This document shows positions 1-64,000 of a stretch of 64,000 bases of DNA, piece by piece. The notes below the pieces were generated by a model. It was not told where the DNA came from. It was given only the letters and a program-made list of their open reading frames with translations, and searched no databases. The translations under genes and the position numbers were made by a program. Position 1 is the stretch's first letter. Each line of letters starts with the position of its first letter. The DNA comes from Oscillatoriales cyanobacterium (GTDB taxonomy: Bacteria > Cyanobacteriota > Cyanobacteriia > CACIAM-69d), in NCBI GenBank assembly GCA_004292515.1, contig RDXB01000028.1, positions 1 to 64,000 on the forward strand, written 5' to 3'.

Positions 1-100
1 ACGGGTGTTTGCTTGTGATCACTGTGGATTGCAGATTGATCGCGACTTGAATGCAGCGCTCAATCTGCAAAAGGCGGCCAGTCCGGTCGTGTCAGCCTGA
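1..100 (+). CDS. tnpB: TnpB (IS200/IS605 family), C-terminal fragment cut by window edge
   Basis: Only the last 32 codons are inside the window; they read from base 2 and end in TGA at 98-100. They contain the second half of the zinc ribbon (CDHCGLQIDRD) followed by LNAALNLQ, the typical C-terminal end of TnpB/OrfB proteins, where the Asp of DRD belongs to the RuvC-like site. TnpB is an RNA-guided nuclease that promotes retention of IS200/IS605 transposons. The rest of the gene lies upstream of the window, so its intactness cannot be judged. Confidence 0.85.
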   Translation, partial: RVFACDHCGLQIDRDLNAALNLQKAASPVVSA

Positions 101-190
101 GGAGCGGATGGAGCCGACTTCGCCGCGATGAAGCAGGAAGCTTCCTGATTGCTGCATTTGCTAGTCAATTGCAGCAATTGTTAGTGAATT
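101..190 (+). other. Probable right end of the IS605-type element and candidate omega-RNA (reRNA) 3' region
   Basis: Directly after the tnpB stop lies a structured stretch. It includes the 14-bp perfect palindrome CAGGAAGCTTCCTG around 134-147, preceded by GATGAAG, and then several repeats of the form AATTGCAGCAATTG. Subterminal hairpins and an omega-RNA overlapping the tnpB 3' end are known for this family. The exact element end is not determined here. Confidence 0.4.
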
Positions 191-210
191 AGTGACGGCT
201 GCTTCTACTT

Positions 211-672
211 CTAATAGAACCGTTGGTGTTCGCGGCTCAGTTCCCAGAAGTCCCCGGTTCTATTGCGGCAACGGAGACGACTGGTGGTGGCATCACAGCG
301 AAACCCACCAAAACTCCAAGTTTGCCCATAGCGCAACACCGGATGGCTCGGATCAAACACCGTATCGGCCGCACAGCCAAACTTACCGGGCTGGCGATCG
401 CCCATCGTGAACACATTGCCCCAGTCCAGCGGACAGTCTGCGGGCTGGGGCGGAATCTGGGCTTGGTTTTCGAGCACATCACACCGCAAGCGATTTTGTC
501 CGTTCTCTGCCGAGAAAACCAGGCAGTGAATGTTGCCGGAAGGCGTTTGGAACCGATCGGCGGGGGCTGCGATCGCCGGTAGCCCGATCGCACTGACGGC
601 AACGAGGCTGGCGATCGCGCCGATTGTGTAACAGCGGGGCATCTGAGGGATGGGGTGCATGGGATTGATCAT
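211..672 (-). CDS. Small secreted protein, DUF6636-like
   Basis: 153 residues. The N-terminus has a hydrophobic signal-like stretch (about residues 14-35) ending in AIAAPA, so export is likely. The mature part has TPSGNIHC near its start, six Cys residues in total after the signal, and an FWELSREHQRFY end. This pattern matches the DUF6636 family of small secreted proteins (recognised from memory). The function is unknown. It follows the TPR-CHAT gene on the same strand after 81 bp, so the two may be co-transcribed. An internal Met at about 642 is an alternative start. Confidence 0.65.
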   Translation of the reverse strand: MINPMHPIPQMPRCYTIGAIASLVAVSAIGLPAIAAPADRFQTPSGNIHCLVFSAENGQNRLRCDVLENQAQIPPQPADCPLDWGNVFTMGDRQPGKFGCAADTVFDPSHPVLRYGQTWSFGGFRCDATTSRLRCRNRTGDFWELSREHQRFY

Positions 673-753
673 AAAACAACACAGCAGGGGGGCACTGAGG
701 GAAGCGGTTTGACCACGAATGCAGCCGATGACTGCCCGATCGCTGCGGGCAAA

Positions 754-3477
754 TCATAACCAATTGCCCACCAGTAGATAGGGGGCCCAGTAGAACGGAT
801 GGCGGAAATTGGGATTGTTTAGCAGGGCCAGTTGGGCTTGGCGCAGGGCTTCGGCCTTGGTCGTTCCGGCTCGCAATTGTTGATAAAAGTCACCCATCAG
901 CAGGGCGGTGGATTCGTCGCTCACTTGCCAGAGTGTGCCCAAAACGCTGCGGGTACCTGCTTGGATCGCAATCCCTGTGAGGCCCAAGGTGGCTCGATCG
1001 TCCCCACGCGCGGTTTCGCAAGCGCTCAACACCAGCAGTTCGATCGGGGGTCGGCGGGCTGGTCGTCGCAACAACTGATCGAACTCACCCAGCGCAATCC
1101 GGCGATCCCAAGCCAACAAAAAGGTGCGATCGGCTTGGGAGCTGAACTGGGCATGGGTGGCGATGTGGACGATCGGGGCGTTGCTGTCTTGCAGGGCCTG
1201 GCGAAAGGCCGTTTCGGTCAAGGCCCGATCGCGCAAGGTCAGGCTGGGCAGGGCTGCGGTCAAAATTTCCAGCTCATCGGCCACGAAGGGCAGGGGATCG
1301 AGCCGCTCTTGGTCAAAGCTGGGGGCCGCTTCGGCCACGCCGGCCGCCAACACCGAGAGCGATCGCGGGTCACTGGCCTTGGGGGCAAACAACTGCAAAC
1401 CCAAGGCGCGGCTGGTGTTGTAGCGCTCTAACAAGTAGCGCTGGCCGTCGTGGAGCGCGGCGATCGGGATATTCGCCAACGCTCCATCCAGCACAAAGAC
1501 CAACGTATCGACCCCGGCGCGATCGAGCTGGGTGATCATCGGAGCCACCAACCATTGATAGACCTGTTGGGACAGGCGCAGGCGATCGCGGCTGGAAATG
1601 GAGGGATCCTGCACCGCCCGCTGTAGTTGTTGCAGGGCTTTCAGGACTTGGGCTTTGGGCACTGGCACGGAGGCGTATTGCAGGGGCTGGCCCGGCAACT
1701 TGAGGATCGTCGCCACGCGATTGTCAAGCACGATCGCCTCGATCGCAGCAGTGTCCGTGCGGCCATCGATCGCTTGATCAATCGGTTCCGGGCGCGCATC
1801 CAAGCAGGCTTGACGAAAGAAATTTTCCAGCTCCACCAATTGCAGGGCTTCGATAGTCGATCGGGCCGCTTGCAAGTCCTCCTGGCTGGGGTTGTCGCTC
1901 AGGAGCTGATCCACAAATTCCCGGTAAATCGGCTCGACTCGATCGCGAAAGGAAAACTGGGTGGTTGGGTCCGTCCCGGCCAGGTCATTCCGCAGTTGGG
2001 CGATCGCTTGGGTAGCTTGGCGGTAGGCAGCGATCGCCCCGGGTCGATCGCCCTGTTGGGCCCGCAATTGCCCCAACGATCGGGCATAACGGTAGCTGAC
2101 TTCCGGCACAGCCAGCCCCTCCACCAAGGCCAAGGCACGATCGAGCCAGCGAGCTGCTGGGGTGAGTTGGCCCTGCTGGCGTGCAAGTTCACCCAATTCA
2201 CCCCAGGCCGCCGCAGCCATCCGCCGATCGCCCAAGGCCAACGCCCGCTCGGCCGCTTGCACTAGGGTGTTGGCCGCTGTTGCCCGATCGCTGATCGCCG
2301 CTTGCCAGTGGGCCAAGCGCAATTCTGCCGCCACCCGATCGCGTCCCGAGGGTAAGCCCGCCAAGGTGGTGGCGATCGCCCCTAGCTCCTCCGTGCTGGG
2401 TTTGCTGGGTTTAATGGGCGTTGCTTCTTTGTTGGGCAAAGGTTGTAGCAAATCCCAGCGCTCGAATTGGGCCCAGACCCACTGGATCGCCTGGGGGTTC
2501 TGCTGGCGGGCCAGGGCAATCACTTGGTCAAAGGCGCTAAGGGCAGCTTGCTGGAGAGCAGCCACCTGGGGATCGGCGAGATTGCGTTGGTGGCGGGCCT
2601 GGCGGGCCAGCAAACCCCGGGTGCGGGCGATCGCCAACTGCACCGCCACGCGATCGGCCGGCAGCCCTGGATCCAAGATGCTGCGGGCCCGCTCCAGCAC
2701 AGCCAGCGATCGATCCAACTGGCCCAAGCCCCGCAGGGACTCACCCGCAGCCAGCAGTCCCAATCCCTGAAGCCGATCGCCCGGGCCACGATCCAGATTC
2801 ACTTGGGCTTCGATAGTGGCCAGCGATCGGCCGTAAAGTCCCAACAGTTGCAGAGCTTGGGCCTGGTTCAGGGCGGTTCCCATCACCCCAGCCCGATCGC
2901 CCCTGGCGCGATAGAGGGTCGCCGCTTGGCTCAGGGTTTGCACCGCCTGGGTAGCTTGGCCAGCAGCCAACTCCAGCCGGGCCCGTTGGTTCAAGGCCGC
3001 CGCCCGTAACAGATCGGCCTGGGGCGATCGCACCGATGCCAGTAGGGTCAAGCTCTGCTCAACGGCGCGGCTGGCCCCAGCTCGATCACCGAGTTGACCC
3101 AAAGCCAGACTCAAGCCATTGAGCGCCGCCGCTTGACTGGGCCAATGGCCGCGCTCGGCCGCTTGGCGGGCCGCCCGTTGCCAACCCGCGGCCGCCGCCG
3201 CCCAGCGACCGGCCCCATAGTCCCGGCAGGCCTGTTCAAATTGGTCGCGATCGGTTGAATTGCGCTTCGGGTCTAAGGAGTAGACTGAGGATTCTGGCGC
3301 GATCGCGGGGGCTACGGGAGCGATCGGGCGATCGGGCAGATCGATCAAGGCAGGCAGGGCCGCAGCAGGCAGCCCAGGGGCCACCCCACACACCAGCCAA
3401 CTACCCAATCTCAATCCCAACCCCAACCACCATCGCCCCCGCCCGATCGCGCAGCATCCCCGGACTCGCTCCATCAT
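754..3477 (-). CDS. TPR-repeat protein with C-terminal CHAT (caspase-like) protease domain
   Basis: 907 residues from the Met-Met start at 3477. The frame is open further upstream to 3540, but the hydrophobic signal-like stretch (WWLGLGLRLGSWLVCG) follows directly after this start. Residues from about 75 to 500 are Ala/Leu/Arg-rich helical repeats of tetratricopeptide type. The last 280 residues form a CHAT domain with the expected His (HIATHAQF) and Cys (LVLSACETARG), so the peptidase site looks intact. CHAT proteins of this TPR type are common in filamentous cyanobacteria, often of unknown substrate. The only close neighbour is the small secreted DUF6636-like protein downstream. Confidence 0.85.
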   Translation of the reverse strand: MMERVRGCCAIGRGRWWLGLGLRLGSWLVCGVAPGLPAAALPALIDLPDRPIAPVAPAIAPESSVYSLDPKRNSTDRDQFEQACRDYGAGRWAAAAAGWQRAARQAAERGHWPSQAAALNGLSLALGQLGDRAGASRAVEQSLTLLASVRSPQADLLRAAALNQRARLELAAGQATQAVQTLSQAATLYRARGDRAGVMGTALNQAQALQLLGLYGRSLATIEAQVNLDRGPGDRLQGLGLLAAGESLRGLGQLDRSLAVLERARSILDPGLPADRVAVQLAIARTRGLLARQARHQRNLADPQVAALQQAALSAFDQVIALARQQNPQAIQWVWAQFERWDLLQPLPNKEATPIKPSKPSTEELGAIATTLAGLPSGRDRVAAELRLAHWQAAISDRATAANTLVQAAERALALGDRRMAAAAWGELGELARQQGQLTPAARWLDRALALVEGLAVPEVSYRYARSLGQLRAQQGDRPGAIAAYRQATQAIAQLRNDLAGTDPTTQFSFRDRVEPIYREFVDQLLSDNPSQEDLQAARSTIEALQLVELENFFRQACLDARPEPIDQAIDGRTDTAAIEAIVLDNRVATILKLPGQPLQYASVPVPKAQVLKALQQLQRAVQDPSISSRDRLRLSQQVYQWLVAPMITQLDRAGVDTLVFVLDGALANIPIAALHDGQRYLLERYNTSRALGLQLFAPKASDPRSLSVLAAGVAEAAPSFDQERLDPLPFVADELEILTAALPSLTLRDRALTETAFRQALQDSNAPIVHIATHAQFSSQADRTFLLAWDRRIALGEFDQLLRRPARRPPIELLVLSACETARGDDRATLGLTGIAIQAGTRSVLGTLWQVSDESTALLMGDFYQQLRAGTTKAEALRQAQLALLNNPNFRHPFYWAPYLLVGNWL

Positions 3478-3545
3478 GTTGCCCCTATACCGAACGCCAT
3501 CTCTCTGCAAATACTCTCTACGAACACTCTCTGCGAGCAATAAAC

Positions 3546-3643
3546 CGCTTGCACGAACCGGCTAGCAGCCCTGATCCCCAACCCCTGGTTCCAAAGCAGG
3601 CGCGGGATTTGGAACCAGGGCTGGGATTCGTGCAAGAAGTCTC
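3546..3643. repeat. Family C palindromic element, near-perfect hairpin
   Basis: CTTGCACGAA at about 3548 is matched by TTCGTGCAAG about 80 bp downstream, and CCCTGGTTCCAAA by TTTGGAACCAGGG inside it. The whole unit can therefore fold into one long hairpin. The outer sequence (TTCTTGCACGAA) resembles the ends of the elements at 5.4 kb and 61.3 kb (CCTCTTGCACAAGTCAGC). Confidence 0.7.
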
Positions 3644-3649
3644 GTCGCC

Positions 3650-3724
3650 CTGGCAACCATCACTCTGGCAACCATCACTCTGGCAACCATTACTCTGGCA
3701 ACCATTACTCTGGCAACCATCACT
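3650..3724. repeat. Tandem repeat, 5 x 15 bp
   Basis: Five head-to-tail copies of CTGGCAACCATCACT, two of them with C to T at one position. It is non-coding and lies immediately next to the family C hairpin. Confidence 0.95.
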
Positions 3725-3989
3725 CTGCCGCTGCCTTTTCCACTATCCCTGACAGATTATCGATTCCCGGCAAAATCTCCGGCTCTCCAACCCTGAACCA
3801 CAACCCCCAGCGATCGCCCCATCACCCAGAACTGCACGGGGCCCGTCGTAGCCATAGGCTAGTCACGCTGTTTGTTCACGCTGTTTGTTCATAGTGGCCA
3901 GGGATATCCATTGGGGTTCAGCCCGTCGCCCCTTGGCTCACAATCTTGACCACCATTCCTGCTTTTCTGACCTGTTTCCTTGACTGACC

Positions 3990-5279
3990 ATGACAGAGTT
4001 TCTTGATCAACAGTTGGCCGCCTCCCAGGCCCTAGGCATTGTGCTGGGTTTGGAGCGGATGCTGGCCGTGTTAGCGGCTCTGGGCCATCCGCAACAGCAA
4101 GTACCGATTGTTCATGTGGCGGGCACCAATGGTAAGGGATCGGTCTGCGCCTATCTCTCGTCGATTTTGACGGCGGCTGGCTACCGCACCGGGCGCTACA
4201 CCTCGCCGCATTTGGTGGATTGGTCGGAACGGATCACGATCAATGATCGCCCGATCGCGCCAGTGGTGCTGTCGGATTTGCTCACGGCAGTGGTGGCCGC
4301 CAGCGCGCAATCCCACCAGACCTTGACCCAATTTGAGCAGGTGACGGCGGCGGCTTGGTTGTACTTTGCCCAGGAGCGGGTGGATTTGGCAGTGATGGAG
4401 GTGGGGCTGGGCGGCCGCTTGGATGCCACCAATGTGGTGGAGCACCCGATCGCCTGTGCCATCACCTCGATCGGGCGAGATCATTGGCAAGTGCTGGGCG
4501 ACACCATCGGACAAATCGCCACCGAAAAAGCCGGCATCTTGAAACCGGGTCGGCCCGTGGCGATCGCGCCCCTGCCCACTGAGGCGGCCAGTGTCCTGCG
4601 CGATCGGGTAGCGGCCTTGGGGTGTCCGGTTCAGTGGGTGGAGCCAGCCGAACCGGTGGAGCCGCCAGCGGGAGCCATTGGCCCCCATGCCCGATCGGGC
4701 GAGGTGCTCTATCCTTTGCCCTTGGCGGGGACGGTGCAACTAACCAACTCTGCCGTGGCGATCGCCCTGGTGCAGCAGTTGCGGGCCGCCGGTTGGGTCA
4801 TTTCCGAGCAGGCGATTCAAACCGGCATGGCCGCCACGCGCTGGCCCGGCCGGTTGCAGTGGACAAGCTGGCAGGGGCGATCGCTACTCGTGGATGGCGC
4901 GCACAACGCCGACTCAGCCCAAGTGCTGCGGAACTATGTGGCATCGCAGACCCCCGGGCCGATCGCTTGGGTGATCGGTATGTTGAGCACCAAGGACGCG
5001 GCCACGGTGCTGCAAACTCTGTTGCGGCCGGGCGATCGCTTGCTGACCGTACCCGTGCCGGATCCCCAGTCGATCAAGCCAGCAGCCCTGGCCGAGCTAG
5101 GCGCGCAAATCACCCCCCTAGATCAAGTGGCGGCGGTGGCAACCCTGGACGAGGCGCTCGATCGGGCCCTTGCGGGCGATCGGCCCGTGGTGTTATGTGG
5201 CTCACTGTACCTGTTGGGGCAATTTTTTCAGGAACAGCGGGCCCAGGCGACCGACCAACCCGCCGAAACCGTCGTCTAG
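3990..5279 (+). CDS. folC: Dihydrofolate synthase / folylpolyglutamate synthase
   Basis: 429 residues, the usual length. This is a Mur-ligase-like ATP-dependent enzyme that adds glutamate to dihydropteroate and to folates. The P-loop HVAGTNGKGS is at about residues 42-51, TSPHL follows, then EVGLGGRLDATN. The C-terminal ligase domain starts near TRWPGRLQ and contains DGAHN. It is transcribed alone, with no clear Shine-Dalgarno sequence before the ATG. A 14-bp tandem array follows the stop. Confidence 0.93.
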   Translation: MTEFLDQQLAASQALGIVLGLERMLAVLAALGHPQQQVPIVHVAGTNGKGSVCAYLSSILTAAGYRTGRYTSPHLVDWSERITINDRPIAPVVLSDLLTAVVAASAQSHQTLTQFEQVTAAAWLYFAQERVDLAVMEVGLGGRLDATNVVEHPIACAITSIGRDHWQVLGDTIGQIATEKAGILKPGRPVAIAPLPTEAASVLRDRVAALGCPVQWVEPAEPVEPPAGAIGPHARSGEVLYPLPLAGTVQLTNSAVAIALVQQLRAAGWVISEQAIQTGMAATRWPGRLQWTSWQGRSLLVDGAHNADSAQVLRNYVASQTPGPIAWVIGMLSTKDAATVLQTLLRPGDRLLTVPVPDPQSIKPAALAELGAQITPLDQVAAVATLDEALDRALAGDRPVVLCGSLYLLGQFFQEQRAQATDQPAETVV

Positions 5280-5283
5280 GTCA

Positions 5284-5339
5284 TCGCGATCGGGGCAGCG
5301 CGATCAAGGCAGCGCGATCGGGGCAGCGCGATCGGGGCA
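5284..5339. repeat. Tandem repeat, 4 x 14 bp, at the folC 3' end
   Basis: Four copies of GCGCGATCGGGGCA, one varied as GCGCGATCAAGGCA, starting 5 bp after the folC stop codon. Each unit contains the CGATCG core of HIP1 in a degenerate form. Confidence 0.9.
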
Positions 5340-5406
5340 AAATTCAGGACTTATAATGCCTGGGACTTACTCGCCAGCGATCACCCCAACGCTACCCAGG
5401 TCAGTA

Positions 5407-5530
5407 GGCCTCTTGCGCAAATCAGCCAAAGACCCCGCACCCCCCAACCCTTCATCCCAAGTTGGGCCAAGGGAAGACAGCAATCAGGGTTTTTAGCAAT
5501 CGCATTTCGAGATCGCATTTCGAGGTCATC
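5407..5530. repeat. Family C dispersed repeat, diverged copy
   Basis: It starts GGCCTCTTGCGCAAATCAGC, closely matching the start of the 61.3-kb copy. It also shares the later segment AAGGGAA..CAATCAGGGTTTTTAGC. It ends near two imperfect copies of ATCGCATTTCGAG and two of TATTTCAATTGACGC just before the next gene. Confidence 0.6.
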
Positions 5531-5579
5531 TATTATTTCAATTGACGCGATTTTCTATTTCAATTGACGCAATTTCCCC

Positions 5580-5849
5580 ATGGCAAAATATATTTTGTTT
5601 GGCAGCTACTGCGAAAACGCCCTCGAAAAACGCACACCCTACCGGCAAGCACACCTAGAGGGTTTAGGACAACAAAAAACCGCAGGAATCTTGATCACCC
5701 TGGGACCCACCAAGGATAACAGCAAGGTCTTTGGGATTTATGAAGCCGAGAGCGAAGCAGCGGTGCGGGCTTTGATTGAAGCAGATCCCTATTGGCAAAA
5801 TGGGATTTGGACGGACTATGAAATCAAGGAATGGATTCAGGCTTTCTAG
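5580..5849 (+). CDS. YciI-like protein
   Basis: 89 residues. It matches the YCII-related fold: a short beta-alpha protein with a conserved His and an Asp-Pro (EADPYWQNGIW). The residues RQAHLEGL carry the usual His near position 24, and the AGILITLGP strand and ESEAAVRALIEADPY helix are typical. Function is unknown for most members; some are small enzymes or dimeric ligand-binding proteins. It is monocistronic and ends at a stem-loop. Confidence 0.85.
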   Translation: MAKYILFGSYCENALEKRTPYRQAHLEGLGQQKTAGILITLGPTKDNSKVFGIYEAESEAAVRALIEADPYWQNGIWTDYEIKEWIQAF

Positions 5850-5875
5850 ACCGAGAGTTAGTCATTAAATTGCCT

Positions 5876-5901
5876 CAACTCAACCTGAATGGGTTGAGTT
5901 G
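5876..5901 (+). terminator. Stem-loop after the yciI-like gene
   Basis: CAACTCAACC pairs perfectly with GGTTGAGTTG across a 6-nt loop, 27 bp after the stop codon. There is no U-tract, so it may be a transcript-stabilising hairpin rather than a strong intrinsic terminator. Confidence 0.55.
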
Positions 5902-5934
5902 CTGTGCCCCAATCATCGCGATAAGGGGATGAGA

Positions 5935-6101
5935 GGATGTCGCCATTTCTCCTAAAATCCTGATTCCACCGTTAGCCAATCGCGGGGGACGGGGGCTAAT
6001 GGGGGGCATCAGTTAGCCTAAAACCCCATTAGCCTAAAACCCTGATTCCACCGGGACGAGATGGCGAGAGCAAGGGGCTTGAGCATCTTGATGCGACGAC
6101 T
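5935..6101. repeat. Family A MITE-like repeat, composite copy
   Basis: It contains two nested versions of the family A motif CCTGATTCCACCG, a degenerate core CAAGGGGCTTGAGCATCTTG, and an end resembling GATGTCGCCATT. It overlaps the 3' end of the minus-strand lipoprotein gene that stops at 6029. Confidence 0.7.
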
Positions 6102-7147
6102 GATACCAATTTCGGGATACCAATTTCGGGATACCAATTTCGGCGGCCGCTCCCGAAACTGCGCCGACTGGAGTTGTTGGACGAGCGCGATCGCATCGAG
6201 GACGACCCCGAAGAGCGGAAGGTGCTGCTGCCATAGCCCGAACCGCTCGATCGGGCGCTGTTGGGGCTTGGTCGAGTGGCCGGATCGACGCTAGCAGGTG
6301 AGGCAGTGCGCGCAGCATTTGACCCAAACCGCGATGACGAAGCCTTGGCCGGATTGTTCATCGGGGCACTATCCGGAGGATTGCCCGGAGCACCTGGCAA
6401 CGAATTGGCTCCCGGCGACGGCCGCAGGTTGGGGGTGGTGCGGAAATTGCGCGTTTGCACCGGAGTTGGCGGCGCATTGTAGCGCTGTTGGTAGGTGCTG
6501 GCCGCCCGCTCGTAGGTGCGACCATAGCCGCCATAGCCCGTTAGCACCGACCCCGCACGATAGGGGGGCGGCACGTAGTAGTAAGGCTGGTGAAAATCCA
6601 AGTCGATGTCTAGCTCACCGCCACCACCCATCGGTTGCCAGTAGGTGGGCTGCATTCCCGCCTGCATGGTGTTGGGGGTGTTGGGGGTGGGTGCGCCACT
6701 CAGCATCTCAATCTTGAAACTGGGCTGTAAATACAACACCGGCTGACTGCCATTGCCCGTCAGTGCCAAATAGCTGGTTTTGCCCGCTTTCAAGGCTGCT
6801 TCCGTGAGTTGCGCCATCTGCAAATTACTGACGCGGTAGGGATTCATCCCCGGCGGCGCGTTCAGCAGCATCAGGGTATATTCGCCCGTGCTGTTGTTGT
6901 AGCTGGCTTGCTGAACGGGATATTCACCGGCTACGGCTGGCAAGGTTTTGGGGGGCATTTGCACCCCAGGATTAGACTGGGTGGCGTTTTGCTGGGCGGT
7001 GGGGGTGTTGTTGCCACAGGCGGCTAGGCCACTGCTGAGGGCGATCGCTAACAACAGGCTGCCGGTCGGGCCTAGCAACCACCCCAGTCCCGATCGCTGT
7101 GGCGATCGGATGGTGTGCTGAGTTGTGGAAAAGGAGCGACGAAACAT
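6029..7147 (-). CDS. Low-complexity lipoprotein of unknown function, C-terminus altered by repeats
   Basis: 372 residues from the ATG at 7147. The reading frame is open further upstream, but this start gives a proper lipoprotein signal: Arg-rich N-terminus, hydrophobic GSLLLAIALSSG and lipobox LAAC. The middle (about residues 60-165) is a small folded-looking region including EYTLMLLNAPPG. The C-terminal half is rich in Pro, Ser, Arg, Gly and Tyr and is probably disordered. The last roughly 40 codons run through a 15-bp tandem array and a family A repeat, so the natural C-terminus seems to have been replaced. It is the last gene of a minus-strand run from 9468. Confidence 0.7.
   Translation of the reverse strand: MFRRSFSTTQHTIRSPQRSGLGWLLGPTGSLLLAIALSSGLAACGNNTPTAQQNATQSNPGVQMPPKTLPAVAGEYPVQQASYNNSTGEYTLMLLNAPPGMNPYRVSNLQMAQLTEAALKAGKTSYLALTGNGSQPVLYLQPSFKIEMLSGAPTPNTPNTMQAGMQPTYWQPMGGGGELDIDLDFHQPYYYVPPPYRAGSVLTGYGGYGRTYERAASTYQQRYNAPPTPVQTRNFRTTPNLRPSPGANSLPGAPGNPPDSAPMNNPAKASSSRFGSNAARTASPASVDPATRPSPNSARSSGSGYGSSTFRSSGSSSMRSRSSNNSSRRSFGSGRRNWYPEIGIPKLVSVVASRCSSPLLSPSRPGGIRVLG
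6102..6144. repeat. Tandem repeat, 3 x 15 bp inside the lipoprotein gene 3' end
   Basis: Copies of GATACCAATTTCGGG, the third ending in CGGC. In the minus-strand frame they encode the repeated NWYPEIGIPKL segment. Confidence 0.9.
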
Positions 7148-7239
7148 GGAGGGGTGTGGCTGTTCGGGAACAGGACTAGGCGAGAGATGAGGAGATCCAG
7201 AAATCGAAAAAACAATATAGCGAGTTTCCCGATCGCCAC

Positions 7240-7812
7240 TCAAGACCGGCCCATTTGGCGTTTGAGCTGGTCGAGTTCGTCGTCCATTTCCCAGCGCCGG
7301 AATTGCTCTTCGAGGGAATCGGGGCCAGCACCCGTTCGATCGCCCGTGGTTGACCAAGCTTGGCTGCGGTTGGGGTTAGCCGCGCGACTGGTGCTGGCTT
7401 GGGCGGCGGCGGCTCGGGCGCTCACTTCCTGGCGGCGGGCCACCACCTGCCCCACCAAATCATCCAAGGTTTGAATTCGGGCCCGAATCCCCTGCATTTG
7501 CCCCCAAAGTTGGTTGCCCTGGCGCAACAGGGCCGCTTCCCGTTCCCGAGCCGCTGCGGCCAGGGCGGTTTCGCCTGCGGCCTCAACCTTGGCGATTCGC
7601 GTATGCCAGCGCTGCACATCCTGGGCGGTTTCCCAGATTTCGGTTTTGATCTGTTGCTCGCGGCCCTGCAACTCCGTGAGCGATCGCCGGGCATCAGCTT
7701 CCTGTTCCCGCAACTGCTCATCGAGGGCGCGCAACTCCAGCTCCGGGTGTTCCCGCAGGAACTCCTCAAGCCGGGTTTCTAGGAATTGGGTTAAGTCATC
7801 AAACAGGCCCAC
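7240..7812 (-). CDS. TIGR04376-family coiled-coil protein
   Basis: 190 residues from a GTG at 7812. The frame is open upstream to 7998, but that part overlaps the preceding gene and is not protein-like. The segment from VGLFDDLTQFLETRLEEFL onward matches the conserved start of this cyanobacterial family, which also shares EREAALLRQGNQLWGQMQG. It is predicted to be mostly long helices (heptad-like Glu/Gln/Arg-rich, residues 15-140) with a polar tail ending in RRWEMDDELDQLKRQM. Function is unknown. It lies 76 bp after the PilP-like gene. Confidence 0.8.
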   Translation of the reverse strand: MGLFDDLTQFLETRLEEFLREHPELELRALDEQLREQEADARRSLTELQGREQQIKTEIWETAQDVQRWHTRIAKVEAAGETALAAAAREREAALLRQGNQLWGQMQGIRARIQTLDDLVGQVVARRQEVSARAAAAQASTSRAANPNRSQAWSTTGDRTGAGPDSLEEQFRRWEMDDELDQLKRQMGRS

Positions 7813-7888
7813 GCGATCGCTCCGGTGCACTGTGCCAATGGTTGTTTTGCTGCTTGGTCGTCGCCGGTTCTCACCCAACCAGGGTTCC

Positions 7889-9025
7889 CTAAAACTGCTG
7901 GCCCACAAAGATCGATCGCGTTTCCCCATTGCGGCGCAGGGTGGCCGCTTGGTTAACCACTTCCACCAGCGTCCAGCCGCTGGCCCCAACGCTTTCACCT
8001 AGGGAGACCCGGCGTGTGACTCCATCGATCGCCACTAGGGCCGAGGAGCGATCGGCTAGTTCCAGCACCCCGACTAACACATAACTGGGGACAACGGGAA
8101 CCGCCGCTGCGGGGCTAGGCTCGGTGGTGGGGTTGGCCGAGGGCTTCGGCGATGGCAGCGTCCGGGCTGCGGGGCGGGCAGCCGGTGGCGGATTGACCGG
8201 CAACGCGGCACTCAAGTTGGGATTGCGCTCTAGCAGGCGGGCCAAGCGCTCGATCGCCTCCACCAAGTTGCTAGAAACCGGCAAGTTTGCTGCGGCCGTT
8301 GCCGGAGCACCGGGATTAGCACCGGGATTAGCACCGGGATTAGCGCCAGGATTATTGAGGGTGTTGGGTGCGGGCGGTGCAGCACCCGGGCTGGGGCTGG
8401 GCAACAGCAAACCCGTGTTGGGCAACTGGGCAGGAATTTGGGCGATCGCGGCTGGCTCCGGCAGTTGGGCAGCGGGGCCACCACCGTTGCGCCGGTCGAT
8501 CGCATCAAGGGCCCGCGACATATAGGCCGCAAACTCATCGGTACGCTGATCACCCACCGCCCCGCTCGCTGCGTCGGTCATGTCAGCCGCGCCGGGGGCC
8601 GTCGCCTCAGCCATCACCACGGGTGCTTGGGCATTGCGACTGAGGAACCACAGCCCCACCGTGGCCACCAGTGACAGGGCTGCCACCCCAATGGTGAGGC
8701 GATCGAACAGTCGCACCGATTGGCGGGCCCGCTCTGCATCGGCCACCGCTTCAATCAATTCTGGATCTGGTTCTTGTACCCTGGGCGGGGGCGGCGGGGG
8801 CAACACTTCGGTCGGCAACACCAAAGGCGGTACTGCCACCGATTGCAGGGCGATCGGTTGGGAAGGTTCCGGCGGTGGCGACAGCAGTTCAACACCTTCT
8901 TCGAGCGATCGCTCTAGGTCGCCGAACAATTCGTCCATGAGTTGATCGGCATACCAATCCGCTGCCGAGGGCGATCGCGAGCCGATCGCATCAGTCGAAC
9001 CGCTAGGCTCAATGGACAAAGTCAT
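7889..9025 (-). CDS. Single-span membrane protein with PilP/GspC-like C-terminal domain
   Basis: 378 residues. A cytoplasmic Pro-rich N-terminal part (about 1-105) is followed by one membrane segment (about 108-128), a long Ala/Pro-rich linker with four NPGA repeats, and a C-terminal beta domain of about 60 residues (YVLVGVLELADRSSALVAIDG ... FVGQQF). That domain resembles the periplasmic beta domain of type IV pilus PilP and type II secretion GspC. This is a resemblance by eye only, and no pil genes are adjacent. It heads a probable minus-strand operon with the TIGR04376 protein and the lipoprotein. Confidence 0.65.
   Translation of the reverse strand: MTLSIEPSGSTDAIGSRSPSAADWYADQLMDELFGDLERSLEEGVELLSPPPEPSQPIALQSVAVPPLVLPTEVLPPPPPPRVQEPDPELIEAVADAERARQSVRLFDRLTIGVAALSLVATVGLWFLSRNAQAPVVMAEATAPGAADMTDAASGAVGDQRTDEFAAYMSRALDAIDRRNGGGPAAQLPEPAAIAQIPAQLPNTGLLLPSPSPGAAPPAPNTLNNPGANPGANPGANPGAPATAAANLPVSSNLVEAIERLARLLERNPNLSAALPVNPPPAARPAARTLPSPKPSANPTTEPSPAAAVPVVPSYVLVGVLELADRSSALVAIDGVTRRVSLGESVGASGWTLVEVVNQAATLRRNGETRSIFVGQQF
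8307..8354. repeat. Coding tandem repeat, 4 x 12 bp
   Basis: Four copies of GCACCGGGATTA (the last one varied) encode the NPGA repeats in the linker of the PilP-like protein. Unit number is probably variable between strains. Confidence 0.9.
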
Positions 9026-9225
9026 ACCAACACGCGGATATACAAACGCGGATATAGAAGTAATCGCTCAATAGCTCAGTAGATTAGCCGGGATGAAGGG
9101 GGCGATCGCACGGCTATTGAACGGCTATTGAGTTGCGGCCGATTCTATTGAATGGCCCAATGATTCGTCAAATAGCGATCGCAGCGGCCTCGATCGCAGG
9201 GGACTCGGCCGGCATAGCGGCCCCA

Positions 9226-9468
9226 CTAGGGTTGTGACGGGTCTGTCTCTTGCCCCAAGTTCAAAATGGGTAGGCGATCGCCCCGAAACACTTCCTCGGC
9301 CAGCTCGCCCAGCTCCGCCACGGCTTGGCCCACCAACCGCACCCCCACCAGTCCCGTCAGCATTGGCAGCACCGCCAGACCCACCACCCATTCCGGGGGT
9401 GGCAACAGGGGATCGATCGCCTGCTGGCCCCGTTGCAGGATAGCTCCCCAATCCGCGCGACGGCCCAT
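9226..9468 (-). CDS. Small conserved cyanobacterial membrane protein
   Basis: 80 residues from the Met at 9468 (MGRRADWGAILQRGQQ); the frame extends upstream to 9534. One strong hydrophobic segment (WVVGLAVLPMLTGLVGVRLVG) is followed by a short acidic helix with EEVFRGDRLPI. I recall similar short proteins in other cyanobacteria, without a function. It lies 200 bp upstream of the PilP-like gene on the same strand. Confidence 0.55.
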   Translation of the reverse strand: MGRRADWGAILQRGQQAIDPLLPPPEWVVGLAVLPMLTGLVGVRLVGQAVAELGELAEEVFRGDRLPILNLGQETDPSQP

Positions 9469-9611
9469 ACAAGGGGTCGATCGACTCGATTCACCCGAAT
9501 TGCCATCACGTAACGATTCACCCGCCATACGCATCCCCCCTTGCTGTTGGTCTTCCGATCCAGTCCTAATCTAACGGGATCTGAATCGAATCGATCTGAA
9601 TCGGATCGAAT

Positions 9612-9641
9612 GGTATTGAACGGTATTGAACGGTATTGAAC
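9612..9641. repeat. Tandem repeat, 3 x 10 bp
   Basis: Three copies of GGTATTGAAC. They are preceded by several GAATCG/GATCTGAATCG variants, so the whole 9583-9645 stretch is repeat-like. Confidence 0.8.
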
Positions 9642-9695
9642 GGTTGGTTGTATCACCCCAAGTCGATTGCGCTAGCCAGGGCCCCACAAGCCACC

Positions 9696-10793
9696 CTAGC
9701 CAACCGACTCCGCCGGCCGCTCATACACCAGCCATCGCAGGGACAGGGGCGGCCGCTCGTCCGGGTTCAAGGTAAACAGCCGATCGCCCGTGGCCCACGA
9801 ATCCAACCAGGCCCGCGCCGTCCAGGCCTTAGGCGACAGGTGGGCCCGTTCGTAGTCCAGCGCCGCCTCGTCGGACACCAACCGTAGGGGCAACCCAGCG
9901 ATCGCCCCGGCCAATTCCCGTGGTGTGAGCAAAAAGCTATCGGTCACGTAGGACAGTTGGCGAGCCAGGGGCGTTGGCTCATAGCCATCGGTGGTGACAA
10001 AACAATCCAGCACCATTTGCCCACCCGGACGCAGGGCCGGGGCCAACTTGCCCAGCAACTGGTGTAAGAAAGCCGGATCATTGAAATATTGCACCACCCC
10101 CGACAGCACAATCAGGGCATAGCGATCGGCCCGGGGGGCAAAGGCCGGGTCACGAATGTCTTGGTTGAGCAAGTCGATCGCCACCCCCGCATTCATCGCC
10201 CCTTGGCCCAGCACCTCCAGCATTTCCGGCGTGAACTCGATCGCATCCACCGGATGGCCCCGTCGCGCCAAGGGAATCGCATTGCGCCCCGTGCCCGCAC
10301 CCACATCTAGCACCGGAGCCGCCGCCGCCGGTTGCAGGGTCGCCGCCAAATCCATCACCTTGGCATCGGGATAGCGCTCCACATCCTCGGGCGGGCGGTA
10401 TTGCAAAAATAATTTGGCCCGATCGCTGTAGGACACCGCCACCGGCCGAATATCCCACACCAACCCTTTGTAGGGCGGATGGGCTGGGCCGTAGCGCACC
10501 AGCAGTTGGGAATAGGGCGAGGCAGCAAACCCTTCGGCCACCTGTTGCTGAACGGTTAGGCGGACACGCGCCAACTCTTCCACCGAGAACGGGTAGCCCA
10601 ACACGGCCGCCAGCATTTCCAAGCGCCGCACATGGGTATCCACCATCCCCGGCACACAGAGCAAGGCCAGCTCGCCCCGTGAGGCTTCCCAGGCCCGGGC
10701 CGCTTGCAGCAGGGCGCGATCGAGTCGATCGGGATTCGTGACGGTGCTGGCCTCAGTCGCAGCGGTGGCCGTTTCATCAGTCGGTACAGTCAT
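9696..10793 (-). CDS. SAM-dependent methyltransferase
   Basis: 365 residues from the ATG at 10793; an in-frame ATG exists five codons upstream. The N-terminal half is helical and unrecognised (about 1-150). The C-terminal half is a class I methyltransferase fold with motif I VLDVGAGTGRNAIPLARRG, an acidic residue at the end of strand 2 (DAIEFTPEML), and YALIVLSGVVQYF for the post-motif strand. The substrate cannot be predicted. It is monocistronic. Confidence 0.8.
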   Translation of the reverse strand: MTVPTDETATAATEASTVTNPDRLDRALLQAARAWEASRGELALLCVPGMVDTHVRRLEMLAAVLGYPFSVEELARVRLTVQQQVAEGFAASPYSQLLVRYGPAHPPYKGLVWDIRPVAVSYSDRAKLFLQYRPPEDVERYPDAKVMDLAATLQPAAAAPVLDVGAGTGRNAIPLARRGHPVDAIEFTPEMLEVLGQGAMNAGVAIDLLNQDIRDPAFAPRADRYALIVLSGVVQYFNDPAFLHQLLGKLAPALRPGGQMVLDCFVTTDGYEPTPLARQLSYVTDSFLLTPRELAGAIAGLPLRLVSDEAALDYERAHLSPKAWTARAWLDSWATGDRLFTLNPDERPPLSLRWLVYERPAESVG

Positions 10794-11178
10794 GGCAATT
10801 CCCAACAAGCAGCCCCAAAGCCGGTTTCAAAGGGTGATTGTACTGCCGTCATGGTCGGGTCGGGGAACTGTCCGCGCACCCCGGTGATGTTTCCGGGTGA
10901 TGTTTCCCGGTGATGTTCCCCGGCAATGTTTTGGGTGCTGGCGGGTGGATCTCTCCCAGGCTACTTGCGATCGCGATCGCAGCCGGGAGATGACGCGATC
11001 GCCAGTAAGCCTGCTGAATTTCACAGGATTACCCCGCAAGCGATCGCCGCGAAACCCACCGAAAAACCCGATTCTTAGGAGTGTCAGCCACTTCCAGAAC
11101 TGGACAGCGACCCTGCAGGTGCGATCGGGCACCAATTCTTACCCCCTGAGATTCAACAGAGATTCAGAAACCAAGATC
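10794..11178. other. Intergenic region with short tandem repeat
   Basis: It holds a 13-bp imperfect tandem array (GTGATGTTTCCGG units, about 10883-10925) and no recognisable gene. The open frame from 10897 that runs into the next gene has no protein-like character before 11179. Confidence 0.6.
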
Positions 11179-11382
11179 ATGACTGAACTGCAAGCTGGCA
11201 AACGGACTCAATACTCGCTCAACGACCTAGAGCGTGACGTGCTGATGTTGGTGCAAATGCTGGCCCACAAATCCACAGCCATCAGCTCCAACACCATTTC
11301 CGCCTGTTCGCACTACACCCCTTCGGAAGTGGATCAAGCCCTGACCAGCCTGATGGCCGCCGGGTTAATTTGCCAGCGCTAG
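11179..11382 (+). CDS. Small helical protein, possible winged-helix fold
   Basis: 67 residues from the ATG at 11179. The frame is open upstream, but family-like sequence only starts here. The pattern LERDVLMLVQMLA ... SEVDQALTSLMAAGLICQR looks like two helices and a recognition helix followed by a short hydrophobic strand, as in small winged-helix domains. This is a weak structural guess. The gene is followed by 0.9 kb without genes. Confidence 0.6.
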   Translation: MTELQAGKRTQYSLNDLERDVLMLVQMLAHKSTAISSNTISACSHYTPSEVDQALTSLMAAGLICQR

Positions 11383-12258
11383 GGTGGGTCAATCCCAGAA
11401 CGGGTAACCCTAGAACCGGGTCAGCATCTAGCAAAATCTGAAAAATCTGACCGGGGGCCGCAGCTCCCCTAAGAACTCCAAATTGCCCCCAGTGGTGCAA
11501 GCTGCCCACTCTCTCAATCACTACCACTCTCCACTTCATCTCCCATGTCAGTGCCGGTTGTTTGCGTTGTTGCGGACTGTTTGTGTCATTCTTTGTGCTT
11601 TCTTTGTGCTTTTGGGATGAATTTGAGTGGCTTTTGGGGTGAATTTGAGTGATTGAAGTGGATTTGAGTCGTCTGGACGCTGGGTTGCGATCGCGTAGAT
11701 TTAAGCGTCTGTGATGATCCCCAAACGCGCAGGATCATCTGAGTTTGAAGGTTGCGTTAAGAATTAGAACAAAATTGATCGCCCGTTCCGACGGCTGACG
11801 ATAGAATTTGCGAGATTTTGGAGCGGATCATCACCCGATCGGGATTGCCACTCAGCGATCAACCACGCTAGCACCGCTGTTATGGTCTTGTATGGAAAGG
11901 TTTGGCTCAGGAGTGCCACCCGACTCAAAACCCAAACCCCAAAAAGATCGCAAAGCCGGTCGGGAAACCGGGGTTTAGTGGCATGATATCCAATGGGTTT
12001 TAGGGGGTGTCATCAAATGCCCAAAACCCTGATTCCACCGTTATGAGATCGTGGGGGACAAGGGGCTTAAGCCCCTTGTTACGACCATTGGGGCATAGAA
12101 ATCAGCCATTTCAGCCCCCATGGATCGGATCTGATGACAGGCCCTAATGCCTGGGCGCAGCACGGCCGAGCCATTGGTTTTGCTGGCTTGAGCGTCCCCT
12201 CAGCTGGCCAGCCCCAACGATTCTTTCCGCACCACGACTGATTTTTTAAGGAACGATC
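11383..12258. other. Long gene-free region upstream of the peroxiredoxin gene
   Basis: 0.88 kb with several direct repeats (TTTGTGCTT twice, GAATTTGAGTG-like three times near 11590-11665), a potential hairpin GCCGGTCGGGAAACCGG near 11954 and a family A repeat at 12006-12105. The peroxiredoxin promoter should lie downstream of that repeat. Confidence 0.6.
12006..12105. repeat. Family A MITE-like repeat, inverted orientation
   Basis: It contains the full core GACAAGGGGCTTAAGCCCCTTGTTACGACC flanked by CCTGATTCCACCGTTATGAGATC on one side and ATTGGGGCATAGAAATC on the other, with the left end GGTGTCATC. The order is the reverse complement of the 35.4-kb copy. Confidence 0.85.
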
Positions 12259-12900
12259 ATGACTCTCAGACTCGGCGACATCGTACCCAACTTCACACAA
12301 GATTCGACCCACGGCCCGATCGACTTCCATAGCTGGGCCGGCGATAGCTGGGTGGTGTTGTTTTCGCACCCGGCTGACTACACTCCCGTTTGCACCACGG
12401 AATTGGGCCGCGTTGCCAACCTGAAGCCGGAATTCGACAAGCGCAACGTCAAGGCGATCGCCCTGAGCGTCGATAGCGTTGATTCCCACAAGGGTTGGAC
12501 GAGCGACATCGAAGAAACCCAAAGCACGACCCTCAACTATCCGATCTTGGCTGACGCAGACAAGAAGGTGTCGGAGCTGTACGGGATGATTCACCCCAAC
12601 TCCAGCACGGGTAACACCCTGACGGTGCGATCGGTCTTCATCATCGATCCCAACAAAAAGCTGCGGTTGACGATCACCTACCCCGCCAGCACCGGCCGCA
12701 ACTTTGATGAGCTGCTACGTGTGATCGACTCGCTGCAACTGACCGACAACTACAGCGTGGCCACCCCGGCAGACTGGACTGATGGCGGCGACTGCGTGGT
12801 GGTTCCGTCGATTCCTACCGATGAAGCACGCCAGAAGTTCCCCAAGGGCGTGACCGAAATCAAGCCCTACTTGCGGATGACTCCCCAACCCAACAAGTAA
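12259..12900 (+). CDS. 1-Cys peroxiredoxin (Prx6 type)
   Basis: 213 residues. It reduces hydrogen peroxide and organic hydroperoxides. The active-site motif is PADYTPVCTTELG, with the peroxidatic Cys at about position 46. The long C-terminal extension (VATPADWTDGGDCVVVPS) is typical of the Prx6 subgroup. A good Shine-Dalgarno sequence, AAGGA, sits 7 bp before the ATG. An intrinsic terminator follows at 12981. It is monocistronic. Confidence 0.93.
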   Translation: MTLRLGDIVPNFTQDSTHGPIDFHSWAGDSWVVLFSHPADYTPVCTTELGRVANLKPEFDKRNVKAIALSVDSVDSHKGWTSDIEETQSTTLNYPILADADKKVSELYGMIHPNSSTGNTLTVRSVFIIDPNKKLRLTITYPASTGRNFDELLRVIDSLQLTDNYSVATPADWTDGGDCVVVPSIPTDEARQKFPKGVTEIKPYLRMTPQPNK

Positions 12901-12980
12901 GCGTCATGGTTCGATCAGTTGCTGGCAATCGCCGGGCAGTCAGTCAATGATTAGTCAATGAAATGACCCCAACGGCGATC

Positions 12981-13017
12981 GCTCCCCCAGGCTCGGTGAT
13001 GAGTCTGGGGGCTTTTG
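12981..13017 (+). terminator. Intrinsic terminator after the peroxiredoxin gene
   Basis: CCCCCAG (12984-12990) pairs with CTGGGGG (13005-13011) and is followed by CTTTTGTT. Confidence 0.7.
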
Positions 13018-13040
13018 TTGGCGCTATCTCGGGAGGTCGC

Positions 13041-13108
13041 TTACCAAGGGTTGCCAATTACCAAGGGCTGCCGATTACTAAGGGTTGCCAATTACCAAGG
13101 GCTGCCGA
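13041..13108. repeat. Tandem repeat, 4 x 17 bp, beginning inside the end of the CHAT gene
   Basis: Four units alternate between TTACCAAGGGTTGCCAA and TTACCAAGGGCTGCCGA. The fourth unit (13092-13108) is the last codons and TAA stop of the minus-strand FHA-CHAT gene, so the array is a serial duplication of that gene's 3' end. Confidence 0.9.
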
Positions 13109-15575
13109 TCGTGATAAACGCAGCCCAGTAATAAGGGTGGCTGAGGGATTGGGACTGGCCCGGCAGCGATGGCAACGGAATCGGGCCGCGGGAGTCGAAG
13201 GTGAGGTTGCCATTGTCCAGTTTGGTTCGCCCTTCGAGCATGGCGATTTGCGCCTGTTGCAAGGCTAGGGTTTTGGTGGGAGTGCTGGTCAGGCGTTCAT
13301 AAAACTCACTCATCAGGGCCAAGGTTCCCTCGTCGCTGACATACCAAAGGCTGGCGAGGGCTGACTTGACCCCGGCCTGCACGGCTAAACCGGCAAAGCC
13401 CAGTTCCGCATTCAAATCGCCGACGGCGGTGCGACAGGCGCTCAACACCAGCAATTCCACAGGGGGATCGTTGAGACCCAGTTCCCGCAGTCGATCGAGG
13501 CTGAGGCGTTCTTGGTTCCAAAACTGAATGTAGGAGTTGGCGGGTTGGCCGGGCTTGAATTCGCCGTGGGTGGCTAGGTGCAAGATCGGCTCGGGCTGGC
13601 GTTGGCGCTGGGCTTGCAGGTTGGCGATTGTGAACTGGTCGTTGAGGAAGGTGCTGGAGCGATCGCGCTCGGTAGCAATCATGGCCAGCTCGGCGGGCAC
13701 GGCCGGCAAGGGCCGCAGCCCGCCGGTAAATTGCGAGGCTCCCATGGCCAGGACGGGGGAATTTTTGAGGCTGACATAGCGCGCGTCGGTGAGGTTGACG
13801 CTGGGGGTCATGCCGAGGGCAAACCGCTGCACAAGGAATTGATTGCCGTTGTGCAGGGCGGACCAAGGGAGCGATCGCAGACCGGCATCGGGTGAGATCA
13901 ACAGGGTGTCGATTTGGCGGCGCTGCAGTTCTGGAGTAATTGGGCCAATCAGCCAGCGATCGAGATCTTGGGCCGGAGCCAGGTAAGCCGTGCCATTCCG
14001 CAATAGGGGATTGGTGATGGCTTGGCGCAGTTGGTCAGCGGCCGCCAACACCTGGCCTCGCCCAACCTCACTGCGTTGGTAAATGGGTTGCCCCTCGCCG
14101 GTAATCACCACCAAGTCCGCCTGCTTTTCCTGCAACATGACGTAGACGATCGCCGTGCGGCTGGTGGTTTGGCGCTGAATATCGGTCAGCAAATCCCGCA
14201 GGCTGGCGGGGCTGGTGGGCCGGCTTTGCACATCACGACCCAAATAATCCTCAATTTTTTGCTGCCAATTGTTTTCGAGTTGCTCTAACCCGCTGTCAAA
14301 CGCTCCCTCAGCAAACAAGTCGCTTAGGCCACTCTCCAGACCCCAATCACCGCTATCAATTTCTTGGAGTAGGGCGAGGGTGTCCGCATCGATTTCGCCA
14401 TCAAATTCGCCGTCAAATTCGCCATCAAAGACTTTGCGGGGGCCGTTGTCGTCTTCGTCGCCAAAGTCCCACTCGCCATCGCGCCAGTCATCGGCCAGTT
14501 CCCCGATCGCCAATTCGCCATCGCCAGGGCCACCCTCACCCCACTCACCGCCAGTAAAGTCACCCTCGCCGAAGCCCCCCTCCCCAAATCCCCCATTACC
14601 ATCAGCCTCCCCATCAAAGTCAGCAGCAAAGTCAGCAGCAAAGTCAGTGGCTGAGTCGGCAAAGTCGTCGGGAATCTGACCGAAGTTGCTGGGATTGTCT
14701 GGCTCGCGATCGCCTACCAGTTGCAGGGACGAACTACCAATCACCCCATTAACTGGCCCTGTCACCAACGCTGCACCCGGTGCTAGGTCGATGGCTTGGC
14801 CAGTACTGGTGAGGGCAATGGCCCCCTCGCCAGTGACCGTCACGCCTGTGGCGATGTCGCTGGCGGGGCCGGCGATCAGTGCCGCGAGGGAGAGCGGTGC
14901 AAAAGAACCTGTACTGGCCGGGGCGATCGGTTCGTTTTCGGGGCTGCTGAGGCCCGCCACGCCAATGTCAAAGCTGAGAATCGTGCCGTTGGGCTGGAGG
15001 CGCACTAGGCGATCGCCTTCGATCGCTGTCACCACCACACTGTTACGGCCAGAGGCGATCGAGCCGGTAGACAGCACATTGCCCCCCAACAGACCCACCT
15101 GACTGGCTGCGGCGATCGACCCGTCGTTCAAAATGGCTCCCGCAAACAGCGGTGAAAAGGCCAGGGCATCTGGACTGCCGTTGAGGCTGCTCACATCACC
15201 GTCTTCAAACGCATTAAACCAATCCAGTCCGAAGCGCACGGCATTGGCACTGGTGGCGTAGAAGCTGCCGGGAACATTGATTTGGGCGCTGCCACCAAAC
15301 ACAATGCCAGCAGGATTTAGGAGGTACAGGTTGGCAGAGCCGCCTGTGAGTTGCACGAGGCCGTTGATAGTGGATGGGTTGCCGCTGCTGATCCGGCTAA
15401 AGATGTTTTGAATTTGGGGCGACACGATGAAGTTCGCCGTTTCGCCTGCATTGAGATCAAAGCGATCGAACCCGTGAAACAAGTTCGCGCCATCGCTGGA
15501 ACTGCTGCCACCGGTAATGTCAAAGCGGCTGCCATCGGGCGTGACGATCGTCTCCAGTCCGTCATCGGCGGGCAC
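13092..15575 (-). CDS. Filamentous-haemagglutinin (TPS) domain protein with C-terminal CHAT domain, lacking a signal peptide
   Basis: 827 residues from a GTG at 15575. The N-terminus begins directly in a two-partner-secretion domain (TIVTPDGSRFDITGG ... NIFSRISSG ... LYLLNPAGIVFG). Then come beta-rich repeats, a very acidic Gly/Glu/Asp linker (about 300-400), and a CHAT protease domain with His (LHLATHGEF) and Cys (LVLSACRTAVG) present. Proteins of this kind normally start with a signal peptide. Here an in-frame TAA sits about 20 bp upstream of the GTG, so the export signal is missing or interrupted. It may be a 5'-truncated gene. Confidence 0.8.
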   Translation of the reverse strand: MPADDGLETIVTPDGSRFDITGGSSSSDGANLFHGFDRFDLNAGETANFIVSPQIQNIFSRISSGNPSTINGLVQLTGGSANLYLLNPAGIVFGGSAQINVPGSFYATSANAVRFGLDWFNAFEDGDVSSLNGSPDALAFSPLFAGAILNDGSIAAASQVGLLGGNVLSTGSIASGRNSVVVTAIEGDRLVRLQPNGTILSFDIGVAGLSSPENEPIAPASTGSFAPLSLAALIAGPASDIATGVTVTGEGAIALTSTGQAIDLAPGAALVTGPVNGVIGSSSLQLVGDREPDNPSNFGQIPDDFADSATDFAADFAADFDGEADGNGGFGEGGFGEGDFTGGEWGEGGPGDGELAIGELADDWRDGEWDFGDEDDNGPRKVFDGEFDGEFDGEIDADTLALLQEIDSGDWGLESGLSDLFAEGAFDSGLEQLENNWQQKIEDYLGRDVQSRPTSPASLRDLLTDIQRQTTSRTAIVYVMLQEKQADLVVITGEGQPIYQRSEVGRGQVLAAADQLRQAITNPLLRNGTAYLAPAQDLDRWLIGPITPELQRRQIDTLLISPDAGLRSLPWSALHNGNQFLVQRFALGMTPSVNLTDARYVSLKNSPVLAMGASQFTGGLRPLPAVPAELAMIATERDRSSTFLNDQFTIANLQAQRQRQPEPILHLATHGEFKPGQPANSYIQFWNQERLSLDRLRELGLNDPPVELLVLSACRTAVGDLNAELGFAGLAVQAGVKSALASLWYVSDEGTLALMSEFYERLTSTPTKTLALQQAQIAMLEGRTKLDNGNLTFDSRGPIPLPSLPGQSQSLSHPYYWAAFITIGSPW

Positions 15576-15886
15576 AGGCTCGGCCCCTAGGGGTTAATCA
15601 ACAGTGATTGATTTCCTGTCATTTCCTCACATTCTCTGAAAAACGCGAATCCATCCTAGGGGCTGTCATACACTGAACAGATGCTGCCGAATCAACAATT
15701 GCTTGCTGATCGATCGCTAACTTGCTGATTGGTCGGCGATTAGTCACGGGCAGATCTAGCAGATCTAGTTGTTCAATCAGCCATGAGTTAAATCAGCCAT
15801 GATTTAGTTGTTATCAACTGCTAATAGATTGCCTAGCCCCTGCGGAGTCTTCATTCTATAGCTAATAAATTCTATAGCTAATAAGA

Positions 15887-15975
15887 GGATGTCGGAAAAG
15901 CCAAAGTTGATACTCTGCGCGCCCCATCGATCGACGCAGACAAGGGGCTTGAACATCTTGCCCCCACGACCATCG
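15887..15975. repeat. Family A MITE-like repeat, degenerate
   Basis: GATGTCGGAAAAGCC at the left, then CAAGGGGCTTGAACATCTTG as a degenerate core and CCCACGACCATCGATCC at the right. It is recognisable but diverged from the 35.4-kb copy. Confidence 0.6.
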
Positions 15976-16118
15976 ATCCTCGTCCCCTAATAGAAAATAC
16001 TTCTCAGATATTCTCTAATGTCTTGTCTATAAGGTCTTGTCTGTTATGAATCAATTCATAATCGATTAGATCTAGATCAAATCCCAATCATAGAATTTGG
16101 TCAATCAGTTGTCAGTTA

Positions 16119-16232
16119 CAGCCTTTACCTCGCTTCATAAGTACAGCAGCCTGTAGGATGGGCAATGCCCACCGACTAACAGCCTCATAGCATCTGCGAT
16201 CTGATGTATCCATCGTTTGAGGTAAAGGCTAT
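16119..16232. repeat. Family B MITE-like repeat, 114 bp
   Basis: The ends are CAGCCTTTACCTC and GAGGTAAAGGCTA, a near-perfect terminal inverted repeat of 12-13 bp. The interior includes GGATGGGCAATGCCCACC and ATCTGCGATCTGATGTA. The copy at 27.7 kb has the same length and layout. Confidence 0.85.
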
Positions 16233-16542
16233 ATGGGTTTAATGTCTAGAGCAGATGCTAGTGCCCATGAAGTTAATCGGAAGTGATAATTATAGTTACA
16301 TTACATTCGCTGAACGTTAGCAGCTTTTTGGCACTTTCTAATCTTTCTGAGTGATTTTTTATGTGATAACTGGCAAATGCAGACTGAATCGAGGAGCGCT
16401 AGCTAGGCGATCGCTAAGGGATAGATCAATCAAATGAAGTGGCTGATCATGTGCCAAACTGACGGATTCGTGGCTGATGATTGAAGCGATAACCGATTTC
16501 AGCCTGTAAGTTGCTGAATTGATGGCAGTTGAGGAGAGTTCG

Positions 16543-17451
16543 ATGTCTGACCGCCCCCCCAGCAAGCGTCGCCCGGCCAGTTCCCGATCCGTGCAGCGCC
16601 TCATTCAATCCCCACCCAATCGCAGTCGTTGGCTGGGCGGAATTAGTTTATTGATTTGTTTAGTTTTGGGTGGCCAATGGCTGACTAGGCGGGCGATCGC
16701 AACCCACAGTCCAGACCTAACTCAACACTCATCTCAAGCCCCAGGCACTGGATTAGTTCCTCGATCGGCGACTGAAACAGTTCTGACAAACACAGCCTTT
16801 GGAAGCACGCAGAAACTTACACAAACCAGCCAGCGACGGCGCAATCGCCCCGCCATCAGGAGCTACTCACGGGCTGCCCTTGACTATTTTATAGAAGTGG
16901 CATTTGGGAACGAATTTTCAAATAATCCTGACACAAATTACATTCGTAAATGGTCGAATGCCATGCGCCTAAGTGTGCAGGGTTCGCCCACGAATACTGA
17001 TTTGGCTGACCTTGATCGAATCGTAGCCGAGCTTAATCGCTTGATGGCTGGACAAATGCAGATTGCGCGTGTAACCCAAGATGCAAATGCGACGATTTAC
17101 TTTGTGCCAGAGGCTGAATTTCCAACCTATGATCATCAATATATTCCCCGAAATCTGGGATTTTTTCGTGTGTGGTGGAACCAAAAGTTAGAAATTCAGC
17201 GAGCACGTATTTTAATTAGCACGACTGGTATTAATCAACGAGAGCGATCGCACCTGATTCGGGAAGAACTAACCCAATCATTGGGGTTGATGAATGATGC
17301 GGAAACCTACCGAGACAGCACCTTCTATCAAGGCTGGACTGATACGCAAGATTTCACCATGCTCGATCGCGACTTGATTCGGATGCTCTACGATTCGCGG
17401 GTGCAGGCAGGGATGGCGCGCGATCGAATTCGTCAGCTCTTTGGCCGATAG
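16543..17451 (+). CDS. DUF2927-domain membrane-anchored protein
   Basis: 302 residues from the ATG at 16543, chosen because GAGGAG lies 6-7 bp upstream; a TTG at 16519 is also in frame. One N-terminal membrane segment (WLGGISLLICLVLGGQWL, about residues 29-46) and a polar linker are followed by a DUF2927 domain (about 105-300). The domain contains HLIREELTQSLGLMND and DSTFYQGWTDTQDFTMLDRDLIRMLYDS. That HLIREE helix resembles a zincin-like motif, but enzymatic activity is not established. It probably acts outside the cytoplasm. Confidence 0.8.
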   Translation: MSDRPPSKRRPASSRSVQRLIQSPPNRSRWLGGISLLICLVLGGQWLTRRAIATHSPDLTQHSSQAPGTGLVPRSATETVLTNTAFGSTQKLTQTSQRRRNRPAIRSYSRAALDYFIEVAFGNEFSNNPDTNYIRKWSNAMRLSVQGSPTNTDLADLDRIVAELNRLMAGQMQIARVTQDANATIYFVPEAEFPTYDHQYIPRNLGFFRVWWNQKLEIQRARILISTTGINQRERSHLIREELTQSLGLMNDAETYRDSTFYQGWTDTQDFTMLDRDLIRMLYDSRVQAGMARDRIRQLFGR

Positions 17452-17466
17452 GCTTTGGTCGATCGC

Positions 17467-17550
17467 CTTTGGTTACTCATCTTTGGTTACTCATCTTTGG
17501 TTACTCATCTTTGGTTACTCATCTTTGGTTACTCATCTTTGGTTACTCAT
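17467..17550. repeat. Tandem repeat, 6 x 14 bp
   Basis: Six exact copies of CTTTGGTTACTCAT starting 15 bp after the DUF2927 stop codon. The exactness suggests recent expansion. Confidence 0.97.
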
Positions 17551-17555
17551 CTTCC

Positions 17556-17654
17556 ACCCACTAACAGGGAAACCTGTAGAGTACGCATTGCCCACCCACT
17601 AACCGCTTCATCGCCTCTGCGATCTGATGTACCAATCGTTTGAGGCAAAGGCTG
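17556..17654. repeat. Family B MITE-like repeat, left end missing
   Basis: It shares CATTGCCCACCCACTAAC, CTCTGCGATCTGATGTACC and the end GTTTGAGGCAAAGGCTG with the 16.1-kb copy. The left terminal inverted repeat is replaced by the 14-bp tandem array. Confidence 0.75.
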
Positions 17655-17837
17655 TGGGTGCTTAGTCCGTCCCCAAGGCTATGTTTCAAGCGGCCTCAGA
17701 TCGTTCGTTTTACTAATCATTGGGTTTACTTTAGTCTGACCTCATATTTATCAATTTGACGAATACCTAAAAACGGAGTTTGATGAGTAAGTAATTGAGT
17801 TCTTCAGCAATTTTCACTCAATAGTTATTCAATACTT

Positions 17838-18554
17838 ATGCGACTAATTACGGATTTTGATGGGCCGATCATGGACGTTTCCCATCGCTACTATCGGGTC
17901 TACCAATTTTGCTTGGCGGAAACCCGGCGATCAAACCAAGAAATTCAAGAATTATCAAAAACTGAATTTTGGAACCTGAAGCGCGCTCAGGTGAAAGAGG
18001 TGGAAATTGGGCGGCGATCGGGCTTGGATGCCGAGCAAGCCGAGCGCTTCTCGCAGTTGCGCCGCGATACGGTGCATCAGATGGATTATATGAGTCTGGA
18101 TCGGCCGGTGGATGGGGCGATCGAAACCCTAGAACGGCTGCAATCCATGGGTTGGGAACTGGTGGTCATGACCATGCGCCGGGTGCGGGAACTGGATGAA
18201 GCCCTAGAGCGCTGCCAGTTAGCTCAGTTTTTTGCGCCAGAGCATCGCTACTGTTTGGCGAATGACTATGTAAAAACCCGTGACGTGGACGACAAGCCCC
18301 GGCTGATGGCTCGGGCCCAGCGGGAATTGTCCCCCGCCCCCCTGAGCTGGATGGTGGGAGATACGGAAGCGGACATTGCGGCGGCGCGATCGGCTGGGAT
18401 TCCGATTGTGGGCGTGTTGAGCGGCATTCGCGATCGCGATCGCCTGGATGGGTATGAACCGGATGCGATCGCCCCCAACCTGAGTGGCGCAGTCAACTAC
18501 ATCCTGACCAAGACCAGCAAGGGCAGCCCCCGCCCAGCCACAACAACGCGCTAG
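17838..18554 (+). CDS. HAD-superfamily hydrolase
   Basis: 238 residues. Motif I is ITDFDGPIMD, with the nucleophile Asp near residue 6 and DG after it. Motif II is VVMTMR. Motif IV is WMVGDTEADIAAARSAGI. These are typical of phosphoglycolate-phosphatase-like haloacid dehalogenases. The helical cap (about 15-95) suggests subclass I. The substrate is unknown, and no partner gene is adjacent. Confidence 0.85.
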   Translation: MRLITDFDGPIMDVSHRYYRVYQFCLAETRRSNQEIQELSKTEFWNLKRAQVKEVEIGRRSGLDAEQAERFSQLRRDTVHQMDYMSLDRPVDGAIETLERLQSMGWELVVMTMRRVRELDEALERCQLAQFFAPEHRYCLANDYVKTRDVDDKPRLMARAQRELSPAPLSWMVGDTEADIAAARSAGIPIVGVLSGIRDRDRLDGYEPDAIAPNLSGAVNYILTKTSKGSPRPATTTR

Positions 18555-18590
18555 CCCTAGTGGCGTGACCAGACTAAAGCATTGGGTTAA

Positions 18591-18649
18591 TGTCGGGAAG
18601 TCCGTCGTGATAGACAAGGGGCTTAAGCCCCTTGCTCCCTAACGATCAG
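18591..18649. repeat. Family A MITE-like repeat, partial
   Basis: It contains GTCGTGATAGACAAGGGGCTTAAGCCCCTTGCTCCCTAACGATC (core with both short flanks) but not the outer ends. It lies between the 3' ends of two convergent genes and could also act as a transcription-ending hairpin. Confidence 0.75.
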
Positions 18650-18718
18650 TAGTGCAACCAATCAAAATAGACTAGTTACACTGCTAGACTTGATCGCCCA
18701 GGGAGTAGGACAGCCCAA

Positions 18719-19780
18719 TCACAACGCTGGCTCGATCGACAACCCAGCCCGACGGCGCAACACATCGAGCAGGGTTTGGAAATGCTCGGGGATGGGGGCT
18801 TCCGTGTCGATCCATTCGTAATCGATCGGGTGCTGAAACCGCAGCTTCCAGGCATGAAGCGCTTGGCCCGGTAGCTTTACGCCCAGGTTGCGGCCCGGGC
18901 CATAGACCGGATCTCCGACGATCGGGTGGCCCAGCTCGGCACTGTGGACGCGGATTTGGTGGGTGCGGCCCGTTTGCAGCTCAAACCGGATCAGGGTGTA
19001 GTTGCCTAAGCGTTCCTCAATGAACCAGTGGGTGATCGCCTTGCGGCCGCCCTTTTCAATCGGGACGATCGCCTGTTTTTTGCGATCGACCGGATGCCGG
19101 CCGATCGGCAAGTCCACCACCCCCCGATCGTCCCGAGGCGCACCGTAGACAATGCCCAGGTAGGTGCGTTGGGCCACCTTATAGCGCAACTGGGCTTGCA
19201 GGTGCTGGTTAGCCAGGTCGGTTTTGGCAAACATGATCGCGCCTGTGGTGTCGCGATCGAGCCGGTGAACCACGCCGGGCCGCTGCACCCCATTGATCGA
19301 AGGCATCTCCATCCCTGGCAGGGTTTGGCAGTGGGCCAACAAGGCATTCACCATCGTGCCATCGGCGTGGCCGGGCGCGGGATGCACCACCATCCCGGCG
19401 GGCTTGTTGACCACAATCACCTGGGAATCTTCGTAGAGAATATCCAGCGGGATCGCTTGCGGCTCCAAGCTCAGGGGGCGATCGGGCGGAATCGTGACCA
19501 CAATGCGATCGCCCGGCTTCACATCACTATGTTTGTTAGTGCAGGGCTGGTCATTGAGCCTCACTTGGCCACTTTCGATCAGTTTTTGGAAGCGCGATCG
19601 GGACAAGTTGGGCCAAGTCGCCGCCAAAAAGCGATCGATTCGCTCCAGGCGATCGACCATGCAATCGCAGGAAGTGGGATCCTCCGCCCCATCCTCCTCT
19701 ACGGTGAAGTCATTTGCAGTGATGCCATTTGCAGTGATGTCGTTTGTTGGGTGATCCAAAAAATTGTTACTTTCGTCCAT
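18719..19780 (-). CDS. RluA-family 23S rRNA pseudouridine synthase (RluD-like)
   Basis: 353 residues from the ATG at 19780; a longer in-frame start at 19903 would add 41 unlikely residues. An N-terminal variable tail (about 1-40) precedes an S4 RNA-binding domain (RIDRFLAATWPNLSRSRFQKLIESG ...). The catalytic domain has the signature HRLDRDTTG, with the nucleophilic Asp. LQTGRTHQIRVH and the GDPVYG turn are intact. The family makes pseudouridines 1911, 1915 and 1917 (RluD) or related sites; the exact targets are not determinable here. Confidence 0.9.
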   Translation of the reverse strand: MDESNNFLDHPTNDITANGITANDFTVEEDGAEDPTSCDCMVDRLERIDRFLAATWPNLSRSRFQKLIESGQVRLNDQPCTNKHSDVKPGDRIVVTIPPDRPLSLEPQAIPLDILYEDSQVIVVNKPAGMVVHPAPGHADGTMVNALLAHCQTLPGMEMPSINGVQRPGVVHRLDRDTTGAIMFAKTDLANQHLQAQLRYKVAQRTYLGIVYGAPRDDRGVVDLPIGRHPVDRKKQAIVPIEKGGRKAITHWFIEERLGNYTLIRFELQTGRTHQIRVHSAELGHPIVGDPVYGPGRNLGVKLPGQALHAWKLRFQHPIDYEWIDTEAPIPEHFQTLLDVLRRRAGLSIEPAL

Positions 19781-20112
19781 CCAAGATTCACTGACAGGAC
19801 TCGGGACAGGGGATGATGTCGCTGGACAGCCCAATGCTGCCACGCCACAGCGCAATCTCGCTTGGCATTCTACTGCAAAGTGTTGAGCCTTTGACCAACC
19901 CATTGTGCGATTGCATTGGTTGATTCCCTCGTCTTGATCAATTCATCTGGCTCGATCCACCAAAACAGATTTCACCAATTGACAACACTCGAAATGACGA
20001 GCTGAAACCGTGACAAAATAATTCTTGTTATAGGACATTGCCACAGGGTATTTTTGAAACTGTTTCGACCATTTCTAATCATTTCTGTAAACCCAATTTT
20101 TGCCCGATTCCT
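19781..20112. other. Divergent intergenic region
   Basis: Divergent promoters for the pseudouridine synthase and the PsiE-like gene must lie here. The only visible repetition is the short GCAGTGATG(C/T)CATTTG direct repeat inside the pseudouridine synthase N-terminus (19716-19745). No gene was seen. Confidence 0.5.
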
Positions 20113-20856
20113 ATGCGCCGATCTCCTAAGAATTCTGCCTTTGCCCGTTGGTTTCAGTGGGTCATTCGGGCTACCTACCACGATCGGGAGTTTTTAAAAC
20201 TGGCCGATGGCGTTGAAGGGATCATTTCCCGCGCCCTTTCCCTTGCCACCATTGCGGTCATTCTGGTAGCAACGGTGGATTTGATCTTGCTGCTAGCGAC
20301 GCAACTGTTTCGATCGCCAGTCGGCTTTTTCAATTCATCACTTCAGGAAATTTTTGGATCACTCCTCAGCATTCTGATTGCCCTAGAAATTCTGGAGAAT
20401 ATCACTGCTTATCTGCGAAAGCACGTCGTGCAAGTGGAACTGGTCGTAGCAACCTCTCTCACCGCCGTGGCGCGAAAAATCATCATCTTAGACTTGTCAA
20501 AAATTGATGGGTTGGAGTTAATTGGTCTGGGTTTAGCCATCATTGCCCTGTCTGCTAGCTATTGGTTGATTCGAGCAGCTAACCAAAAGCCCCCATCGAT
20601 CAACCCCCATCACCAAAGTGATGCCGATGATGACCGCCCGATTAGCCACCCGATTAGCCACGGGGGCGTTGGCCCCGCGATCGCTAACCCAGTGAGTCCC
20701 GATCCCGTGAGTCCCGATCAAACCCCATCCGCATTTACAACCACAACATTTACAACCACAACTGCCGAAACTGCCGAATTCTCAGGCACAGGAGGACAGC
20801 CCACCCCGGGCGATCACCCTGAAAACACCCCCCCTTCGCCACCGCCAACTTCTTAA
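20113..20856 (+). CDS. PsiE-like membrane protein
   Basis: 247 residues from the ATG at 20113. Four membrane segments (about 44-70, 85-105, 120-140 and 145-165) form the phosphate-starvation-inducible PsiE fold, with conserved LEILENITAYLRKHVVQVELV and a final helix LIGLGLAIIALSASYWLI. The C-terminal 70 residues are a Pro/Thr/Ser-rich tail with short internal repeats (SHPISHG, VSPDPVSPDQ, TTTFTTTT) and are probably disordered. The role of PsiE is unknown. No phosphate-regulon genes are adjacent. Confidence 0.8.
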   Translation: MRRSPKNSAFARWFQWVIRATYHDREFLKLADGVEGIISRALSLATIAVILVATVDLILLLATQLFRSPVGFFNSSLQEIFGSLLSILIALEILENITAYLRKHVVQVELVVATSLTAVARKIIILDLSKIDGLELIGLGLAIIALSASYWLIRAANQKPPSINPHHQSDADDDRPISHPISHGGVGPAIANPVSPDPVSPDQTPSAFTTTTFTTTTAETAEFSGTGGQPTPGDHPENTPPSPPPTS

Positions 20857-21024
20857 TCGCCCACCGATCAGTGGCATGGGGCACGAGCGATCGCCCACCG
20901 CGCTATCATCAATACGCATTGAATCCCTCGCTCAACAATCCCGCACCGATCGGGGACTGGGGACTCCGGTTGCTCACCTCCCGACTCAGTGCGATCGACC
21001 CGACTCATCTGAACGCGCCCGCCC

Positions 21025-22548
21025 ATGTTTGACGCTCTTGCTGAACGCTTTGAATCTGCCTGGAAAAAACTGCGCGGCCAGGACAAAATCTCCAGCGCCA
21101 ACATCCAAGACGCGCTCAAGGACGTGCGGCGGGCCCTGCTCGAAGCCGATGTGAACCTGCAAGTGGTCAAGCAGTTCATCGCCGACGTGGAAACCCGAGC
21201 CCAAGGGGCCGAAGTGGTATCCGGCGTGAACCCCGGCCAGCAGTTCATCAAGGTGGTCTACGACGAGTTAGCCGCCCTGATGGGTGAGAGCAACCAGCCC
21301 CTCGCCCAGGCAGAAGCCGCCCCCACCATCGTGCTGATGGCGGGTTTGCAAGGGGCCGGGAAAACCACCGCCACCGCCAAGCTAGCGCTACACCTGCGTA
21401 AGGAGAAGCGATCAACCCTGATGGTGGCCGCCGACGTATACCGGCCCGCCGCGATCGACCAGCTCAAGACCCTCGGCAAACAAATCGACATCCCCGTATT
21501 TGAGCTGGGAGCCAACATCAGCCCCGTTGAAATTGCCCGCCAAGGGGTCGAAAAAGCCAAGGCCGAAGGCTTCGACACCGTGCTGATTGACACCGCCGGT
21601 CGCCTGCAAATCGACGAAGCCATGATGGGCGAGCTGGTGCAAATCAAAGACACCGTGCAGCCCCACGAAATCTTGCTGGTGGTCGATGCGATGATCGGTC
21701 AGGAAGCCGCCAACCTGACCAAGTCCTTTAATGACGCGGTGGGGATCACAGGCGCAATCCTCACCAAGATGGACGGCGACGCACGCGGCGGTGCAGCCCT
21801 CTCGATCCGGCAAGTGTCGGGTCAACCGATCAAATTCATCGGCACAGGCGAAAAAGTCGAAGCCCTGCAACCCTTCTATCCCGATCGGATGGCCTCGCGC
21901 ATTTTGGGCATGGGCGACGTGCTGACCCTGGTGGAAAAAGCCCAGGAAGCCGTTGACCTGTCCGATGCGGTGCAGATGCAGGAAAAAATCCTCACGGCCC
22001 AATTTGACTTTGACGACTTCCTGAAGCAAACCCGCCTGATGAAGAGCATGGGATCGCTGGCAGGGATGGTGAAGCTGATCCCCGGCTTGGGCAACAAAAT
22101 CAAGGCCGAACACCTAGAAGAAGGGGAAGCCCGCCTGAAAATTGCTGAGTCGGCGATCAAATCCATGACCCTCGAAGAACGGCGCAATCCCGACCTGCTG
22201 GCCAGCACCCCCAGCCGTCGCCGTCGGATCGCCCGGGGATCGGGTCTGAAGGAAGACGATGTGAGCAGCCTAGTCACGGATTTCCAAAAAATGCGGACGC
22301 TGATGCAACAGCTTGGCTCCGGCCAGATGGGTTTCCCCGGCATGGGTGGCATGAATCCCTTTGGTGGCATGGGCGGCATGAATCCCTTTGGCGACATGGG
22401 CGGCATGGGCGGCATGGGTGGTGGCAACCCGATGGGCAATCCCATGGGCCAAATGCCTGCACCGGGCTTCCGGGGCTATAACAACCCGAATGCTGCCAAG
22501 AAAAAGAAGAAGCCCGGTAAGAAGAAAAAGGGTTTCTCGGATTTATGA
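21025..22548 (+). CDS. ffh: Signal recognition particle protein Ffh (SRP54)
   Basis: 507 residues. The NG GTPase domain has the P-loop GLQGAGKTTATAKLA, DTAGRL and TKMDGDARGG. A methionine-rich M domain (about 330-440) with SRRRRIARGSGL binds SRP RNA and signal peptides. It targets membrane proteins co-translationally together with FtsY and 4.5S RNA. The C-terminal tail is long and low in complexity (GMGG/NPFGG repeats, then a Lys-rich end). No SRP RNA or rpsP gene was found beside it. Confidence 0.96.
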   Translation: MFDALAERFESAWKKLRGQDKISSANIQDALKDVRRALLEADVNLQVVKQFIADVETRAQGAEVVSGVNPGQQFIKVVYDELAALMGESNQPLAQAEAAPTIVLMAGLQGAGKTTATAKLALHLRKEKRSTLMVAADVYRPAAIDQLKTLGKQIDIPVFELGANISPVEIARQGVEKAKAEGFDTVLIDTAGRLQIDEAMMGELVQIKDTVQPHEILLVVDAMIGQEAANLTKSFNDAVGITGAILTKMDGDARGGAALSIRQVSGQPIKFIGTGEKVEALQPFYPDRMASRILGMGDVLTLVEKAQEAVDLSDAVQMQEKILTAQFDFDDFLKQTRLMKSMGSLAGMVKLIPGLGNKIKAEHLEEGEARLKIAESAIKSMTLEERRNPDLLASTPSRRRRIARGSGLKEDDVSSLVTDFQKMRTLMQQLGSGQMGFPGMGGMNPFGGMGGMNPFGDMGGMGGMGGGNPMGNPMGQMPAPGFRGYNNPNAAKKKKKPGKKKKGFSDL

Positions 22549-22885
22549 GGGTTCCATAGGGGTTGTTCTGTCCCATTTGGGGTGTTGGCCCTGTTGCGGT
22601 CAGCCCCTTGGCGCTGGGGCTGGGTTGCTGGGCGAGGATCGGCCTGACGGGCTGAGTCTGGGGCTAGGGCGATCGCAGGCTGGGGGGATAGACTGGCGAC
22701 CGGGTTGCACATGAATGGGATAGCTGGGCGATCGCCCTAAGTCTCACGGAGCCTAACCTTGAGCGAGTCTTGACATCCCTGAAATGAGAAATTAGTTTAG
22801 GGCTGTGGCTGTCGGGCCGGGTTTGTCAACGGTTTGTCAACAACGATCGCCGCTCTTTAGCCCTTTCAGAATTAGGACATTTTTT
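22549..22885. other. Intergenic region between ffh and the TerB-like gene
   Basis: G-rich and without protein-like frames on either strand. The usual 4.5S RNA core (GGAAGCAGCC) was not found here. No clear terminator for ffh was recognised. Confidence 0.5.
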
Positions 22886-23356
22886 ATGCCTCGTCGTCTG
22901 CCTTCCCCAGCGGATCCTTTGGTCGAGTTGACTCCAGAAGAGGCGATCGTCGCTGTCGGGTTGATTACGATGGCCGCCGATGAAGCGGTTGAAGAAATCG
23001 AAGCCGATTTATTGATCGATATCGTTGCCGATTTTGAAATTTTTGAAGAGTATTCCGACGAAGACTTCGACGAAACCCTCGATAAGCTTTCCGAAGCCTT
23101 CGACGATCCGGGTATTGAGGCAGTTTGTGGCAGTGCGCTAGCCGCCTTATCGACTCATGAAGAATTTGCTGAAATTGCGCTGATTGTTGCAATTTTGATT
23201 GTGGCTGCTGATGGAGAAGTGCCCGAATCGGAGCAAGAATATCTCAACAGTCTGCAAGTGGCGTTGGGTATTCCCGATGATCGAGCTGAAGAGATTGTTG
23301 AATCGCTCTTTAGCGAAGAGGATGATGAAGAAGACGAAGAGGACGAAGGAGCCTAG
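22886..23356 (+). CDS. Acidic TerB-like (tellurite-resistance TerB family) protein
   Basis: 156 residues from the ATG at 22886, with AGGA 9 bp upstream. Acidic, all-helical, with two TerB-like blocks: EEAIVAVGLITMAADEAVEEIEADLLIDIV and EIALIVAILIVAADGEVPESEQEYLNSL. The AADG(E)xxxxE pattern is typical of TerB/DjlA-type metal-binding or scaffold domains. The C-terminus is a poly-acidic tail. It is probably cytosolic, with an unknown role. A bidirectional terminator separates it from the convergent sigma-factor gene. Confidence 0.75.
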   Translation: MPRRLPSPADPLVELTPEEAIVAVGLITMAADEAVEEIEADLLIDIVADFEIFEEYSDEDFDETLDKLSEAFDDPGIEAVCGSALAALSTHEEFAEIALIVAILIVAADGEVPESEQEYLNSLQVALGIPDDRAEEIVESLFSEEDDEEDEEDEGA

Positions 23357-23584
23357 TGAGTTGTTCTCATCAGGTCTTTGGCTTTGAGGCGATCGTCAAC
23401 CTACTTCTGCACCAATCATTAGCCAGAAAGCGTGCCTGGTCAGATTGCTAGGAGAGATCGTTTGGAGAGATCATTTGGAAAGATTGTTGGAAAAGGTTGC
23501 TGGAAAAGGCTGTTTGGAGTGAGTTAAGTCCCCCCTTTTCTCGGCTTGTTTCGACAGTGCTGGAACCCTAAGACTGGATTAGAA

Positions 23585-23619
23585 AAGCGATCGAACTTAG
23601 CCTGTTCGATCGCTTTTTT
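23585..23619. terminator. Bidirectional intrinsic terminator
   Basis: AAGCGATCGAAC (23585-23596) pairs perfectly with GTTCGATCGCTT (23604-23615) over a 7-nt loop. A T-run follows on the plus strand and an A-run precedes it, giving a T-run on the minus strand. It sits between the convergent TerB-like and sigma genes. The stem embeds the HIP1-like GCGATCG. Confidence 0.9.
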
Positions 23620-23710
23620 ATGTTGATTTATGTTGATTTAGGTTGATGGACTCACCAGGAGCATGGAACGAGCAGTCCCCATCTCGACCGATCGCCACCC
23701 ACCGACCTCA

Positions 23711-24589
23711 CTAGGCGATCGCTTGGGCCGCCGCCTGCATTTTGGCCAGGGCACAACGTTCGATTTGGCGAATTCGTTCGCGAGTCAGGTTCAGGTCTGC
23801 ACCGATCGCCGCCAATCGTGCATCCCCTTCAATGAGTCCGTAGCGCCGCATCACCACCAACCGCTCGCGGCGATCGAGCTGACCCAGCAGGTAAACCAAC
23901 GCCATGCGATCGTCCACAGCCTCCAACACACGCTCCGCATCAGCCTCTGGGTCTGCCAACACATCGATCGCCAAGTCCGCATCCACATGCTGGGTCAGGG
24001 GTGCGTCCAAACTTTTGGGAACCCGAGCCTGGGCCATCAGTCCTTGCAACTCCTGAAGGCTCATCCCCATCCCATCGGCTAATTGCGCCAAGGTGGGTGG
24101 TTGCCCGAGTTGGGCGTAAAGCTGCGCCATCAATTTCCGCAACTTGCGTAGGCGATCGCTCACCTGAATCGGTAGCCGAATCGTCCGCCCCTGATTGCAC
24201 AACGCCCGCGTTACTGCTTGGCGAATCCACCAAGTGGCGTAGGTGCTGAACTTGTAGCCCAAGCGATCATCAAACTTTTCCGCTGCCCGGTTCAGCCCCA
24301 AGCTCCCTTCCTGAATCAGATCCAACAGGTCTAAGCCCCGTCCTGTGTAGTGTTTGGCGATCGAGACCACCAGCCGCAGATTCGCCGCCACTAACCGATT
24401 TTTGGACTGTTGACCCCGCCGGGCGATCGCGCGGGCGCGACCCGACTGGGGACAATCGCGATCGCGCAACGACTGCCAAGCGCGGATCGCTGCCCCCAAT
24501 TCCCGCTCTTGATCAGCCGTCAGTAGGGGAATTCGACCGATTTCTTGCAGATAGACCCGTACCGTATCCGAATCAAGCGTTTTCCGCAT
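23711..24589 (-). CDS. Group 2 sigma-70 factor
   Basis: 292 residues from the ATG at 24589 (MRKTLDSDTVRVYLQEIGR). Region 1.2 is DSDTVRVYLQEIGRIPLL; region 2 includes NLRLVVSIAKHYTGRGLDLLDLIQEG and YATWWIRQAVTRAL (promoter melting and -10 contacts); region 3 follows; region 4 ends TRERIRQIERCALAKMQ. The short N-terminus without region 1.1 and the non-conserved end mark it as a non-essential group 2 factor (SigB-SigE type) rather than the housekeeping SigA. Its promoter region holds an 18-bp palindrome at 24827. Confidence 0.9.
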   Translation of the reverse strand: MRKTLDSDTVRVYLQEIGRIPLLTADQERELGAAIRAWQSLRDRDCPQSGRARAIARRGQQSKNRLVAANLRLVVSIAKHYTGRGLDLLDLIQEGSLGLNRAAEKFDDRLGYKFSTYATWWIRQAVTRALCNQGRTIRLPIQVSDRLRKLRKLMAQLYAQLGQPPTLAQLADGMGMSLQELQGLMAQARVPKSLDAPLTQHVDADLAIDVLADPEADAERVLEAVDDRMALVYLLGQLDRRERLVVMRRYGLIEGDARLAAIGADLNLTRERIRQIERCALAKMQAAAQAIA

Positions 24590-24826
24590 GATCTTGCGTG
24601 CCTCGTGATAACGACATCCTCGATGACTTGCTCCCTCAGCCAACATGGGGCTTGTGATGCTGGATGAACTTGGCCAACTGTCCCGGCGGGTGCGACAGCT
24701 CGATCAGCCTGACCAACTGCCAAAACCAACGGGTCAAGACTGGTGAGCCAGGGCCAGTTTGCCTACAGGACAATCGCCGAAAGAACAGACTCCATCAGGA
24801 AAATAGGGGTTTTAGATTTCTGTACG

Positions 24827-24844
24827 ATTAATGTACATTAATCA
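24827..24844. promoter_or_regulatory. 18-bp perfect palindrome, possible operator
   Basis: GATTAATGTACATTAATC is fully self-complementary. It lies 238 bp upstream of the sigma-factor start codon in AT-rich DNA. It could bind a dimeric regulator or form a small hairpin; which protein would bind is unknown. Confidence 0.45.
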
Positions 24845-25002
24845 CGACAAAACCTCAAGGTTTTTTGGGAATGGATTAGAACTGCTTGGGGATACCTATC
24901 CGCAGGCAGTAGCAGGCTAATGAAGTTATGCTTAAATGAGCATTCACTCAGGTATTTTTGAGATCTTGTCCGAAATTCTATTTGTCTCGTGGATGCGAGG
25001 GA

Positions 25003-25134
25003 GTATCGTCATTTCCTAGGAACCAGTTGAAATGATTGATCTCCGTTGCCCCCATGGTCGCAACAAGGAGCTGAAGCCCCTTACTCCCCACGATCCCATC
25101 ACGCTGGAATAGGGTTCCAGGCGAAATGACGGCA
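25003..25134. repeat. Family A MITE-like repeat, nearly full length
   Basis: It begins TATCGTCATTTCC and ends GCGAAATGACGGCAG, so both terminal inverted repeats are visible. The core is diverged (CAAGGAGCTGAAGCCCCTTA), and CACGATCCCATCACGCTGGAAT matches the right half of the family. Confidence 0.8.
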
Positions 25135-25212
25135 GACCCTAGGCCTGTCCATCTGGACTGTTTCATGCAGCGCGAGAGAGCCGCCCCCAACCTCCAAAAC
25201 ACGCAAAGCACC

Positions 25213-25250
25213 TAAAAAACAGCAGGAGCCGATCGAAATCAGCTCCTGCT
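25213..25250 (-). terminator. Intrinsic terminator of psb30
   Basis: On the minus strand AGCAGGAGC and GCTCCTGCT form a 9-bp stem (arms 25221-25229 and 25242-25250) followed by GTTTTTTAGG. It lies 140 bp after the psb30 stop codon. Confidence 0.85.
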
Positions 25251-25388
25251 TAGGAATTTTTGATTGTTTATTAACCAAGCATCATGCCGCTCCCGGGGCG
25301 GACAAGGCACTCGATCGCGCGTTCGTAAAACAGCAATGGCCGCAGATCCTGGACAGCCGATCAGTTCAGCTTCCAGGTCAAGGGCAAA

Positions 25389-25520
25389 TTACAGGTCGCC
25401 ACCCCGAAACGCCAAAATAAACACGATCAACGGGCCGGCAACCACCAAGAGCGCCAGCGTAGTCAGTTGACCCACCAGTAGCCAGTTGATACCGCCGATT
25501 GCATCCATCAGTGCTTCCAT
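25389..25520 (-). CDS. psb30: Photosystem II protein Psb30 (Ycf12)
   Basis: 43 residues: one membrane helix (WLLVGQLTTLALLVVAGPL) and the conserved end IVFILAFRGGDL, which matches the Psb30/Ycf12 family (typical end AGPxIIFLLAxRGGNL). It is a peripheral single-helix subunit of photosystem II near cytochrome b559. GGGAAG lies about 4 bp before the ATG. It is a single-gene unit with its own terminator. Confidence 0.85.
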   Translation of the reverse strand: MEALMDAIGGINWLLVGQLTTLALLVVAGPLIVFILAFRGGDL

Positions 25521-26451
25521 AGTCTTCCCAGTCCCTACTTAGGTCTTGAAATCAGCTTTTGTTGAAATGGTCAAAAATCGAGCAGCAAGAATGCAGAGAA
25601 TCCTGAACGGATTTCGGCGAGCCTCGGCAGACGATCGATGGTTGGTGGTCGATCGCTCGATTGAGCAAAGCGCTCTCGATTGGGCGCGTTGAGCACCAGC
25701 TTTGACGGCAAATTGACTCAATTATCCTACGGTCGGTGACTAGGCAGATTTAAGAAAGTTTACAAAAATCCATCTCAAATCCATCTCGACCGCTCAGGGC
25801 GTGCGAGGCGATCGCCCAGGTGCTTTCACCACAAGCCACCCCAAATCGATCGGCTGAATTGTAGCCCACGGCATCGATCACACCCAATGTATCCAATGTC
25901 TACTCGACTCGGATTACAGGAGCTAGAAGGCGCGGGCAAGGGGTGATTGCTCGCTGGCCGCCCCAGCTTGGAGCAGCATGGGAGCAACCATAAGGGCAAC
26001 ATCCCTAGCAAGGTCACGACCCTGTTGACATACAAACGCGATCGCAAGTCAAGGCTCAAACAGCGATCGAGCACACCCTCAGCCCAAGTCTCAGCTCCAT
26101 TGATCCCACCCAAGGCGATCGCGCCGAGCACCTGCAATCAAAGGCGTTTCACCCGACACTCGCGGTGATTGCAGTCTTTAAAAATTCCAACCATTCTTAA
26201 CTAATCTGTTATAAAACTGTATTTAGGGGATAATTGGTTTTATTGCAATCAATTAAGTTATATGAACAAAATCATCGGAAATATCTCCTTGACAGCCATC
26301 CATAGCCTGCTTAGGTCGGTTTCGACTCCTAAATCACAGGAAAGCCGCAGCTAAAATCACAATTTAGACAAGCAATCACTGACCCAGCCCCCTAAAACCC
26401 TCCAAATTGCTTTTAACTCATTCGTTTAGCGACTCATCTTCCAACGTTATT
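25521..26451. other. Gene-free region between psb30 and kaiA
   Basis: 0.93 kb. Promoters of psb30 (minus) and kaiA (plus) should lie here. The short frames seen (for example 25826-26137 on the minus strand) have no protein-like composition. The 250 bp before kaiA are AT-rich. Confidence 0.5.
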
Positions 26452-27303
26452 GTGCGACATCACCTAGCAATCGCAGCCTTGATTCACTCCACAGCGAGCA
26501 AGAAATCCCTCCTCAAGATTTTAGAGCCTGATCGTTATCAAGTTGACTGTTTTGAAAATCCCGACCAGTTCTTAGAGTCTATTGGCCATCAGCAAAATGA
26601 ACTAGACTGCATAATTCTGCAAGAACTACCTCAACTAGAAGCAGTCATTAAAACCCTCAAAGACTCAGGAGTTGTATTGCCTGCCGTTATTTGGCTTTCC
26701 GGATTAGAAAACTCATCCTCAAAGCCTTGGATTTACCATGCAGCAGAAGTATCGCTATCCGAGCGAAGTAACGTGGCAATTCGTCATGCCATTGATCGAG
26801 CTATTGGCAACTTTTTATATCTTGCTCCTACAGGCCCCAGCAGCACAACCCAAAACTTACAGGGTGCTAATCCATCATCCAGTGCAACCAATCTACTGGA
26901 TCAGCAATACCGTCTTTCTGAAAAACTTAAAGCGCGCTTAGGGTATTTAGGAGTGTATTACAAGCGCGAACCCAAGTTTTTTCTGCGACATTTGCCACCC
27001 GAAGAGCAGCAAGTATTGACGCGCAAACTCAGAAGTGAGTATCGGGAAATTGTTCTGGCTTATTTCTCTGAAGATGGCACAGTCAATGCTCGGATCGATC
27101 GATTTGTAGAGCAGGCATTCTTTGCAGATATGGCAGTGGCCCAAGTGGTTGAAATCCACATGGAACTAATGGATGCCATGGCAACACAGCTCAAGCTAGA
27201 AGGTCGCAGTGAGGAAATCCTGCTGGACTATCGCCTCACCTTGATTGACATCATTGCCCATCTATGCGAGATGTATCGGCGATCAATTCCGCGAGAGGAA
27301 TAG
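26452..27303 (+). CDS. kaiA: Circadian clock protein KaiA
   Basis: 283 residues from the GTG at 26452. I chose this start because VRHHLAIAALIHST lines up exactly with the start of S. elongatus KaiA; an in-frame TTG at 26407 is an alternative. The N-terminal half is a diverged pseudo-receiver domain (about 1-135). The C-terminal half is the four-helix KaiC-binding domain (LGYLGVYYKREPKFFLRHLPPEEQ ... FFADMAVAQVVEIHMELMD ... ILLDYRLTLIDIIAHLCEMYRRSIP), which is strongly conserved. KaiA stimulates KaiC autophosphorylation by binding its A-loop. Confidence 0.97.
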   Translation: MRHHLAIAALIHSTASKKSLLKILEPDRYQVDCFENPDQFLESIGHQQNELDCIILQELPQLEAVIKTLKDSGVVLPAVIWLSGLENSSSKPWIYHAAEVSLSERSNVAIRHAIDRAIGNFLYLAPTGPSSTTQNLQGANPSSSATNLLDQQYRLSEKLKARLGYLGVYYKREPKFFLRHLPPEEQQVLTRKLRSEYREIVLAYFSEDGTVNARIDRFVEQAFFADMAVAQVVEIHMELMDAMATQLKLEGRSEEILLDYRLTLIDIIAHLCEMYRRSIPREE

Positions 27304-27507
27304 AGCTTACTGCAAATGGTAGTTGACCCTAAATAAACTTTAGATTAACTCCAAATTTAAATAGTTTTGGAGATTATTAATAATAGTAGCTATCAGGGAC
27401 ACCTATTATCAGATTTAAAACCGAAGTAGATGATCCCTAATCGCATCACTGCCAGCAATAAAGTATCCACTAGTGTCTAAAAATATCTAGGAATGCCTAA
27501 AAACACC

Positions 27508-27650
27508 CAGAGAATGTTTGAGAAGCCACATTTAAAAAGCCAAACTTGATACCCTATATGTCCTATTGACCAACGGGAACAAGATGCTCCAGCCCCTTGC
27601 TCCTACGACTATTGGTACTTGGTTCATGCCAAAGAGTACTGCTCAGATAT
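27508..27650. repeat. Family A MITE-like repeat, degenerate
   Basis: It contains GAGAAGCCACATTTAAAAAGCCAAA, CAAGATGCTCCAGCCCCTTGCTCC and ACGACTATTGG, matching the family A layout with many substitutions. Confidence 0.55.
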
Positions 27651-27698
27651 TCTCTCAGGAGTCTTTAATCTGAAGACGACTTGCTATTTTGAATAGTG

Positions 27699-27812
27699 CA
27701 GCTTTTACCTTCCCCAATAAGTACATCAGCCTGTGAGGTAGGCATTACTGATCTACTAATGGTTTGATATCAGGTTTGACATGACGTACTGATCATTTTA
27801 GGTAAAAGCTAC
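27699..27812. repeat. Family B MITE-like repeat, 114 bp
   Basis: The ends CAGCTTTTACCT and AGGTAAAAGCTA form a terminal inverted repeat. The interior CAATAAGTACATCAGCCTGTGAGGTAGGCATTAC parallels the 16.1-kb copy. It has exactly the same length as that copy. Confidence 0.85.
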
Positions 27813-28530
27813 ATCTCTGGGTAAAGCGATTAACAATCTATGAATTAGGCTAATCATACCGATAGCACCAGTGGATGTTCTGCAAAACATTGGGAAAAAT
27901 TAAAATATTTAATCTCTATTTCGAGTAGGCTTTTTATATTCAAGGTTAGGATAAGCAGTCAAATTTCGAGGAAATTTAAGGATGTTTTATGATTAATTTG
28001 AAAAAAAATGAACTACAATTTCGATTGATGCCGAGTCTTTATATAGTTTCATATAAACTCCCATCACCATCAAGGCTCCGGCAGTTACGGCATTAGGGTG
28101 TCAGCAATCATCGACTAAGAGCCTGACTTGCCAACATTTGCCGACTGAGTTCCAAGCCACCCGTTTATTCTGAATTCTGGGGTGACAAACACCATCACTC
28201 CCAATCAACCCTATCTGGATAGTTGGCAGAAATAGTTCCAGAATGATTAATAAAGCTGGGATTGACAGTTGTTTCCCAAGAGACGCGACCAGATTCTATT
28301 CTCAGCGATCGCGTAGTGCCAAAAGCAGCACAGTTGGCAATGCCTCAAGCGCGAACATCAGAATCAAGCACTGTCTAAACCTCTCTTCTGCTGGAAAATC
28401 AACCAGAATTAGCCTGTTCCCCTGCATCGATGCTAAGACGCAATTCTTGATCAAGACTGACCCTACCCGCTGTCCAATCTTCGCTTCGTAGATCAAGTTT
28501 AGCCCTTCATACAAACCCACATCATTGACT

Positions 28531-28845
28531 ATGAGTCCACTCAAAAAGACCTACGTTCTCAAGCTCTACGTGGCAGGGAATACTCCAAACTCCGTGCGTG
28601 CTCTTAAGACCCTGAAAAATATTCTAGAAGAAGAGTTTCAAGGTGTATATGCCCTTAAGGTGATTGATGTTCTCAAAAATCCCCAACTAGCGGAAGAAGA
28701 TAAGATTTTGGCAACACCGACGCTGGCTAAAATTTTACCTCCCCCTGTACGCAAAATTATTGGTGATCTGTCTGACCGAGAGCGAGTCTTAATTGGTCTA
28801 GACCTACTCTATGAGGAATTGGCAGATGATGAGTCTGAATATTAA
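28531..28845 (+). CDS. kaiB: Circadian clock protein KaiB
   Basis: 104 residues from the ATG at 28531. The sequence [86 protein letters not shown] is a textbook KaiB, a metamorphic thioredoxin-like protein. It binds the KaiC CI ring at night and sequesters KaiA. The acidic C-terminal end is typical. It is followed by kaiC after 223 bp. Confidence 0.98.
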
Positions 28846-29068
28846 GATTAATCAGAGTTCGATTAGTAGGGTTCGATTAGTTCAGAACCTGATTAGTCAG
28901 AGTTTGCAATTGATATAGATGCTTGCGTGATCAGACACTGGGTGGCTTAATAAAGTGTGCAATTGAGTTACCAACGCTGACAGGCGGGATTGGCTTGGGG
29001 CACTTGAGGATAGATACGAGATTGATTGCAACCTTGATGGCGTTGACTTCCTAGGAAACAGCAGTACT

Positions 29069-30583
29069 ATGACCGGTGTTCAGAAAATTCGGACAATGAT
29101 TGAAGGGTTCGACGATATTAGCCATGGTGGGCTGCCCGTCGGCCGTGCAACCCTTGTCAGCGGAACCTCCGGCACAGGCAAGACACTGGTTGCTACGCAG
29201 TTTCTTTACAATGGAATTGTCTATTTTGATGAGCCAGGTGTCTTTGTCACCTTTGAAGAATCGCCCGCTGACATCATTAAAAATGCTGAGAGCTTTGGCT
29301 GGGATTTGCAGCATTTGGTTGACTCAGGAAAGTTATTTATCCTAGATGCATCGCCTGATCCTGAGGGTCAAGATATTGTCGGTAACTTTGACCTGTCGGC
29401 ATTGATCGAACGGATTCAATACGCAATTAGGAAATATAAGGCGAAGCGGGTTTCGATCGACTCGATAACAGCTATTTTTCAGCAATATGATGCGGCATCG
29501 GTCGTGCGGCGGGAAATTTTTCGCCTGGTTGCCCGGCTCAAGCAAGTGGGCGTAACCACCATTATGACCACTGAACGAGAGCGAGAATATGGGCCCGTTG
29601 CTCGGTTTGGGGTCGAGGAATTTGTGTCAGATAATGTGGCGATCGTCCGTAATGTGTTGGAAGGAGAACGTCGCCGCCGCACGATCGAAATTCTCAAGCT
29701 ACGCGGTACAACGCACATGAAGGGAGAATATCCCTTCACGATTACGAATCATGGCATTAGCATCTTCCCACTGGGGGCAATGCGCCTAACCCAGCGATCG
29801 TCTAATGCACGGGTGTCTTCGGGGGTTTCAACCCTAGATGCGATGTGCGGAGGTGGTTTCTTTAAGGATTCAATTATTTTAGCGACGGGGGCAACGGGTA
29901 CTGGCAAAACATTGCTAGTTAGCAAATTCCTTGAAGATGCTTGCAGAACCGGCGAACGAGCAATTTTGTTCGCCTATGAGGAATCCCGCGCCCAACTTTC
30001 TCGAAATGCCTATTCCTGGGGCATTGATTTTGAAGATTTGGAAAGTCGTGGTCTGCTGAAGATTCTTTGCACTTATCCTGAATCGGCTGGTTTGGAAGAT
30101 CACTTACAAATCATCAAGTCAGAAATTGCCGAGTTTAAGCCATCCCGAATTGCGATCGATTCCCTTTCAGCTTTGGCCCGTGGGGTCAGCAATAATGCAT
30201 TTCGACAGTTTGTGATCGGGGTGACGGGCTTTGCAAAGCAAGAGGAAATTACGGGTTTCTTTACCAACACTACTGATCAGTTTATGGGGTCGCATTCGAT
30301 CACGGATTCTCATATTTCCACGATTACTGACACGATTTTGATGTTGCAGTACGTTGAAATTCGCGGTGAGATGTGTCGGGCGATTAATGTGTTTAAAATG
30401 CGCGGCTCGGAGCACGATAAGGGTATTCGAGAATATACGATTAGCCGGAATGGCCCGGAAATTCGTGATTCTTTCCGAAATTATGAACGGATCATCAGTG
30501 GTTCGCCGTCGCGGGTGAGTGTGGATGAGAAGGCGGAGTTGTCGCGGATTATGCGTGGGGTGCAAGAAAAGTCCAACGGTTAA
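29069..30583 (+). CDS. kaiC: Circadian clock protein KaiC (ATPase / autokinase)
   Basis: 504 residues with two RecA-like domains. CI has the P-loop GTSGTGKT (about 32-39) and catalytic Glu pair in TFEES. CII has GATGTGKT (about 276-283) and YEES. The phosphorylation sites equivalent to S. elongatus Ser431 and Thr432 are Ser417 and Thr418, in HISTITDT (TCC codon at 30317). The C-terminus (PSRVSVDEKAELSRIMRGVQEK) includes the A-loop. It is 15 residues shorter than the S. elongatus protein, mainly at the N-terminus. The 223-bp gap to kaiB holds repeats of TTCGATTAGT. Confidence 0.98.
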   Translation: MTGVQKIRTMIEGFDDISHGGLPVGRATLVSGTSGTGKTLVATQFLYNGIVYFDEPGVFVTFEESPADIIKNAESFGWDLQHLVDSGKLFILDASPDPEGQDIVGNFDLSALIERIQYAIRKYKAKRVSIDSITAIFQQYDAASVVRREIFRLVARLKQVGVTTIMTTEREREYGPVARFGVEEFVSDNVAIVRNVLEGERRRRTIEILKLRGTTHMKGEYPFTITNHGISIFPLGAMRLTQRSSNARVSSGVSTLDAMCGGGFFKDSIILATGATGTGKTLLVSKFLEDACRTGERAILFAYEESRAQLSRNAYSWGIDFEDLESRGLLKILCTYPESAGLEDHLQIIKSEIAEFKPSRIAIDSLSALARGVSNNAFRQFVIGVTGFAKQEEITGFFTNTTDQFMGSHSITDSHISTITDTILMLQYVEIRGEMCRAINVFKMRGSEHDKGIREYTISRNGPEIRDSFRNYERIISGSPSRVSVDEKAELSRIMRGVQEKSNG

Positions 30584-30813
30584 TCTCTGCGATAGGGCGA
30601 TTTGCTGTCTGAAACCTGATGTTTGATCTAGATCAACTATCTAGATGCTTGATCTAAATGGCGGAAAGACAGGAGGCCGAAGCTCCTCAACTTTTGATGA
30701 TTTGGTGTTGATTGAGTGAAAATCAGCCAATTAGGGGGGCAATGCCCACCCTACTGACTGATATTACTCATACTGCTAACGAGCGTTAATCGAATCCCGT
30801 GGGTGATTCAATT
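30584..30813. other. Short convergent intergenic region after kaiC
   Basis: It includes TTGATCTAGATCAA-like short palindromes (30627-30640) and GGGGGGCAATGCCCACCCTA, which resembles the interior of family B repeats. No strong intrinsic terminator was recognised. Confidence 0.45.
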
Positions 30814-31692
30814 CTAGATTTCGGCATAGGCGCGATCGATCAATCGTTTCGCCACGGTTTGCACGCCCGTGTGGTAGTAGTAATTGGTGCTCATGTCGAG
30901 GAATGCGCCTACATAGTCGAGCTTGTCATCAGCGATTTCAATAAAGCCTTGCAGGTGCTGAATTACGGACTGCGGATTGAGGCCGCGATCGCTGACGAAG
31001 CCGCCCATCCAGTTAGAGACTGACGAAAAGGCTTGTCCAATAAATGCTGCTTTGTCGCTGCCCGGAATCATCTTTTGGATATTCCGAAACGCCTCATTTT
31101 CTTCCAAGCTCGACTGGGTTGCGCCGCCAATCCAATCACCGGCTGCTTGGATGAAGTTCGGGCCCAAAGGCACTAAACCATCTAAGCAAACCAGGGCTGC
31201 CATCCGCATTTTGGATTCTCCACCATAGTCCGCTAAGGAACCCAGAAAGTCGCCAATGCTGTCGCCGGGAATGCCGTTAATTTGGCAATAGGCTAGCAAT
31301 TCCACCACGATTTTCATGCCCAAGTCGATCGATTGGGCCTTCTCGGGCTTGGGTGTGACATTTTTCAAAAAGCTGAGGAAGGAGATGTCTTGCCCCACTT
31401 TATTGGCCATGGCGGCAGTGCCTAGCGCGCTGGCTGCACTGTCCACCGTTTGGTAAAGCCAAATGGCGCGCTGGTAGCCTTCACCGCTATCGTTATATAG
31501 CTCGATCGCCCGATCTTTAATCTGGGAAATTAAACCTGGATCATCTTCGCCCGTGACGGTTTTGATTGTGCGATCGAACCCAACCAAATTGTCCCACTCG
31601 CCGGGAACCACAAAATCCAAGGCATTCAATACCGAAATCGTCATGCCACTGGAGGGCAGTTCATCCACCAACTGCACAATGGACTTACCCAT
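30814..31692 (-). CDS. Cyanobacterial protein of unknown function
   Basis: 292 residues. No signal peptide or clear membrane segment. It is mostly helical, with Gly/Ala-rich stretches (SAASALGTAAMANKVGQD). The family was not recognised. AGGAGC lies 9 bp before the ATG, so the start is good. A predicted lipoprotein gene lies about 135 bp upstream on the same strand and may belong to the same transcript. Confidence 0.7.
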   Translation of the reverse strand: MGKSIVQLVDELPSSGMTISVLNALDFVVPGEWDNLVGFDRTIKTVTGEDDPGLISQIKDRAIELYNDSGEGYQRAIWLYQTVDSAASALGTAAMANKVGQDISFLSFLKNVTPKPEKAQSIDLGMKIVVELLAYCQINGIPGDSIGDFLGSLADYGGESKMRMAALVCLDGLVPLGPNFIQAAGDWIGGATQSSLEENEAFRNIQKMIPGSDKAAFIGQAFSSVSNWMGGFVSDRGLNPQSVIQHLQGFIEIADDKLDYVGAFLDMSTNYYYHTGVQTVAKRLIDRAYAEI

Positions 31693-31828
31693 AACATCTT
31701 GCTCCTAAGGTCTCTACAGGTTCAATCAATGCCGTTCGTGATAGTTGGCGATGGTCATTGGCCCCTGGATCAAAATCGAGGGCCGTAAGCTTGTGTTGGA
31801 ATGCTTGTGCTGAAATGCTTGTGTTGGG

Positions 31829-32347
31829 CTACTTCAGATGAGATAGACCCGAGAGATTGAACTTTTCGATCCAATCTTCCCGATCGCTGGCACTGAAGTC
31901 ATCCGCTAATGATCGCGCCTTTACTTGATAGCGATCGCCCACCAAAACAGCAGTTTGAGTTTTACCAACCTTCACGGCTGGGTAATCTTCGATCATCTCA
32001 TTGCTGTCTTTAAACTTGGCGACAGCACTGGGATTGTTCGCCACATCATTAATAGAGAGTGTGGCCAACGCTTCGCCAGATTTCTTTAATTTGGCTTCTG
32101 CAAACCCTTTCTTTTCCTGTTGGAATGTCAGGCTATAGTCGCCGCTAGCCTTCGGGAAAAAGGCATTCAGTTTGCCGCCACTGACGGGCGTTTTGTTGAT
32201 CGGCGATTGGGTAATCGTGGTGGGTGCGGGGGCGGGCGACTTTGGTGCATTGGCAGAGGTGTTGATGGCAACACAGCCTCCCACCACCAAAACACCCGCC
32301 AACAGAATGCCGGCAACCCAACGGCCGGCTTTGGACAGCGCATTCAT
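31829..32347 (-). CDS. Predicted lipoprotein of unknown function
   Basis: 172 residues from the ATG at 32347. The N-terminus RWVAGILLAGVLVVGGC is a lipoprotein signal with the Cys at about position 25. A Pro/Thr-rich linker follows, then a compact domain (about 60-172) with alternating Lys/Leu strands (GDYSLTFQQEKKGFAEAKLKKSGEALATLSINDV). Similar small lipoproteins occur in other cyanobacteria, but I cannot name the family. Confidence 0.7.
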   Translation of the reverse strand: MNALSKAGRWVAGILLAGVLVVGGCVAINTSANAPKSPAPAPTTITQSPINKTPVSGGKLNAFFPKASGDYSLTFQQEKKGFAEAKLKKSGEALATLSINDVANNPSAVAKFKDSNEMIEDYPAVKVGKTQTAVLVGDRYQVKARSLADDFSASDREDWIEKFNLSGLSHLK

Positions 32348-32609
32348 GAGCAAATGTCCTTATGATGATTGTTCGGTCACTTCCCAGTCTAATCAGTGGT
32401 TTTGGGGATCGGGTGGCGACGCTGCGGCCTTGGGTGGCGAAATTGCCACACTTGGCAAGCTGGCTGGGGGCACGGGTCGTTGCTAACGCATGGTTACTCC
32501 CTGCGATCGCCCCGCAATGGTTCCCCAGGCTGTGGTCATGAAAAAATTAGATGATGAAGAGATTTAAACCGGAGCATCCGACACTTTCTTTGGGAGGGTC
32601 GATCACCGA

Positions 32610-33914
32610 ATGAGTGCGGATCGTCTAAACAAATTTGACCCTTGGCTGCGGGCCAAGGCAGTGGCATGGGAGCAGCTCGATCGCCCCTTGCAAGACCAAT
32701 TGAGGGCGATCGCCCCTGATGGCCCGGTGTTGTTGCCCGAGTCGATCGACCAACTGACTCAGATCGTTGCGGCTTGTGCCGATCGCCGCCAACCGATCGC
32801 CCCCTTTGGCAGTGGCAGCAAGCTGGCCTGGGGCAACCTTCCCAAATCTGCGGTGTTGCCCGTGGGTTTGGGCCGGCTCGATCGGCTGGTGATGCATGAC
32901 GAAGCGGACTTGGTGGCCACCGTGGAAGCGGGTATGAAACTACGGGATCTGCAAGCGGCCTTGGCCCCCTCGGGCCAGTGGTTGCCGATCGATCCGGCCT
33001 TTGCCGACAGCGCCACCCTAGGCGGCATTGTGGCTACGGCCGATACGGGTTCCCTGCGCCAACGCTACGGCGGAATTCGGGATCTGTTGTTGGGCATTTC
33101 GATCGCCCGTTGGGATGGACAAATCGCCAAGGCTGGTGGCCGCGTGGTCAAAAACGTGGCGGGCTATGACCTGATGAAGCTGTTTACCGGCTCCTTTGGC
33201 ACGCTGGGACTGTTGACCACGGTGACGGTGCGGACTTATCCGATTCCAGAACAGTGCCAAACCCTGTTGCTATGGGGCGATCGCCCGGCCCTGGCCCAGG
33301 CGGCCCAAGGCCTCCGCAATTCCACCCTCACGCCGATCGCCCTCGATTGGGTTTGGGGGGATTCAAGGCTCCCAAGTCAGGCGGTGGGCTTGGCCCTGCG
33401 GTTTGGCAGCGTTGCCCCCAGCGTGGCGGAACAGATGCGCCGCTCGATCGCCCTGGCCCAAGACTTAGGCTTGCAATCAATGGTGTTGAGCGAGCCGGAT
33501 GAAGCCGGTTTTTGGCAGAGTGCCCGCGTCGCCAGCACCCAGCCCACGAGCGATCGCCCAATCACGCTCAAATTTGGCGCATTGCCCACGGCGGCCCCAG
33601 CCCTGCTCGATCGCCTGGCCAGCGGCCCGATCAGCCAAGGCCAAATCCACGCCAGTAGCGGCCTGGGTTGGGCCAGCCTCGGAGTGATCGAGGGCGACTG
33701 GCTGCGCACCTCCCGCTGGATTCGGCAATTGCGGGCCGCCTGCGAAGCGGAACAGGGATTTTTGACGTTGTTGCAAGTGCCCGCTGAACTGACCCATCAG
33801 TTTAAGCAATCCGATCGCTGGGGCGATCGCGGTTCGGGTCTGGCTCTAATGGGGAAAATAAAACAGCAGTTCGATCCGCACCAGCTCCTGAATCCCGGCC
33901 GCTTCTTGGTTTAG
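32610..33914 (+). CDS. glcE: Glycolate oxidase subunit GlcE-like FAD-binding protein
   Basis: 434 residues. An FAD_binding_4 domain: LPESIDQLTQIVAACADRRQPIAPFGSGSKLAWGN, then DLVATVEAGMKLRDLQAALAPSGQWLPIDP, GGIVATADTGSLRQRYGGIRDLLLG and GRVVKNVAGYDLMKLFTGSFGTLG. The C-terminus ends FDPHQLLNPGRFL, typical of GlcD/GlcE. GlcE partners GlcD and GlcF in glycolate oxidation in the photorespiratory pathway. glcF follows directly, while glcD is not in the window. Confidence 0.9.
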   Translation: MSADRLNKFDPWLRAKAVAWEQLDRPLQDQLRAIAPDGPVLLPESIDQLTQIVAACADRRQPIAPFGSGSKLAWGNLPKSAVLPVGLGRLDRLVMHDEADLVATVEAGMKLRDLQAALAPSGQWLPIDPAFADSATLGGIVATADTGSLRQRYGGIRDLLLGISIARWDGQIAKAGGRVVKNVAGYDLMKLFTGSFGTLGLLTTVTVRTYPIPEQCQTLLLWGDRPALAQAAQGLRNSTLTPIALDWVWGDSRLPSQAVGLALRFGSVAPSVAEQMRRSIALAQDLGLQSMVLSEPDEAGFWQSARVASTQPTSDRPITLKFGALPTAAPALLDRLASGPISQGQIHASSGLGWASLGVIEGDWLRTSRWIRQLRAACEAEQGFLTLLQVPAELTHQFKQSDRWGDRGSGLALMGKIKQQFDPHQLLNPGRFLV

Positions 33915-33994
33915 CGCCAGACTAGATTACGGAGGGCGCACGGCGGTGCGCCCCTACGAATTGCCATCGCCTATTGGTTTCACCCCACCGACCC

Positions 33995-35398
33995 ATGCAA
34001 ACGAGCGATCGCCCGATTCCCGCCAAAGAGAGTAACTTTCTGGCCCAAAACCCCCATTTGGGCGAATTGGCCGCCGGTCAGCGATCGGGCTTTGACCCCG
34101 ACTCGCCGCCAAACCCCAAACTGATTGATTCCTGTGTCCATTGTGGGTTTTGCCTTTCGACCTGCCCCAGCTACCGCGTGTTGGGCAAAGAAACCGACTC
34201 ACCCCGCGGCCGCATCTATTTGATGGATGCGATCAACGAAGGAACCGCCGAACTCGATCGCACCACCGCCCAGCATTTCGACACCTGCCTCGGTTGCCTG
34301 GCCTGTGTCACCACCTGCCCGTCTGGGGTGAAATATGACCAACTGATCAGCGCCACCCGCCCCCAAGTGGAGCGCAACGTGCCTCGATCGCTCCCAGAAC
34401 AGGCCCTGCGCAAGCTGATTTTCCAGATTTTTCCCTACCCCGATCGGCTAAAACTGCTGCTGCCGTTCCTGTTGATCTACCAGCAATCGGGCTTGCAAGC
34501 CCTGGTGCGATCGACCGGCCTGCTCAAAAAATGGCTGCCCAACCTGGCGGCCATGGAAGAAATTTTGCCGCGCCTGAATTGGGACAACCTGAACAAAGAA
34601 TTTCCCGAAACCATTCCCGCCCAAGGAACCCAGCGCTATCGGGTGGGCGCAATTCTCGGCTGTGTGCAGCGCACCCTATTTAGCGGAGTAAACGCCGCCA
34701 CCATGCGCGCCCTGACGGCCAACGGCTGTGAGGTGGTGATTCCGCCCAGCCAGGGTTGCTGCTCGGCCCTGCCGTCCCACCAGGGCCAAACCAACCAGGC
34801 CCAGGCGATCGCCCGCCAGATGATCGATGCCTTCGCCGACACCAACGTGGACTACATCATCATCAACGCTGCCGGTTGTGGGCACACGCTCAAGGAATAT
34901 GGGCATATGTTGCACGACGACCCGGAATACCGCGATCGGGCCGTCGCCTTTGTGGACAAGGTGCGCGATATCCACGAATTCTTTGCGGAAGTGGGTTGGA
35001 CTGCGCCGCTCCAGCCGATCGCCCCGGAACCGGTGACGCTGGTTTACCACGACGCTTGCCACCTGCTCCATGGCCAAAAAATCAGCGCCCCACCTCGCGA
35101 CCTGTTACGGCAAATCCCCGGTGTGTCCCTGCACGAGCCGATCGATTCGCAACTCTGCTGTGGCAGCGCCGGGATCTACAACCTGCTGCAACCGGAAATC
35201 GCCGACGAGCTGGGCGAAATGAAGGTGCAAAACCTGACCAACACGGGAGCCGACGCGATCGCCTCACCCAATCCAGGCTGTTCGTTGCAAATCCAAAAAC
35301 ATCTGGGATTGCAGGGGAAAACCGTGCCGGTTTTGCACCCGATCGAACTGCTCGATCGATCTATGCGAGGTGAAGCATTACCCAAGGGCGATCGCTAG
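33995..35398 (+). CDS. glcF: Glycolate oxidase iron-sulfur subunit GlcF
   Basis: 467 residues from the ATG at 33995; an in-frame TTG lies 7 codons upstream. Two 4Fe-4S motifs, CVHCGFCLSTCPSY and CLGCLACVTTCPSG, are in the first 110 residues. Two CCG-type domains follow, with CC motifs in GCCSALPSHQG and LCCGSAGIYN, as in GlcF/LutA/HdrD proteins. It passes electrons from the flavin subunits to the membrane quinone pool. It is 80 bp downstream of glcE in the same direction, so probably one operon. A family A element follows immediately. Confidence 0.93.
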   Translation: MQTSDRPIPAKESNFLAQNPHLGELAAGQRSGFDPDSPPNPKLIDSCVHCGFCLSTCPSYRVLGKETDSPRGRIYLMDAINEGTAELDRTTAQHFDTCLGCLACVTTCPSGVKYDQLISATRPQVERNVPRSLPEQALRKLIFQIFPYPDRLKLLLPFLLIYQQSGLQALVRSTGLLKKWLPNLAAMEEILPRLNWDNLNKEFPETIPAQGTQRYRVGAILGCVQRTLFSGVNAATMRALTANGCEVVIPPSQGCCSALPSHQGQTNQAQAIARQMIDAFADTNVDYIIINAAGCGHTLKEYGHMLHDDPEYRDRAVAFVDKVRDIHEFFAEVGWTAPLQPIAPEPVTLVYHDACHLLHGQKISAPPRDLLRQIPGVSLHEPIDSQLCCGSAGIYNLLQPEIADELGEMKVQNLTNTGADAIASPNPGCSLQIQKHLGLQGKTVPVLHPIELLDRSMRGEALPKGDR

Positions 35399-35410
35399 AC
35401 TGGTTCTAGG

Positions 35411-35548
35411 GGCTGTCGTCATTGCCAGTAGGGATGCTGAAACGGTTTATTTTCTGTACCCCAATGGTCGTAACAAGGGGCTTAAGCCCCTTGCTCCCCA
35501 CGATCTCCTAACGGTGAAATCAGGATTTCAGGAGAAATGACGACACGC
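35411..35548. repeat. Family A MITE-like repeat, best-preserved copy
   Basis: The ends TGTCGTCATT (35414-35423) and AATGACGACA (35536-35545) form a perfect 10-bp terminal inverted repeat. The centre is GTAACAAGGGGCTTAAGCCCCTTGC with a palindromic AAGGGGCTTAAGCCCCTT. There is no coding capacity. The right end touches the Uma2 start codon. Confidence 0.92.
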
Positions 35549-35549
35549 C

Positions 35550-36212
35550 ATGGTTGATGTCATGAATTCCCGCTATCTTTCTCCCGCCGAATTTCTTGCT
35601 TGGGAAGCACAACAACCATGGCGGCATGAATACCTCAACGGTCGAGTCTATGCCAGGGCTGAAAGCACACTGGATCACAACACGATCGCCGCAAATTTCG
35701 TGATGGCGCTGAAGCTTCACCTACGCGGTAAACCCTGCGGAGTGTTTATCAGCGAAGTGCAGGTGCATGTTTCAGAAAAAGGGCCCTCTTTCTATCCCGA
35801 TGTTGTGGTCAGTTGCGATCCTCGGGATTTGCGATCGCGCCAAGCCATTCAAGATCCCTGCTTGATTGCGGAAGTGTTGTCGCCCGGAACTGCTGAGTTC
35901 GATCGCGACCAAAAGTTTCAGCAATATGCCCGGATGGAATCCCTCAAGGAATATGTGTTGATTAGCAGCGATCGCCCGGCTCTCGATCGCTACTATCGGC
36001 CCGAGGGTGCTGCTCCGAACTGTTGGGAACTGACCCGTTACGGGGCTACTGAGTTTAATCCCAAGGTGACTAATTTCGATGAACAACAACGCTTGCTATC
36101 TGAAATTTCCTTTGCACTCCAAAGCCTGGATTTTGCCAGCACTTTAGCCATAGTCTATGAAGAGGTACGGTTCGATCTCAATCTCCACCATGACTCTTCC
36201 GAGCCAGGTTGA
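35550..36212 (+). CDS. Uma2-family (DUF820) putative restriction-like endonuclease
   Basis: 220 residues. Pattern: LSPAEFLAWEAQQPWRHEYLNGRVYARAES (substrate-strand Glu), SEVQVHV, YPDVVVSCDP and LIAEVLSPGTAEFDRDQKFQQYARMESLKEYVLI, which carries the PD-(D/E)xK-like Asp and Glu-x-Leu. Many paralogues occur in cyanobacterial genomes with unknown role. The start ATG is 4 bp after the right end of a family A element, so its native upstream signals have been replaced. A second ATG lies 12 bp downstream. Confidence 0.85.
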   Translation: MVDVMNSRYLSPAEFLAWEAQQPWRHEYLNGRVYARAESTLDHNTIAANFVMALKLHLRGKPCGVFISEVQVHVSEKGPSFYPDVVVSCDPRDLRSRQAIQDPCLIAEVLSPGTAEFDRDQKFQQYARMESLKEYVLISSDRPALDRYYRPEGAAPNCWELTRYGATEFNPKVTNFDEQQRLLSEISFALQSLDFASTLAIVYEEVRFDLNLHHDSSEPG

Positions 36213-36373
36213 TCATCCGATCAATTTCCGATCAATTCAGGATTTTAAAATACAGCCCTTACCTCAAAGGACAAGAGGTGGCTACGAGCGATGAGCATCA
36301 TAACCTCCAAGCTCACCTCCAAGCTCAATGGTCTAGATTTGCCCGTGGAAAAACGATCAGACATGAACAGCCA

Positions 36374-37090
36374 TTAAAGCGACTGACTATCAGTTGTTCG
36401 CTCAACGATTTGAGTTTGCAAATTAACCTCAGCAACCTTGAGCCGTTTATTCATTGAATACAAAACGGCAACCCGTTGATTATTGACCTGGGAGACACCA
36501 TGAAACCGGTCAACCTGCGGAATCAGCACCTTAAACCGGCGGCCCGTGGGATCGGAAATCGCCAAACTCGGGCGATCGGCTTCATTGAGGCGTTGATCTT
36601 GGTTGGTATCGGCTTCAATCACCCTGTAGAGGAAGGCCACAGGGGGGCGAACTAGCTCAGGAGTTGGGCTGTTCGTTCCGGGGGTCGCCGCATTTAACTC
36701 GGTCACTGCAAGAATCAGCGCCGTGTTGCGAGCTTTTAGCCAATAGGTCTGATTATTGAGCGGGTCAAAAAAGAGATAGTTCTCAATCGAATTTGCCGAT
36801 TTATCGTAGGAGCGACCGACAGAATCTTGGCTGTAGGTCTGCTGGCGGTAAAGGGGAGCGCGCAGCAAGTTTGAACCAGCAATGCGCTCAAAGTCCCCTA
36901 GCTCAGTCTGGGATTTAATATCAGCAGAACTGCCCAGATTGACCACATTTTCAACGCGCCTTGTTTGCCAAAGTGATTGCAAAATAGCCAGAAAAGAAAC
37001 GGCCATCACGCTACTGGCTAGTAAACCGCCCAGCAAAATGATGACCGCATTCACACGCCAAATTTGGGTAAAGATTCGACGGATTTTCAT
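36374..37090 (-). CDS. Membrane-anchored protein of unknown function
   Basis: 238 residues from the ATG at 37090; the frame extends upstream into panD. One N-terminal membrane segment (VNAVIILLGGLLASSVMAVSFL, about residues 14-35), then an extracytoplasmic domain. It includes an EF-hand-like acidic loop, DTNQDQRLNEAD, which might bind calcium. Start and panD stop are only 10 bp apart, so the two are probably co-transcribed. The family was not recognised. Confidence 0.7.
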   Translation of the reverse strand: MKIRRIFTQIWRVNAVIILLGGLLASSVMAVSFLAILQSLWQTRRVENVVNLGSSADIKSQTELGDFERIAGSNLLRAPLYRQQTYSQDSVGRSYDKSANSIENYLFFDPLNNQTYWLKARNTALILAVTELNAATPGTNSPTPELVRPPVAFLYRVIEADTNQDQRLNEADRPSLAISDPTGRRFKVLIPQVDRFHGVSQVNNQRVAVLYSMNKRLKVAEVNLQTQIVERTTDSQSL

Positions 37091-37100
37091 CGACGGGATT

Positions 37101-37484
37101 TCACCTGATGACTGGATAGTGAACGGTTTCTCCCCCGCGAATGGGGTACTGCATTTGGTCGCAGATCCCATTATGTTCATCGCAAAAGACTACGGCCGCC
37201 GTAAAGGGACGATCGCTCAACTGATAGGCGATCGCTAAACATTTGTCGCCCACTTCCCCTAGCCGCGCCGAGCCACCATTCAACGTAAATTCACCGGGGC
37301 CAGCGGGGATGGCGTAGGTAATCCAGCGTTCGCCATTGCGGAGATTAACGATGTGGATTTGTTCATAGGCTTCGATGCCCGCCTGTTCCATCAGCGCTGC
37401 GTCAATGCCCACACTGCCGTTGTAGTCCACACTTTTGTCGGTGACACGCAGGCCGTGAATTTTTCCAGAAACAAAGGTTTTCAT
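37101..37484 (-). CDS. panD: Aspartate 1-decarboxylase
   Basis: 127 residues, typical of the cyanobacterial form. It makes beta-alanine for pantothenate. The self-cleavage site Gly-Ser lies in DYNGSVGID, where Ser becomes the pyruvoyl group. The following EQIHIVNLRNGERWITYAI and LNGGSARLGEVGDKCLAIAY match the double-psi barrel of PanD. The ORF is complete. dusB ends 36 bp upstream on the same strand. Confidence 0.92.
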   Translation of the reverse strand: MKTFVSGKIHGLRVTDKSVDYNGSVGIDAALMEQAGIEAYEQIHIVNLRNGERWITYAIPAGPGEFTLNGGSARLGEVGDKCLAIAYQLSDRPFTAAVVFCDEHNGICDQMQYPIRGGETVHYPVIR

Positions 37485-37519
37485 CGCAGCAGCGGAAAAA
37501 AGGATTGCCGATGATTATT

Positions 37520-38602
37520 TCAGAGCGCGGCAACGAATGTTGGTTCGGCGATCGCGGTTTCTGAGGTGGCGATCGGGCCAAATTCGGCTTCGTAATGCTC
37601 AATTTGGGCGATCGCGCGATCGATCAGGGCCACCCCGTCAGCGGCCGTCTCGATTTGGCACAGTTGCCCGCGCAATTCTGCCGCCCCGTAGAAGCCCTTG
37701 GCATACCAGGTCATGTGCTTGCGGGCTTGGCGCACTCCCCGCTCGCCCTTATAGGCCGCCAATCTGGTTAGGTGTTCTTGGGCGCAACGCAGCCGCTCGA
37801 TCGCGCTCGGTTGGGATCGCAGCTCGCCCGTTTTCAAGAAATGGTCAATTTCTCCCACCAAAAACGGGTAGCCCATCGTCCCCCGCGAACACATCACCCC
37901 ATCCGCGCCCGTTTCCTCCAGGCAACGCACGGCCGCTTCCACCGAGAAAATATCGCCATTGCCAATCACCGGCACGGACACCGCTGCTTTAACGCGCGTG
38001 ATCCAACCCCATTTGGCCGGGCCGTTGTAGCCCTGGGCGCGGGTGCGGCCGTGGATGGTCAGCATGGCCGCGCCGGCTGCCTCCATCCGCTGGGCAAATT
38101 CCACAATGTTGATTTCGCTTTCGTTCCAGCCAATCCGCGATTTGACGGTTACGGGCACATCCACTGCCGCCACCACGGCCCGGACGATCGCCTCGGCGGT
38201 TTCGGGGTCGCGCAACAGGGACGAACCGCCGCCATTTTTGGTGATCTTGTTCACCGGGCAGCCCATGTTGATATCCACGGTGTCGGCCCCCTCTTGCACG
38301 GCCATTTGGGCTGCTTCGGCCAAGAACTGCGGCCGGCAATCAAAAAGCTGAATGCTGATCGGGCGCTCCTCGGCGGACACCTCCATGATTTGGGGCAGCT
38401 CGCGGGCATAGTGCAACCCGGTGGCGTTCACCATTTCGGTATACATCATCGAGCTGGGGGCATAACGCCGCACCAACTGCCGGAACACCAGATCGGTCAC
38501 ACCCGACAGGGGCGCTTGCAATACGCGGCTGTGGAGGGTGACTGACCCCACTTGCAGCGGTTGGGCTAGGCGGGCTTTCAGTTCGGGCGAGAGGGTCAAC
38601 AT
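37520..38602 (-). CDS. dus: tRNA-dihydrouridine synthase (Dus)
   Basis: 360 residues from the ATG at 38602 (MLTLSPELK); an upstream frame to 38704 looks non-coding. It is a TIM-barrel flavoprotein that reduces uridine in tRNA D-loops. Signature QAPLSGVTDLVFRQLVRRYAPSSMMYTEM at the N-terminus, catalytic Cys in NMGCPVNKITKNGGGSSLL, FMN-binding HGRTRAQGYNGPAKW and VIGNGDIFS. The DusB-like subfamily seems most likely, but the subtype is not certain. Confidence 0.92.
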   Translation of the reverse strand: MLTLSPELKARLAQPLQVGSVTLHSRVLQAPLSGVTDLVFRQLVRRYAPSSMMYTEMVNATGLHYARELPQIMEVSAEERPISIQLFDCRPQFLAEAAQMAVQEGADTVDINMGCPVNKITKNGGGSSLLRDPETAEAIVRAVVAAVDVPVTVKSRIGWNESEINIVEFAQRMEAAGAAMLTIHGRTRAQGYNGPAKWGWITRVKAAVSVPVIGNGDIFSVEAAVRCLEETGADGVMCSRGTMGYPFLVGEIDHFLKTGELRSQPSAIERLRCAQEHLTRLAAYKGERGVRQARKHMTWYAKGFYGAAELRGQLCQIETAADGVALIDRAIAQIEHYEAEFGPIATSETAIAEPTFVAAL

Positions 38603-38741
38603 GGGCGATCGGGCTGGGGCGGTGAGGTGAGGTGAGGTTTTGGGGCTAGTGGTGGGATGGGAGGTGATCTGAGGGCCGGGGGCGTAGCGGGTGCGATCGC
38701 CCATTGGCCTGGGTAATGAATTGACTGACCCGGTTGGATTT

Positions 38742-39236
38742 TTAGGATTTGAATTTAATCAAATTTTGGGCGATCGCGGCGGCCAAACAACCAAACAAAA
38801 CCCAAGTGGCCAGGATGATTAAAATCGTCCCTTTGGGCTGGATTTTTTGGAGCCGAAGGGCCTTGGCGCGATCGCGACAATCCTGCATCACATCCAGCGG
38901 CACCAAGCGTAGGGCAATCCACAGACCAACCGGAATCACCAAGGCATCGTCAAGCAATCCCAGAATAGGGATGAAGTCGGGGATCAGATCAATCGGGCTG
39001 AGGGCATAGGCCAGCACCAGCGAGATCCAGAGCTTGGCATACCAGGGCGTGCGGCGATCGCTGGCGGCCAAGTAGAGAGCGTGGGTTTCTGCCTTCAGTG
39101 CCCGGAGGGTTGCGCCACAACGCTGTCGCCAATCCGTTGGGAATCGATTCAAAACAGGCCGGGCAGCAGGCCCGATCGAGAAGAGGACTCTGATCTGATA
39201 TTCAATCACTGGCGATGGCGCTATCGCAATTGCCAC
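38742..39236 (-). CDS. YkvA-family (DUF1232) membrane protein
   Basis: 164 residues. The DUF1232 core is TPWYAKLWISLVLAYALSPIDLIPDFIPILGLLDDALVIPVGLWIALRL, with the SPIDLIPDFIP motif that defines the family. A second hydrophobic segment at the C-terminus (ILIILATWVLFGCLAAAIA) suggests a membrane protein. Its function is unknown. The N-terminal 30 residues may be longer than in homologues, so the start is uncertain. Confidence 0.85.
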   Translation of the reverse strand: MAIAIAPSPVIEYQIRVLFSIGPAARPVLNRFPTDWRQRCGATLRALKAETHALYLAASDRRTPWYAKLWISLVLAYALSPIDLIPDFIPILGLLDDALVIPVGLWIALRLVPLDVMQDCRDRAKALRLQKIQPKGTILIILATWVLFGCLAAAIAQNLIKFKS

Positions 39237-39364
39237 CGTCTGGGTTCTGGACAGATGCCAACCAGCGGTCGAGGATTGCGACCACTGCGGTGTCGGCCCG
39301 GGTCATGGCAACCGACCCTCATTACCAGTCCCCATAGCCAATCCTCATCAAAGCTAGATTAAGG

Positions 39365-40081
39365 CTAGCGTCGGGCGGGTTGGGGTGAGCCGGTGGCTGG
39401 CGGATCGAGCAGCCCATGGGGCACGGAGGCCGATCGCTCGAATAGCAGAATTCGTGACTTGCCATCCCCAAATTCCCCGTAAACCCGCACCACATAGGAA
39501 CCCGGCGGCAGCGGGCCGATCGTCCCGGCCACCTGGAAGTCGCACAAGCAGCGGCAGCGCTCCCCCATGTCCCGCTCCACGATCGAGATCACGGGTGGAT
39601 AGACCGATCGATCAATTGATCGATCCAACACAAAGGAGGCACAACAGGTAAAGGTCAGGTCGTGGGAAAAGGTCAGTCGGTCATTCTCAAACCCGATCGC
39701 CACATTACGGACGGGATCACGGCCCAGAAAGGCTAGGTCGCTGGTGGGCCAGTTGTTGGCAGAGGTTATTTTGGCGCAAGGGGGGGCGATCGCGCCATTC
39801 TGGGCCATCACCCGCTCCGGTGGCAGCGACACATCTTCACAACCCGACACGGAGTAAACCAGTTGTGGATCAGGAGCAGGCAAGACCCGGGGCGGTGAAT
39901 TGCGGGGCGGCAAAGCGATCGCCACTCCCGCCCCCAGAAGCAACACGGCTAATCCACCCCCGATCGCTACCCATGGCTGGCAAGCTATGCCCCACATAGC
40001 AGACGAGGAGGGAGCAATGGGGTGGAGTTGGCTCCCAGTGCGGTGGTGAATGAAGCGCCGAAATGGCTCAAAGGGTCGCAT
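39365..40081 (-). CDS. Cys-rich membrane-anchored protein of unknown function
   Basis: 238 residues from the ATG at 40081; an in-frame start at 40114 also exists. One N-terminal membrane segment (VAIGGGLAVLLLGAGVAIAL) is followed by an extracytoplasmic region. It has Cys clusters (SGCEDVS, PPCAKI, TCCASF, CRCLCDF) and a C-terminal beta-rich part (GTIGPLPPGSYVVRVYGEFGDGKSRILLFERS). No family was recognised. Confidence 0.65.
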   Translation of the reverse strand: MRPFEPFRRFIHHRTGSQLHPIAPSSSAMWGIACQPWVAIGGGLAVLLLGAGVAIALPPRNSPPRVLPAPDPQLVYSVSGCEDVSLPPERVMAQNGAIAPPCAKITSANNWPTSDLAFLGRDPVRNVAIGFENDRLTFSHDLTFTCCASFVLDRSIDRSVYPPVISIVERDMGERCRCLCDFQVAGTIGPLPPGSYVVRVYGEFGDGKSRILLFERSASVPHGLLDPPATGSPQPARR

Positions 40082-40552
40082 GGCAGGAAACCATCCGCAT
40101 CGATCTAGTGACAAGTGACAATTGTTGACAGTGATTACAGGACTGAAGTGCCTGGTCGATTGGCGGGTGGCGATCGCCCTGAATCATGGATGGGTCATGG
40201 ATGGATGATTGATGGATCAATGTTGCACCCCGGTAGCGATCGCAGCCGAACTAAACGCTCAATTGCCAAGAACCCACTAGCGCGACACCCCGATCGGCCG
40301 AACCACCACCATCATAGGCAGCCCCATTGACCGGCTAAATGGTGGCGATCGGTGGGGGCGACCGGCCCGCCACGATCAGCCTGTGATCAGTCGTTGATTG
40401 TTAACGATTGTTAATAACCAAGTAAGTACTTGACACATTCGGGTGAGTTCGGTAACTTAGATATCGCGCAAGAGACGAGCGGCGGGCGCAAAGCAAGCCA
40501 AACGCAAACAGCGCAAGCCGTTCAAGGCATGGAGCGATTGCTCAAACCACAT
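40082..40552. other. Region upstream of tRNA-Glu
   Basis: 0.47 kb. A probable promoter lies at 40430-40458, with a palindrome overlapping its -35. The rest contains duplicated ATGGATGG... words and HIP1-like sites, but no genes. Confidence 0.5.
40430..40458 (+). promoter_or_regulatory. Likely sigma-70 promoter for tRNA-Glu
   Basis: TTGACA at 40430-40435, a 17-bp spacer and TAACTT at 40453-40458. The -35 is perfect and the -10 weak. The palindrome CAAGTAAGTACTTG (40419-40432) overlaps the -35 and may be an operator. The tRNA starts about 90 bp further on, implying a 5' leader. Confidence 0.5.
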
Positions 40553-40625
40553 GCCCCCATCGTCTAGAGGCCTAGGACACCTCCCTTTCACGGAGGCGAC
40601 GGGGATTCGAATTCCCCTGGGGGTA
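40553..40625 (+). tRNA. tRNA-Glu (anticodon TTC)
   Basis: 73 nt. Acceptor GCCCCCA pairs with TGGGGGT, the anticodon stem-loop CTCCCTTTCACGGAG carries TTC, and the T-arm GGGGATTCGAATTCCCC is canonical. CCA is not encoded. This tRNA also supplies glutamyl-tRNA for chlorophyll and haem synthesis. Confidence 0.97.
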
Positions 40626-40638
40626 CTACAAACCGCAG

Positions 40639-40675
40639 GAAGCCGGCTGGAGTTCCAGCCGGCTTCTTGTTTTTC
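40639..40675 (+). terminator. Intrinsic terminator after tRNA-Glu
   Basis: GAAGCCGGCTGGA (40639-40651) pairs with TCCAGCCGGCTTC (40654-40666) and is followed by TTGTTTTT. A very strong stem. Confidence 0.95.
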
Positions 40676-40690
40676 TGGAGTTGATAGCTC

Positions 40691-40754
40691 CTGGAATAAC
40701 CTGGGCCATTGACTGGAATAACCTGGGCTATTGACTGGAATAAATTGGGCTATC
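40691..40754. repeat. Tandem repeat, 3 x 22 bp
   Basis: CTGGAATAACCTGGGCCATTGA occurs twice, the second with one change (CTATTGA). A third, shortened and more diverged copy follows. Confidence 0.9.
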
Positions 40755-40770
40755 GGTAAAGATGTCTGAA

Positions 40771-40877
40771 AAGTATCCGGTAGTGCCTGTGAGGTGATGT
40801 TTTTTGGAGAAAGACTGCTTACACTGCAAGGCTTTCACCTGCTCATCATTACTGGATTACGGCACTACCAAGTATCC
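40771..40877. mobile_element. 91-bp MITE with intact target-site duplication
   Basis: An element at 40779-40869 begins GGTAGTGCC and ends GGCACTACC, a perfect 9-bp terminal inverted repeat. It is flanked by the 8-bp direct repeat AAGTATCC at 40771-40778 and 40870-40877. There is no coding capacity. The 8-bp duplication is typical of several DDE transposase families; which one mobilises it is unknown. Confidence 0.85.
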
Positions 40878-41324
40878 TTTAGCCCGAACCAAACACCAGT
40901 CGATTTCCCTCACCCCAACCCCTCTTCCGGCTTGGGAAAGGGGCTAATCTGGTTCCCCTTCCCCTCCAAGATAGGCAAAGGGGCCGGGGGATGAGGGCAA
41001 CCCGGATCGAACCGCAATCCAAGGGGTTTGGGCAGTTGACGACAGTCCCTGAGCACTTTGCTGGCCCACGACCCGCGAATGATGGAAGCAAGGGTTGCGG
41101 CCAAATGACGACATTGCCTAGCGTTCCAGTCCCGGCAAGACTTGATTGCTCCAACCCGTAGGCATAGCTTCGGGAGAGCAATCGCCCCCGGAAAATCTAA
41201 ATTTTTTAAAAAATCATCTTAAAGATTCGTAAACTGAATAGACATCATCCGAAGTCTCTGAGTCAATTTCTGAATCAGTTACGCCATCGGATGCGATCGG
41301 TGTCTCGAATTATTGAGGAGTGCC
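40878..41324. other. Repeat-rich leader region of cruF
   Basis: C-rich and G-rich inverted pieces (CCCTCACCCCAACCCCTC ... GGGGCCGGGGGATGAGGG, about 40909-40998) resemble a common cyanobacterial dispersed hairpin. Family A-like ends GTTGACGACAG (about 41035) and AAATGACGACA (about 41104) are also present. The cruF promoter probably lies in the AT-rich part at 41190-41300. Confidence 0.55.
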
Positions 41325-42248
41325 ATGAAGTCACTGCCCCAGCAACCGCTCCTGACCGCTGAGCGTGCTTGCTTGATCGGTCATATCGTTGCCATGGCGT
41401 TTGGTCTGGCCGGGTTGTTGTACGTCTTGCCTCGTCCTGACCTGATCGCTAGCCTGCCGCCCATTGGCATCCAAGTGTTTCAGTGGAGCATGGGTCAGGG
41501 CGGCGTGGGCTACATCATCTTGGGTGCGGCAGCCGTTGCGCTGTATCTCTACCGCACCCTGGGCTTGCAGCGCATGTTGTTGTTTTTTGTACCGTCGGTG
41601 GTCTTGTCTCTGGGCAGTGAACTGCTCGGAACCAGCACGGGTTTTCCCTTTGGCCACTACCACTACCTCTCGGGCTTGGGCTACAAGGTGGCGGGTTTGG
41701 TGCCGTTTACGATTCCGCTGTCTTGGTTTTACATGGGGGCGGTTTGCTACTTGCTGGTGCTAGCAACGCTAGAGCGAGTCAACTTGCCGGGCCTGCTGCG
41801 GCATGGGGGCGCAGTCCTCGGCGGTGCAATCCTGCTGATGGCCTGGGATTTGGTTTTGGATCCGGCCATGAGTCAAACGTCGCTCCCGTTTTGGCAGTTT
41901 GAGGAAATTGGTGAATTCTTTGGGATGCCTTACCGCAACCTGTCGGGCTGGGTGGCGACGGGTGTGGTGTTTATGTCGGTGGCGGCGTTCTTCTGGCGTG
42001 GCCAGCGGCTAAACCTGACGCGATCGCAACTGACGGTTCCGGTCGTGCTGTACCTGGTGAATTTTGCCTTTGGGGCAGCGATTACGGTGGTGTCGCTAGA
42101 CCCGGGCTTCTTGATCCCCACTTTGATGAGTGTGGCGATCGGGGTTGTGCCGGTGTTGGGTCTCTGGGCGATCGCCCCGACCAGCCTAACGAACGATGCG
42201 ACCGAGGCTGCATTGGCGGCTCCCACACTGGAAGTGGCAGCTAAGTAG
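41325..42248 (+). CDS. cruF: Carotenoid 1',2'-hydratase CruF
   Basis: 307 residues from the ATG at 41325, with GAGGAG 4 bp upstream; an in-frame TTG at 41313 is less likely. It is a multi-span membrane protein (seven to eight helices) of the DUF422/CruF family with conserved SELLGTSTGFPFGHYHYLSGLGYKV and WDLVLDPAMSQ. CruF hydrates the psi end of gamma-carotene on the way to myxoxanthophyll. The next gene encodes CruG, the partner glycosyltransferase, as in other cyanobacteria. Confidence 0.92.
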   Translation: MKSLPQQPLLTAERACLIGHIVAMAFGLAGLLYVLPRPDLIASLPPIGIQVFQWSMGQGGVGYIILGAAAVALYLYRTLGLQRMLLFFVPSVVLSLGSELLGTSTGFPFGHYHYLSGLGYKVAGLVPFTIPLSWFYMGAVCYLLVLATLERVNLPGLLRHGGAVLGGAILLMAWDLVLDPAMSQTSLPFWQFEEIGEFFGMPYRNLSGWVATGVVFMSVAAFFWRGQRLNLTRSQLTVPVVLYLVNFAFGAAITVVSLDPGFLIPTLMSVAIGVVPVLGLWAIAPTSLTNDATEAALAAPTLEVAAK

Positions 42249-42559
42249 GCGGGCGATCGCCCATGTGGGAGGTGGGGCCCTTGCCCCCAGTCCCCTGACC
42301 TTTCGACCCCTACCTTTCAGTTGATGATTTCCGAATCGCCCGATTGGCGGCGTTGCTCGCATTGATCATCCATGATCATCCATGACCATCCATCCCCCGG
42401 CTCCGTTGAACGGGCGCGGGGGATCGCCCGTTTTAGGGCGACTCGCAGGCGATTGGCGGGCGACTTGCGGGCGACTTGCGGGCGATCATCATCACGCCTT
42501 TGGGGTCGATAATTCTTGTAACGCTTTGGATATTTGTACTGCGCAGGGGAACAGTCAGC
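42249..42559. other. cruF-cruG spacer
   Basis: About 0.3 kb. It contains direct repeats of GGGCGACT(C/T)GC(A/G)GGCGA (42437-42484) and CATGATCATC-like repeats (42368-42390). The cruG frame is open through part of it, so a longer CruG cannot be fully excluded. Confidence 0.5.
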
Positions 42560-43789
42560 ATGATCAACGGATGGGAAGCGACGGACAACGGATCGGTACT
42601 GTGGGGCGCGATCGCCCTGGGGCTGTTGGTCGTTCAGCTCCCGGCTGTGGCGATTTTGTTTTCGCGACTGCTCCAAGGCCCCGGTCGGGAGCGTCCCCTG
42701 CGGCCGCGCGACACCACCCATGATCAACTCGGCTCCGTCAGCATCCTGGTTCCGACCCTCAACGAGGTTGATCGACTCGGGCCTTGCTTGGATGGGCTGA
42801 GTTTGCAGGGTTATGAAGTGCGGGAAGTGCTGGTGATTGACAGCAACTCCCAGGACGGTACGCCGGAACTGGTCAAGGCTGCTGCCCAAGCCGATCCGCG
42901 CCTGCGCTTGCTACCCGATGATCCGTTGCCTGCCGATTGGGTGGGGCGGCCTTGGGCCCTGCATACGGGCTTTCGCCACAGCAGTGAGCTGAGTCGGTGG
43001 GTGCTGGGCATTGATGCGGATACTCGGCCCAAACCCGGTTTGGTGGCGGCGGCGATCGCAGCGGCCGAGGCGGGGAACTATGACTTGGTTTCCTTTGCGC
43101 CCCGGTTTGTGCTGAACAGTCCAGGGGAACTGGTGTTGCAACCGGCCCTGCTGATGACGCTGGTTTATCGGTTTGGGCCGGCGGGTTCGGCGATCGGGGG
43201 GCCAACCCGGGCGATGGCCAATGGCCAGTGCTTTTTGGTGCGGCGCGATCGGTTGGTGGACTTGGGTGGCTATAGCTGTGCCAAGCGATCGTTTTGTGAT
43301 GATGTGACTCTGGCTCGTTATGCAGCGGCCCAGGGGATGAAGGTTGGCTTTCTCGATGGCGGCGACCTGATTGAGGTGCGGATGTATGAAGGGGCCGCCG
43401 AAACCTGGAAAGAGTGGGGGCGATCGCTCGATCTCAAAGATGCAAGTCCTCGGGCCCAGACGATCGGTGATTGCCTGTTTCTGTTTGCCGTGCAGGGCTT
43501 GCCGTTGCCCTTGTCCCTATTGTTGATTGAGCCGGCCTGTGCCACCGCGTCTTGGTTGTTGACGGCCGTTTGGGGGTTGAATTTAGCCTTGGTGGCCATG
43601 CGATTTGCCCTCAATTGGGCGATCGCCTCGTCCTACAACCTCAGCGGCGCAACGTTCCCATGGCTTTTCTTCCTTTCACCCCTGGCCGATCCCTTGGCCG
43701 CCCTAAGAATTGGGCTATCATCGGTGCAAACGCCGACGCAGTGGCGCGGGCGTAGCTATTCCCCAGCCGTGCCAACCAATGCGGGTTAG
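42560..43789 (+). CDS. cruG: Carotenoid 2'-O-glycosyltransferase CruG
   Basis: 409 residues from the ATG at 42560 (MINGWEATDNG), with AGGGGA about 9 bp upstream; the frame is open back to 42476. One N-terminal membrane helix precedes a GT2-type domain with SILVPTLNEVDRLGPCLDGL, DSNSQDGTPEL, GIDADTRPKPG (DxD) and a C-terminal set of two to three membrane helices. It is paired with cruF in myxol glycoside synthesis. Confidence 0.88.
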   Translation: MINGWEATDNGSVLWGAIALGLLVVQLPAVAILFSRLLQGPGRERPLRPRDTTHDQLGSVSILVPTLNEVDRLGPCLDGLSLQGYEVREVLVIDSNSQDGTPELVKAAAQADPRLRLLPDDPLPADWVGRPWALHTGFRHSSELSRWVLGIDADTRPKPGLVAAAIAAAEAGNYDLVSFAPRFVLNSPGELVLQPALLMTLVYRFGPAGSAIGGPTRAMANGQCFLVRRDRLVDLGGYSCAKRSFCDDVTLARYAAAQGMKVGFLDGGDLIEVRMYEGAAETWKEWGRSLDLKDASPRAQTIGDCLFLFAVQGLPLPLSLLLIEPACATASWLLTAVWGLNLALVAMRFALNWAIASSYNLSGATFPWLFFLSPLADPLAALRIGLSSVQTPTQWRGRSYSPAVPTNAG

Positions 43790-43891
43790 TCACCGGAATT
43801 CGTCATTGCCGGGACTTTAGTTGCAGTCCCAATTTGCTTCCCGGCTAGCCCGGCCGCTGCTTCCGTCCTGTCGTCGCGAGGAGTGCCGCCC

Positions 43892-44869
43892 GTGAGTGGT
43901 AACGAACAAGTTGTCAAGTACTTCATCATGGAAGCCAATGAGCATCTGGAGGCGATGCAGGCGGCCCTGGGGAACTTGCAAGCAGTCGTTGAAGAGTATG
44001 AGGATTGCAACACCATCTACCGCGCGGCCCACACCATCAAAGGCAGTGCCGCGATGCTTGGGTTTGAGGGGATGCGCCACTTGGCTCTGCTGCTTGAGAA
44101 CTGTTTTAAATACCTGCGCGAAAATCCCGTCAAGCTGTCTGCTAAGGATCACAGTGACTTTAGCGATGGCATAGCGCTGTTGGAAGTCCTGACCCGTGAT
44201 CTCGAAAGTGGCAATTACAGCGACGATCGGGCAGTTCCGGCGGTCGAAAAACTACAACCTCCCCTCGACGCGCTCTACACCCGCATCAAGAAAAGAGCGG
44301 CGGGCGAGGAAGAACCAGCAGCGGCTCCAGTGGCGGCGGCGGTCAAGCCTTTGCCGCCGAACTTTGGCCCGCTGGTGATGGAAGTGTTGAAGCACATGGT
44401 GGGGCTGTTTAAGCAGCCGGCCACGCCCGAGTCGCGATCGCAGCTCGATCGCCTCTGCCAAAGGCTGCTGCAACTGGGTGATGGTTATCCCCTATGGCAA
44501 ACCTTGATTCAAGCCACCCGCCGGGCGATCGCTCACCCGAAAGTTCCCTTCAATGCGATCGCCCCGATTGTGGTGCGCGACGTGCGCCAAGCCAGTGACC
44601 TGATGGTGGCAGGCAAGGCCCAGGCGATCGCGCTAGGGCCAGAACTCCAGCGTTTTGCCCCCCCGGCCGCCGCTGCCCCAGTCGCCGCCACGCCAGTCGC
44701 CACCCCAGCCCCAGCCCCAGCCCCAGCCCCAGCGGCGGGTGCTCCGGTAGCTGCCAACCAAGTCACGATCCCGCGCGATCCCAAGGGCGCAGCTCGGATT
44801 CTAATTTCGTCCTTCCCAAAAGATCAGCTCATGGAAATTGCGCGCTACTTGGCTGCTGCTGCTCGCTAG
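43892..44869 (+). CDS. Hpt-domain phosphotransfer protein
   Basis: 325 residues from the GTG at 43892, chosen because GAGGAG lies 8 bp upstream. An N-terminal Hpt domain has the phosphorylatable His in AAHTIKGSAAMLGFEG. A middle helical region (about 150-250) and a Pro/Ala linker (TPAPAPAPAP-like) follow, then a short conserved end (IPRDPKGAARILISSFPKDQLMEIARYL). Hpt proteins relay phosphate between response regulators. No histidine kinase or regulator is adjacent. Confidence 0.85.
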   Translation: MSGNEQVVKYFIMEANEHLEAMQAALGNLQAVVEEYEDCNTIYRAAHTIKGSAAMLGFEGMRHLALLLENCFKYLRENPVKLSAKDHSDFSDGIALLEVLTRDLESGNYSDDRAVPAVEKLQPPLDALYTRIKKRAAGEEEPAAAPVAAAVKPLPPNFGPLVMEVLKHMVGLFKQPATPESRSQLDRLCQRLLQLGDGYPLWQTLIQATRRAIAHPKVPFNAIAPIVVRDVRQASDLMVAGKAQAIALGPELQRFAPPAAAAPVAATPVATPAPAPAPAPAAGAPVAANQVTIPRDPKGAARILISSFPKDQLMEIARYLAAAAR

Positions 44870-44972
44870 GCGGTGGTGGGAGCCTGGTCAGGATTGGAAT
44901 ATTGCAGACCATTGGAACGTTGCCAAGTTCTTTGCAACCTTGATCAACCTAGCGAGTCATGGAGCGGTCACC

Positions 44973-45722
44973 ATGGGTGATGGGAACCAGGTTGTGGCGC
45001 TGCGGCGACGCTGGGCAGGTTTGCTGGTCCAACATCGGGCGATCGCCGTGATTCGGGCCCAAGACTGGACACAGGGCCTGGCCATGGCGCAAGCGGCGGC
45101 TGAGGGCGGTCTGCGCTTAATCGAAATTACTTGGAACGGGGTGCGGCCAGCGGAGATGGTGGCAGAATTGCGCGATCGCCTGCCCCACTGCCAAATTGGG
45201 GCAGGTACTCTACTGAATGCGGCCATGGTGCAGGAAGCGGCGGCGGCTGGTGCTCAGTTTGGCTTTGCACCTTTTGGGGAGCCGGGGGCGATCGCTGCCG
45301 CCGTTGCACGAGATCTGCCGATCGTGCCTGGGGCCCTGACCCCAACCGAAATTGCGCGGGCCTGGGATGCGGGGGCTAGCAGCGTTAAGGTGTTTCCGAT
45401 TTCGGCGGTTGGTGGGCCGGGTTATGTACGATCGCTCGCACCGGTTTTGGCAATTCCGCTGATCCCAACGGGCGGCGTGACGATTGCCAACGCAGCAGAT
45501 TGTTTAGCGGCGGGGGCGGCGGCGGTGGGTTTGGCAGGAGAACTTTTTCCCAAAAGCGCGATCGCCACGGAAGACTGGGCTATTGTGCGCGATCGTGCCC
45601 GACAGTTGGCCCAAGCGGCTGCACCATACTGCATGTCTGACCCCATTCCCCATCGATCGACTGAACCACAGCCCGATCGGGTGGCCGATCCATCCACAGT
45701 CGTTGGAGATTCCGCAATTTAA
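44973..45722 (+). CDS. eda: 2-keto-3-deoxy-6-phosphogluconate (KDPG) aldolase
   Basis: 249 residues from the ATG at 44973, with GGAG 8 bp upstream. The TIM barrel has the catalytic Glu in IEITWNG and the Schiff-base Lys in SSVKVFPISAVGGPGYV. IPLIPTGGVTIANAADCLAAGA is also typical. It cleaves KDPG to pyruvate and glyceraldehyde-3-phosphate (Entner-Doudoroff) and/or 4-hydroxy-2-oxoglutarate. The C-terminal 40 residues are an unusual polar extension. No edd gene is adjacent. Confidence 0.92.
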   Translation: MGDGNQVVALRRRWAGLLVQHRAIAVIRAQDWTQGLAMAQAAAEGGLRLIEITWNGVRPAEMVAELRDRLPHCQIGAGTLLNAAMVQEAAAAGAQFGFAPFGEPGAIAAAVARDLPIVPGALTPTEIARAWDAGASSVKVFPISAVGGPGYVRSLAPVLAIPLIPTGGVTIANAADCLAAGAAAVGLAGELFPKSAIATEDWAIVRDRARQLAQAAAPYCMSDPIPHRSTEPQPDRVADPSTVVGDSAI

Positions 45723-45926
45723 GATGCACAATAGAGGCGCGATTGAGCGAACCGCGATCAAGTCATAAGTCATGGGCCTGCTCTCGTGGCAACGACTGAT
45801 TCTGCCAGCGATTGCTTTCTGCCAGCGATTGCTTGATGAGCGGCACTCTGCGTCGCGATTGCTCATGCCCGCTCGGGCGATCCCACACCGTCATCCACTC
45901 GTGTTGCTTCAGGCTAAGAAACTTCC

Positions 45927-46679
45927 ATGACAGGGCTGCTGGCAAAATTTGACGATACGCGCGATCGCCTAGCCGATCGCACCCGGCAACTCAAGCAAGC
46001 ACCACCTGGGTGGTTGCGCCGTCCCAAGTTTTTGATTGCGGGGGCGGTGGCTGCCTTTGCAGCCTCCTGGGCCGGGGCCCAATCCAGCACCGCTCACTAC
46101 TATTTCGACCAGTGGGAGCGATCGCAACTCAACAAAACCCTGGCGGTTTTTAATCAACCCACCAGTGGCGACAACCCCCGCTGGGCCCAGCTAATCGACC
46201 AGCGCTGGACATTTTTAGAGCGATCGACCCGAGGGATGGCAGAAGCAGCCAGCACGGGCATCGTCAAATTTAGCGAACTGCCCTTTGAGCCGCGCCAGTC
46301 GATCGCCATCCTCAAGCAACTCGACAATGTGCGCTGGCTGCAAGTGGACATTGGCGGTCAACAAATCACCGCTTGGGTTGGCAATCAAATAGTCCGCACC
46401 GATGCCGTCTCAACGGGCAAAGCGCGCACGCCCACCCACCCGGGCACTTGGACGATTTACACCAAGCTGCGAACCGCTCGGATGCGCGGCCCTGGCTACG
46501 ATGTGCCCAACGTGCCCTACACGATGTATTACGACGGCGGCTACGGAATTCATGGGGCCTATTGGCACAATAATTTCGGCACGCCCATGAGCCACGGCTG
46601 CACCAACTTGCCTGTTTCAACGGCACGCTGGTATTTCAACTGGGCAGAGGTGGGCACGCCGGTTGTGGCTCATCGCTAG
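45927..46679 (+). CDS. L,D-transpeptidase (YkuD domain)
   Basis: 250 residues. A membrane anchor sits at about residues 31-50 (PKFLIAGAVAAFAASWAGA), and the YkuD domain covers the C-terminal half with HGAYWHNNFGTPMSHGCTN. The conserved His and the nucleophilic Cys of SHGCTN are both present. It probably cross-links peptidoglycan or attaches proteins to it, in the periplasm. Confidence 0.88.
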   Translation: MTGLLAKFDDTRDRLADRTRQLKQAPPGWLRRPKFLIAGAVAAFAASWAGAQSSTAHYYFDQWERSQLNKTLAVFNQPTSGDNPRWAQLIDQRWTFLERSTRGMAEAASTGIVKFSELPFEPRQSIAILKQLDNVRWLQVDIGGQQITAWVGNQIVRTDAVSTGKARTPTHPGTWTIYTKLRTARMRGPGYDVPNVPYTMYYDGGYGIHGAYWHNNFGTPMSHGCTNLPVSTARWYFNWAEVGTPVVAHR

Positions 46680-46770
46680 GGGACTTGGAAGCGAGGATGC
46701 GTGATCGCACACCATTCGTCGCAGGCAAACCCATCACCATTGGGCTAGCCAGGATGACCCAACCAACCCC

Positions 46771-48708
46771 CTATGCAGGGTGCGTTGCGATCGCCTCAAT
46801 CGACTTGGCAGCATAGACTTCTACGGGTTCGCTGCGACCCTTAACATGCTGAGGTCCGAGGGATTTTAGGGAAATTTCAGGGCGATCGCGTAGCCCCAGT
46901 GCCGTGCGATCGTTCATCAAAATCGGATGATCAGGGAAGTCCTTCGTGAGGGATTCCAAACGAGCAGCCACATTCACCGCATCGCCAATCACAGTGTAAA
47001 TCAGCCGATCGGGTGAACCAATTTGGCCAGCGACGGCGTGGCCCGTGCTGATACCGATGCCGCTCTGAATCGAAGGCTCGCCGCGCGATTGGCGCTCGGC
47101 ATTCAGCCTGTTGAGGCGATCGCGCATGGCCAGAGCAGCCGAAACCGCACGCCATTCCGGATCGGGCACCGGCACCGGCACACCAAACACCACCACGATC
47201 GCATCCCCAATGAAGTTATTGACGTAGCCACCCCAAGGAGCGATCGCCTCCGTCATCGCGGTCATATATTCATTCAAAAACGCCACCACATCTTGCGGGT
47301 CGAGCTGTTCCGAGAGGGTAGAAAATCCGCGAATATCCGAAAACAGCACCGACACCCAGCAGGTTTGGCCACCCAACTCCACATCACCCTCCAACAACTT
47401 TTCACGCACAGCAGGCGACACCAACCGCCCAAAAATATTCAGTTCCCGCTCCCGAGCCTGCAAGCCCAGCACCATCCGGTTGAAGGTGTCCGCCAAAATG
47501 CCCACTTCGTCGTGACTGACAATCTCCACCTGCGCAGTGCTGAATCGTCCTAGACGCAACTCCTGAGCCGCTCGATTCAACAAATACAGCGGCCGCACAA
47601 TGCTGCGAGCCAGGGCCAAGGCACATAGGGTCACGATCGCCCCCACCAGAAAAACACTCGCGGCCGTCCGCTGGGCCAACGCATTCAGCGGACTCACGAA
47701 AATCGCTTCTGGCTCAGTAATCACCAACTTCCAAGGGCGGGTACTAAGCGGGGCAATTCCGGCAATTTCAGCTTGACCACTAAAGGGCGATCGATAGGCA
47801 CTGTTCCCCAAGGGAAGGGGACTAATACCCAAGGGGCCGTTAGGCGTGGGCAACGGTTTTGTCGAAGGCAACAGCCCCAACGACTGTCCCAAGGCAGGCA
47901 AGTTAAGGCTATCGATTCGACTAATTCCAAACTGAATTTTGGGATCAATAGCCCGTAGTTGCTGCGGCGACAAGGGAACAATACTGCGATAAAGCCAGCG
48001 GCGATCGGTATGGGCAATCACAATGCCAGAATGATCAACTAAAAATGCAGACCCTCCCCGCTTTTTACTGAGTCCATTCAACAATCGCCAAACAGCCTCA
48101 GCTCGCAATTTAATTGCAATTACTCCAATAATTTTGCGATTGCGACTATTCTTTGAAACCACCGGGACAGAAAAGAAAATTCCTGGATGCCCTGTGGTTG
48201 ATCCGACTGTCCATTCAGAAATATAGTTTTGACCGCGACGGGCTTCTTGAAAATAATCCCGAAAAGCATAGGACTTCCCAATATTATTGGGATTTGTCGA
48301 AATCAAGCATTTTCCTTGACGATCCAACAACAGCAACGAGAAATAGTCTGGGTTAGAGCTACGAACGTTCGCAATAGCCTGGACAGCATTGGTGCGGAGT
48401 GCTTGGGACTCTTTCTGGTTTTTTCCTATGCTAATTGCATTGGCAAATTGCCAAATATCATCATCATTAGCAACTTGAATAGCCACGCGCAATGTATCGA
48501 TCGCGAGTTGATCAAGCCGCGCTGCCACACTATCAGCCAGCAGTTCCAGATTGTGATATTCGGTAGCCTTAACCGTTGCCAGGCTTTGGCGCAGATTATA
48601 AAACGCCGTCAAACTCATTGGCAGCAAAGACGCAGCCAACAGCGCCACAGACAGCTTGGGCGCGATCTTCCAACGGGCGGGGTTGAGTCGCCGGAGCCAG
48701 CGGTTCAC
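46771..48708 (-). CDS. Membrane-bound class III nucleotide cyclase with dCache sensor and HAMP domain
   Basis: 645 residues from the GTG at 48708, chosen because GAGG lies 6 bp upstream; the frame is open back to 48900. Domains in order: a first membrane segment (KLSVALLAASLLPMSLTAF), a large dCache-like periplasmic sensor (about 45-345), a second segment (TAASVFLVGAIVTLCALALA), a HAMP linker and a C-terminal catalytic domain. Metal-binding Asp458 (LFSDIRGF) and Asp502 (FIGDAI), Thr572 (YTVIGD, a class IIIb feature), Asn579 and Arg583 are present. The usual substrate-selecting Lys before FIGD is Asn498, so the nucleotide specificity is uncertain. It sits in the same direction as a periplasmic binding protein and a CNBD-transporter. 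Confidence 0.9.
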   Translation of the reverse strand: MNRWLRRLNPARWKIAPKLSVALLAASLLPMSLTAFYNLRQSLATVKATEYHNLELLADSVAARLDQLAIDTLRVAIQVANDDDIWQFANAISIGKNQKESQALRTNAVQAIANVRSSNPDYFSLLLLDRQGKCLISTNPNNIGKSYAFRDYFQEARRGQNYISEWTVGSTTGHPGIFFSVPVVSKNSRNRKIIGVIAIKLRAEAVWRLLNGLSKKRGGSAFLVDHSGIVIAHTDRRWLYRSIVPLSPQQLRAIDPKIQFGISRIDSLNLPALGQSLGLLPSTKPLPTPNGPLGISPLPLGNSAYRSPFSGQAEIAGIAPLSTRPWKLVITEPEAIFVSPLNALAQRTAASVFLVGAIVTLCALALARSIVRPLYLLNRAAQELRLGRFSTAQVEIVSHDEVGILADTFNRMVLGLQARERELNIFGRLVSPAVREKLLEGDVELGGQTCWVSVLFSDIRGFSTLSEQLDPQDVVAFLNEYMTAMTEAIAPWGGYVNNFIGDAIVVVFGVPVPVPDPEWRAVSAALAMRDRLNRLNAERQSRGEPSIQSGIGISTGHAVAGQIGSPDRLIYTVIGDAVNVAARLESLTKDFPDHPILMNDRTALGLRDRPEISLKSLGPQHVKGRSEPVEVYAAKSIEAIATHPA

Positions 48709-49730
48709 AAACAACCTCGGGAAATTGCAAACAACAATGCAGCCTGTTTGGGCAAAGTGTTTCTCGAAGCAGAGCAAGGACGAGTTGGAATCTGGGTTGA
48801 CGTGGCTCGAATTTGATCTATCCGAGATTGTAAACGCGCAGAGCCAAGCAGTGACGATCAACGAGTAGCCACACCAAGACAACCGCCTCCCCTTAAGCAC
48901 CCCGAATGACCACTAAGGAGTTATTCACGCGACCAAGCATGGAATCCGCAGAGAAGTAAGGCAACTTACCGAAAGCAAGCACTATGATCATTAATCACTG
49001 TCTTAAACATTCTGAAAATTGTGACCAACTTTCAATAATTCATATGGCTTTCACTAGTAATGTACCCATTTCTTGTGCGATATCGATCCAATCGGCAAAA
49101 TGTGGGCTGCGGTCAGCCATCATCAGTGCTAGATCGACCTAGGAAATTGATCTTATGAATTTGCTCCGTGAATTTGCTCTGTGAATTGACTCTGTGAACC
49201 TGCTGATATGAGCCTACTAAATACTGATCTGTTTTGGGTTGACGATGACTTAAGCTGAGTTTATTAAAACGTTAAATGTAGTGGTTCCTTGATGGCTAGG
49301 TTCAATAGCGATTGAGAAGCGATCGGGAAAGATGTCGATTGTTTGATTTAGCTTGACATCATGATCCCGTGAAGAACGATGCCGCCATTGCCCGAACTAT
49401 GAAGTAACTCACTTGCTAAATGTATAGGGTCATGCAGAGAGGAAGTTGCCCCTAAAATCAGCAATGGATCAATAGGCTGAGGGAGTATCATCATTTGCCA
49501 AAACTGATTCTCAAATCATCAATTTCTCATGCCCCAAGGGTTTCTCACGCCCTAAGGATCGTAACAAGAAGCTTAAGCATCTTATCCCCCAAAATCTGGA
49601 CACGGTGGAATCAGAGTTTTAGACAAATTGAAGATAGATCCTAGATCAATGGATGGTGCGCTTGTGCCGTTGATCGCCTCACAATGTGGCGATCAATATG
49701 TGGCAATCAATAGCAACTTGTTAGCTCCAG
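48709..49730. other. 1-kb gene-free region upstream of the cyclase
   Basis: AT-rich. It contains a 13-bp imperfect array of GAATTTGCTCCGT-type units (about 49153-49190) and a family A copy (49485-49632). The small plus-strand frame at 49628-49885 is antisense to the binding-protein gene and looks non-coding. The cyclase promoter should be here. Confidence 0.55.
49485..49632. repeat. Family A MITE-like repeat, degenerate
   Basis: It begins TATCATCATTTGCC in the same context (GAGGGAG) as the copy at 25.0 kb. It contains ATCGTAACAAGAAGCTTAAGCATCTTATCCCCC as core and ends GGTGGAATCAGAGTTTTAGACAAATTG. Confidence 0.75.
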
Positions 49731-50789
49731 CTACTGATAGTAGTGATTTGTGGCATGGGCAAAGTCTTTATAGACTTTTGGCAAGTCCACGCCATACTTT
49801 TTTAGGCGCGACTCACGCATATACATCACGAAATTTTGGCTCTTGGTTGTGGGGATATCATGGGGCGATCGATGATTATCAATAATATCCACAGTCATCT
49901 TCGCTGCCACTTCACCCATTTCATAGGGCGAAATACCAACTGCCAGCATTCCACCATCATCCACATAGAATCCCCAGCATCCAATGTCAGGAATAGGAGA
50001 GTTTTCCACTGTCCATTTCATAACCTCCTTGGGAGGCACAACAGCATCATCCGTCGCAGATCGCCGCAACGTGTGGTAGTGCGTAATCAACAAAAAGTCA
50101 GCAATATCGCCAGAGTTCAGAATAAATTTCTTCCATTCCTCAAAGGTTGAAACCTTGCGGTGCTCAATCAATTTAATTGGCTGCCAATCAAACTCTTCCA
50201 TCTCGGCGTGGATTGCATCTGATGTTTCTGAGTCATCGGAGTAATGCACAATTCGCCGCTGATCAACCGGCAAAATTTGCAGAAAAATTTCCTTGAGTGA
50301 GGTGAATGGAATGCGCTCTAGGATTCCTGTGACATTGCTTGCAGTGTCGTAGCCATAGAGACTGGCTTCAGCGTTGACCCCCGTATAGACCGTATTGATT
50401 TTGGGATTATTGTTGAAGTACTTTGCAACAAATGCCTGGGCATTATCATCAACTGAAATGACTACATTGGGTTCCCATCTCTCGATGAGTCGGCGAGCCA
50501 CCTGACCAGCTTTTTCCTTATAAGACTGTCCAGGATTTCGCTTGGTATCCATGTAGTGATATTGGATCGAATAGGGTTTTTTCTCTAACACCCAGTTCAG
50601 ACCCACATTGATATCCTTAGTCCAAGCAAAGTCGGTGGCGTAGCTGTCTAGCACCAAGACTCGTGGCTTGTTGGAGTTGCCAAATGCAAAGAAAACCAGG
50701 GTACAAATCAAAAAGAAGGCGATCGGGAGTTTCTGGAGTTGCTGGCTCCAACGACTGGGCCATTGAAAGCGAGGGAGGAGTCGGTGCAT
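49731..50789 (-). CDS. Periplasmic ABC-type substrate-binding protein (PF04392-like)
   Basis: 352 residues. An N-terminal signal or anchor (LPIAFFLICTLVFFAFG, about 21-37) precedes a type I periplasmic binding fold: RVLVLDSYATDFAWTKDINVGLNWVLEK, then WEPNVVISVDDNAQAFVAKYF and INTVYTGVNAE. This matches the ABC_sub_bind group often used as ligand sensors. No ABC permease or ATPase genes are near. Its neighbours are a DASS transporter upstream and a cyclase downstream, all on one strand, so it may be a receptor rather than a transporter part. Confidence 0.8.
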   Translation of the reverse strand: MHRLLPRFQWPSRWSQQLQKLPIAFFLICTLVFFAFGNSNKPRVLVLDSYATDFAWTKDINVGLNWVLEKKPYSIQYHYMDTKRNPGQSYKEKAGQVARRLIERWEPNVVISVDDNAQAFVAKYFNNNPKINTVYTGVNAEASLYGYDTASNVTGILERIPFTSLKEIFLQILPVDQRRIVHYSDDSETSDAIHAEMEEFDWQPIKLIEHRKVSTFEEWKKFILNSGDIADFLLITHYHTLRRSATDDAVVPPKEVMKWTVENSPIPDIGCWGFYVDDGGMLAVGISPYEMGEVAAKMTVDIIDNHRSPHDIPTTKSQNFVMYMRESRLKKYGVDLPKVYKDFAHATNHYYQ

Positions 50790-51031
50790 AGGATTTCTAA
50801 GGTTCTAGCTCGTTAGCAGAGATGGATTTTGAGGAAATAGTTGATCGCTACGGTTGAGATTTGTAGACGATCTCAACCGCCGGGGTTACTGGTCAATCTA
50901 GTCGATCTGAGTGCAGCCTAGATACAGCCTAAATGCAGCGTCATACAACAATAACCGGATGCCCCAGCAGCGAGAATCAGCAGATAATCACAGGTCATCA
51001 ATTCCTGTTTCTTTCAATGATGGCAGTTGTG

Positions 51032-52888
51032 CTACAGGATCCCCATATACCGAAGGTATCCTAGTGATAAATAGATGGACAAGAAGCGAATCACCGTTGA
51101 CAGAAAGTTTCCCTTCAACAACAGCTTTTCGTTAAATAGCGGTTGTGGTCGATTTTCGAGCAACTCTTGAAACTGTAGATAGTACGAGCATTGGTAAGGG
51201 AAAAACCAAGCATCGCTGATGTTCAGAATGATTGCTCCAATGAGCCAGGGGTTAACACCGTTAGCTTCTGACATTGGGATCAAGATCGTAGCAAAAATGG
51301 CGACGGCTGTCGTATTGGGGATTACAAACCGAACGACCAAGATTGTGACACTCAGCAGAAAGATGAAGAGTGAAAAGTTACTTTTCATGGAGTCACTGAG
51401 CCAGGTCAGGTAGCTACCAAAGTGAGTATCTAACCCCAAGTAAGACATGGCTTCCGAGATTCCAACCAAGCTACCCAGCAGTATCAGAAATGGCCAGTCA
51501 ATCTGCGTCCGAAACTCATTCTTTTTTAGGAGACCAAAAGCAAGTACCAAAAAGAGAACGCCTAACCCAATCCAGGGGAGTTGAATTTTATGAATAGAGG
51601 CTGTGACAATACCCAGGAGTAAAATCACTGTGCTGATCAGCGAGATCCATTCTTGGCTACTGAGCGGCCCCAGAGTTTCAACTTGGGCTTCAACCTGTTG
51701 ACGCGAGATTTGTAGTTTTGTTCGATTTCTAAACAGGAAAAATGTTGACAGGAAATACAACACTAAGGTTGCCAACCCAATTACCAAGCTCGCTTGCAAC
51801 CAATAAATCCAGCTAAATTGTTGCTGGCTTTGAATTGGTAGTAAGCCATAGACTACAAAGTTGGCAGACTTACTACTCAGAAAAACATGGGAGAGCAGGC
51901 TCGCGCCGCTGAACGCCGCAAAGGATAGATGGGTGGCAGCTCGACTTCCCTGCTTGATGCCTGTGGCATCGATCGTGTCCGATAAAATTGGACCCAACAG
52001 ACCAATTCGACCATTGGCGGAGGGTAAAATTGGGGTCATGAGCAACCCAGTCACGAACATCGAAACGGCGTACCAAAATTCGGTTTTAGGGATGTAGCGC
52101 GATAGCCATAAAACCAGCCGATAGGTTAAGCCTGAACCCATTAAAACGGCTCCCAAACCAAATAGGCTGAGAGCCATAAAAAAGCTACCCGAGGCAAATC
52201 CAGCTAAGATGACGTTGCTCGGAGCAATATCCAAAATGAGCAGGGATAAGATGCAAAATAGGCCAGGAATGAATTCCGGCACCATCCCAAAAACCCACAT
52301 GACGATCGTGGACGAAAGCACGAGCAGAAACATTTGGGAATTCCAGTCGAATTCCGTAAGATTTCGTAGCCATAGATAGAGCAATACTGGCACAACGACG
52401 GATAAGATCCAGCCGCAGGACTGCACCCAATCTGTGGTTTTGAGTTGCACGATCGGGCTAATCGGCAGGCTGGGCTTTATGGGGCGATCGCCATAATGAC
52501 TCAGCAGCGAGGTATAAAATCGATCCAGCGCTTCACTACTGGCGGAGGTGACTTTGGAGATCGCCTCGCGGGGTAGAGCAATGACTTCGGTAGCACCGAT
52601 CGCCACTGCGTCGGCCATGTAGCATTCTGATGAAACGGCAGCTTCTTCACCGACGAATCCCTGTTCGACTTCTGCGACCACGCGACTCCCAGCTAAGAGT
52701 TGCACCTTGCCGCTACGGACAAAGTAAAGCATCAGAGCTGGGCTACCCGATTGAAACAGTATTTCACCGTCTTCCAAGCAATGCTCAACGGCATAGGGAA
52801 CGACCCTAGCTAGTTCTTGGACTGAGCATTCAGAGAGGATGGGCGCAGTCCGCAACTCCTTCGCCATCTGCTTGAGATTTACAATCAT
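51032..52888 (-). CDS. SLC13/DASS-family transporter with N-terminal cyclic-nucleotide-binding-like domain
   Basis: 618 residues. Residues 1-135 form a CNBD/Crp-like beta barrel (LEDGEILFQSGSPALMLYFVRSGKVQLLAG ... VEQGFVGEEAAVSSECYMADAVA). The phosphate-binding cassette keeps Gly80-Glu81, but the usual Arg is Met91, so ligand binding may be lost or altered. Residues 150-618 have 11-12 membrane segments with DASS-type motifs (PSANGRIGLLGPILSDT, VIPNTTAVAIFATILIP). The family carries Na+-coupled dicarboxylates, sulfate or similar anions. Confidence 0.85.
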   Translation of the reverse strand: MIVNLKQMAKELRTAPILSECSVQELARVVPYAVEHCLEDGEILFQSGSPALMLYFVRSGKVQLLAGSRVVAEVEQGFVGEEAAVSSECYMADAVAIGATEVIALPREAISKVTSASSEALDRFYTSLLSHYGDRPIKPSLPISPIVQLKTTDWVQSCGWILSVVVPVLLYLWLRNLTEFDWNSQMFLLVLSSTIVMWVFGMVPEFIPGLFCILSLLILDIAPSNVILAGFASGSFFMALSLFGLGAVLMGSGLTYRLVLWLSRYIPKTEFWYAVSMFVTGLLMTPILPSANGRIGLLGPILSDTIDATGIKQGSRAATHLSFAAFSGASLLSHVFLSSKSANFVVYGLLPIQSQQQFSWIYWLQASLVIGLATLVLYFLSTFFLFRNRTKLQISRQQVEAQVETLGPLSSQEWISLISTVILLLGIVTASIHKIQLPWIGLGVLFLVLAFGLLKKNEFRTQIDWPFLILLGSLVGISEAMSYLGLDTHFGSYLTWLSDSMKSNFSLFIFLLSVTILVVRFVIPNTTAVAIFATILIPMSEANGVNPWLIGAIILNISDAWFFPYQCSYYLQFQELLENRPQPLFNEKLLLKGNFLSTVIRFLSIYLSLGYLRYMGIL

Positions 52889-53537
52889 GGGCGAGCATCC
52901 TTCGCAGAGAGGATTGGTCTAAAACGATGAAAAATAGGCTGAGATTGCCTATAATTGCTACCGTCAGGACAACGAAACAGTCAGTTGATGCACGTAATGA
53001 TGCATGAGAAACTCTGCCTTAACCATGTAAGTTAATTTGGGGTTAAGGAAAAATCCAAAAATAGCCTAACTCAGTTATTCGCGCCTGTGCTGGTTTTTCA
53101 GTGTCCCTTAGCAAAATCTTTAATAATACTTAGATGGATGATTGAGCTTTGGATCAAGCCTGGTGCGAGTTTGGCATCTTCAAGACTGCTTGAAAACCCC
53201 TAAGCTGAGTGTTCTATTCGATACCTGAGATCGGTAATTATCTCCTGCATTACTGAGTTACACCTGAGCGAGGTTATGGATTTGAATCAGAGACGGTTGG
53301 GTATTTTTCTTCCTGCTATGGTCATCTGTGACCTCAACCCGTTGCTTGGAATTGTTTGGCTGATACGTTGCACTGGTGACGAGAGGCTGACTGAAACCCT
53401 TTAGGCTCTCCACCTAAAATTGACTACCTGTTCAGTCATATAAAATTAAAATTTGAGGTATTGGATAGGACTCGTTTTGGGCGTTTTAGGCGTAATCTAG
53501 GGGTTATTGATGGTCTGTAATTCGGCTGTTCTGATCT
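52889..53537. other. Gene-free region between the DASS transporter and narM
   Basis: 0.65 kb, AT-rich. The divergent promoters of the two genes lie here. A 14-bp inverted repeat, GGTCA-TCTG-TGACC, is at 53320-53333. I looked for but did not find a GTA-N8-TAC NtcA site. Confidence 0.5.
53320..53333. promoter_or_regulatory. Inverted repeat GGTCA-N4-TGACC, possible operator
   Basis: A perfect 5-bp inverted repeat with a 4-nt centre in the divergent promoter region, 205 bp upstream of narM and 432 bp upstream of the transporter gene. The GTCA/TGAC arms resemble half-sites of dimeric regulators. No matching regulator is known. Confidence 0.3.
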
Positions 53538-54035
53538 ATGAGCGATCGCCCGTTTTTTGAGTTTGAAATGGATTTTGTAGAAGGGCTGCGATGCATTCCC
53601 ATGGTGGTGCGCTACCGACTCGATACGATCGGGATCAAACTCAAGCTTGTGCACTGGAATCAACTCACAGAGTCCGAGCGCTTGCAGTTGGTTGACTGGC
53701 CCTGTGAAACGGCTGTGGAGCAAACCGCCTACCGCGATCGACTCCGGCAGTTGGTGGCAGGGCGATTGGGGGATGTGCCCAAAGATTTACTGATCGAAGC
53801 ATCACCCCTTTGGGAGTCGAGCGCAGTGCCTGAGGGGGTTGCCACCAAAGTGGCAGAGGAAGGGATGACCCTTAGTTCAGAGGCTTGGCGATCGCTGACG
53901 GTGCTCCAGCGCTTTGCCTTGATCAAGCTCAGTCGAGCGGGCCATGAAAATCGCAATTTCCCGATCGCTTTGCGGGAGTTTGGGTTGCTGGGGCAAACAG
54001 GGGCGCAATCGCCTACAACTACAACACCAAACTAA
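53538..54035 (+). CDS. narM: Nitrate reductase-associated protein NarM
   Basis: 165 residues. Conserved start FFEFEMDFVEGLRCIPMVVRYRLDTIGIKLKL and later VLQRFALIKLSRAGHENRNFPIALREFGL match the cyanobacterial NarM/nitrate reductase-associated family. NarM is needed for assembly of an active ferredoxin-nitrate reductase. It is usually near narB/nrt genes, but none is in this window. A hairpin GCTGCCCA ... TGGGCAGC follows at about 54088-54132. Confidence 0.9.
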   Translation: MSDRPFFEFEMDFVEGLRCIPMVVRYRLDTIGIKLKLVHWNQLTESERLQLVDWPCETAVEQTAYRDRLRQLVAGRLGDVPKDLLIEASPLWESSAVPEGVATKVAEEGMTLSSEAWRSLTVLQRFALIKLSRAGHENRNFPIALREFGLLGQTGAQSPTTTTPN

Positions 54036-54233
54036 GCCGATCTAAACCGGGACAAACTAAACCGGGACAAAAACTCAAAAAAGCTGCCCACAAGACTGTA
54101 CTGACAGGATCTTGGGATCTAGGGCTGGGCAGCACTTGTATTGTCTAATCTCTAGTGGGCTATAGAGTCAAGAGCACCCGCCAAAAACATTGCTGCCATG
54201 CTGCCATGCTGCCCCTGAATCCAGTTCCCTGGC

Positions 54234-55391
54234 CTAGTCTGCTTCCTGACCTGCCCTCGCCCCGATCGCCCGCAAGCAGTCTTGGGCTAGGCTGGCGGCC
54301 CGAGCAGGGTCAATCGGCTCATTAGTCGTGGTGTTAGTCGTGGTGCTAGAGGGCGCTACCACTTGGCGCAGGCCACTCCCCTGCAAGTAATCGGCAGTTT
54401 CGGGTAATCCGCCACAGAGCACAAAGGTCAACCGGGGGCGATCGCCATAAACCCGAATCGTCTCCAGTTCCAGCGAAAATGCCCCCGCTTGAAAACGGGG
54501 ATTGAGCGCACCGTCATACTCAAACTTACTGAGCATTAGTTGCATGGCCTGCAAACTGCTGGCATCAAACTCGGGGGCTTCGGGTAAGGTGCGGGCCCGG
54601 AACACCGCTTGCAATTGGCGAAAGGGGATACGCACCGTTTGCCAGATGTTGTACACCGTGTCGAAGGAGGCGCAGTAGCCCACGCCATCCCAGCGAGATT
54701 CACCGCGCAAAATGAGTTTGTAACGCTGGCCATCGCCCTTGAGCCGCAGCTCGATGCCCTCAAAGGCAGCCAAGTTCAGGGGGCGATCGAAATTGCGAGT
54801 CCGCACGGAGGCAAAGCCCCCCGAGTTTTCTGTGGAAACCTGGCCGGCAAACAGGGCTGAACCGTGCAACAACCGGAAGTTGCTGCTGCTGACTCCGCCC
54901 ATCACCACATCATCGATTGCCCCCCATACTTGGCCTAAGTCCGCATCGGGTTGGCGAAAGTCAAACAAAATCGGTGACTCAGTGGCGCGATCGCGATTCA
55001 ACTGTGCTGCCCGATCGATCACGGGTTCGATCGACCCGCCCACCGCCTCGCAAGCCACAATCGCCTGGGCCCGATCGAAGGGAGCCGCAGCCCAGTCTTG
55101 GCCAAGCCAAATCAGGTTCGGGTTGGTTGGCAGCCTGGCCTGATCGGCCCCCACTGCCCAAACCCGCCAGCCTTGATCTAGGAGCGATCGCGTCACCCGT
55201 CGCCCCACCTCACCACAGGCCCCAAAAACCACCGCGATCGGCGGCATTGCATCCAATAGCGTTGGATCAGACCAATTCACCACAGCTCTTGTCCCTAACC
55301 ATTGCTGAACCCAGCCCCAATCACCCACGATCGGGAACGCCCCAAAATAGCGCAAGGTGCTGACCAGTCGATCAAATGCCCAAGGTTTCAT
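54234..55391 (-). CDS. Rossmann-domain protein fused to a CIA30 (NDUFAF1-like) domain
   Basis: 385 residues. The N-terminal 100 residues contain an NAD(P)-binding-type glycine motif (AVVFGACGEVGRRVTRSLLDQGW). The C-terminal two thirds form a CIA30 domain: WGAIDDVVMGGVSSSNFRLLHGSALFAGQVSTENSGGFASVRTR ... LRLKGDGQRYKLILRGE. CIA30 proteins act in complex I assembly in mitochondria. Here the gene lies directly downstream of ndhC-K-J on the same strand (195 bp gap with a hairpin), which fits a role in NDH-1 biogenesis. Confidence 0.85.
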   Translation of the reverse strand: MKPWAFDRLVSTLRYFGAFPIVGDWGWVQQWLGTRAVVNWSDPTLLDAMPPIAVVFGACGEVGRRVTRSLLDQGWRVWAVGADQARLPTNPNLIWLGQDWAAAPFDRAQAIVACEAVGGSIEPVIDRAAQLNRDRATESPILFDFRQPDADLGQVWGAIDDVVMGGVSSSNFRLLHGSALFAGQVSTENSGGFASVRTRNFDRPLNLAAFEGIELRLKGDGQRYKLILRGESRWDGVGYCASFDTVYNIWQTVRIPFRQLQAVFRARTLPEAPEFDASSLQAMQLMLSKFEYDGALNPRFQAGAFSLELETIRVYGDRPRLTFVLCGGLPETADYLQGSGLRQVVAPSSTTTNTTTNEPIDPARAASLAQDCLRAIGARAGQEAD

Positions 55392-55528
55392 CGGTCTTAC
55401 TGCCTGGGTTGCGGTTTTTGGTTGATCTTCAGTTGATCTTCGGTTGGCGCTGACTCCTAGCCAGTGCTACGGATTTTTGAGACGAAAACAGATCAAGGTT
55501 TCAACAAGCCAAGGTTTTCACAAGCAAG

Positions 55529-55563
55529 AACGGGAGGGCAACGTTAACCTTGTCCTCCCGTTT
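55529..55563. terminator. Stem-loop after ndhJ
   Basis: AACGGGAGG pairs with CCTCCCGTT across a 17-nt loop, 20-55 bp downstream of the ndhJ stop. The T-tract is weak on either strand, so it may terminate partially or stabilise the ndh transcript, allowing some read-through to the CIA30 gene. Confidence 0.55.
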
Positions 55564-55585
55564 AATGATCCTGAATCGTCAGGGT

Positions 55586-56119
55586 CTAGTAAGCATCTTG
55601 CAGCTCGTAGAAGTCTGGCGAGATGTAATCCTTCCGCAAGGGCCAGCCGACCCAATCTTCGGGCATCAAGATGCGCTTCAGGCTGGGATGACCCTCATAC
55701 ACAATGCCGTACATATCGTAGGATTCACGCTCTTGCCAGTCTGCGCCTTTCCAGATCCAATAGACCGAAGCCATTTTGGGATCATTGCGGGGCAGAAAAA
55801 CCTTGACGCGCACTTCCTTGGGCTTGGTGACGTTGTCGGCCACCTGCACCAAGTGGTAGAGGCTGATCAGGTCTTCGCCCGGGCCTAGATCGTAGGCACA
55901 TTGGCATTGCACGTAGTTGAAGCCATAGGCATAGAGGGCGGTGGCGATCGGGAGCCACTTGTCCCGCTCCACCTTGATCACCTCGATGCCCAGGTCGTCG
56001 ATTTCCAGCAGCTCATTACCAAAGCCGTTGCTGGTGAGCCATTCGGAGGTTTCACCTTTGAGAGCGATCGCCCCCGCTTCGGCCTTGGCGAGATCCGCCT
56101 GTTGGGTTTCGTCTGCCAT
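55586..56119 (-). CDS. ndhJ: NAD(P)H-quinone oxidoreductase subunit J
   Basis: 177 residues. It is the homologue of the 30-kDa/NuoC subunit in the hydrophilic arm of NDH-1. Conserved [34 protein letters not shown] near the C-terminus. It is last in the ndhC-ndhK-ndhJ order typical of cyanobacteria, 14 bp after ndhK. Confidence 0.97.
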
Positions 56120-56132
56120 GGGGTGGGATCTC

Positions 56133-56840
56133 CTAAGCGTCCTGTTTGGCCCGATCGGTCAAGAGTGCGGGCGGCACGGGCAGGCCGATCGCATCGGTCA
56201 GGCTCTTGGGCGGCGCTTGGCGGCCCGGTTCTTGTAAGTATTGGCCCGTCAGAATCGGTGACGTGGGCTTCATGTTGTGCTCGATCGTGTAGTAGCGGTT
56301 GGTTTGGGTGGTGGCCCCCCGTTCCACCAGGGACTCGTTCGAGACCTTTTTGCGCAGCTTGATGATCGCGTCAATGATCGCTTCCGGCCGCGGCGGGCAA
56401 CCGGGCAGATATACATCCACCGGAATCAACTTATCCACACCCCGGACGGCGGAGGGTGAATCGACACTGAACATGCCGCCGGTAATTGTGCAAGCGCCCA
56501 TGGCGATCACATATTTCGGCTCGGGCATTTGTTCGTAGAGGCGCACCAGGGCCGGGGCCATTTTCATGGTGATCGTCCCGGCGGTGATCAACAAGTCGGC
56601 TTGGCGGGGACTCGATCGCGGCACAAGGCCAAAGCGATCAAAGTCGAAGCGCGAGCCAATCAGAGCCGCAAACTCAATGAAGCAACAGGCCGTGCCATAC
56701 AGCATCGGCCACAGGCTCGACAACTTAGCCCAGTTGTAGAGATCATCCACCGTGGTCAAGATCACGTTTTCTGACAGATCTTGGGTGACCTGCGGGCGGC
56801 CCACGGTGTCGATCGGGCTAGGGTTCGGTGCTACGACCAT
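56133..56840 (-). CDS. ndhK: NAD(P)H-quinone oxidoreductase subunit K
   Basis: 235 residues. It carries the N2 4Fe-4S cluster ligands: tandem Cys in [12 protein letters not shown], Cys in [11 protein letters not shown] and Cys in [34 protein letters not shown] is also typical. Its start overlaps the end of ndhC by 10 bp, so translation is probably coupled. Confidence 0.98.
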
Positions 56841-57193
56841 TCCAACGCTCCTTTGCGCCAGGCGTATACGAGGGCAATCACCAGGATGGCAATGAACACG
56901 AGGGCTTCAATAAAAGCCAACAGCCCCAGCCGGCTGAATGCGACGGCCCAGGGGTATAAAAACACGGTTTCCACGTCAAACACGACGAAAACCAATGCAA
57001 ACATGTAGTAGCGGATATTGAATTGAATCCAAGCTCCGCCGATCGGCTCCATCCCTGATTCATAGGTGGTGCGACGTTCGGGGCCGGGTCGCTTCGGGCG
57101 GACAACCGCCGATGCACCCAGTGCCAACACGGGCACGAGACCGCAAAGCAGCAGGAAGCCTAGAAAGTATTCATAGCCACTGAGCGCAAACAT
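56831..57193 (-). CDS. ndhC: NAD(P)H-quinone oxidoreductase subunit 3
   Basis: 120 residues from the ATG at 57193 ([13 protein letters not shown]); the upstream extension is not conserved. It has three membrane segments. Conserved [41 protein letters not shown]. It is the first gene of ndhCKJ. Confidence 0.97.
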
Positions 57194-57614
57194 AGTTGAG
57201 GTACTGCTTTCAAGGGACTGCTGAAAAACGCTCAAGCTGGGGCGGCAACGCCCGAGCGATCGACCCCCAATCGGGCAATCGCTTGCTGGAAGCTGGCGCT
57301 CATTATTTTGACATGAACGAATCGATGAAAACTTTGAACTCTGGGGATTTGCCGGGATTTGCGGGGATCGTGGGGTTGGGCGATCGTGCTCTAGCCCAGA
57401 CCAGAGGGGCGATCGCGCCTGTGCGATAATCGTTAAGACAATCTTTTAATCCCAGTAATTAGCCCACGTTAACTCCTGGCTGTCTGCGGAAGGCAAGCGG
57501 CTTGCGAGTCTTCTTGGACTAGGCGCTGATCCAGACACCAAACCCCATCCGTTTGGCTGAACGCTCCGCTATTTCGACCTGCTGTTTCGATCTTCACGCT
57601 GCCTGTCGCGACCC
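57194..57614. other. Divergent ndhC-rubA promoter region
   Basis: 0.42 kb. It contains short HIP1-like GCGATCG words, and the AT-rich GCGATAATCGTTAAG at about 57423. No gene was recognised. Confidence 0.5.
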
Positions 57615-58016
57615 ATGACTAATCCACTAGAGGAATCACCGATCGAGGAGCCGATCGCGGCTGCTGACCCCAGCGCGATCGAGGCAACATCGCCGGAAAC
57701 ACCCGCCCCGCCCGATCGCTACGAATGCCGCTCCTGTGGCTACGTCTACGAACCCGCCAAGGGTGACGAACGCCGCCAGGTTGCCCCTAACACCCCGTTC
57801 GAGACCCTGCCTGAAACTTGGCGTTGTCCCGTTTGCGGCGTGAAAAAATACCAATTCAATAACATCGGCCCAGCGGGTAAGGCCTCAGGATTTGATGAGA
57901 ACCTCGGCTATGGCATCGGGGTGAATACCCTGACCCCAGGAGCCAAAAACCTGCTGATTTTCAGCGTGCTGGGCTTGGGAATTCTGTTGCTGCTCAGTTT
58001 CTACGGCCTCAGCTAG
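57615..58016 (+). CDS. rubA: Membrane-anchored rubredoxin RubA
   Basis: 133 residues. An acidic N-terminal tail precedes the rubredoxin domain with two CxxC iron ligands, [10 protein letters not shown] and [12 protein letters not shown]-terminal membrane helix ([20 protein letters not shown]) follows. RubA of this type is required for photosystem II or I assembly. The order rubA-ycf48-psbEFLJ is conserved in cyanobacteria, which supports the assignment. Confidence 0.95.
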
Positions 58017-58222
58017 GGCCCCAAGCCGCTAGGGCATTCCCCGGTTTTTCCTGCAATCCAGCTTCCAGCAGACCATCCCCCCAGCGGGTGGAAAAGCCGT
58101 TGCTTCCCGTAGCGATCGCCCCAGCCCATTGCGCCTGTTGGTTCAAGAGCCTTCCATTGGGCGATCGTCTGAGCGATCATCTAGGCGATCGTCTGGCCTC
58201 ACCTTCTTCTCCATTTGTTCCT

Positions 58223-59233
58223 ATGACTCACTGGCTTCGCAATCTCCTGCCTAAGCTGCTGCCCGTTTTCCTAGCAGCGATCCTGTGCGTGGGCTGCACC
58301 GCTGGCAAGCTTGATTCAATCGCTGCCAACCCCTGGGAACCCGTGACCCTGCCCACGGACAAAACCCTGCTCGATGTCACCCTAGTGGGCAAGGGCCCCC
58401 ACGGGTGGGCCGTGGGCAAAAACGCCACGATTCTCGAAACCACCGATGGTGGCAAAACCTGGGCCGACAAATCCCTAGACTTAGGCGAATCGCCCTATAA
58501 CCTTGAATCGGTGAGCTTTTCGGGTCAAGAAGGCTGGATCGTCGGTAAGCCGGCTATTTTGCTGCACACCACTGATGACGGTAAAAACTGGTCAGAGATT
58601 CCCCTGAGCAACCAACTGCCGGGTGATCCGCGCTTGGTGGTAGCCCTAGGCTCGCAGGAAGCAGAAATGATGACCGACTTGGGGGCGATCTATCGCACCA
58701 ATGACGGTGGCCGCAACTGGAAAGCCATGGTGCAGGAGTCGATCGGGGTGGTGCGAAATGTATCGCGATCGCCCAGTGGTAAATATGTTTCCGTGTCCTC
58801 GCGCGGCAGCTACTATTCCACCTGGAATCCCGGTGATGAAGCCTGGTTCCAGCACAACCGCAATAGCTCCCGTCGTCTGCAAAATATGGGCTTTGGGCCG
58901 GGCGATCGCCTCTGGTCATTGGCTCGGGGCGGCCAGGTGCAATTCAGCGCCCCCGATGACGTAGAAGCCTGGAACTCCACTACCAGCCCCGAGTTGCGCA
59001 ACAGCCTAGGTCTGCTCGACTTGGCCTACCGCACCGAGCAGGAATTGTGGATTGCAGGTGGCAGTGGTGACCTGCTAGCCAGCTACGATGGCGGTCAAAC
59101 CTGGCAAAAAGATCGCGCCGTGGGTAATATTCCCTCGAACTTCTACCGGGTGTTGTTCTTTGGCCAAGACCAGGGCTTTGTGCTGGGTCAAAACGGTGTG
59201 CTGTTGCGCTACAGCGCCAGCCAAGCAGGCTAG
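58223..59233 (+). CDS. ycf48: Photosystem II assembly factor Ycf48 (HCF136)
   Basis: 336 residues from the ATG at 58223; an upstream frame to 58088 lacks a signal. A lipoprotein signal ends in ILCVGC. Seven WD-like repeats of the type TTDGGKTW / NDGGRNW / YDGGQTW form a beta-propeller. It binds precursor D1 during photosystem II assembly in the thylakoid lumen or periplasm side. Confidence 0.96.
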   Translation: MTHWLRNLLPKLLPVFLAAILCVGCTAGKLDSIAANPWEPVTLPTDKTLLDVTLVGKGPHGWAVGKNATILETTDGGKTWADKSLDLGESPYNLESVSFSGQEGWIVGKPAILLHTTDDGKNWSEIPLSNQLPGDPRLVVALGSQEAEMMTDLGAIYRTNDGGRNWKAMVQESIGVVRNVSRSPSGKYVSVSSRGSYYSTWNPGDEAWFQHNRNSSRRLQNMGFGPGDRLWSLARGGQVQFSAPDDVEAWNSTTSPELRNSLGLLDLAYRTEQELWIAGGSGDLLASYDGGQTWQKDRAVGNIPSNFYRVLFFGQDQGFVLGQNGVLLRYSASQAG

Positions 59234-59542
59234 TTCCTGGGCTAGTGGGGGCCGGGCGATCGTCCTTGTCCCCATCAGCCTGCGATCAACTTGCGATCAA
59301 CACCTCAGAACGGGATAAACCGAAGGACTCCGAACACTCCGAAACTCGCGATTGCCACCGATTGGCTTGTAGAGTTTTTCCCCCGTTCTGTATCATGGGG
59401 TCTAGCGATCATTCAATGTCGCCGCCGCCGTTGCAGTTTTTCGGAGCACAACGGTTTCCGAATCAGTCATTCGGACGAGGCGTTGGATGCGATCGCCGGC
59501 TCTCGTTTAATTTTTTCCCCTTGAGAGAAGACTAAAGAGACT
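59234..59542. other. psbE leader and promoter region
   Basis: About 0.3 kb. A candidate promoter has TTGTAG (59367-59372), an 18-bp spacer and TATCAT (59391-59396). The AT-rich stretch just before psbE (TTTAATTTTTTCCCC) lacks a clear Shine-Dalgarno sequence. Confidence 0.45.
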
Positions 59543-59794
59543 ATGTCATCTGGATCGACTGGTGAGCGTCCGTTTTCGGACATCGTAACGAGCATTCGCT
59601 ACTGGGTAATTCACAGCATCACCATCCCGGCTTTGTTTATTGCCGGTTGGCTGTTCGTGAGCACTGGCCTGGCCTACGACGCATTCGGCACGCCTCGTCC
59701 GAATGAGTACTTCACGGAAACCCGCGTGGAAGTGCCGATCGTGCAAACACGCCAAGCCGCGAAGACTCAGATTGATACATTCCTGCAGAAGTAG
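59543..59794 (+). CDS. psbE: Cytochrome b559 alpha subunit
   Basis: 83 residues. One membrane helix with the haem-ligand His in [20 protein letters not shown], and the lumenal domain [20 protein letters not shown]. It is the core of photosystem II and the first gene of psbEFLJ. Confidence 0.99.
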
Positions 59795-59818
59795 TTATTC
59801 GGTCGGTTCTTATCCATC

Positions 59819-59953
59819 ATGGCGACGCAAAATCCTAACCAGCCCATCGTTTACCCGATCTTTACTGTTCGCTGGCTCTCTGTGCATGCATTAGCCGTGC
59901 CGACGGTGTTTTTCTTGGGCGCGATCGCGTCTATGCAGTTCATCCAGCGATAG
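59819..59953 (+). CDS. psbF: Cytochrome b559 beta subunit
   Basis: 44 residues (ATG at 59819). One helix with the second haem-ligand His: [20 protein letters not shown], ending [10 protein letters not shown]. It pairs with PsbE around the haem. It is 24 bp after psbE. Confidence 0.98.
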
Positions 59954-59965
59954 GAGAGTTTCACC

Positions 59966-60085
59966 GTGGATCGCATTCCTAATCCTAATAAGCAGCCCGT
60001 AGAGTTGAACCGAACTTCGCTCTATTTGGGTCTGTTGTTCATCTTTGTGATCGGCATTCTGATGTCGAGCTATTTCTTCAACTAA
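59966..60085 (+). CDS. psbL: Photosystem II protein L
   Basis: 39 residues with a GTG start (59966), supported by AGGAG 9 bp upstream. [20 protein letters not shown] is the conserved part, ending SSYFFN. The gene is 12 bp after psbF. Confidence 0.97.
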
Positions 60086-60185
60086 TCCTGAATGACTGGT
60101 GAAATCGCCAGTAGCTAAAGGATTCAAGCCGTTGCGGCGGCTTGCAGACGCGAAATTCATCCATTGTTATAAGGAGGCTAAGGCT

Positions 60186-60305
60186 GTGTCTGGAGGTGGA
60201 CGTATTCCCCTGTGGGTGGTGGGCACAATCGCCGGTATTGGTGCTCTCGGTGTTGTGGGTTTGTTTTTCTATGGCGCTTACGTCGGTGTTGGTTCGTCGA
60301 TGTAA
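60186..60305 (+). CDS. psbJ: Photosystem II protein J
   Basis: 39 residues with a GTG start (60186) and a strong AAGGAGG sequence 9 bp upstream. [35 protein letters not shown] is the conserved sequence. It closes the psbEFLJ operon; a terminator follows. Confidence 0.97.
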
Positions 60306-60325
60306 TGACTGCTGCCCGTTGATCG

Positions 60326-60361
60326 AAAACGCTCTTGCCGGTTGGTGCAGGAGCGTTTTTG
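60326..60361 (+). terminator. Intrinsic terminator of psbEFLJ
   Basis: AAAACGCTC pairs with GAGCGTTTT (60351-60359), with an inner GCCGG/TTGG loop region, and is followed by T residues. It lies 20 bp after psbJ. Confidence 0.85.
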
Positions 60362-60549
60362 CTAAGTTTTTGCTAAGTAAACGGCTGGGCACGATTGCCC
60401 GGGCCACCGAGGGCAATCGGCGAGGAGGTTGCCTCAGGCTGTAAACTGGGCGCGATATACTGCATGTACGCTCGTTCCCGTCATTAGCAATTGATTGGGG
60501 ACAGATTGGGACTGTTTCCTGTGCTGTTTTGGTTTGGATGCAAGTTGCA

Positions 60550-61224
60550 ATGACCTCGTTTTCCACGGCTCGATCAGATCTAAGCGAACTTCGACGACTC
60601 AAAAGTCTGTTGCCGCCCGAGCTACAGAGTTGGGTGACAGTTGAGAAGGCGATGGACATTAATCCTCCGCTGATTCGTTGCGAAGAAATTGGCAAGGATC
60701 AGGTGGAAATTCAGGTGGACTTGATCGCCTGGGAGCAGTTTGCAAAGGATCAGCGCAATTTGCTGTTCTGGCACGAGGTGGCTCGGATTCAGAACGATAC
60801 GATTCCGCGCGATGGCTGGGAAATGGCGGCTCTGGCGATCGGGCTGGGCGGTGCTGTGGGTGAGCTGTGGGTACAAGATGGCTTGCTGCTGTTGCTGGCC
60901 CTGGGCCTGTGCGGTGTGTCTGGTTGGCGGCTCTACCAAAAGAACAGTAGCGATCGCCAGCTCAAGGAGTCGATCGAAGCCGATGACAAGGCGATCGCCC
61001 TAGCAACGCGGTTTGGCTACTCACTGCCGAATGCTTACAAGAGCTTGGGCAGTGCCCTCAAGGCCATGGTGGAGCAGACCCCTAAAAAGAAATTGCGCAG
61101 TCGCTACGAAGCGCGCTTGCAATCCCTGAAGCGCAGTGCAGCAAAAGCAAAAGCGCGCAACCAGGGTAATCCTTCCATGGAGCCAAACTTCTATCGCGAT
61201 CGCGACCAACAGTTGGAGTTTTAG
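60550..61224 (+). CDS. DUF3318-domain protein
   Basis: 224 residues from the ATG at 60550; the frame extends upstream to 60529. It matches the cyanobacterial DUF3318 family: SELRRLKSLLPPELQSWVTVEKA, then NLLFWHEVARIQNDTIPRDGWEMAALAIGLGGAVGELWVQDG and a membrane segment (LLLLLALGLCGVSGWRLY). LATRFGYSLPNAYKSLGSALK follows, and a Lys/Arg-rich helical end. The function is unknown. Strong conservation suggests a housekeeping role in the membrane. Confidence 0.85.
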   Translation: MTSFSTARSDLSELRRLKSLLPPELQSWVTVEKAMDINPPLIRCEEIGKDQVEIQVDLIAWEQFAKDQRNLLFWHEVARIQNDTIPRDGWEMAALAIGLGGAVGELWVQDGLLLLLALGLCGVSGWRLYQKNSSDRQLKESIEADDKAIALATRFGYSLPNAYKSLGSALKAMVEQTPKKKLRSRYEARLQSLKRSAAKAKARNQGNPSMEPNFYRDRDQQLEF

Positions 61225-61317
61225 GGACTGAGGGAGCCAAGCCCGGAGTGAGGGAGTTTCGCCCATTGCTCTAATAATCCTCTACCCCTTTGCCAGTGAC
61301 TGGCTAGTGGCGCACTA

Positions 61318-61500
61318 GACCTCTTGCACAAGTCAGCTAGCAGCCTTCATCCCCCGACCTCTGCTCCCGAGGGAGGCGAAGGGAACCCAGAAATCAGAGT
61401 TTTCAGCGATTGTGTTGCGGGCTTGCAAGTTCCTCTCCCGACTTGGGAGCGGGAACTAAGGTGAGGGTCGGGATTGGTGTCAGGGGTCTGCCTGCTGACA
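61318..61500. repeat. Family C dispersed repeat, long copy
   Basis: GACCTCTTGCACAAGTCAGC at the left, CTAGCAGCCTTCATCCCCCGACC, an AACCCAGAAATCAGAGTTTTCAGCG segment, and a right half ending ATTGGTGTCAGGGGTCT. It shares the left end with the 5.4-kb copy. Confidence 0.75.
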
Positions 61501-61623
61501 GTCTACCTGCTGACAAATGATTTCAGCGATTGATGTAGCCAGCCATTGTTGTAATGGCTGGCTATTTGGCGCTCAGTTCCCTTGGCGGCAACGGTGAATA
61601 GACTTTAGGGCCGATGGGCTTTG

Positions 61624-61675
61624 GGGCCTGTCGTCATTGGCCGGGCACAAGCTGAAACGGTTGATTTTCCATACG
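61624..61675. repeat. Family A MITE-like repeat, left half only
   Basis: GGGGCCTGTCGTCATTGG, then GCTGAAACGGTTGATTTTCCATA, corresponds to the first half of the 35.4-kb copy. It stops 10 bp before the cyanophycinase stop codon, so the right half may have been lost by deletion. Confidence 0.8.
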
Positions 61676-61684
61676 GCGATTGCC

Positions 61685-62542
61685 CTAGCGCACAGGGCCG
61701 GTGCTCACCACCCGTCGTAGGGGAATTGAGTAGCGATCGCCATAACTGAGCACGTTTAGGCGCAGGCTGTGCAAACTAACGGGATCGGTTGCACCGACCA
61801 GGGATTGGTTGGTGTAGGTCATGTCGGCCGCATCCACGATCGTGACAGTGCCTTTACCCAAAACCTCAATCACACCGTCATCTTCAAAACAGGCGCAGGT
61901 GTCTTCGTCGATGCCGATGCCGAGGCGATCGGGATGTAAGGACACGGCACTCAACAACCGCGCCATCCGATTGCGATTGTGGAAATGCTGGTCAACGATC
62001 GTGTGGGGCAACACGCCAAACCCGGTGGCCATGTCCACCAGCGATCGGTTAGGAGATTCGCCCGAACCGCCACCAGCAATCATATGGTGGCCCATCACCG
62101 CCGCTCCAGCGCTGGTGCCGGCTAGGGTGATGTCAAACCGGTGAACCCGATCGAGAATGCTGTTCATCAAGCGTGTGTCGGCCAACAGCCCGCACAGGCG
62201 CAACTGGTCGCCGCCGGTCATGAACACACCCGTGCAGGTTTGGGCGTATTCCAAGTAGCTGGCGTTTGTGCCCTGGTCGCGATCGCGCACATCCAGGATT
62301 TCGACGGAGGTGGCCCCCATGCTCTCAAAGATACTGCGGTACTTGCTGCCGATCACGGCTGGTTCCCGCGAGGCGCTGGGAATGATGGCAATGCGCGCTC
62401 CAGCGCCCCCCGATCGCTGAAAGAAGGCGTGCAGAATTTCACGACCGTGAATTTTGTCTTCTGCGCCGCCAATGACCATGACTGCGGCTTTAACGGCTTG
62501 GGGGGTGGAGCGATCGAGCATGCGCGTATGAGCTTGCACCAT
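61685..62542 (-). CDS. cphB: Cyanophycinase
   Basis: 285 residues. A serine exopeptidase of the peptidase S51 group that releases Asp-Arg dipeptides from cyanophycin. Conserved VMVIGGAEDK near the N-terminus, the nucleophile Ser in LAGTSAGAAVMG, and VDQHFHNRNRMARLL and GIGIDEDTCACF downstream. The cyanophycin synthetase gene cphA, commonly adjacent, is not downstream here. Confidence 0.95.
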   Translation of the reverse strand: MVQAHTRMLDRSTPQAVKAAVMVIGGAEDKIHGREILHAFFQRSGGAGARIAIIPSASREPAVIGSKYRSIFESMGATSVEILDVRDRDQGTNASYLEYAQTCTGVFMTGGDQLRLCGLLADTRLMNSILDRVHRFDITLAGTSAGAAVMGHHMIAGGGSGESPNRSLVDMATGFGVLPHTIVDQHFHNRNRMARLLSAVSLHPDRLGIGIDEDTCACFEDDGVIEVLGKGTVTIVDAADMTYTNQSLVGATDPVSLHSLRLNVLSYGDRYSIPLRRVVSTGPVR

Positions 62543-63085
62543 GGACTTAGACAGGCGAGGAGGGGGTCAAAAAGCGATAACGAGCGGCTTGCTGGGGCCT
62601 AGCCGGGGCTAACCCAGCAGGGTGCCTATTCATCAACCACTTTCTCAACTACCCTTCCGTTCAGCAAGCCATTCCCAAATCAATGAAGCGTTGCTGAACG
62701 GGGTTGGAGTGACATTGAAGCCTTAATTGCAACCCATTGGGGAGATTGCTTGTGAGGCTGTGGAGCGATCGCTTCAGTTGGGCTGAACGATTGAGTGGGA
62801 TCAATGCATTTGGCCAAGCGATCGGGCGACTCATTCGCAGGGATGTCGCACAGATATTTAATCATCTTTCCATCCTGCAATTGGCAAAGATTTTGACCGA
62901 CAGAAAACGAGCCTTGGGCGGTTGGCTGGGTAATTTAGCCTGAATTGATCGTTCCTGGAGGCCACTGTGTGCCAACCTAGCCCACCGGGGTGATCCCCGT
63001 GAGGTTGTGGGTGGGCTGCCGCTAGACCCAGCTAATCTGGGGGCGATCGGCTGGGTTGCGGCATCGGTGGGGTTGGAACTGGTGA
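62543..63085. other. Intergenic region between cphB and rpiA
   Basis: 0.54 kb. A hairpin with an 11-bp stem, CCGTTCAGCAA / TTGCTGAACGG, is at about 62657-62701. The short plus-strand frame at 62737-62943 has no recognisable features. Both flanking genes are on the minus strand, so this also holds the cphB promoter. Confidence 0.55.
62657..62701. other. Inverted repeat with an 11-bp stem
   Basis: CCGTTCAGCAA and TTGCTGAACGG are separated by 23 bp. There is no T-run, so it is not a classical terminator. It could be a palindromic repeat or a regulatory hairpin in the cphB 5' region. Confidence 0.5.
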
Positions 63086-63796
63086 TTACAGCTCGCGGAC
63101 GCGGGGTTCACCATCAATAATTTCGCCAATCAAGATGCGATCGGCTGCGCCCACAAACAGACCGTTTTCCAACACGCCAGGAATGTTGTTCAGTTCTTTT
63201 TCCAAGCTGGCCGGATCGGCGATTCCTTGGGGGAATTTCACATCCAACACCAAGTTGCCTTGATCGGTGACGACGGGGCCGGCTTTTTTCACGGCCATGC
63301 GCAGTTGGGGTTCGCCCCCCAAGGCGGCGATCGCCCGCTTCACTGGTTCTAGGGCCATGGGCAGCACTTCCACCGGCAGCAGAAAGGTGGTTCCCAGCAG
63401 ATCCACCAGCTTGGTGCCATCCACCACCACAATAAATTCATCGGCCAGGCAGTCCACGATTTTTTCGCGGGTGTGGGCTGCGCCGCCGCCCTTGATTAGG
63501 TTCTTTTGGGGATCGACTTCATCGGCCCCATCGATCGCCACATGGATGCGATCGACATCGTTGGGCGTGGCTAGCGGAATGCCGTATTGCTTGGCTAGCA
63601 CTTCCGACTGGAACGAGGTGGGCACGCCGATAATATTGCTCAGTTCGCCCGATTGCAGGCGCTCACCCAAATATTGAATGGCAAAGGCTGCCGTCGAACC
63701 GCTGCCCAATCCCACAACGGTTCCCGACTTGACTTGAGCCACCGCAGCACGGGCCACTTGTTGCTTCATGATGGTTGCGGGATCGGTCTGGCTCAT
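63086..63796 (-). CDS. rpiA: Ribose-5-phosphate isomerase A
   Basis: 236 residues, the full family length. It interconverts ribose-5-phosphate and ribulose-5-phosphate in the Calvin and pentose phosphate pathways. Motifs: [37 protein letters not shown]. It has no adjacent Calvin-cycle genes. Confidence 0.97.
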
Positions 63797-64000
63797 GGAA
63801 ACTCCTGTAATAGGGATTAAATGATTGATTTGATCATGGATTAGACAGGGTTCATTAAAACACCACTGGTTGGTTGGGATCGCGATCGAGCCTTTCGGGA
63901 TTCAACGCAGCCCCGGCGGGTGAAGCGACTTGCGGGCTAATCCTAATGGCGGCTCAACCGATGCCAACGCCCCATCAGCACTATGGCGCAGGATCAAGTA

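Follow-up and report, generated by a model that had tools for sequence, protein, structure and literature searches.

According to the sections of the TAXI-GltS report on which we draw, secondary carriers known to depend on a substrate-binding protein (SBP) comprise the TRAP and TTT transporters, joined since 2025 by TAXI-GltS itself (PMC12344293). In those sections, the case for TAXI-GltS draws on translational coupling, on fusions, and on data for binding by the SBP, and the authors propose that the elevator mechanism has some property that lets a carrier use an SBP, a proposal that further classes would test (PMC12344293). Within the DASS family, SNT motifs serve Na+ and substrate; in LaINDY, the Na1 site is filled by Arg159, a residue that exchangers conserve and that is interpreted as standing in for Na+ (PMC7553777). 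Our search of open-licence papers found no published description of an SBP-coupled SLC13/DASS uptake system and none of an SLC13 protein with a cyclic-nucleotide-binding domain (CNBD). The yeast DASS carriers Pho87/90/91 bear an N-terminal cytosolic regulatory domain, SPX, which binds inositol pyrophosphates, and in LuxP-LuxQ and TorT-TorS a type-I binding protein stands beside a membrane sensor.

Here, we observe that genes for a carrier of the SLC13/DASS family and for an SBP are constantly paired in bacteria that are only distantly related, and that in some of these a third gene encodes a membrane sensor. The window, meaning the whole 64-kb stretch of DNA analyzed, comes from a Limnothrix-like cyanobacterium whose nearest named relative is the metagenome-assembled genome Limnothrix sp. 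CACIAM 69d. As the initial annotation had described, it contains three consecutive minus-strand open reading frames for a cyclase, a PF04392 binding protein, and a CNBD-SLC13 carrier, laid out as follows.

51032..52888, minus strand: CNBD-SLC13/DASS carrier, 618 aa (PF00027 and PF00939, both above cut-off)
52499..52888, minus strand: N-terminal CNBD of the carrier, about residues 1-130 (PF00027 on residues 38-113)
52619..52651, minus strand: equivalent of the phosphate-binding cassette in the carrier, GEEAAVSSECY, residues 80-90 (family alignment and alignment to PKG cassettes)
52007..52024, minus strand: HP1 motif PSANGR of the carrier, residues 289-294, where SNT is expected (family alignment, DiT alignment)
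50790..51031, no strand: carrier-SBP gap, 242 bp (intergenic comparison)
49731..50789, minus strand: PF04392-type periplasmic binding protein (SBP), 352 aa (PF04392 match, type-I fold, pairing with the carrier)
50673..50756, minus strand: helix at the N terminus of the SBP, residues 12-39 (AlphaFold2 model; hydrophobic N-terminal stretch family-wide)
48901..49730, no strand: SBP-cyclase gap (intergenic comparison)
46771..48900, minus strand: dCache-HAMP-class III cyclase, start codon uncertain (domain matches)
47944..48549, minus strand: periplasmic dCache_1 sensor domain of the cyclase (domain match; homologous Cache in the same place in SpoIIE variants)
46813..47355, minus strand: class III cyclase catalytic domain (domain match and residue alignment)
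47203-47220, minus strand: NNFIGD motif of the cyclase (residue alignment)

The carrier matches cNMP_binding (PF00027; E 4.1e-12, 46.4 bits against a cut-off of 27.5) and Na_sulph_symp (PF00939; E 8.8e-27, 94.7 bits against 27), which places it in the DASS/SLC13 family; it stays below the cut-off of the sodium-coupled anion symporter model TIGR00785 (109 bits against 198.6) and also matches PF06808 DctM over part of its length. The SBP matches PF04392 (E 2e-9, 37.5 bits against 25.9), and the cyclase matches dCache_1 (E 2.8e-25), HAMP (1.3e-9), and Guanylate_cyc (5e-23). Of the two gaps initially given as 0.24 and 1.0 kb, the first is confirmed at 242 bp and the second measures 0.83 to 1.0 kb, depending on which GTG or TTG start of the cyclase is used. 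Other Limnothrix genomes keep the length of this second gap (851 to 870 bp) but not its sequence (only 43 to 44%), and neither the intergenic comparison nor an Rfam search found a conserved RNA in the gaps.

The SBP had also been described as lacking an ABC permease, and indeed the window has no ABC permease or ATPase gene between or beside the three; an ordinary ABC-importer SBP was rejected for this gene, since no ABC partner adjoins it. The missing permease is the most important clue, because the constant partner of the SBP turns out to be the SLC13 carrier. Neighbors in related genomes were mostly judged without a domain scan, and one such locus (L038) has two genes resembling an ABC ATPase and permease, convergent downstream on the opposite strand.

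Searching from Massilia outward through family, order, and phylum and then reading neighborhoods, we obtained 31 loci with close relatives of the SBP (4 cyanobacterial and 27 proteobacterial; a further match, G1099, was left out of the set). In all 31, a count of unevenly sampled genomes with near-identical species entered separately (the three Limnothrix; G1183, G1083, and G1052 as one close group), the SBP gene immediately follows an SLC13/DASS carrier gene on the same strand. These carriers belong to one divergent subfamily, and 30 of them have the CNBD. At 22 loci, the carrier stop and SBP start overlap by 4 bases (ATGA/GTGA), and the frame starting there is the SBP; this coupling is typical of most Proteobacteria, whereas the Limnothrix window has its 242-bp gap instead. 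The next relatives in the genome-contig search, from Massilia and Duganella (37 to 38% identity), each show the 4-base overlap with the carrier stop. As a control for specificity, none of 15 more distant PF04392-like SBPs (25 to 32% identity) has an SLC13 gene adjoining.

Across 386 cyanobacterial genomes, the carrier and SBP families co-occur in the same four, the three Limnothrix and G211 from another family; in the latter, two contig ends each hold part of the carrier gene, and the SBP lies 135 bp downstream of the part for the C terminus. One pair, in a genome labelled Candidatus Pelagibacter (L012), consists of an SBP and a carrier without CNBD, which makes the carrier-SBP bond the constant part. 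No SBP-SLC13 fusion was found among the loci sampled here. The trees of carrier and SBP broadly resemble each other, with agreement in most groups; both were built by a quick method and contain long branches, which leaves their deep order unsure. Limnothrix forms a deep separate branch in them and is not nested in the Burkholderiales that have all three genes, so the triple would either be old, with losses, or have been assembled more than once. Spread on plasmids was considered and rejected, since PLSDB yields only ordinary Pantoea SLC13 matches (27 to 32%).

The proposal of the initial annotation that the genes form a module, for which it had named co-occurrence in other genomes as the check, is supported: besides the pair in Cyanobacteria and Proteobacteria, the carrier-SBP-cyclase triple is present in six genomes (G000, G033, G045, G404, G488, and G867). 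The last three are Burkholderiales, in which transporter, SBP, and dCache-HAMP-cyclase have the same order and strand as in the window, with an SBP-cyclase gap of about 50 to 65 bp in G404 and G488. The cyclases of these two genomes align with that of the window over the full length, scoring 520 and 511 bits. In 16 genomes, no cyclase outside the module scores above 171 bits, and that top match covers just the catalytic part; the comparison took in about 16 other cyclases from the genome of the window. Judged by such alignments, the module cyclases are an orthologous group. Among 246 genomes of the Massilia family, only G404 and G488 contain full-length orthologues, and five more match the Cache-HAMP half only, the one inspected resembling a protein-kinase-Cache fusion.

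Since carrier and SBP are the constant unit, and with TAXI-GltS as the precedent from which we argue by analogy, our leading explanation is a DASS-type secondary transporter that depends on an SBP, which may well be an additional class beside TRAP, TTT, and TAXI-GltS, with a sensor as optional third gene; we hold it with moderate confidence. Carrier and SBP would be two subunits of one uptake system, the membrane-anchored periplasmic SBP capturing a solute and passing it to the divergent DASS-type elevator carrier, in parallel with TRAP, where SBPs serve a membrane subunit that shares this fold. The CNBD-like domain in the cytosol would be an optional regulatory domain with an altered ligand pocket. 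At loci with a third gene, the dCache sensor that it encodes would detect either that solute or the SBP once loaded. Its output is interchangeable, either a cyclase (Limnothrix and three Burkholderiales) or a SpoIIE phosphatase plus STAS (two others), and the sensor would report the solute to the cell rather than open the carrier. A point against this explanation is that a dCache sensor with an output domain adjoins in only 8 of the 31 loci. From the genomic evidence we infer the delivery by the SBP to the carrier, and likewise the direction of transport, the contact between sensor and SBP, and the regulatory role of the CNBD.

In an AlphaFold2 model, the SBP has a single N-terminal helix (residues 12-39), likely an uncleaved membrane anchor, and a type-I binding-protein fold whose best PDB matches are 3lkv, Clostridioides difficile CD0873, which binds Tyr, and TrpX with L-Trp. 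The carrier model is of low confidence (pTM 0.53), and no residue-level claims are based on it; its best PDB matches in Foldseek are DASS carriers (DiT2.1, NaS1, and LaINDY), also Pho90 and TRAP SiaQM, and then CNBDs. By alignment, the two SNT motifs of DASS are absent from the carriers, with P[ST]xN[GA]R and PNT/PIS/PIN-type motifs in their place, and TPPN-like motifs are lost. An HP1 Arg is invariant in all carriers and falls in the alignment on the DiT exchanger Arg, although the position of the exchangers' second site (Na2) is not His. With the SNT motifs replaced and an exchanger-like Arg invariant, Na+ coupling of the carrier appears doubtful.

The main rival explanation is a sensory complex, for two reasons: the PF04392 superfamily includes sensory members, given that more distant SBPs of this type are encoded next to sensor histidine kinases with CHASE or HAMP domains, and the third gene encodes a dCache sensor. 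SBP and carrier would then be mainly co-receptors (a transceptor) that control the dCache sensor in the manner of LuxP-LuxQ or TorT-TorS, with transport secondary. We regard this as rather unlikely. A dCache domain is always present in the third-slot sensor: in G1175 and G1202, a protein with dCache, SpoIIE, and HATPase_c_2 domains occupies the slot, and a STAS protein comes next (STAS domain-scanned in G1175, by sequence likeness in G1202), and the presence of dCache in both the cyclase and the SpoIIE variants shows that the sensor part is retained while the output is swapped. The loss of the SNT and TPPN-like motifs would also fit a receptor, but the transport-domain motifs of the carrier are strongly conserved. 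TorT and LuxP are among the type-I folds listed by Foldseek for the SBP, matches that reflect only the common fold. The gene coupling of carrier and SBP is itself also compatible with a signaling complex of the two. Yet in 21 of the 31 loci no Cache protein was found adjacent while the pair persists. In two further genomes, G1140 and G1190, a Cache-like membrane protein is encoded upstream of the pair (G1140 domain-scanned, with weak matches).

Compatible with SBP-dependent transport is a narrower reading of the substrate, in which the pair imports phosphate or organophosphates like the yeast SPX-DASS carriers Pho87/90/91; we consider it doubtful. In its favor, seven genomes from about five lineages have phosphorus-acquisition genes next to the pair, namely, alkaline phosphatase (G401 and G1079), a PF04185 phosphoesterase (G1183, domain-scanned; G1083 and G1052, by sequence likeness), and two PBP_like_2 (PstS-like) SBPs (G426 and G450), and one of the DASS-fold matches, Pho90, bears a regulatory domain at its N terminus. 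A TAXI-like NMT1_3 gene also lies upstream in G426 and G450. Pointing to aromatics instead are HPPD genes beside the pair in G639 (domain-scanned) and probably G732 (sequence likeness), together with the Trp/Tyr-binder folds; the substrate hints are thus weak and conflicting. Nor does a Pho box stand out upstream of the carriers: across the 31 regions tested, proteobacterial sites score no better than shuffles, except for one marginal site at L041 (4% of shuffles). In the window, the tandem CTTAACCC-caa-ATTAACTT, 159 bp upstream of the carrier start, was a candidate Pho box and was rejected, as six sites of equal score occur in the 64-kb window and the tandem is absent from the other two Limnothrix.

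The initial annotation had proposed that the set could be a cyclic-nucleotide gate, the product of the dCache cyclase binding the CNBD and thereby gating the carrier, which we now consider improbable. The cyclases do retain their catalytic residues: two metal-binding Asp and the transition-state Asn and Arg are kept in 5/5 (FSDIRGF, FIGDA, and GDAVN[VI]AARLE), as in class III cyclases. At the position of the purine-selecting, adenine-specifying Lys, all five have Asn (NNFIGD), which differs from class III adenylate cyclases and leaves the nucleotide specificity open. The cassette motif GxE is found in 30/30 CNBDs, so the conserved Glu is retained, but in none of them is the canonical phosphate-binding Arg present, its position being Tyr in 28, including the window, and Cys in 2 (family alignment and alignment to PKG). 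The pocket is identical in loci with and without the cyclase. Both observations argue against canonical cAMP/cGMP binding and against the cyclase supplying the CNBD ligand, so that this part of the initial reading is not upheld. Membership of the cyclase in the module stands for the six genomes with the triple, but 25 of the 31 loci lack an adjacent cyclase and two have the phosphatase output. Because the altered cassette is itself strongly conserved, the CNBD could possibly bind a different, noncanonical ligand.

Chance adjacency of three unrelated genes, which the Limnothrix gaps (0.24 and about 0.9 kb) and their unconserved DNA might suggest, is hardly credible given the same order in distant phyla, the translational overlaps, and the unbroken pairing; the grouping is not due to chance.

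Set against known systems, the locus resembles LuxP-LuxQ and TorT-TorS in placing a type-I binding protein beside a membrane sensor, but here the constant SBP partner is the carrier, and the sensing protein has a cyclase or a SpoIIE phosphatase output. With Pho87/90/91 it shares an N-terminal cytosolic domain on a DASS carrier, Pho90 being among the structural matches; that domain is SPX in yeast and CNBD-like here, and the yeast carriers are not known to have an SBP. Relative to DASS/SLC13 carriers (VcINDY, LaINDY, and DiT1/2), to which the PF00939 score and the best structural matches assign it, the window carrier differs in its replaced SNT motifs, its exchanger-like HP1 Arg without the second-site His, its SBP partner, and its CNBD.

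The proposed SBP-dependent secondary uptake, as read from the genes, is also that of TRAP systems (DctPQM and TAXI-TRAP), whose membrane subunit, according to the sections cited, shares the DASS fold (PMC12344293); the DctM model also matches part of the carrier. Unlike TRAP, the window carrier is a PF00939 protein with a CNBD and its SBP is of the PF04392 rather than the DctP or TAXI type, and no DctQ subunit or DctP/TAXI SBP was found at the window locus. TAXI-GltS of Bordetella pertussis is similar in that an SBP gene is translationally coupled to an elevator-type secondary carrier, without membrane components of the TRAP or ABC kind; its carrier is GltS/ESS, its SBP is TAXI, and the sections cited mention no regulatory domain or sensor gene (PMC12344293). 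A DASS carrier with its own SBP would be a case of the further classes invoked for the elevator-SBP proposal in those sections (PMC12344293). As DASS and TRAP share a fold, comparing them could reveal what an SBP adds to an elevator, and the family is of further interest for its unusual regulatory domain and for a sensor whose outputs can be exchanged.

At two loci (L118, 8152-11131; L120, 8507-11614), the third gene beside the CNBD-SLC13 carrier and its PF04392 binding protein encodes a dCache-SpoIIE-HATPase protein and is followed by a gene for a STAS protein, a partner-switching output that replaces the cyclase. Where the third gene is the class III cyclase, as in the window, the sequence NNFIGD (47203-47220) places an Asn at the purine-position Lys in five of five aligned module cyclases, and this substitution suggests that their nucleotide specificity may be unusual. 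The dCache-HAMP sensor occurs in other architectures too: in a genome lacking the binding protein, we observe one frame resembling a protein kinase joined to a downstream sensor of the module's kind (L088, 1477-4098).

Divergent to the carrier in the window lies a gene for NarM, a nitrate reductase maturation protein (53538-54035). A NarM-like neighbor is also conserved in the two other Limnothrix (L009 and L015), and among the neighborhoods of loci with the pair, none was seen outside Limnothrix. By eye, the CNBD-SLC13 gene of G211, a cyanobacterium of another family, is directly preceded by a TIR-like and WD40-repeat protein (L014, 1352-5764), and in genome G1052 the binding protein is directly followed by the start of Cas3-like and Cas8-like genes (L114, 8706-13050).

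Two further loci (L038, 2504-6552; L041, 11317-14234) encode two PstS-like (PBP_like_2) proteins and a membrane-anchored NMT1_3 (TAXI-type) protein 5' of the carrier, apparently forming one operon with up to four binding proteins. Distant PF04392 binding proteins, which have no SLC13 gene alongside, directly adjoin CHASE-PAS hybrid histidine kinases of 1,371 aa (L123, 6511-11597; L125, 5989-11078). The two genes overlap by 4 bases at both loci and represent a separate binding-protein/kinase pair family.
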